A stretch of 24,033 bases of DNA from a virus. How positions within the stretch are numbered: position 1 is the first letter of the stretch; every line of letters starts with the position of its first letter. The notes under the pieces are model-generated. The model was given only the letters and a program-made list of their open reading frames with translations, made no database searches and was not told where the DNA came from. Where the stretch lies: positions 1 to 24,033 of IMG/VR virus record IMGVR_UViG_3300037319_000142. One strand, given 5' to 3'. Both the position numbers and the translations under genes were made by a program. Positions 1-24,033 of this stretch are shown in pieces.

Positions 1-1178
1 GTTTCGATAACGTCGTAGGATGTGTTATATGGCGTTACGGACAGACCTTGTGCTGCGATATTTACGCCCGTGATGTAATTGGCTGCGTAACTTGGTAGGA
101 TAACATTATCCCGATAAGCGAAGCAATTACCCGTACCACCGCTGTTTTTTGTAATGTTTGTTTTTGGGGGTAGTTGAGAACTGCCATCTTCGGGGATTGG
201 ATTGTTGTTATCAAACTCCAATTCTGTTTTTGTTCCCGCAAAAGTTACCCTAACTGGTTGACCGTTGCCGTTCTGCCACCAATAGAGGTGTTCCAAGTCA
301 AATCTGAAATTATAGAGTCCGTTATTTGTTAGGTTATCGTTCGGGTATGCCTCAACCACATCGTTGGCAATATAGCCCGCTTTGACAGTCATGACCTTAA
401 AATTTCCAATGTAAAGGTCCAAATCGACGGGTGTATTTGGGGCGGCTGAGTTGTACGCCCAACAGATAATATTTGGGTTTTCGGAATCGTTCACGAAACG
501 AACGCGACCTTTGAACGTACTTGCCGCTGTTGGTAACGAGTTATCGAACGGTGTACACGTAGCACAATCGGTAACTACAACCTGATTTATTTTCTGATAG
601 GCTTCTCCTGCTAATTCATAACCGGGAGGTGCGGAAAAGTTCGGTGTAAGTTCTAACCCGCCCGTTCCCGTAACTTGATTTGAAAGCTGAGAGGAACAAC
701 GGTTATCCAATATTTTTGTGTAAGAGATTGTGTGGTCGCTTCGGGTTAGGAAATTGCTTCCTCTCGGTTGGAAAGCATCCCGCGAGGCAATGGGGTCAAC
801 TTCTTGCACCGCCCACCACGCATCATTGAACCGTCTTATTTTCGTTGGCTTATTGACTTGTGTCCAACTTCCCACCGTTAATCCGTCGAAAAGTCCGCAA
901 TCAAAAAAACTGTAATTGCTGAAATTAGCGGGTAATTGAACGCTTGCCAAATCGTTGAAAATGTTACCCTGCCTGAATGCAAATGGGTTTATGTTTCCCT
1001 CGTTGTCCGACGTTAAGTAATAGAACTTTTGCGTTCCGTTTATGTATTTCTTAGTGACCAACGTCCCGAACTTTCCGCTATTTTCTGCGATTGTCAACGG
1101 GTCAACGGGATTTACGGCCCTGAATATTTGAGCGTGAGCGGCAAAGGAGAGTAATAGTAATAAGAGTATTTTTTTCAT
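1..1178 (-). CDS. Secreted protein of the tail-distal cluster, C-terminus beyond the window
   Basis: The frame is open from an ATG at 1178 to the window edge, giving at least 392 residues with no stop. The N-terminus is a clear Sec signal peptide: Met-Lys-Lys, a run of leucines, then a likely cut after AHA before Gln, a form typical of Bacteroidota. The mature part is rich in Asn, Thr and aromatic residues and has several cysteines, including a CATC motif, as expected for an exported beta-rich protein. The start overlaps the stop of the DUF1353 gene by ATGA, so the two are probably translated together. I do not recognise a family. It could be a secreted adhesin, a lysis-related envelope protein or a fibre component. 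Confidence 0.85.
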   Translation of the reverse strand, partial: MKKILLLLLLSFAAHAQIFRAVNPVDPLTIAENSGKFGTLVTKKYINGTQKFYYLTSDNEGNINPFAFRQGNIFNDLASVQLPANFSNYSFFDCGLFDGLTVGSWTQVNKPTKIRRFNDAWWAVQEVDPIASRDAFQPRGSNFLTRSDHTISYTKILDNRCSSQLSNQVTGTGGLELTPNFSAPPGYELAGEAYQKINQVVVTDCATCTPFDNSLPTAASTFKGRVRFVNDSENPNIICWAYNSAAPNTPVDLDLYIGNFKVMTVKAGYIANDVVEAYPNDNLTNNGLYNFRFDLEHLYWWQNGNGQPVRVTFAGTKTELEFDNNNPIPEDGSSQLPPKTNITKNSGGTGNCFAYRDNVILPSYAANYITGVNIAAQGLSVTPYNTSYDVIE

Positions 1179-1519
1179 TTGACTTGATATTTTGCCCGTA
1201 ATCGGGGAAACAATGTGATGCCTAAATACATAATGTGTGCCTGCCAAGTAGCAACGGAGGTGCGGAGTAAAAATAAAAACACGGTGTCAGCGTAGATTTG
1301 ATTATACCCGCTACGAATCAAATAATCATGCACAATACTTGCGAACTTAGAATCTCCGTGCGGTGGGATTAGCCACCATAGCCACCGAGGCGGGGACGTG
1401 AGATTAGTGATACTTCCTTTTTTTACAACAATATCGAACTGCTGAACTAAGCAATCTTCTGCGACTTCAAAATCGAAAGACGAAAGCGTTTTGAGCAATA
1501 TGTTGGGGTAGATTGTCAT
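1175..1519 (-). CDS. DUF1353 family protein
   Basis: This 114-residue protein carries the core pattern I associate with DUF1353, a family frequent in phage genomes: a segment around residues 43-56 (SPPRWLWWLIPPHG), then a VHDYLIR block, then a hydrophobic C-terminal part ending near LGITLFPRLR. The family's biochemical role is not established; members often lie near tail and lysis genes. I chose the ATG at 1519 because it overlaps the stop of the upstream secreted protein by ATGA; an in-frame ATG at 1582 would overlap that gene by far more. No signal peptide is seen, although both neighbours have one. The C-terminal hydrophobic stretch might be a membrane anchor. Confidence 0.75.
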   Translation of the reverse strand: MTIYPNILLKTLSSFDFEVAEDCLVQQFDIVVKKGSITNLTSPPRWLWWLIPPHGDSKFASIVHDYLIRSGYNQIYADTVFLFLLRTSVATWQAHIMYLGITLFPRLRAKYQVK

Positions 1520-1953
1520 TGTCCCGACAATGGTAATAGTGCCGCACCGTAACCGCTCATAATTGCGTTGTATGCTGCCCATTTCTCGATTGGGCTTCCC
1601 GTTAACATAGCTTTCATTGCGTTGTTGACGGTGTTCTTAACCATTGCCGCTGTTGCGTTGGTAGCTAATCCCGCCGAAACTCCTTTAGTGAAATCTACTC
1701 TATCAGCATTCATTCCGCTTCGGGGGATAGCAACCAAATCCCCGCTTGCATCGGCACGGTAAAATTCTAAATACACGGTGAAAGCTATCGAGTCGGATAA
1801 GTTCAAAGGCATTTCAACAACCCGTCCAGAAACGCCGTCGATTCGATACGAACTAAAGTCCACCGTAATCAGGCTGTTGGGTTGAGTCTTGAAAATAATT
1901 TGGGCGTTAGTTGCGAACGCAAAGGAAAGGAATAGAACTATTAATTTTTTCAT
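1516..1953 (-). CDS. Small secreted protein of unknown function
   Basis: The 145-residue product begins with a Sec signal peptide of about 17 residues ending NA before Gln. The first half of the mature part looks beta-rich (SLITVDFSSYRIDGVSGRVVEMPLNL). The second half is rich in Ala and Asn and probably helical. No lipobox cysteine is present, so it should be periplasmic or released rather than lipid-anchored. ATGA overlaps link it to both the adhesin-like gene upstream and the DUF1353 gene downstream, so the four genes form one coupled unit. I do not recognise the family. Confidence 0.8.
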   Translation of the reverse strand: MKKLIVLFLSFAFATNAQIIFKTQPNSLITVDFSSYRIDGVSGRVVEMPLNLSDSIAFTVYLEFYRADASGDLVAIPRSGMNADRVDFTKGVSAGLATNATAAMVKNTVNNAMKAMLTGSPIEKWAAYNAIMSGYGAALLPLSGQ

Positions 1954-2930
1954 AATTGCGTTGCGATTATTTGACCTGAGTTATTGATTGTGATTTTGTA
2001 TCTTTTTGTGCCGTCTGGGGTTTTGAGAATCAGACCATCACCCGCGTCCAGGGTTTCAAAATCTCCGTTTGTTGCGACTTTGGTAATTGATGTATTACCA
2101 ATCTTTGCGGTGTTGCTCCCTAATCCAATCGCAGTACTACCAATTACGATTTGATTAGCTTGGTTATCTCCCAACGTTTGAGCCCCATTGCCGATAAATA
2201 CAGAATTGGTGGAATTGGTATTTTCGGTTGTTCCATCCGCTACAAACCTTCCCGCAGTGTTCCCGAATGCAATATTACCACTCCCATCGGTGTTGCCTTT
2301 CAGAGCAGAAAAACCGACCGCTGTATTACTGCCTCCTACCGTGAATTGCAATGCATTGGCTCCAATTGCTACACTATTACTTGATAATACACCACTCGCC
2401 AAAGCTCGAAGCCCAATAGCTATATTATTATTCCCCGTTTTGTTTTTTTCTAACGCATCGTTACCAACGGCAACATTACCAGTCCCTGATGTATTCTCTT
2501 GCAAGGCAGAAACCCCAACCGCTGTATTATTAGTACCCGTTACCAACTTTAGGGCATCATTTCCAAGCCGTGTGTTGCTCGGAACTCCTGCATCAGAAAT
2601 AAGCTGTCCCACAATTCTGGCACTACCGTTGACGTCAAGTGAGTAACCTGCATCTACATTAGTGTTAATTAAGACTTTCGTTGCTGAGAATGTACTTCCC
2701 CCAATCGCCGCAAGTTTTGTTTTTTCGGTGTTCGTATAATCGTTTGCAGAAAGACCCTTACCCGCAATTTTGTCAACCTTGCCGAATAGCTTAGTTGTAA
2801 GCGTGTCGGAGTCTACCGCGTATCTAATCCCGTTTGAAGTTCGGTATCTCAATTCACCGTTTCTGACAGAGATTTGTTGAGCGTTCACCCCGCCTACGCA
2901 AAAAAGAAATAATATCAGTATTTTACGCAT
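1950..2930 (-). CDS. Secreted fibre/adhesin-like protein with YadA-head-type repeats
   Basis: This 326-residue protein starts with a Sec signal peptide (cut after VNA before Gln). Residues about 50-75 hold a phrase seen in many phage fibre proteins (GKGLSANDYTNTEKTKLAAI). Residues about 120-245 hold a series of imperfect 14-residue-type repeats of the form NxAVGxxAL, the pattern of the left-handed beta-roll head of trimeric adhesins such as YadA. The C-terminus (DGTKRYKITINNSGQI) also resembles fibre ends. The product is probably a trimeric rod that binds a surface. A signal peptide is unexpected for a virion fibre, which is normally assembled in the cytoplasm, so it may instead be displayed or released by the infected cell. 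The start overlaps the previous gene by 16 bp. Confidence 0.8.
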   Translation of the reverse strand: MRKILILFLFCVGGVNAQQISVRNGELRYRTSNGIRYAVDSDTLTTKLFGKVDKIAGKGLSANDYTNTEKTKLAAIGGSTFSATKVLINTNVDAGYSLDVNGSARIVGQLISDAGVPSNTRLGNDALKLVTGTNNTAVGVSALQENTSGTGNVAVGNDALEKNKTGNNNIAIGLRALASGVLSSNSVAIGANALQFTVGGSNTAVGFSALKGNTDGSGNIAFGNTAGRFVADGTTENTNSTNSVFIGNGAQTLGDNQANQIVIGSTAIGLGSNTAKIGNTSITKVATNGDFETLDAGDGLILKTPDGTKRYKITINNSGQIIATQL

Positions 2931-3613
2931 AGTAGCTTTCCCGTGTATTTATCATTATCGAAATCATTTTTAAGTTGAAAAGTTGAAAGGGTTTGGGCGG
3001 TTACGTAGAACACATCTTTGTGCCGACCACCGTCGTTATCGTCGAAGAAATTGATAGCTAATAATGTTGAATTAGCTGAGTGCGTTATTGTGTCACCATT
3101 GCCTTTCTCGTCAATCTGAATTATCACGATTGCTGCTGAGCCACCCCCCGCGATTAGGCTTGTTAACCAATCGTTTTCGTTTCCGTCAAACCCGTTCTGA
3201 ACAGCTACGTCATAAGCTGAATAGCCCCGTGACAAGTTGAGCAAAGACGCGGTAGCGGTGAACGTGTTAGCTACCATTTCAACCGTAATTGCGTAATCTA
3301 TCCCGGCATTGGTTTCGTTGGAGGCATTACCTAATGTCAGTTCAGATGTAATCGTTTCGGCGTGTACCATCCTCGCTCCAAACACCGCATCAATCAGCGT
3401 TAGATTAAGTCTATACCTACCCGTAAGCGTGTTGGTTAATGCGGAACTTAACTCGCCCCGAAAGATGCGTGGATTAGCTGTTGCCCCCGCTATTAAGTTG
3501 ATTGGGTTAAGCGTTTCGATTGCAATAAGTAGTCCCGTCAACCCCGAAACGTCATATTCAGCAGGTAATTCAACCGACACGGTGAAAGAATCGCCTCTTT
3601 TGATTGTTATCAT
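2915..3613 (-). CDS. Phage baseplate/tail fibre-associated protein
   Basis: This 232-residue protein has no signal peptide. Its N-terminus (IKRGDSFTVSVELP) resembles the beta-sandwich domain found at the start of baseplate or fibre-anchor proteins. Around residues 130-152 there is the short phrase SAYDVAVQNGFDGNENDWL followed by LTSLIAGG, a linker motif common in phage fibre and baseplate proteins. The role is probably attachment of a receptor-binding part to the tail tip. The start overlaps the stop of the gene before it by ATGA (3610-3613), and its 3' end overlaps the adhesin-like gene. The exact family is uncertain. Confidence 0.7.
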   Translation of the reverse strand: MITIKRGDSFTVSVELPAEYDVSGLTGLLIAIETLNPINLIAGATANPRIFRGELSSALTNTLTGRYRLNLTLIDAVFGARMVHAETITSELTLGNASNETNAGIDYAITVEMVANTFTATASLLNLSRGYSAYDVAVQNGFDGNENDWLTSLIAGGGSAAIVIIQIDEKGNGDTITHSANSTLLAINFFDDNDGGRHKDVFYVTAQTLSTFQLKNDFDNDKYTGKLLCVKY

Positions 3614-3954
3614 TTGATGAATCCGTTATTAACTAAGTGAATAGCAAGATTTGATTCAGTTGCTGTTTTTTCACTCTCGCCGTTTTTGAAAGTGAGGTTT
3701 GTCGGGGTGTTGTCTACCGTTTTGAATAGGTCTAATGCAAGCGGGGTGAACTCAAAAAGTTCCTCAAGAAAAGATTCAATCCCCGCTTCTTTGTCGCTTG
3801 CTTCGATTTTTTGCAAATCTTGAAGTTCGCCACTAACCATCTCAATTGACTTTGACAATTGCAACAACTTTGCTTTGCCTATGAACTCTACGGATTTGCC
3901 GTTTACTAATGCCATTATCGCGGCGTGTGTACCTATCGCTTCTCTATTCGTCAT
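3610..3954 (-). CDS. Hypothetical phage protein, first gene of the third structural series
   Basis: This is a 114-residue, mostly helical, acidic protein with no signal peptide and no motif that I recognise. A central part rich in Leu, Glu and Lys (residues about 30-80) may be a coiled coil. It is the first gene after the giant tail gene and follows a 68-bp gap carrying one copy of the repeated 21-bp motif, 22 bp before its ATG. That position suggests it heads a separately controlled unit with the fibre, adhesin and secreted protein genes. It could be a small assembly chaperone for the fibre proteins that follow; this is a guess from order alone. Confidence 0.75.
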   Translation of the reverse strand: MTNREAIGTHAAIMALVNGKSVEFIGKAKLLQLSKSIEMVSGELQDLQKIEASDKEAGIESFLEELFEFTPLALDLFKTVDNTPTNLTFKNGESEKTATESNLAIHLVNNGFIK

Positions 3955-3975
3955 ATATAGTGTTTTCTAATATGT

Positions 3976-3997
3976 TAATATTGTGCAATATAGCGAT
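3976..3997 (-). promoter_or_regulatory. Operator-like 21-bp motif, copy B
   Basis: Read on the plus strand, two 10-bp units follow each other, TAATATTGTG (3976-3985) and CAATATAGCG (3986-3995), then AT. Over the shared 21 bp it matches copy A (22985-23005) and copy C (16679-16699) at 18 positions each. It lies 22 bp upstream of the minus-strand gene starting at 3954. Two units one helical turn apart suggest a protein binding two subunits on one face. Function as operator or phage promoter is inferred. Confidence 0.65.
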
Positions 3998-4022
3998 ATT
4001 ATATTGAAAAATTTTAGTTAAT

Positions 4023-7000
4023 TTATGGCATTTCGACTAGGACGAAATTTGTTCCGTTCCATTTAAAAACGAATAGCTTGTCGGGTCCTAACGCATCAAC
4101 GGGCGTAAAGTTAAAGCTATGCACCCCATCCATGAACAAATCCCCCACATTTTTGAAACTTAGAATTCCCGTTTCTATCTCCACCGTTCCAGTACTAGAG
4201 CCTTTTATTACAACCTTGTTGTCTTGTGATAGCCTTATTTCTCCGCCAAGCGTTGTGTTGTCATTGTTAAGAAATTTCACCCCTGCCGACTGATTTACGC
4301 CGTTTTGTTTCTTCAAAACAATATCAAGCGTGGATGTATTTTGCTCGTTCAATACCGATTGCAAATTGGGCGTAGCACTACCGCCTAACCCCGACAAATC
4401 AGACATTAGAGCATAGTTTTGAATGTCTTGACCGTTTGCACGATACCTTAATCTTTGCGTGTCTGATACCAATGCGAAGTCATACGCCGCAACGCTCGTT
4501 GCTGTTCCTTCGTTGTACTTAATTCTAATTCGCGTTAACGGGTCAACCGTGGCGACTTCCTGCAACCCAGGCGTTGTGCTCCCGCCGCTCGATTGTATTT
4601 CGTCAGAAAACGCATACGCCCGTGCATCGCCCGAACCGTTAATCTGAACCAATCGCCCTGCATCGTCGAATACGTTTCGCATAGTGAAAGCTGACCCTGA
4701 TTCGTCTACGTGAGTCGTAGCAAATCCAACTAATTCATTTTCGATGTCATACGTCAATCGCCCTTTTTCAAGGTTGTCTCCGTCGTAGAAACGTAACCCG
4801 TATTCATTACGAACGCCGCCTGAACCATCGCTGAACTGATGCTCGAAGAAGTTCTCTGTTAGATAGCCCGCATTCGCATGATTGCCGTACCCAAACGCCG
4901 TTTGACCGTTCAAAATTCGGCTATCGTTGCCTTGTGCAACTGTTCCCGACGTTGTTCCAAAATTCTTGTTGAACGCCGTATTTTTTGAGAACTTAGGTTC
5001 TAATAGATTAAGTGAGTTTTCAAGACCTGAAATATCGGACATTGCTAAGGTTGTCAAGTAGTTCACCGTTGTGCCGTTGCTCGATAACTTGACAAACCCA
5101 TTTTGAGTAAACTTGCTTTGTTTGGTAGTTATTGCCGTATTTATCGTAGCTAATTGACTTGACCAATCCGATAAGTCCACTGCCCGAATCTTTCCCCATC
5201 TATTGCCCGTTTCTCCTCCCGCGATTAGCACCTCGTCCGTACCCCCAAATGAACCTTGTATGCCGATTTTTACTCTGTTAATCTTGCCTTCGACAAAACT
5301 GCTGTTAAAGAAATTGAATATTGCTGTACTGTTACTACCATTCGTTATGCCCTTTGCCAGAAACTCTGTAAAACGTGAGGTGGCGTTATGGAATATCGAC
5401 AACCCGTCATTAACGGTAATGCGGTTGGTGAAATTCTTAATTCCCGTAATGGCTTGGTCGCTTGCTAAATCAACGTATCGCCCGTTACTTTCGGTTTTGG
5501 TATAAGCATCCGTAATCCCATATCCCGCAATCGTAGTGGGCTTACTCGTAAGGCTTGCGAAAGTATGAACGTGATTCGATAACGAATAAGTGTTATTGTC
5601 GTAGCTTATAACCGTGCCATTTGCCTTAACAAATCCAGAACCGTTTAGTTGATTCTGCTTAGTAGCTATCGAAGTGTTTATCGTAGCTAATTGGCTCGAC
5701 CAATCTGACAAGTATGATGTGTCTAATGTTGCCCACTTATCGCCATTTGTTGCATCTGCGGTTATTACTTGTTTTGCCGTTCCAAGCGTTCCCGACAATC
5801 CGAACCTAAAAACGCCCGTGTTTTTTCCCTTAAAGTTCAATACCGCTTGTGGAACAGAATTGATGTCAAAAACCGCTGCTACAAATTGGCTTGCTAGTAA
5901 ATGATTACTGCCGCCTAGACTGAAAAATCCTGCCCCAATCGTAAAACCCAGAACGTCGACCGCTCCAGTAAGAACCTTTCCACCAACTGTTAGTACGCCC
6001 CCATTTTCGGATACGATAGAATTAACAAACTTTGTCCCGTTCCATTTTGGAACATTGTTAGTAGTTAATCCATTATATTCAGTATCATATCGTGTGTCCC
6101 ACAAACTATCATAATCCGTAATCCCATAACCCCCAATCGTGGTGGGCTTACTTGTAAGGCTTGCGAAAGTATGAACGTGATTCCCCTCTGCAACTGTCCC
6201 CGAACTTGTTCCAAAGTCCTTATTGAACGCCGTGTTTTTTGCAATTGCGTTGTAATTACTTGCCCAAAGACTATCGTAATCAGTTATACCGTAACCCGCA
6301 ATCGTAGTTGGATTCGTTCCCGCCGTCACTCGTCCGTAAGCGTCTACCGTTACGTTCTGATAATCACCCGCCGTAACTACTCCCGTTTTTTGGTTTACGA
6401 TTCCGCTTGTATCTATTTCAAGAGTTGCACCGATTTTGATACCACCAAGAATCGAATCGGTTGCTTTCGGTAATGTTAAGTAATTTTTTCGCAGCAACCA
6501 TGCTGACCCGTTCCAATACGTATCATCACCCGATTCGTAGGCGACCCCTGCGTAGGTTCCCGCCCCATTTACCCTATAATAATCGCCCTCTGTCGGACTT
6601 GTCGATGGAGCGACTCCGCTTCCTGCGTTCCATTCAGCGATATATCTTTCGGAGGCTAACGGTGATGTCCATACGCCCGACCCGTCTGCGTCATTACATT
6701 GCCATACTTTTCCAACCGCAGCGTTATTGGTGATTCTTAGGTTCGTAGTTCGGGTGATGCCGTTAACGTCTAACATTGTCCCCGATAGTGGACTTGTCCC
6801 GATTCCAACGCCATTCGGCAAAATCCGCACAACTTCGGGAACTCCGTACGGACTTGCGTTTGAAGTTCCAGCTCGTAAAGCGAGATAACCACTCGTGTTG
6901 TCTGCCCCGAAAAAATGACCCGTGATTGTAGCAACAAAATCGTTTGTATCCCCCGCGAACCCGTATGCTCCAATAACCGCACCCGCCGAAAAGGTTGTCC

Positions 7001-9614
7001 GCTGTAACCTCGACACGGCGGCTCCCCCACCTTTTGCGATGTGTAAGGCTGATAACGGGTTTGCAGTGTCAAGCCCAATATTTGTGCCATTATCAAAAAG
7101 CTGACTATTGCTAATTAAACCACCCGCACCGCTTTTTGTAATGTAATTTGTTGTTAGGCTCGTGGCGTTCACCGTTGCCGCTGTCACCTTCCCAACAATA
7201 TCAATTCCCGTACTTTTTACCGTTGCTATCTCAACGCCGTTCCGCTTAATGCCAATATCGAAGTTCCCACTTGCCGAACCTATGAAATCTTTAGCGGCTA
7301 ATACGTTTGTGGCTCCGCGCATCCATGCCGTCGCATCCGTAGCGATTGTGCTATCTGCTGCAAGAACTGGAACCTTCAAAACGACATTTGACGTAAGTTC
7401 GGAGAAGTCCAGAACAGCGGTATATGCATTATCCTCGCTTTTGAAAGCGAATCCATCCGTTACGGGTTTAATCGAGTCGGTTTCGTTTAAGTCGTTATCA
7501 ACCCAAATCAATCCCGTTCCTGCTTCGTTACCTTCTTTGCGTAAGAATACCTCACCCGCTTTAGCCAAGAGGGATTCTGCTCGTAGTTGTGAACGTAACC
7601 CTATAACCAGTTGCCCTGACCCGTTTAGCTTACTTGTGAAATTTTCATTTCCAAAAAGTGTGTCGTATTTTAATCCTTCGCGGGGGATGTTGCGTAACGC
7701 CAACTCAACCGCTTTGTTGAATGGATTAGTTAGGTCTTGGACACTTGCCGTTACTGCGTTGGTGGTCAATTCTACTAATCGAACGTTTGCAAATCTTGTA
7801 CGAGTATTGTAATCGTAAGTATGAACCCGATATTTTACGGAGTCGATTGCGACAATACTACCAAACGTCAATTCGCTGTTCACTTGCCCATCATACGTTT
7901 TTAATCGCTTTGATAGGCTACTCAAATATCTGTCCGCAATGTATTCGGTTATACCTTTAAACGTGCCGTTTTGGTAGGGTTTGAAGAACTTTAGCGAGGT
8001 AGTCGCCGAGGCGGTAGGGTAAAGCGTTTCTAACCCACTCGGTTCTAACGGATAACCGACGTTAAATTTTACGGGTAGATTGTTCGTCCTATCGGCTTTA
8101 ATGGCTCCACCAAACGAGCGTTCAAACCCTTCGGCTCCGCTATCAAGTAGGTTTTGTTGACTTACTCTAATGTAGTCGATTCTTGAATCTACGAATGCTG
8201 CGGGGTCTACTGACCCTAGCCTTTCAGGAAGCAGCACCTTGATAAATAGCTTATACTCTATATTAGTCGTAGGTATAATCGAATCGTCTGAAAATATCCC
8301 GTCGCTTTGCGGTAATCGAAAAAGAAAGTTACCCGGATTATGTGGCGGTTTTGGTAGAGTAATCGTAAATTCTTGGTCTTGGATTGGAACTTCGTAAATC
8401 GGAGTATTTGAGAGTCCGGCAACTTGTTCGTACCACGCCCCTTCATTTGTCAAAAAGTAGCTTTTATTCAAACCAACTTGAACCGCAATTATTTGGAAAC
8501 GCAGATTCCTTAGATTTCCCTGCGATTCGGCTTTGATGCTTATTTTTAATTGTTCTAACTCATTATTCTCGAATATATTATTGTTTGGAAAGTAAGAAAC
8601 CCCCGCCGCATTGATGTAGTGGGTTAGGTTGTTGCTACCCTGAAAAGACGAAAAACCCTTATTGAATAACTTCCCGTCTGCGAACTCCATCAACTCTGAT
8701 TCATAGTCGCCGCCGTCGTAGGTCCATCCAGTTACGCTGTCCATTTCGCCAATCGGTAACAACTTTTTGCTACGGCTCTTTTCTTTCTGAACGGTGATGT
8801 TAGAAAAGCTAAAAGACTTACCAAAGCTGCCGCCTGACAAGCGTTGTATCGTTGCGGTGGGGCGTAAGTAGTCGGACGTTGAAAGCAGCGTTAAGGCGTT
8901 GTTATAGAGTTTTGAAATCGAGTTGCCCGCATTCAGTTCGGACACATCACGAAGAACCCATTTTGATTTATCAAACGTTAATTCGATATATGAAGGTATT
9001 ACTTCATTCAAAACGTCTAAACAGCTTAACCCGTCAAAGTTCTCTTCGTTAATATACGAATCAAACCACGTACAAGTTGTTACGCCGCCATTATCAACAG
9101 ACAAAACGCCGTTCGCTATTACTTCAAAATTAAACGCTGTTAAGTAACTTAGTCTATCCAAACACTTCTTAACTACCGCTAATAATGTAATTCTATTAGT
9201 AGTATGGGCGTAAGTAACGTTTTTCAGGTAGACGACTCCCAATTCGGCTTCCAAATCAGTAACAAACATTCCGTTCGGCAAGTCTAAATCCTTCGATTCA
9301 AAAGGAGTTAAAATCCCTTCATACTCAACTACCCCGTCTAGCTTTTTTAAGATAGCTACATCCCCGTAATTTTCGGAGACAAAGGAAGCAGCATTAAAAT
9401 TTGAATTCGATACGGCTTGTAGCTTAAATTTTGTAGGTACTAACCCGCCTAAATATTGCTGTGCTACCTCTTTGTTTTGTTGAATACTGAACGGTTCACC
9501 CCCCGCTGCCAACTCAACGGCTGTTCCCGCAAAACCTTCCACGTGTATCTCCACACGGTGTAGGGTTTCTCTGTAATCTTTGTATTCGTAAAAATATTTT
9601 AGTGATTTAGCCAT
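4023..9614 (-). CDS. Giant tail tip/fibre protein (1,863 residues)
   Basis: This is the largest gene of the window and directly follows the tape measure gene, the usual place for tail tip and fibre proteins. The first 600 or so residues look like a globular tail-tip part joined to the tail, with a strand-rich end near residues 570-615. The rest is a fibre: beta-rich spacers, a segment with LDVNGITRTTNL typical of fibre shafts, and at least three copies of a module reading PTTI(A/G)GYGITD, two of them near residues 1143 and 1345, with repeats such as DWSSQLATINT and NHVHTFASLTSKP. No C-terminal self-cleaving chaperone domain (Ser74-type) is recognised. The start overlaps the tape measure stop by 8 bp. 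Host recognition is the likely role; the fusion of hub and fibre in one chain is an inference from length. Confidence 0.85.
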   Translation of the reverse strand: MAKSLKYFYEYKDYRETLHRVEIHVEGFAGTAVELAAGGEPFSIQQNKEVAQQYLGGLVPTKFKLQAVSNSNFNAASFVSENYGDVAILKKLDGVVEYEGILTPFESKDLDLPNGMFVTDLEAELGVVYLKNVTYAHTTNRITLLAVVKKCLDRLSYLTAFNFEVIANGVLSVDNGGVTTCTWFDSYINEENFDGLSCLDVLNEVIPSYIELTFDKSKWVLRDVSELNAGNSISKLYNNALTLLSTSDYLRPTATIQRLSGGSFGKSFSFSNITVQKEKSRSKKLLPIGEMDSVTGWTYDGGDYESELMEFADGKLFNKGFSSFQGSNNLTHYINAAGVSYFPNNNIFENNELEQLKISIKAESQGNLRNLRFQIIAVQVGLNKSYFLTNEGAWYEQVAGLSNTPIYEVPIQDQEFTITLPKPPHNPGNFLFRLPQSDGIFSDDSIIPTTNIEYKLFIKVLLPERLGSVDPAAFVDSRIDYIRVSQQNLLDSGAEGFERSFGGAIKADRTNNLPVKFNVGYPLEPSGLETLYPTASATTSLKFFKPYQNGTFKGITEYIADRYLSSLSKRLKTYDGQVNSELTFGSIVAIDSVKYRVHTYDYNTRTRFANVRLVELTTNAVTASVQDLTNPFNKAVELALRNIPREGLKYDTLFGNENFTSKLNGSGQLVIGLRSQLRAESLLAKAGEVFLRKEGNEAGTGLIWVDNDLNETDSIKPVTDGFAFKSEDNAYTAVLDFSELTSNVVLKVPVLAADSTIATDATAWMRGATNVLAAKDFIGSASGNFDIGIKRNGVEIATVKSTGIDIVGKVTAATVNATSLTTNYITKSGAGGLISNSQLFDNGTNIGLDTANPLSALHIAKGGGAAVSRLQRTTFSAGAVIGAYGFAGDTNDFVATITGHFFGADNTSGYLALRAGTSNASPYGVPEVVRILPNGVGIGTSPLSGTMLDVNGITRTTNLRITNNAAVGKVWQCNDADGSGVWTSPLASERYIAEWNAGSGVAPSTSPTEGDYYRVNGAGTYAGVAYESGDDTYWNGSAWLLRKNYLTLPKATDSILGGIKIGATLEIDTSGIVNQKTGVVTAGDYQNVTVDAYGRVTAGTNPTTIAGYGITDYDSLWASNYNAIAKNTAFNKDFGTSSGTVAEGNHVHTFASLTSKPTTIGGYGITDYDSLWDTRYDTEYNGLTTNNVPKWNGTKFVNSIVSENGGVLTVGGKVLTGAVDVLGFTIGAGFFSLGGSNHLLASQFVAAVFDINSVPQAVLNFKGKNTGVFRFGLSGTLGTAKQVITADATNGDKWATLDTSYLSDWSSQLATINTSIATKQNQLNGSGFVKANGTVISYDNNTYSLSNHVHTFASLTSKPTTIAGYGITDAYTKTESNGRYVDLASDQAITGIKNFTNRITVNDGLSIFHNATSRFTEFLAKGITNGSNSTAIFNFFNSSFVEGKINRVKIGIQGSFGGTDEVLIAGGETGNRWGKIRAVDLSDWSSQLATINTAITTKQSKFTQNGFVKLSSNGTTVNYLTTLAMSDISGLENSLNLLEPKFSKNTAFNKNFGTTSGTVAQGNDSRILNGQTAFGYGNHANAGYLTENFFEHQFSDGSGGVRNEYGLRFYDGDNLEKGRLTYDIENELVGFATTHVDESGSAFTMRNVFDDAGRLVQINGSGDARAYAFSDEIQSSGGSTTPGLQEVATVDPLTRIRIKYNEGTATSVAAYDFALVSDTQRLRYRANGQDIQNYALMSDLSGLGGSATPNLQSVLNEQNTSTLDIVLKKQNGVNQSAGVKFLNNDNTTLGGEIRLSQDNKVVIKGSSTGTVEIETGILSFKNVGDLFMDGVHSFNFTPVDALGPDKLFVFKWNGTNFVLVEMP
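5140..5176. repeat. 37-bp direct repeat in the fibre gene, copy 1
   Basis: This segment matches 5677-5713 at 33 of 37 positions and encodes the phrase LSDWSSQLATIN on the minus strand. It is part of the repeated architecture of the fibre shaft. Confidence 0.75.
5510..5577. repeat. 68-bp direct repeat inside the fibre part, copy 1
   Basis: This segment matches 6116-6183 at 64 of 68 positions by my alignment. It encodes the minus-strand module around VHTFASLTSKPTTIAGYGITDA. Such near-identical DNA within one fibre gene suggests recent internal duplication or gene conversion. Confidence 0.85.
5677..5713. repeat. 37-bp direct repeat in the fibre gene, copy 2
   Basis: This is the partner of 5140-5176, with four mismatches, also encoding LSDWSSQLATIN. 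Confidence 0.75.
6116..6183. repeat. 68-bp direct repeat inside the fibre part, copy 2
   Basis: This is the partner of 5510-5577, with four mismatches. It encodes the minus-strand module ending GGYGITDYDSLW. A shorter relative of the GYGITDYDSLW part recurs around 6260-6310. Confidence 0.85.
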
Positions 9615-11655
9615 TCCAAGAATATTGAGTGTTATTGAGTACCGCTTGTAGTTCTGTTCCGTTGCCTTTTAAGACTCCGTTAATATTCAAATTTAGGGTT
9701 GGCATAGTAAACCCGCTACTGCCGCCGGAACTACCGCCGCCCATCCGTGGCGATTGTATTCCGGTGTTGCTGTTCATGTTGGCTGACATTGCCATACCGC
9801 CGCCCTTCATCGCAATACCTGCCCCAAGCATTTTTACCGCCGCTATTTGCGGAGCGGACATAGTTCCTAGTGTAGCGATGTTTGCGAACGCCATAGCTGC
9901 AACCAATGGAGTCGCTATTGATATTAACATACCACCAATTGCACTAAGTATTTTTCCAACTAAATTCTTAAAACTAAATTCTATATCTTGATTAAAAATA
10001 GAGGCTATCCCTTCACTCAACCCGTTAGCTAATTCAGAAAAAGCCACATCCATAGACATTTCTTTTGCTGTCTTTATCATCAACTGAGATTCGGTCATTG
10101 TTATTCCAATTGCCTTTGCTGCCTTCTTAATTTTAGATTGGATTCCTTCGACTCGCTTGTCTAAATTTCCTCCAAAGCTGTCAAGGTCGAATAGTTCGGT
10201 AATCAGATTGCCAACCGTTTTCCCACCCGTTCCTGCCGCTGTAATGCTCGACATCGACGAAATACCCGCCCCCGCATCAGCTATTTTAGACCGTGCCAAT
10301 TCAAGTGACTTTTGGATTCTGAGCCTATAATCTAAAATCGCATTATCGTGTTTTGTGGCAAGGTCTTTTAATTTTTTTACTCCGTCAATCCCCGTTCCAA
10401 AACCCGCAAGCGGATTAATGGGCTTTGGGTCTGCTACCGTCGGGATATTTGCACCCATACCTGCAAACGCCTTTTGCCCCCCACGTAAGAAGTCAAAAGC
10501 GGGAGAAGCAAACATTTCAGTTGCTACCCTTTTGGCCTTTTCGTATGATTCTATTAGCTTGTTATTCTCGGCTATCCGAGCGTCAATAGCTTCCGTCCCC
10601 GAAAATGGTCTGGCTAATATTCTATCCAACTTGGCAAAAACATTATCAATCCGTGCGAACTGATAATCTATCGTGTCGCCGTATCCGATATAAGCGGCAG
10701 CTCCAATAATTAAAGCGGCAGTAACTAATCCAATCGGCCCCGACATAGCAAGAAACCCCGCCTTAATAATTGGCATTAATTTAATAACCCCACTAACGGC
10801 CAACAAAAGCGGCCCAAAAGCGGCGGCTAAACCGCCAACTAGCAAAATTAAATCCTTCGTGCCACCGTCTAAGTTGGCAAAGTAGGTAATAACCTTATTA
10901 ACTGACTGTAATACTTTGGCGTACATCGGAAGTAACCGCTCCCCAAATCCCGCCGAAAGTTGTTTAATACTTTCCTCTAAAATTCGGGTTTGGTTTGCCG
11001 CCCCGTCTGACGTTCGGGCGAAATCTCCCTGTGCGTTGGTCGTCTTTGCAATTACAAAGGCGTACCGTAAATTGACCTTTTCACTTTCGGTCATGTCACG
11101 AATATTCTTTTGAATACCTTCCGACAATGCGAACGCCTTTAGGTTGGCTTCCGTCATTACAATTCCCAAACCTTTTAGACTTTCTGTTTCGCCCGTAAAG
11201 ATTGATTTGAGGGCTGTTTCTGCTACGTCTATTCCTATGTTCTTAAAACTTGACAGGTCTCCGGCTAACCCGACAAGCGTTTTACTCATTTCTGCTGCCT
11301 GACCGGTGTTGATGCCCATGCTTGTAGCCATATCGCCGAACAACGCCGCTGCGTCAAGTGCCGCCCCTGAACTGATACCGAAATTGGTTAGGCTGTCCTT
11401 TGCGAACTCGTGAATAACACCCGATGAAGTCTTAAATGCAACGTTAACTTTATTCTGGGCTTCCTCTACATTAGAAGCAGCGGCAAGGGCTTGTCTTGCC
11501 GCTAATAATACCGGAACGGTTATTGCAATAGATAACGCACCGCCAACCATTGTAGCTTTATCGCCAAAGTTTTGCAGCTTATCCATCGCCCCGTTCACTT
11601 TGGCGTTGAACTTATTGGTTAGTGCATCTATGTCAACAAATAATTTATTATTCAT
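9607..11655 (-). CDS. Tail tape measure protein
   Basis: This 682-residue protein sets tail length during assembly and is ejected at infection. The evidence is its place between the tail chaperones and the tail tip gene, a helical N-terminus with a phage TP901-type core (residues about 60-240: repeated Ala-rich helices, SSGAALDAAALFGDMATSMGI, LVGLAGDLSSFKNIG), a strongly hydrophobic region at about 265-330 with two or three membrane-type segments, and a Gly/Ala/Met-rich hydrophobic part near 570-640. The common rule of about 0.15 nm per residue would give a tail near 100 nm, a modest length. The start overlaps the chaperone stop by 8 bp (ATGAATAA). A second short coiled-coil region lies near residues 430-520. 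Confidence 0.92.
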   Translation of the reverse strand: MNNKLFVDIDALTNKFNAKVNGAMDKLQNFGDKATMVGGALSIAITVPVLLAARQALAAASNVEEAQNKVNVAFKTSSGVIHEFAKDSLTNFGISSGAALDAAALFGDMATSMGINTGQAAEMSKTLVGLAGDLSSFKNIGIDVAETALKSIFTGETESLKGLGIVMTEANLKAFALSEGIQKNIRDMTESEKVNLRYAFVIAKTTNAQGDFARTSDGAANQTRILEESIKQLSAGFGERLLPMYAKVLQSVNKVITYFANLDGGTKDLILLVGGLAAAFGPLLLAVSGVIKLMPIIKAGFLAMSGPIGLVTAALIIGAAAYIGYGDTIDYQFARIDNVFAKLDRILARPFSGTEAIDARIAENNKLIESYEKAKRVATEMFASPAFDFLRGGQKAFAGMGANIPTVADPKPINPLAGFGTGIDGVKKLKDLATKHDNAILDYRLRIQKSLELARSKIADAGAGISSMSSITAAGTGGKTVGNLITELFDLDSFGGNLDKRVEGIQSKIKKAAKAIGITMTESQLMIKTAKEMSMDVAFSELANGLSEGIASIFNQDIEFSFKNLVGKILSAIGGMLISIATPLVAAMAFANIATLGTMSAPQIAAVKMLGAGIAMKGGGMAMSANMNSNTGIQSPRMGGGSSGGSSGFTMPTLNLNINGVLKGNGTELQAVLNNTQYSWNG

Positions 11656-12327
11656 CCTTTACAACCTTGTCGGCAAATATTGTATAAAATAAGTTTTTCA
11701 CGTTAGCAATTGGCATGCTATAATTTTCCTTTTCTTGCTGATTATCAAATTCAGTCGGGTAAAGTACGTGGGCTTCTTTACGGTCGCCCTCCTTAACTAA
11801 GAAGTTATGAATCATTGTATAAACGCCCCGGTGCAATAACTTTTCACGGTCAAACTCGCGGGCTACTTTCTTTCTGTGACCCTCTGAAACGTTAAGGGCT
11901 TGCCGCCACGTCATTTGATACCAAAATAGCGTAGGAGCAAGCCCAATTTCACCACAAAAGTACGCTTCTAATTCATCGTCGGTTTGACTTTCCCCTTCGT
12001 TTTTTTTTGTTGCTTTTCAACGGTACTGACCAAAGAGTTTGCTAATTCTTCAAAAAGTTCAGGTAAATTACTGCTCTTTTCTTCAACCTCTGCGGTTATA
12101 ATATCCTCAAACTCTACCACGTTAAACGCAACTGGCTTGCGGTCTAAGCGGCATTGTAAGACATAAGCACTGTATGCGTACTCAATCATAAATTCGCTTT
12201 GCGTGAATACGTCTAAGGCTTCGACGTTAAACCCCATACTTTGCATCGTTGCCAACGCCATACGCATAGATTTTACGCTTACCGAAAGGGAAAGGGCGTT
12301 TTCGCCGTGTTTTAATTCAAATGTCAT
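11648..12327 (-). CDS. Tail assembly chaperone GT fusion, made by -1 ribosomal frameshift
   Basis: The frame of the G-like gene (12327 down to the A9 run at 12008-12000) continues in the -1 frame to a stop at 11648. After the slip the chain reads NEGESQTDDELEAYFCGEI and then MTWRQALNVSEGHRKK, so the first in-frame Met (11914) is internal, and an acidic stretch plus a C-terminal domain are joined to the G part. If slippage occurs on A-AAA-AAA the product is 109 + 117 = 226 residues. This layout, two overlapping frames between the tail tube and tape measure genes with a slippery site at the overlap, is the lambda G/GT arrangement: G coats the tape measure and the T part recruits tail tube subunits. 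Proof of slippage needs protein data. Confidence 0.85.
11968..12327 (-). CDS. Tail assembly chaperone, short form (G-like)
   Basis: This 119-residue protein is the product when no frameshift happens. It starts by an ATGA overlap with the tail tube gene and ends shortly after the slippery run with KKTKGKVKPTMN and TAG. The N-terminal half is beta-rich and the C-terminal half is acidic and helical (EDIITAEVEEKSSNLPELFEELA). It carries no recognisable sequence motif, as is usual for this fast-evolving family, so the call rests on position and on the frameshift layout. Like lambda gpG, it is expected to bind the tape measure protein in excess over the fusion form and not to stay in the virion. 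Confidence 0.82.
   Translation of the reverse strand: MTFELKHGENALSLSVSVKSMRMALATMQSMGFNVEALDVFTQSEFMIEYAYSAYVLQCRLDRKPVAFNVVEFEDIITAEVEEKSSNLPELFEELANSLVSTVEKQQKKTKGKVKPTMN
12000..12008 (-). other. Slippery site A9 for programmed -1 frameshift
   Basis: On the minus strand the 0 frame reads CAA CAA AAA AAA ACG. Nine consecutive A allow tandem slippage of both tRNAs on A-AAA-AAA. The -1 frame is then open for 117 codons to the stop just before the tape measure gene. The 0 frame stops at 11968, 10 codons past the run. I did not find a certain downstream stem-loop by eye. Confidence 0.85.
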
Positions 12328-12773
12328 GCTACTTCGGCAATGGTTGGAAGCGAAACAACTTGTACGTTAAATGAATACTCAACCAATCCGTTATTCGGAG
12401 CGGGTAGGGTTGGGGATTCAACAAATCCGGTGAAAGAAAATAGGTTATCACCCGAAACGGTTGATTGTAACTTGAAAGACTTAACACCGCCGTTTGCATC
12501 TGAATAATTCAGTAAGTACAAAGAGTAAATGTCATTGTAGTTCAATGAGTTTACCCCAGGTGCGTTGTTCTCAATCGCCGTGATGCTTACGGTGTGATCG
12601 AGCAACGTTTTAATGTGCTTCTTATGCTTGCCCGTGTCCTTGCTTGTCACCTCAACCTTATCATTGGTTGGCGTTAACGTTACCGTTACTTCGTCTTGAA
12701 ATGTTTTCCAAGTAGGAGTACCCGAACCCATGTCGATAGAAAGACGGTAGTTGTTACCTAAAATGTGGCTCAT
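12324..12773 (-). CDS. Major tail (tube) protein
   Basis: This 149-residue protein lies between the tail completion gene and the G/GT chaperones, the standard position of the siphovirus tail tube protein. The sequence fits a tube fold: an N-terminal GNNYRLSIDMGSGTPTWKTF, a beta-hairpin insertion with many Thr and Lys near residues 25-55, and beta-strands such as FKLQSTVSGDNLFSFTGFVESPTLP to the end. It would polymerise around the tape measure protein in hexameric rings. An ATGA overlap couples it to the chaperone gene, and only 2 bp separate it from the gene before it. The family assignment is from context and fold-like features. Confidence 0.85.
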   Translation of the reverse strand: MSHILGNNYRLSIDMGSGTPTWKTFQDEVTVTLTPTNDKVEVTSKDTGKHKKHIKTLLDHTVSITAIENNAPGVNSLNYNDIYSLYLLNYSDANGGVKSFKLQSTVSGDNLFSFTGFVESPTLPAPNNGLVEYSFNVQVVSLPTIAEVA

Positions 12774-12775
12774 AA

Positions 12776-13201
12776 TTATTTTTGTTTAATTCGTGATTCA
12801 ATGTTTAAAACTCGTCGTAAAATGTAGTTCGTGTCGTTTGTGTCCGTGAAACTTGTGCTTCCTGTTACCCGTACATAAATTGGGCTAAAATCGTTATTCT
12901 CAACCATGCCTTTTTGATTCGGCGTTGGCGTTAATAATGCTGTTATCTCGTTACAAAGGGCATCTAAGGCAACGTAACTTAATGCGGTGTTACTTACTCG
13001 ATTTATTACGTCCACGTTAGCCACGTAAGTCCCCGTGAAGGTGTCTTTCGTGTTGCTCGAAGTCATAAACCCGCTCGTAACCTTTGCAAATAAATTAGAC
13101 GTTTCGCTGTGTGGCTGCTCAATAGAAAAGACATCACCCGAAACGTTACCATTCAGGATTCTATAAATTTCAGTAAGCAGATAGAACGTAGCATCTTTCA
13201 T
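12776..13201 (-). CDS. Tail terminator/completion protein (probable)
   Basis: This 141-residue protein stands between the HK97 gp10-like protein and the tail tube gene, where the terminator that caps the tail and joins it to the head is normally encoded. It starts with a helix (MKDATFYLLTEIYRIL) and continues with alternating strands, ending in a long basic strand (TNYILRRVLNIESRIKQK). That helix-then-sheet layout fits the terminator fold (lambda gpU, HK97 gp10-adjacent families), but there is no diagnostic motif. It is linked to the gene before it by an ATGA overlap. Confidence 0.7.
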   Translation of the reverse strand: MKDATFYLLTEIYRILNGNVSGDVFSIEQPHSETSNLFAKVTSGFMTSSNTKDTFTGTYVANVDVINRVSNTALSYVALDALCNEITALLTPTPNQKGMVENNDFSPIYVRVTGSTSFTDTNDTNYILRRVLNIESRIKQK

Positions 13202-13611
13202 AACTTATCTAAATCGGCTTCGATGTTGCGTGTCAAAAAGTCAAGTGCCGAATATGCGGCGGGAATAATGTGGGGCCGTGCGGGTAGGTTTACTTGCCTA
13301 ATCCCACGCCCCTTATACTGTTTTGCCATCGTTTCAAATCCTCGCGGAACGTCAACCCCGCCACCCGTACCGAACTCCAAATAAGGTGCGTATGTGGCGT
13401 TAGCTGTTAACCGTGCCGTGTACCCCGCATTTTCAACGGAGCCTTTTATGTTCTGACGGTGAAAACCGTATTGAACGGGGGCGGAACCCTTCGCCATTGT
13501 TTCGGCATATCCCGCCGCTTCTTCGATGTTCTGCTGTGCCACTTGCTTCACGGCTCTTTTATAGGCTTCTGCCTGCTTTCGCCATTCATCAAAATTGGTT
13601 AAACCGTTCAT
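13198..13611 (-). CDS. HK97 gp10-like neck/tail completion protein
   Basis: This 137-residue protein shows the hallmarks of the HK97 gp10 family: an N-terminal helical part with many Ala and Glu (about 1-45), a central GSAPVQYGFHRQNIKGSVE segment, the phrase YAPYLEFGTGGG near residues 80-91 and ARPHIIPAA near 113-121. Members complete the tail or neck of siphoviruses. Both ends are joined to neighbours by ATGA overlaps, in the canonical order connector, head closure, gp10-like, terminator, tube. Confidence 0.88.
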   Translation of the reverse strand: MNGLTNFDEWRKQAEAYKRAVKQVAQQNIEEAAGYAETMAKGSAPVQYGFHRQNIKGSVENAGYTARLTANATYAPYLEFGTGGGVDVPRGFETMAKQYKGRGIRQVNLPARPHIIPAAYSALDFLTRNIEADLDKL

Positions 13612-13919
13612 CGTGCTGCTGTAATTATTACCTTTTTATCGTCTTGGGTGAATAAAACTGACTGAATCGTTAAGCGAAACGAACGGAACTTGATGTAGTA
13701 ACTTTCGTCAATCACGTAATTAGGATTTTTCCAGAACTCTATCTTGTAGCTTTGGCCGAACTCCTGACGGCTGCCGTTGCTATCCTTATTCGGGGCTAAT
13801 TGCGTAATAATTGCGTTTACTGTGTCGTGAATTGTTTCGATTGATTCGATTACGCCACCCGCTGCATCTGTCGCTTTTGCCTTTGAGCATATCTGAATTG
13901 GTTCACTAAACTTCTCCAT
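13608..13919 (-). CDS. Head closure/head-tail joining protein
   Basis: This 103-residue protein is placed and built like the small beta-barrel head closure proteins (SPP1 gp16 / HK97 gp7-like): an opening strand with EPIQICSKAKATDAAGG, a central stretch GSRQEFGQSYKIEFWKNP, and closing strands with VIDESYYIKFRSFRLTIQSV and KVIITAA. The pattern of a reported unit change followed by a hydrophobic strand pair is typical of these stoppers. It overlaps the small gene before it by 14 bp and the gp10-like gene by ATGA. Confidence 0.8.
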   Translation of the reverse strand: MEKFSEPIQICSKAKATDAAGGVIESIETIHDTVNAIITQLAPNKDSNGSRQEFGQSYKIEFWKNPNYVIDESYYIKFRSFRLTIQSVLFTQDDKKVIITAAR

Positions 13920-14112
13920 CGTCCTTGTATCGTGCTAATGAGCGGTTTAAAATATTGTCCAATCTTGTTTTATCAATGCCTAAGGAAACCGAAAGAACTT
14001 GCTGTCCTTCTTGATAAACCACCCCGTCAATACTCGTATTGGTCAAAAAAACCAAATCGGTAATTTCTTTAATTTCTTCGGGAGTTAGTTTAGGCTTAAT
14101 AGATTTCGACAT
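13906..14112 (-). CDS. Small hypothetical protein in the connector block
   Basis: This 68-residue protein is basic at the N-terminus (MSKSIKPKLTPEEIKEI) and has two probable helices separated by a short hairpin (IDGVVYQEGQQVLSVSLGIDKTRLDNIL). I know no family for it. It overlaps the connector gene by 17 bp and the head closure gene by 14 bp, so it is probably translated with them and may be a small neck or assembly factor. The end (RLDNILNRSLARYKDDGEV) looks like a DNA- or protein-binding helix. Confidence 0.7.
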   Translation of the reverse strand: MSKSIKPKLTPEEIKEITDLVFLTNTSIDGVVYQEGQQVLSVSLGIDKTRLDNILNRSLARYKDDGEV

Positions 14113-14605
14113 AATTAAAATGTTTACGTACTGATTGTTTCGGTGTCATATCGCTTTCAAAACAAGAGGCTACCGAGCGAATCAATAACTCTTTGATATT
14201 ATTTGAAATAGACTGCTTTGATGTAATGTAACTTAGCTTGACACCGTTGGGAAATTCTCCAACGAAGGTAATGAAACCGCCCGTCTCTAACAATGTGAAC
14301 AAACTTGCATCAATCGCAACGCCTAAAAGGTCTGTTACGACAACGGTTGTGCCTGCTTTAATCGGAAGAAACGGGAGGAGTTCATCATTGCAAAATGTCT
14401 GCCAAGACACATTAACACTACGCTCGTCTATTAGTGTTACGTTCTTGAATTGCTCTAACGACTCACGAATAGACGTAATTAATCGAGTTAGTTTAGTGTC
14501 GTGAGCATCAAACGTAACGTTTAGATATTGCTTCACGTCCGATAAGCTAACTGGCTCCGCACCGATGATTTCACCCGACTTCTTTACGATAATTCCGTAG
14601 GTCAT
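14096..14605 (-). CDS. Head-tail connector (gp6-like adaptor)
   Basis: The 169-residue product has the connector signature near its start: VSLSDVKQYLNVTFDAHDTKLTRLITSIRESLEQF (shortened: SLSDVKQYLNV, DAHDTKLTRLI, ESLEQF), a helix pair found in HK97 gp6-like adaptors that dock under the portal. A beta-rich middle (residues about 60-125) and a helical C-terminal part (SNNIKELLIRSVASCFESD) follow, the last helix usually inserting into the portal. Its start overlaps the stop of a 44-residue gene by ATGA. Confidence 0.85.
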   Translation of the reverse strand: MTYGIIVKKSGEIIGAEPVSLSDVKQYLNVTFDAHDTKLTRLITSIRESLEQFKNVTLIDERSVNVSWQTFCNDELLPFLPIKAGTTVVVTDLLGVAIDASLFTLLETGGFITFVGEFPNGVKLSYITSKQSISNNIKELLIRSVASCFESDMTPKQSVRKHFNYVEIY

Positions 14606-14736
14606 TTTTTCGCTTTAGTGTTTTTTACTTCGGTAATTAAACCGTCTTTGATAAGTTCGTTTAGGTATTCGGCAGGGACGTTCGTTAGAACTGCCCCTAC
14701 CTTTAACCCTGCAAACTCAATTGCAACTTTATACAT
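14602..14736 (-). CDS. Small protein (44 residues) between capsid and connector genes
   Basis: This short gene starts at ATG 14736, five bases after the capsid gene ends, and its TGA overlaps the connector ATG (14602-14605). The product begins MYKVAIEFAGLKVGAVL, has a hydrophobic-acidic helix (PAEYLNELIKDGLI) and ends in a Lys-rich tail. The tight coupling on both sides supports a real gene. Small proteins in this place often resemble head-fibre or assembly factors such as the Rho-N-like small phage proteins, but no family is recognised. Confidence 0.75.
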   Translation of the reverse strand: MYKVAIEFAGLKVGAVLTNVPAEYLNELIKDGLITEVKNTKAKK

Positions 14737-14741
14737 ATTTT

Positions 14742-15971
14742 TTACGCTTGTAGTGCAGTAACCGCCGTTGAAAATGTCCCCTTAACAAACGCACCCAGTT
14801 CTGGAGTTTTGATACGTGAAACGGCTCTAAGCGACCCCGCAATTGTGATAAAATCTTTCAAGACATCATCTTCGTTTTGGTCATACGTATTAATCGTCAA
14901 GGCTCGGTAATTGAACCATGCGAACTTCGTAAAGTCTGCCATTAGAAAAGTTCCAGGCGTGATGTTATGGTCAGCAATCAAAGGAATGCCGTTAACATCA
15001 TAACCCGTATTTGAAAGATACAAAGGCATTATGTACTGACCAGTGCTGTCTTTAATTGTTTTAATTTTCGTCAAATCTGCTGGACTAATCAAGCAGGCAT
15101 TTGGCGTATATTTACCCTTACCTGCTACCGTGATTTGCAAATATGCGTGTTCTAAAACATCTCGCATAGTGACACCCGTTAAGGTTCCTATGCCTGCCTG
15201 ACGAGCAAAAGCACTTGCTTGGTTAATAATACCATTATGATTCTCTCCAGAATTGTCTCCGCTAAGTACTTGAGTCCCAACTTGGATTAAGAAGTCCTCG
15301 CGTAACTCAACAATAGTTTCGTTCAAAGTAAATTCTACATCCTCGATGTTCTCTTTTGAGATTTTAGAATAAGCGGTTGTTTTCTTTGCTGATGCTTGTT
15401 CCTTGTCAAACTTATAAGAAACTTGATTGAACTTGGCTCCTTCGGCAGTTTGACTCACGCCGCCTTCCGAAGCTGTCTTGATAACCCACTTTACGATTTC
15501 TGAATTAGTTGTGCCGATTCGGATATAATCTAATATATTGGGCGTTGCTTTTGGGGCTTTGGCAATACCCGCTTCTACATCTGCAAAAAGGTCTCTCAAC
15601 CCAACTGTGGCAGAATAGCCACGTGTCATGTCTGAAACGGCTTTTAACTGAATGTCGTCAAACGTCATCCTCATCCCGCTCTTTATTTTTGGGATGTTGT
15701 CTTTTGTAAATACTTTATCCGCTAATTGGTTCGCGAATACAGAACCCGTTTGATTCGTGCTTTTGCGACTTAGTTCGATATTGTCTAGCTTGTCCTGCTG
15801 CTTAGTTAATAAGTCGGTCAGTTCAATTAACTTATCCTGAGCGGATTTTAATTCTAGGGTGCTGGCTTTTTCTCCAACCATAGAGATAAACTCTAGCTTT
15901 TGGGTGTCGATTTGCGACTTGATTCCGTCCGCTTGTTCTTTGATTGCGGCTTTAATTTCAATTAATTCCAT
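14742..15971 (-). CDS. Major capsid protein, HK97 fold
   Basis: This 409-residue protein follows the prohead protease by 8 bp, the classic order. Residues 1 to about 70 are a predicted coiled coil rich in Lys, Glu, Leu and Gln, comparable to the HK97 delta domain that acts as built-in scaffold and is cut off by the protease; no separate scaffold gene exists here. The body carries HK97-type features: a GLRDLFADVEAG/ILDYIRIG entry to the N-arm, an E-loop-like region around residues 170-195 (SYKFDKEQASAKKTTAYSKIS), the spine helix region (NIEDVEFTLNETIVELREDF), then GDNSGENHNGIINQA and a P-domain/A-domain with TPNACLISPADL and GIPLIADHNI. Confidence 0.93.
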   Translation of the reverse strand: MELIEIKAAIKEQADGIKSQIDTQKLEFISMVGEKASTLELKSAQDKLIELTDLLTKQQDKLDNIELSRKSTNQTGSVFANQLADKVFTKDNIPKIKSGMRMTFDDIQLKAVSDMTRGYSATVGLRDLFADVEAGIAKAPKATPNILDYIRIGTTNSEIVKWVIKTASEGGVSQTAEGAKFNQVSYKFDKEQASAKKTTAYSKISKENIEDVEFTLNETIVELREDFLIQVGTQVLSGDNSGENHNGIINQASAFARQAGIGTLTGVTMRDVLEHAYLQITVAGKGKYTPNACLISPADLTKIKTIKDSTGQYIMPLYLSNTGYDVNGIPLIADHNITPGTFLMADFTKFAWFNYRALTINTYDQNEDDVLKDFITIAGSLRAVSRIKTPELGAFVKGTFSTAVTALQA

Positions 15972-15979
15972 TCTTTGCT

Positions 15980-16645
15980 TTAGATTTTAAATTGTTCGAT
16001 TAATTCGAGAAATTCTGTCGTCGGCAAAGTGTCTGGTGACGGCTTTGTGAGTTGCTTTATTTGCTCTTGTATAAATTCAAATTGCGGTATGATTACCGTC
16101 TTAAATGTTTCGTCTGAATACGTGCCACTTGATATGGCTTTCGTAAGGTTTTCAAATAATTCGGCGTAATCGGCGGCTGATTTTACGCCTATTACGGGGG
16201 TAAACGGGTTGGATGCATCTACTTGTAAACCTGACCCCTCGGCTAGGTATAATTCAGAAAGGATGTTACCCTCAATACTCATTTGTTCTTTTATCTTTCG
16301 ATAGCCTATTGAGTGTTGGGTTATGATCTTATCTTCGACCATTTTTAAGTAGTCTTGCCCTGCTGTCCAGTTCCCCACTTTTCCTTCATAATACAGTCCG
16401 TAGTCATCTTCTTTTAATTCCAGAAAATGACCTACGTTTTTATATTTATCGTGGTCTTGGAGAAAACGAATGGATTTTTTGCCGTTCGGGCCACGCTCGG
16501 CAATTGTTTTGGCAAATGCCCCTTTCCGCACTACGTCGCCGTCGTTATCTTTTACGTCAAATGCCGACAAATAACCCATTACAATTCCTTGCTTTGTGTC
16601 TACGTCCTGAATACTTGACTTACTACCGTGCGATTTATACAGCAT
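15980..16645 (-). CDS. Prohead protease, HK97 (U35) family
   Basis: The 221-residue serine protease matures the procapsid by cutting scaffold parts. Visible motifs: GYLSAFDVKDNDGDVVRKGAF at residues about 24-44, the catalytic His in QDHDKYKNVGH (His65) and the catalytic Ser in TQHSIGYR (Ser112). The C-terminal third is acidic and probably removed after assembly. An ATG at 16675 is in frame but lies at the edge of the 21-bp motif; the ATG at 16645 starts with the expected MLYKSHGSK and is preferred. It heads the second structural series, with motif copy C upstream and a divergent gene beyond it. Confidence 0.9.
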   Translation of the reverse strand: MLYKSHGSKSSIQDVDTKQGIVMGYLSAFDVKDNDGDVVRKGAFAKTIAERGPNGKKSIRFLQDHDKYKNVGHFLELKEDDYGLYYEGKVGNWTAGQDYLKMVEDKIITQHSIGYRKIKEQMSIEGNILSELYLAEGSGLQVDASNPFTPVIGVKSAADYAELFENLTKAISSGTYSDETFKTVIIPQFEFIQEQIKQLTKPSPDTLPTTEFLELIEQFKI

Positions 16646-16677
16646 ATTATTACCCCGTTTTATACAAAGTAACATAT

Positions 16678-16699
16678 TAATATTGCGTAATATTGCGAT
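16678..16699. promoter_or_regulatory. Operator-like 21-bp motif, copy C, perfect 10-bp tandem repeat
   Basis: The unit TAATATTGCG occurs twice without a gap (16678-16687 and 16688-16697), followed by AT. The motif lies in the divergent region between the protease gene (minus) and the gene at 16753 (plus). The second unit includes the TTG at 16693-16695 that fits the -33 element of the plus promoter, so a protein bound here should affect that gene directly. Strong match to copies A and B. The function is inferred. Confidence 0.7.
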
Positions 16700-16723
16700 A
16701 ATGGAACGGGTTGGCTATATTTG
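16693..16723 (+). promoter_or_regulatory. Bacteroidota-type promoter for the gene at 16753
   Basis: TTG (16693-16695), 20 bases, then TATATTTG (16716-16723) matches the -33/-7 form TTG-N19/21-TAnnTTTG used by the main sigma factor in Bacteroidota. The leader would be about 25 bases to the ATG at 16753. Its upstream element is part of operator copy C. Confidence 0.65.
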
Positions 16724-16752
16724 TACTTCACCATTACTTATATGTACTTCAA

Positions 16753-17166
16753 ATGAAATACCACGACGATTATGTATGTCAGGTCAAAGACATATCAAAG
16801 TACTTCGGAGTTAGTCCAAACACGGGCAAAAATATGCGAGATAAAACCAAGTTGAGGTTTGGCGTAAAGTTTCGTGGGAAAGTGACCATATCGCAGGTGC
16901 GAACCGCCAACGGCCTGGACAGCAAGGTGGCGATAAGCTACGGGGAACTATTAGCTAATAACATCCTTGAAATCTGCTCGGAGTTGCGAGAGTCAAAAGG
17001 ATTGACCGCTACTCATAGTTACGTGAGCATTGCGGATGAGTCGGTATTTTACGAATTGCTTAAGACTTTGTGCGAAAAGCACGAAATATCTGAGCAGGTT
17101 ATTATCAGGATTCTATCAATACGAAGTGCAGTTTCATCGAATTACCAAGAAGAAATATGCAAATAG
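16753..17166 (+). CDS. Possible DNA-binding regulator, divergent from the late genes
   Basis: This 137-residue protein is the first plus-strand gene. The ATG at 16753 is chosen because it lies about 30 bases behind the promoter; a TTG at 16711 is in frame but lies inside that promoter. The N-terminal 50 residues look like a small helix-turn-helix or winged domain (VKDISKYFGVSPNTGKNM, then a basic strand pair FGVKFRGKVTI). The rest is helical (ISYGELLANNILEICSEL, FYELLKTLCEKHEISEQVIIRI) and could dimerise. Divergent placement with an operator-like repeat in its own promoter suggests an autoregulated protein acting on the late genes. The product is not recognised as any known family. The last codons (NYQEE then ICK) appear altered by an insertion; see the 15-bp repeats. 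Confidence 0.6.
   Translation: MKYHDDYVCQVKDISKYFGVSPNTGKNMRDKTKLRFGVKFRGKVTISQVRTANGLDSKVAISYGELLANNILEICSELRESKGLTATHSYVSIADESVFYELLKTLCEKHEISEQVIIRILSIRSAVSSNYQEEICK
17140..17154. repeat. 15-bp direct repeat, left copy, at the inserted segment
   Basis: AATTACCAAGAAGAA here is identical to 17936-17950. Both copies stand just before an ATG. Deleting 17155-17950 would let the regulator end as ...NYQEES with a TGA overlapping the next ATG by ATGA, the coupling seen all over this phage. That supports the copies as junctions of an insertion. Confidence 0.65.
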
Positions 17167-17228
17167 GTTACGCACGTGTTTCTACGCACGAACAAAATAC
17201 AGATTTGCAAATTGATGCGTTCTACTAA
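17157..17228 (+). pseudogene. Serine recombinase (resolvase/invertase) N-terminal stub
   Basis: The ATG at 17157 opens a 23-codon frame reading MQIGYARVSTHEQNTDLQID and then a stop. GYARVSTxEQNxDLQ is the catalytic N-terminus of small serine recombinases; the Ser in RVST is the nucleophile of the family. Functional enzymes have about 180-200 residues, so the gene is cut off after the first beta-strand and part of helix A. The break lies at the sequence CTACTAATGCCACATAACA. The remainder is not in the window. It is probably the relic of an element that took part in building this island. Confidence 0.85.
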
Positions 17229-17243
17229 TGCCACATAACAGAT

Positions 17244-17591
17244 ATGAAAATAATAATAGCAGGAGGCAGAAACTTTAACGATTACAGTAAACTTTGTCAA
17301 GTTTGTAATAAAATACTATTGAAACAAAACGAAATTGAAATAGTAAGCGGCACTGCCAATGGTGCTGACAAGCTAGGCGAAAAATATGCAGTTGATAACG
17401 GACACCCAATAAAGCAATTCCCTGCTGACTGGGATAAGTTTGGCAAAAGTGCAGGATATAAAAGAAACGCCGAAATGGCTGAATACGCAGATGCCTTAAT
17501 TGCTTTTTGGGATGGGAAAAGCAGAGGCACTAAACATATGATTGACTTGGCAAAACGTGCTAAATTGAAGGTGCGAATTAGTTATTTTTAA
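17244..17591 (+). CDS. SLOG-family protein, YspA/DUF2493-like
   Basis: This 115-residue protein has the motif series of the YspA-type (DUF2493) branch of the SLOG/YpsA superfamily: IIIAGGRNF at residues 3-11, VSGTANGADKLGEKYA near 34-49, FPADWDKFGKSAGYKRNAEM near 59-78 and AFWDGKSRGTKHMI near 87-100. SLOG proteins have a Rossmann-like fold and are thought to bind nucleotides or nucleotide-derived signals; many are found in phages and in phage-defence contexts, but no reaction is proven for this branch. It is a complete single-domain protein. It follows the recombinase stub by 15 bp and seems more A+T-rich than the structural genes, fitting acquired cargo. Confidence 0.85.
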   Translation: MKIIIAGGRNFNDYSKLCQVCNKILLKQNEIEIVSGTANGADKLGEKYAVDNGHPIKQFPADWDKFGKSAGYKRNAEMAEYADALIAFWDGKSRGTKHMIDLAKRAKLKVRISYF

Positions 17592-17653
17592 TTGCACATA
17601 CCGTGTTGTGTGCTTTGGCGGCTTTACAGCACTAACCTTAATTAATAATCGAA

Positions 17654-17917
17654 ATGAAAAAAGAACTATTAATCCATTTCACCGATGTTTCGGTTTGCTT
17701 GGACAACCTTAAAGAACTTAGAATCAAAATATCTCCAAGATGTAAAAACACAATTAAATTACTTCACAGCAGCGTTATGATTGTAGGCTCAGAAATGCCA
17801 CAAAAAATAATGGCAGAAATTTGTTTTAGAACAGCAAACCGAATTATCAGGAACATTGAAATGGAAACAGAATTTCGCTTTAAAAGGTATAAACTTCATA
17901 ATTACCTACTAACGTAA
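17654..17917 (+). CDS. Hypothetical small basic protein (cargo)
   Basis: The 87-residue product is Lys/Arg-rich and mostly helical (LDNLKELRIKISPRCKNTIKLL, MAEICFRTANRIIRNIEME). No known family is recognised. It lies 62 bp after the SLOG gene and ends with TAACCATTG before a CACATAACA sequence, the same nonamer that precedes the SLOG gene, so the two genes may be one mobile unit. The gap before it (17592-17653) holds a weak GCACA/TGTGC inverted repeat with a 10-base loop. Confidence 0.55.
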   Translation: MKKELLIHFTDVSVCLDNLKELRIKISPRCKNTIKLLHSSVMIVGSEMPQKIMAEICFRTANRIIRNIEMETEFRFKRYKLHNYLLT

Positions 17918-17935
17918 CCATTGCACATAACACCA

Positions 17936-17950
17936 AATTACCAAGAAGAA
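17936..17950. repeat. 15-bp direct repeat, right copy
   Basis: This is identical to 17140-17154, 796 bp apart, and again placed just before an ATG (17953). Confidence 0.65.
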
Positions 17951-17952
17951 TC

Positions 17953-18021
17953 ATGACACTAGGAAAGCTGTTGATTGAATTAGGCGACATTGAGTTCGTA
18001 AATCGAGAACTAAACAATTAA
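17953..18021 (+). CDS. Very short frame (22 residues), possibly the remnant of an interrupted gene
   Basis: The frame reads MTLGKLLIELGDIEFVNREL and ends NN. The part LIELGDIEF is nearly repeated at 18245-18271 as MIELGEIEF, in a second short frame (to 18319) that runs into the MuF gene on the other strand. Removal of the 274 bp between the copies would give one 30-residue frame. A functional peptide cannot be claimed. Confidence 0.3.
   Translation: MTLGKLLIELGDIEFVNRELNN
17972..17996. repeat. 25-bp direct repeat, left copy
   Basis: It matches 18246-18270 at 24 of 25 positions (TGATTGAATTAGGCGA, one differing base, ATTGAGTT). The pair encloses the gene at 18034. Confidence 0.85.
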
Positions 18022-18033
18022 AAGACTAAAATA

Positions 18034-18252
18034 ATGAGTGAAGATATTAAAAAACCAAACGAACAAAAGGTGTTAAATATAGGTGATGTTTTGCCTAGTT
18101 TATTATGGGAAATAGCAGGAAAGATAGTTGAAAAACAAAAGTACTGTTATAGCCAAGACCCCAAAAAAAATGGCACTGTTCTATGGGAAATGGTGGACGA
18201 AGAATGGTTTGATTACTTAGAGGAAAAACTAACTGGTATAAAAAATGATTGA
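18034..18252 (+). CDS. Hypothetical small acidic protein (cargo)
   Basis: The 72-residue product (MSEDIKKPNEQKVLNIGDVL, LLWEIAGKIVEKQKYCY, LWEMVDEEWFDYLEEKLTG) is acidic with several Trp and has no signal peptide. I do not recognise it. It is enclosed by a 24/25 direct repeat, its stop overlapping the second copy (AAAAATGATTGA), so it looks like a small inserted cassette. It converges on the minus-strand MuF gene with 46 bp between the stops and no clear terminator. Confidence 0.55.
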   Translation: MSEDIKKPNEQKVLNIGDVLPSLLWEIAGKIVEKQKYCYSQDPKKNGTVLWEMVDEEWFDYLEEKLTGIKND

Positions 18253-18270
18253 ATTAGGCGAGATTGAGTT
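18246..18270. repeat. 25-bp direct repeat, right copy
   Basis: This is the partner of 17972-17996, with one mismatch, and begins inside the last codons of the gene ending at 18252. Confidence 0.85.
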
Positions 18271-18298
18271 TATTAAGTTAGATTACCCGAAACAAAGA

Positions 18299-19090
18299 TT
18301 AACTTCGCTCGATTCCTAACGCCTCGGCTGACCTTTGAGTAACGTAGCTATGAGTGCAACGGCAGTTTATCACTTCGCTCGCACCGCCGCTAGGGTCGTG
18401 CGGGTATTTCATTGTCACATCGCCAACCTTGAACACTTCACCTTTCTTTACATACTTCCCATTTAACGGTCTGTGGTTCTCTCTGTAATTGCCAATTGCG
18501 GAATGATGCCAAACGGTTAATAATTCTAATTGACTGTCCTTAGCGGCTTGTTCTATGCCAATACTCGCCGCTCTGCCAACTTCCGTTCGTGCAATGGTTA
18601 ACGCTCTGGACTTTGTGAAGATAACCTTCTCCGCATTGAATAATTTCGCAATGTCGCGGGGAGCCATCCGCTCGGCTGCTGCCTTAACGAGTAACGCCCG
18701 AATCATTGTTTTCGTATTTTCAGTTACTCGCGTAATTAGTGAAGCAATTTCCAGAGTCGAAGTTGCATTAACCACAATTTGCCGCCAAATCAAACTAAAA
18801 AAATCGACATTGGGCGGGTCTCTATCCTTGTATTGCTCTAGCCTATTTTTTTGGTCTTGATAAAAAAACAGTCCAACTTTAAAATAAATCTCTTCAAACA
18901 ACTTTTGAAAGTCCTCACGCTGGATTTCGTTTAGTCTGTTTTCGGCTGCTGCGGGGGCTTCGTTAACGGCAATTGTCTTGTAACGAATTAAGGTATTATA
19001 AAGGTAAGCACGAACCATTCTGTAAGTTTGGGCTTCGCTCTTTTCTTTCATCTTCTCATAGTGCAATCGTAACTCCTCAACTGTTTCCAT
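18299..19090 (-). CDS. Phage head morphogenesis protein, Mu F / SPP1 gp7-like
   Basis: The 263-residue protein has a helical N-terminal part that likely binds the portal and a C-terminal MuF domain: IARTEVGRAASIG (about 165-177), then NHRPLNGKYVKKGEVFKVGD (about 205-224) and DPSGGASEVINCRCTHS (about 230-246) with the typical Cys pair. MuF proteins sit inside the procapsid near the portal and help DNA entry or carry effector domains; no extra toxin domain is present here. The ATG at 19090 is chosen over an in-frame TTG at 19096. The start overlaps the portal stop by 14 bp. Confidence 0.9.
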   Translation of the reverse strand: METVEELRLHYEKMKEKSEAQTYRMVRAYLYNTLIRYKTIAVNEAPAAAENRLNEIQREDFQKLFEEIYFKVGLFFYQDQKNRLEQYKDRDPPNVDFFSLIWRQIVVNATSTLEIASLITRVTENTKTMIRALLVKAAAERMAPRDIAKLFNAEKVIFTKSRALTIARTEVGRAASIGIEQAAKDSQLELLTVWHHSAIGNYRENHRPLNGKYVKKGEVFKVGDVTMKYPHDPSGGASEVINCRCTHSYVTQRSAEALGIERS

Positions 19091-20381
19091 AATCAAAATT
19101 TAAGGGGGTTACTGGCTCTATTGCATCTTCAAAAGAATCGCCCTCGCTTACATCGCCATAGTCAAACCATTGGCGCTTTTCTTTGCGGGTCAGAAAGTCG
19201 ATGTCTTTCATTTTCGCCATCTCCGCGACCTTATCAAGGGCTAATTCGTCGTAAATGGTTTTATCGAAACAGAACTTTAGCCCGGTTTGGGGTCTAATAA
19301 TTTCCTCCGATAATATTTCTTCTTGCTTGTTAAGAAAAGGAAACACCCCAAGGTGTAACGCTCTACGCCCGTTCTCCTTACCGTTATTGTACGTGCTGGA
19401 TGCTGATTCGTTGAAAACGACTTCGGGCGGCAACATGAATACCGCCGCTAATATTTCACGAATATCTTTCTTGACTTCTAGGGTGATACTTTCCCCAATC
19501 GGATTCGCTAAGTTAATATGTCCTAATTCTTGAGCGACCAGTGCGGCACGGTGTTCGTCTTTCTTCCAGAGTGCTGACCTGATTCCGTCACGCATCTTTT
19601 GTAGAAGCGTATTGTCGTTACTGGCTTCGATTTGGGCATCTGCGTTTTTCGGGAAGAGCAAATGTGCCGAATCTCCCGTCTTGAAAGCTGAATGCTCTCG
19701 CTCTAATGCTGCGATGTAGGTTTGAAGGTCGGCGTAGCATACTTGAACTTTTGACGTACCGTATAAGTGCGAACCCATCTTGTTATAATTTGTACTAAAC
19801 GAACGCAAAGCGTGACAGTCTTTTGGGTCAAACTTTTGGGTGAATAGCCCATCGTATTGATATGCCTTAACCGGGTCCTGCGGGCTTCCACCTTCGATAG
19901 TGATTTGGTGAGTTGGCAAGGAATATAACGCAGCAACTTGACCATCTACCTTTTGTGTATTAATCAGGTTAAAACCCGAAATGTCGTAAAAAGCAGATAA
20001 GCTGTAAATAAATTCTCCGAACGATTGCATTTCGTTCGGCTTAGTAAGCAGTCGTTTTGTTCGATAATAAGGGGATGTAACGGTAATGTCGTCTAAGTAA
20101 ATCTCATCTACTCCCTTATCTTTTGCTTTTTTGAGTAGCTTAGTTTCATAGGTGTCTTTAGCGAACCCATTAAACTTGTGAAAGTCTTTGGCGGCTTCTT
20201 GGTCCTTAACCTTGTATAGCATGGGTTTTGCCTGACTCGCTTTCTCTGCCTTATAATTCATCAGGGCAAATAGAATGGAGTTGACTTGATACAAATCTGC
20301 GTACTTGTGTAGGGGTGCAGAATGTTGAAGGCTTACGTTCTTTACGTAATCGTAAATAATTTGGTTATAGTTGGATTTCAT
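19077..20381 (-). CDS. Portal protein
   Basis: This 434-residue protein lies between the terminase large subunit and the MuF gene, the usual place for the portal. The sequence fits the HK97-type portal: an N-terminal helical region, a strand-rich part with DEIYLDDITVTSPYYRTKRLLTKPNEMQSFGEF (shortened: SPYYRTKRLL, NEMQSFGEF), PTHQITI, HLYGTSKVQV and a stem/crown region with EVKKDIREILAAVFMLPPEVVF, then YNNGKENGRRALHLGVFPFLNKQEEIL. Twelve copies would form the DNA channel. ATG 20381 is used; a TTG at 20390 is in frame but less likely. A host-type promoter may lie upstream. Confidence 0.9.
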   Translation of the reverse strand: MKSNYNQIIYDYVKNVSLQHSAPLHKYADLYQVNSILFALMNYKAEKASQAKPMLYKVKDQEAAKDFHKFNGFAKDTYETKLLKKAKDKGVDEIYLDDITVTSPYYRTKRLLTKPNEMQSFGEFIYSLSAFYDISGFNLINTQKVDGQVAALYSLPTHQITIEGGSPQDPVKAYQYDGLFTQKFDPKDCHALRSFSTNYNKMGSHLYGTSKVQVCYADLQTYIAALEREHSAFKTGDSAHLLFPKNADAQIEASNDNTLLQKMRDGIRSALWKKDEHRAALVAQELGHINLANPIGESITLEVKKDIREILAAVFMLPPEVVFNESASSTYNNGKENGRRALHLGVFPFLNKQEEILSEEIIRPQTGLKFCFDKTIYDELALDKVAEMAKMKDIDFLTRKEKRQWFDYGDVSEGDSFEDAIEPVTPLNFDYGNS

Positions 20382-20424
20382 TGCGTTCAAATTAAGAACG
20401 CAGCATTAACGGGTCTTGGCAGGA

Positions 20425-20456
20425 CAAATGTACGAAAAAAAATAGTGTTTATGCAA
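20425..20456 (-). promoter_or_regulatory. Bacteroidota-type promoter before the portal gene
   Basis: On the minus strand TTG (20456-20454), 21 bases including a T-run, then TACATTTG (20432-20425) fits the -33/-7 consensus. It lies in the 67-bp gap before the portal ATG at 20381, with the TTG inside the last codons of the terminase gene. It would give the portal and MuF genes an extra start. Confidence 0.45.
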
Positions 20457-21771
20457 CTTCCCACGATAAGCTGGGTTTAATCTCGAACCAGTAACGCATC
20501 ATGACCATATCTGAGTAATCGGGGGAACGCCCTAACTGCTCTTTTACGTCCTCTTTGCTCATTATTTCAAGTTTCCCGTCCTTGTCCATATTCTTTTGCT
20601 TGACATATTGAAGTTCTTCGATTAGTTTTTCTTTGGCTACGCCGTCGATGCCGAAATAAATCAAGTTATTATTAATCAAATCGCTAATTCCATAATAGCA
20701 TTGAGTTTTTAAGTTACGGTAATTTTGCTCTACTGTGCCAATTTTCAGGGCCCTAGACCCGTTCACAAACCCTTTACATTTCATGAAGTCTACGACCCCG
20801 CCACCTACGCCATCTTCATCTACGATTATATTTGATAATGGGATTTGGTATTGTGTCCGCAATCTTTCTAACTCTTCTTTGACTTGATCTAATCCGCTTT
20901 TGTCAATGGTCACAATCTTAAATAATCGAAGTCCAGACCAAACACCGATAACCGTCTTGTCTCCACCAAATCGGGCGATGTCGGCAACAATATACTTTGT
21001 GCCTGAATCTACAAAAGCGTTTGTGAAAGTGTTTAATATATTTTCGTATGGAATTAATATTGATTTATCGTCGTCGTATTCCCAATTGCCAAAAAGCAAA
21101 CGTTGTTTTGATGCATCAGGAAGTGTTATTAGGTTTTGCCTATAATGCTTTGAGATGAACGGATTATCTGTCAATAATGCCTGAATAAATCTCTTATTAT
21201 CTGGTATTGTTCTGTCCTTTTGGGGTTTGTAGAACTCCGTGTACACCCAATTTTTTGAGGGGTTACACGTGCCTAATATTTTCGGAGTAAGTCCGTATTC
21301 ATCTAACTTGTATCTAATTCGAGACTTTAGGATAGTCCACGCCTTGTAAACGATTTGATTGCATTCGTCTACAAATGCACCCGTAATTTCAAGTGAACCT
21401 AGTTCATCAAATTCTGGGTCGGATGGATAAAGGAATAAATCTTTTAGCAAAATTACCGAACCATTTTGAAATAATATTGACTTAGATTGTTGGTTTAGTT
21501 TATAATGCTCTCCCGCCTTCATGCCTATCATTTTTGCAACGGCAAAGAACGAATTAAGTGTAGTTTCTTTGAGCGTAGACAATTTTGCCCTGCCAATTAT
21601 CCACCGTGTTTCAGGATACCTTAACGCTTGTTTTATTATCCAATAACACCCTAGAAACGACTTCGCACCACCTGCACCACCACCGAAGATTAACTCATTA
21701 ACCTCCGGCGATTCCAGAATATCAAGGGCTGTCGATTGCTTTATCGTCAGCAACATATTGTTTAGTTTCAT
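20449..21771 (-). CDS. terL: Terminase large subunit
   Basis: The 440-residue DNA packaging motor has both domains. ATPase: Walker A GGGAGGAKS at residues 30-38, Walker B ITGAFVDE at 129-136 with the catalytic Glu136, coupling motif GTCNPS at 167-172. Nuclease of RNase H type: first Asp in VADIARFGGD (Asp264), second acidic group in VDEDGVGGG (317-325) and last Asp in RSPDYSDMVM (Asp421). All key residues are present, so it should be active. The ATG at 21771 overlaps the small subunit by 50 bp; an ATG at 21756 (MLLTIKQ) would shorten the overlap. It cuts and pumps DNA into the procapsid with the portal. Confidence 0.95.
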   Translation of the reverse strand: MKLNNMLLTIKQSTALDILESPEVNELIFGGGAGGAKSFLGCYWIIKQALRYPETRWIIGRAKLSTLKETTLNSFFAVAKMIGMKAGEHYKLNQQSKSILFQNGSVILLKDLFLYPSDPEFDELGSLEITGAFVDECNQIVYKAWTILKSRIRYKLDEYGLTPKILGTCNPSKNWVYTEFYKPQKDRTIPDNKRFIQALLTDNPFISKHYRQNLITLPDASKQRLLFGNWEYDDDKSILIPYENILNTFTNAFVDSGTKYIVADIARFGGDKTVIGVWSGLRLFKIVTIDKSGLDQVKEELERLRTQYQIPLSNIIVDEDGVGGGVVDFMKCKGFVNGSRALKIGTVEQNYRNLKTQCYYGISDLINNNLIYFGIDGVAKEKLIEELQYVKQKNMDKDGKLEIMSKEDVKEQLGRSPDYSDMVMMRYWFEIKPSLSWEVA

Positions 21772-22144
21772 TCAAGACAAACGTTGTTTCTGTTTTTGCT
21801 TCTACGTGTTGCATAGCCTTGCCGAACATGAAGTCCCTAAAATCGGCAAGAGTTTTGCCTGACGACCTTTCGTCAGTCATTTCACGGATGATTAATCGCA
21901 AGGCTAAAGGCTGCTTATCATCTTCGGCTATCTCTTCTATTTCAGATTGCTCTAGCGAATACAAAAATGCATAGACTTCTACTAACTGTTCTTTCGTTAC
22001 AGCTTCGTACCCTTTTGCTTTGCATTCGTCTATTAGTAACCGAAAGGACTTCTTTTTTCGTCCATTATTTGCGGGCTGATTATCTGACCTAAATTGGGTC
22101 GCTTTGCCTAAGTCGGTTGGTTGGTCCTCTCCAAATTTTGCCAT
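21722..22144 (-). CDS. Terminase small subunit (probable)
   Basis: The 140-residue protein stands directly before the large subunit. An N-terminal disordered stretch with FRSDNQPANNGRKKKSFR resembles the start of small-terminase-like phage proteins that recognise DNA, followed by helices (LLIDECKAKGYE, LVEVYAFLYSLEQSE, PLALRLIIREMTD, DFRDFMFGKAM) and a charged tail. The protein should bind the packaging site and regulate the large subunit. No helix-turn-helix can be named with confidence. A tandem 11-bp repeat lies 7-28 bp upstream of its ATG. Confidence 0.75.
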   Translation of the reverse strand: MAKFGEDQPTDLGKATQFRSDNQPANNGRKKKSFRLLIDECKAKGYEAVTKEQLVEVYAFLYSLEQSEIEEIAEDDKQPLALRLIIREMTDERSSGKTLADFRDFMFGKAMQHVEAKTETTFVLNETKQYVADDKAIDSP

Positions 22145-22150
22145 TGTGTC

Positions 22151-22172
22151 GCCGTTTTATCGCCGTTTTATC
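22151..22172. repeat. 11-bp tandem repeat (two copies) before the terminase small subunit
   Basis: On the plus strand GCCGTTTTATC occurs twice in succession (22151-22161, 22162-22172). It is located 6 bp upstream of the ATG at 22144, between it and the stop of the 47-residue gene. A role in translation or as a protein-binding site, for example by the small terminase, is possible. Confidence 0.6.
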
Positions 22173-22184
22173 TCAGTTTACGAA

Positions 22185-22328
22185 TTAAAAACCAACCTCT
22201 GCGATGTCTGCGGCTAATTGTGATGCAGTTTGTCGTTTTGGTTTTCTTTTTGAACCCCTCGATTGTGGAGCAAACCCTAATGCTCTTGCCTTATTTATCC
22301 CTTCGTATTTGTCGCTACCTGACCCCAT
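22185..22328 (-). CDS. Small basic protein (47 residues) before the terminase
   Basis: This short gene starts with ATG 22328 inside the end of the PLD-like gene (34 bp overlap) and ends 40 bp before the small terminase. The product is MGSGSDKYEGINKARALGFA followed by a Lys/Arg-rich stretch (SRGSKRKPKRQ) and a short helix (TASQLAADIAEVGF). It is strongly basic and could bind nucleic acid. I know no family. Its existence is supported by the overlap and by otherwise empty space. Confidence 0.6.
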   Translation of the reverse strand: MGSGSDKYEGINKARALGFAPQSRGSKRKPKRQTASQLAADIAEVGF

Positions 22329-22978
22329 AATTTTCTATACCTTAGTGATTTTTTAATTGTCTTATAATAATCGACTATCCTTTGCTGATATTCAAAGTTG
22401 AAATCGTATAACGCCTTACTTTCTTCTACAACAATTTGTTCAATATTGCTCGAACTTCTTAGATTGGCTGACCCGTGAATGCAAACAAACTTCCCACATT
22501 CAGTTTCAAAAATACACATCTTGCAATGGCTCCCCGCCACAGCTAACTGGAACATATCGTTTTTGTTCAGGTGGTGATAGATGTAAGGAACCAACCCTTG
22601 TCGCTCGTGACTGAAAAAGTAATCTGAAACTATCAGGTCCAATTTCTCCAAATAACCACCTTCGACTAAATTCACTAAAGAATCTACGTTTGCGGCACTC
22701 AGAGATAATGTTGAAATAGTCATTGACTTTATCAACCAGTTATTTTTCACAATTAGGGCTTCGATATAATCCCCAAAAATAAACTTACCGTCGATAATGA
22801 CGAAGTGTCGGCAGTCCTTTTCTATGGGCAAATCATTTGCCAAATCTTCTGCTAACTGATATTTTAAGTATTGCTCATCTATCTCGTATATTTTTCTTGG
22901 GGTAATGTAGGCTGTGTCAAATTTCTTCGCACCACCTACATTGATGTCTATTGTGATTGGTCTTATGTTAATTTCCAT
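22295..22978 (-). CDS. Phospholipase D-like domain protein, probable nuclease
   Basis: The 227-residue protein carries a single HKD-like catalytic motif: HCKMCIFE (His151, Lys153), then HGSANLRSSSNIEQ (Gly-Ser-x-Asn at 169-172, Glu180), preceded by a beta-rich domain (FVIIDGKFIFGDYIEAL, MTISTLSLSAANVDSL). In the second part of the motif the usual Asp is replaced by Glu158 or absent. One motif per chain suggests a dimer, as in the Nuc family of PLD nucleases. The place directly before the terminase genes is where phages often keep an HNH endonuclease, so a role in DNA packaging is likely. ATG 22978 is preferred over 23017, which would place the start upstream of the 21-bp motif. Confidence 0.8.
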   Translation of the reverse strand: MEINIRPITIDINVGGAKKFDTAYITPRKIYEIDEQYLKYQLAEDLANDLPIEKDCRHFVIIDGKFIFGDYIEALIVKNNWLIKSMTISTLSLSAANVDSLVNLVEGGYLEKLDLIVSDYFFSHERQGLVPYIYHHLNKNDMFQLAVAGSHCKMCIFETECGKFVCIHGSANLRSSSNIEQIVVEESKALYDFNFEYQQRIVDYYKTIKKSLRYRKLWGQVATNTKG

Positions 22979-22983
22979 AATTG

Positions 22984-23005
22984 TAATATAACGCAATATA
23001 GCGAT
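22984..23005 (-). promoter_or_regulatory. Operator-like 21-bp motif, copy A
   Basis: On the plus strand TAATATAACG (22984-22993) and CAATATAGCG (22994-23003) are followed by AT. It lies only 5-6 bp upstream of the PLD-like gene ATG. It matches copy B at 18 and copy C at 17 of 21 positions. Because it is so near the start codon, a bound protein could block transcription, or the motif may replace the -7 region of a phage-type promoter. Confidence 0.65.
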
Positions 23006-23116
23006 TTTAGGTTTCAAAAAAAAGTCTATTTTTCTTGGATTACGAAAGACAACCGGTTAGTGTTGATGCCATACGGCTGTCGCCGAACAGCACAAACAGG
23101 AACGTTGTAAGAAATA
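23006..23116. other. Intergenic region with inverted repeats
   Basis: This gap holds a small hairpin GCTGT-cgccga-ACAGC (23076-23091) and one arm of a 9-bp perfect inverted repeat, CACAAACAG (23091-23099) with CTGTTTGTG (23126-23134) inside the end of the next gene. On the minus strand an eight-T run follows further downstream, too far for a textbook terminator. It could end the upstream transcript before the packaging block. Confidence 0.35.
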
Positions 23117-23323
23117 CTACAAAAACTGTTTGTGTTTTGAGCGTATAATAGAACGCTTCATAATTTTGCAGTTCTCATCTTCGTAATCCTCTAAATCCAA
23201 ATCCCTGTTTTGATACATTGTATGTTTTGATATTTGAATCATTTCAGATTCATTGTCAAAAAGCACTTTTAGCGAACCGTATAAAACTACACGGTTCGCT
23301 TTTTTGTCGATGAATATTAGCAT
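23117..23323 (-). CDS. Hypothetical small protein
   Basis: This 68-residue protein starts with two beta-strands (MLIFIDKKANRVVLYGSLKVLF), has an acidic middle (RDLDLEDYEDENC) and a strongly basic end (KIMKRSIIRSKHKQFL). No family is recognised. Its ATG shares one base with the stop of the preceding gene (TAATG), so both are translationally linked. The ORF uses A+T-rich codons like the neighbouring genes at this end. Confidence 0.65.
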   Translation of the reverse strand: MLIFIDKKANRVVLYGSLKVLFDNESEMIQISKHTMYQNRDLDLEDYEDENCKIMKRSIIRSKHKQFL

Positions 23324-23706
23324 TAGTCTATTGTATAATTTGGGGTAAATGCTACTTCTTTTACACTATTTACTGCTGCAAACAAAACCTTGATGGTGTC
23401 ATCCATCGTCTTCGTTTGCACTTCCAGTTCTTGTATGTATATGGACTTATTATTTTGTAAGTATTCGGTGAGTTCTATAAGTTCGTCAACTGACGCATAA
23501 GTATCTACTGAAAAGTGATCGGTAATATATTTATTCGTAATGTTTTTTCTTTCTATCAAAAACATTACACACTCGCTCAATGGCATGGTTAATGCTTCTA
23601 AAAATGCTTCTTTATTTTTTCTGAAAAGTTCAAGTGCTGTATTTTCCATTTTCATATCATCAGTTAAATCTACGTTGCTATTTTTAAAATTATGTAAAGT
23701 TGTCAT
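23323..23706 (-). CDS. Hypothetical protein
   Basis: This 127-residue protein is acidic and largely helical (ALELFRKNKEAFLEALTMPLSECVMFLIERKN, then TYASVDELIELTEYLQNNK and TKTMDDTIKVLFAAVNSVKEV in shortened view). It may be a coiled-coil accessory protein. There is no recognisable motif, signal peptide or membrane segment. It lies 26 bp after the HTH-like gene and overlaps the following gene by one base; the set probably belongs to the early/middle region that precedes the structural genes. Confidence 0.7.
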   Translation of the reverse strand: MTTLHNFKNSNVDLTDDMKMENTALELFRKNKEAFLEALTMPLSECVMFLIERKNITNKYITDHFSVDTYASVDELIELTEYLQNNKSIYIQELEVQTKTMDDTIKVLFAAVNSVKEVAFTPNYTID

Positions 23707-23732
23707 TTTCTTAGTTTTTGTTAAACAATATA

Positions 23733-23933
23733 TTAAATAAATTTGCTTGATTCTTTCAATCCGTTCTCCAACTCAAAAACGATTATCATTCCTTTGATTG
23801 GGAACTTCTTAGCGGAGTAGAGTGAACTCAAGAAGCTCTGGCGGCTTCTGTACCCGCACATCTCTGACACCTTCGTATCAGTCCAGTCATAGTGGACTTT
23901 CATACGGTCATAGCGTTCTTTCCAAGTCATCAT
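23733..23933 (-). CDS. Small HTH-like protein
   Basis: The 66-residue product starts at ATG 23933, just after the stop of the previous gene (TGATATGATG), not at an in-frame TTG at 23975 that would overlap that gene. It reads MMTWKERYDRMKVHYDWTD, then KVSEMCGYRSRQSFLSSLYS and KKFPIKGMIIVFELENGL. The core resembles a Cro/XRE-type helix-turn-helix with recognition helix around SRQSFLSSL, similar in layout to small phage regulators of Bacteroidota. It may regulate early genes. The assignment rests on pattern only. Confidence 0.55.
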   Translation of the reverse strand: MMTWKERYDRMKVHYDWTDTKVSEMCGYRSRQSFLSSLYSAKKFPIKGMIIVFELENGLKESSKFI

Positions 23934-23934
23934 A

Positions 23935-24033
23935 TCAAAAATTGAAGTCAACATCAAAGTTTGCATCTGATTCAAAGACGACCTTGCCGAACTCCGAAAG
24001 ATTGTCTATCCAGACCATAGGGTCTTTGTCTGT
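23935..24033 (-). CDS. C-terminal end of an unknown gene (5' end beyond the window)
   Basis: The last 32 codons of a minus-strand gene are visible, ending at TGA 23937-23935, two bases before the next ATG. The residues read DKDPMVWIDNLSEFGKVVF and ESDANFDVDFNF, an acidic tail. Function cannot be told. The tight junction with the HTH-like gene supports that it is a real gene in the same unit. Confidence 0.6.
   Translation of the reverse strand, partial: TDKDPMVWIDNLSEFGKVVFESDANFDVDFNF

Follow-up and report, generated by a model that had tools for sequence, protein, structure and literature searches.

The window analysed here, a 24,033-base IMG/VR virus record, is likely a fragment of a Bacteroidota phage, given the TAnnTTTG form of its promoters and the position of Flavobacterium phages as the closest cultured-phage records by major capsid protein (37%). 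The minus strand carries the terminase, portal, minor head, protease, capsid, tail and fibre genes. The sole block on the opposite strand (16753–18252, +) is flanked by the minor head gene and the protease, and its first gene, named REG in this work, encodes a protein of 137 residues. The features of the locus are collected in Table 1.

Late motif and gene layout

The motif CGCNATATTRCRYWATATTA was found exactly three times in the 24 kb, each time on the minus (late) strand, and one copy was located immediately before each of three late gene series. The chance expectation was 0.10 matches at up to three mismatches, and three copies were reached in none of 100 shuffles. The core common to the relatives was ATCGCWATATTRCRYWATATTA, with AT at two more fixed positions behind it. 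No TAnnTTTG element was present just downstream of copies A, B and C, which indicates that the late promoters do not have the host housekeeping form. The start codon of the gene at 22295–22978 (−) was only 5 nt behind copy B, so that this gene would either be leaderless or start further in; the matching gene in contig L006 ended after 17 codons.

Copy C had been described in an earlier note as the only copy that is a perfect 10-bp tandem repeat. This held within the window and did not extend to the clade, in which copy C carried one substitution in each of four of the ten relatives (L006, L007, L008 and L009). In L014 (genome G010), an exact 10-bp deletion had left a single unit of copy C, with the REG promoter intact and REG retained. 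REG also persisted in G005, in which copy A was degraded.

Table 1. Positions of the late motif copies, the REG gene, its promoter and the neighbouring genes in the window
Feature	Position	Strand	Remarks
Motif copy A	3976..3995	−	Precedes the gene at 3610–3954 and the genes beyond
Head maturation protease	15980..16642	−	Opens the late series behind copy C; phrog_80, E 4e-27
Motif copy C	16678..16697	−	CGCAATATTA twice; precedes the head maturation protease series and overlies the REG −33 element
−33 TTG, REG promoter	16693..16695	+	Within the second unit of copy C
−7 element TATATTTG, REG promoter	16716..16723	+	TAnnTTTG type; predicted start 16728
Further half site GTACTTCA	16723–16730	+	Weak candidate REG operator
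Imperfect inverted repeat GTACTTCA-AA-TGAAATAC	16744..16761	+	Spans the REG start codon; weak candidate REG operator
REG gene, 137 aa	16753..17166	+	Probable N-terminal HTH, helical C-terminus; dN/dS 0.17, weak HTH matches
Truncated serine recombinase, 24 codons	17157..17228	+	Overlaps the REG stop; intact 185-aa version at this place in L006
Cargo gene, YspA-type SLOG protein (PF10686)	17244..17591	+	E 2e-15
Cargo ORF, 87 aa, no assigned function	17654..17917	+	ORF list
Cargo ORF, 72 aa, no assigned function	18034..18252	+	ORF list
Motif copy B	22984..23003	−	Precedes the terminase/portal series

The REG protein and its promoter

The REG promoter was composed of TTG-N20-TATATTTG, which places the TTG near −35 to −33, and had the Bacteroidota sigma-A form, a −7 TAnnTTTG and a −33 TTG or TTTG at the proper spacing. 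The TAnnTTTG element sits at −12 to −5 (PMC9723704), and full promoter activity needs the −33 element (PMC2483708). The TTG was located inside the second unit of copy C, 20 nt from TATATTTG, in agreement with the earlier assignment of the −33 element to this unit. The assignment of an own promoter to the gene was likewise borne out in form, with the pair intact in all ten relatives. Shuffling the intergenic stretch produced such a TTG and −7 pair in 0.95% of cases, and no other predicted plus-strand promoter of the TAnnTTTG type was present between 16693 and 18252 of the window.

No inverted repeat stood out in the REG core promoter. Several imperfect repeats (7 of 8 matches) were distributed over 160 bp, across the start codon and in and beside copy C, at a level near chance, and a 9-nt direct repeat was reached in 2.1% of shuffles. 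The repeat over the start codon had decayed to GTACCTC in most relatives. The GTACTTC repeats are only suggestive as a candidate operator of REG.

The REG reading frame was kept in ten relatives with 94–97% amino acid identity in a locus search; in L014 (G010) it ended nine codons sooner than in the window. The overall dN/dS of 0.17 corresponds to purifying selection, and pN/pS was 0.07 in residues 1–58 versus 0.32 beyond. These values indicate a real protein with constraint at its N-terminus. As the earlier note had put it, the product matched no family: all scores against Pfam, PHROGs and NCBIfam stayed below cut-off, and no PDB relative was found. Remote homologues were likewise absent from IMG/VR outside the clade, GTDB contigs, phage and plasmid records, and 37 further phage contigs.

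Residues 11–46 of REG aligned to positions 4–38 of HTH_17 (PF12728) in the register of a helix-turn-helix and wing, with E values of 0.1 and, in a one-genome scan, 0.0015. This was the only HTH_17 match in the window, at a score (13.3–14.2 bits) that did not reach the Pfam gathering cut-off of 27. With an independent six-sequence HTH profile from other phages, REG was the best of the 29 window proteins, and its score was reached by 5 of 2000 shuffles (p about 0.0025). The two profiles thus lend weak support, below the family threshold, to the HTH-like N-terminus proposed earlier, and the N-terminus is a probable DNA-binding HTH. Structure prediction of the 137 residues was uninformative. AlphaFold2 gave a pLDDT of 43 for both the whole protein and residues 1–64 with no usable fold, probably because only near-identical homologues exist.

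The cargo island and the distribution of REG

REG was the one gene of the island that was never replaced in eleven genomes, whereas the sequence right behind its stop codon was exchanged. A serine recombinase occupied this place in L006, where it was whole, and in L010, L011 and the window, where it was truncated. In other relatives, the place was taken by a 120-aa protein of unknown function (whole in L005, L012 and L013, truncated in L008) or by other short ORFs (L007, L009 and L014). In seven of the ten relatives, the stop codon of REG and the following start codon overlapped (ATGA), an arrangement consistent with a translated operon. The island of L014 was almost empty and still contained REG. 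The retention of REG while the cargo was swapped, even in this near-empty island, marks it as the fixed element of the cargo island. The island had the same orientation as the early replication genes in G007. In L007 and L009, one cargo cassette had a TTG-N20-TATATTTG promoter of its own, which means that a single operon does not always span the island.

Further down the island, L009 contained a protein with an Acb2/Tad1 hairpin domain (PF24729, E 8e-13), and the same DNA region was present in L007. In L011, a Dam-type methylase (PF05869, E 4e-21) was found. Acb2 and Tad1 are phage sponges, which capture the second messengers used by abortive-infection defences (PMC12043709). A firm counter-defence domain was present in one cargo gene only; counter-defence roles of the SLOG and Dam proteins are guesses, and no anti-CRISPR was found among the island cargo.

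A two-gene cassette (127 and 68 aa) was located before copy B in the window (23117–23706, −) and within the REG island at L009 11076–11659 and L007 3125–3681 (+), which means that it has changed location within the phage genome; it is this cassette that has its own promoter in L007 and L009. The sequence TAGTATTTCTTACAAC recurred at cassette borders with a differing far side (window 23104, L007 3666, L009 11657, L010 4400, L011 10661 and L034 3679). Its sites included a break inside the L011 serine recombinase and the flank of a tyrosine integrase of G005. This integrase, at L009 11854–13062 (the left end of G005), adjoined a stretch resembling a tRNA 3′ end, and no integrase was present in those other clade contigs that were searched. 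Imperfect hairpins were observed behind cargo genes (window 17594–17640 and about 23045–23105, L009 10880–11000, and L008 6827). Their ends were GCACATAAC-like and CACTAACC-like, and they resemble integron attC sites or comparable cassette ends.

When 17 contigs were tested for the co-occurrence of gene and motif, all ten with REG had the motif, every contig covering the site had REG, and no site-covering contig had the motif without the gene. The joint occurrence that the earlier note had named as a check was thus observed, but within one near-identical clade only. The ten relatives with REG and motif had 97–99% alike major capsid proteins, and the co-occurrence therefore counts as one event, not ten. 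The exact motif without REG was found in G011 and six unrelated contigs. G011, with copies A and B, was rejected as a counterexample because its contig breaks off within the stretch where REG would lie, and L015–L017, L020, L021 and L026 were unrelated to the phage and taken as chance matches.

When a sister clade was compared with the window (capsid protein 63–64%, protease 51%, portal 44%), the late gene order was the same and an opposite-strand island was located at the same place. In the sister clade loci searched, REG was absent and the motif was not found with up to four mismatches allowed, and the gene adjoining the protease was an unrelated 119-aa gene. The motif and REG thus occurred together or were missing together, a pattern that is compatible with a late regulator and proves nothing. 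In the same divergent intergenic region, the sister clade (L138 14725–14765 of G023, L140 and L143) had four TTACA units 9–10 bp apart, an array found once per genome. Flavobacterium phage hattifnatt had no divergent gene at the REG site.

A pRha/anti-repressor-like gene (PF09669, E 9e-9) was located upstream of copy B and was constant in all four near-complete genomes, and other small genes were also as constant as REG. The pRha-like gene is a candidate for the late factor equal to REG. An 80-aa gene before copy B (23733–23975) was rejected for this role, as it was absent in G005 and G010 despite the presence of copy B there. In early promoters of G007 and G005, the element GTTRCGTA was located between −33 and −7, once as an inverted repeat (L030 17979–18011 and 10588–10619, minus strand; the same in L033), and is likely an early operator. 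A link between the late motif and this element was discarded, because G010 has the motif and early promoters without GTTRCGTA. A tRNA-Met (CAT) gene lay next to the early control region of the clade (L030 18688–18761).

Possible targets of REG

REG stands back to back with a late promoter and heads interchangeable cargo, and for this reason it more likely controls the swapped cargo than the late genes of the phage. The reading that we prefer, with a probability of about 0.45, is that REG acts as an Aca-like HTH auto-repressor of a cargo operon driven by a host-type promoter, and that a factor bound at copy C could shut this operon late in infection. The gene, the promoter form, the overlap with copy C, the constancy of REG beside exchanged cargo and the counter-defence-type genes in that cargo were all read from the DNA; DNA binding, auto-repression, early timing, occlusion and the identity of the late factor are what we infer. 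Host RNA polymerase would transcribe the operon early from TTG-N20-TATATTTG, and REG would accumulate and then repress its own operon. A late factor, probably encoded elsewhere, would bind copy C and exclude the polymerase from the REG promoter, so that the operon would go off as the divergent protease–capsid late series comes on. Because copy C overlaps the −33 element, any late factor bound there should have this effect, whichever it is. Placed over a counter-defence promoter, the late motif would offer a simple means of stopping counter-defence expression exactly at late onset.

The earlier note had proposed REG as a regulator of the late genes that also represses itself. Its individual elements, a real gene with a probable HTH, a promoter of its own and a −33 element under copy C, were largely retained, whereas control of the late series found no support. 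In that proposal, REG would bind the 10-bp repeats at A, B and C, activate or hold back three late series and repress itself at C. The three copies before three late series, the overlap of copy C with the −33 element, the presence of REG in all site-covering contigs with neither REG nor motif in the sister clade, and the need for a phage-specific late factor that follows from the lack of TAnnTTTG behind the motif copies all agree with it. However, the co-occurrence is a single event in near-identical phages, the pRha-like gene and other small genes are equally constant, and REG was kept when a unit of copy C was lost in L014 and copy A was degraded in G005. Furthermore, as the head of exchangeable cargo, REG has another obvious target in its own operon. 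We therefore regard control of the late series by REG as unlikely. A variant in which REG represents a new DNA-binding family and works as a bidirectional switch, shutting its own counter-defence operon at copy C while turning on the three late series and so tying both to one site, appears more doubtful still.

REG might instead be a passenger cargo protein with its own promoter, binding nucleic acid or itself serving in counter-defence, and the overlap with copy C would then reflect a crowded divergent intergenic region, with the late factor encoded elsewhere, for example by the pRha-like gene. The unrelated 119-aa gene at the same place in the sister clade, the weak HTH evidence, and the membership of the constant pRha-like gene in a known regulator family point in this direction. 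Yet a passenger would hardly be expected to escape replacement in eleven genomes while the rest of the island turns over, or to have its strongest selection at the N-terminus, and we consider this a possible but doubtful explanation. In L006, REG overlaps by ATGA with the gene of an intact DNA-invertase-type recombinase, which raises the idea that REG assists the serine recombinase behind it as an accessory DNA-binding protein or directionality factor. The recombinase was intact in one genome, truncated in three and absent from this place in seven, and REG remained under purifying selection despite its loss, which makes such a role very improbable.

If the auto-repressor reading is right, REG would mark counter-defence cargo in Bacteroidota phages, for which few marker genes are known to us, and the genes behind it would be candidates for new anti-defence proteins.

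Comparison with known systems

P2 Ogr and phi29 p4 are phage late activators that serve multiple promoters. The late series of the window resemble those under the late activator Mu C (PMC4461284) in that several of them share one motif without a host −7 element. No sequence relation of REG to Mu C, P2 Ogr or phi29 p4 was detected, however, and binding of REG to the motif is purely hypothetical. With the small HTH proteins of the excisionase–MerR type (HTH_17, PF12728), REG shares the helix-turn-helix and wing register in residues 11–46, but it differs in its score below the 27-bit cut-off and in a long helical C-terminus of unassigned kind. The pRha and anti-repressor proteins (PF09669) likewise provide a constant regulator-like gene in the clade, which is separate from and unrelated to REG.

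The Aca repressors (PMC9410906, PMC8434428, PMC7648647) were the closest in arrangement. In their regulatory logic, an HTH repressor acts on sites in a strong host-type promoter of clustered counter-defence genes (PMC9410906, PMC7648647). REG differs in its place at the head of its operon, since known aca genes usually come after acr; in that its promoter is without the clear core-promoter inverted repeat of the Aca families; and in its cargo of an Acb2/Tad1-type sponge, Dam and SLOG proteins in place of a known anti-CRISPR. REG was not filed as an Aca, because searches of NCBIfam, Pfam and PHROGs gave no match to a known Aca family and no relative was found in the PDB. The likeness is one of arrangement: REG is small, has a probable HTH, is constant beside exchangeable counter-defence cargo, and likewise has a host-type promoter upstream. 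It was by arrangement, a constant HTH gene beside variable counter-defence genes, that the Aca repressors themselves were found (PMC7648647, PMC9410906).
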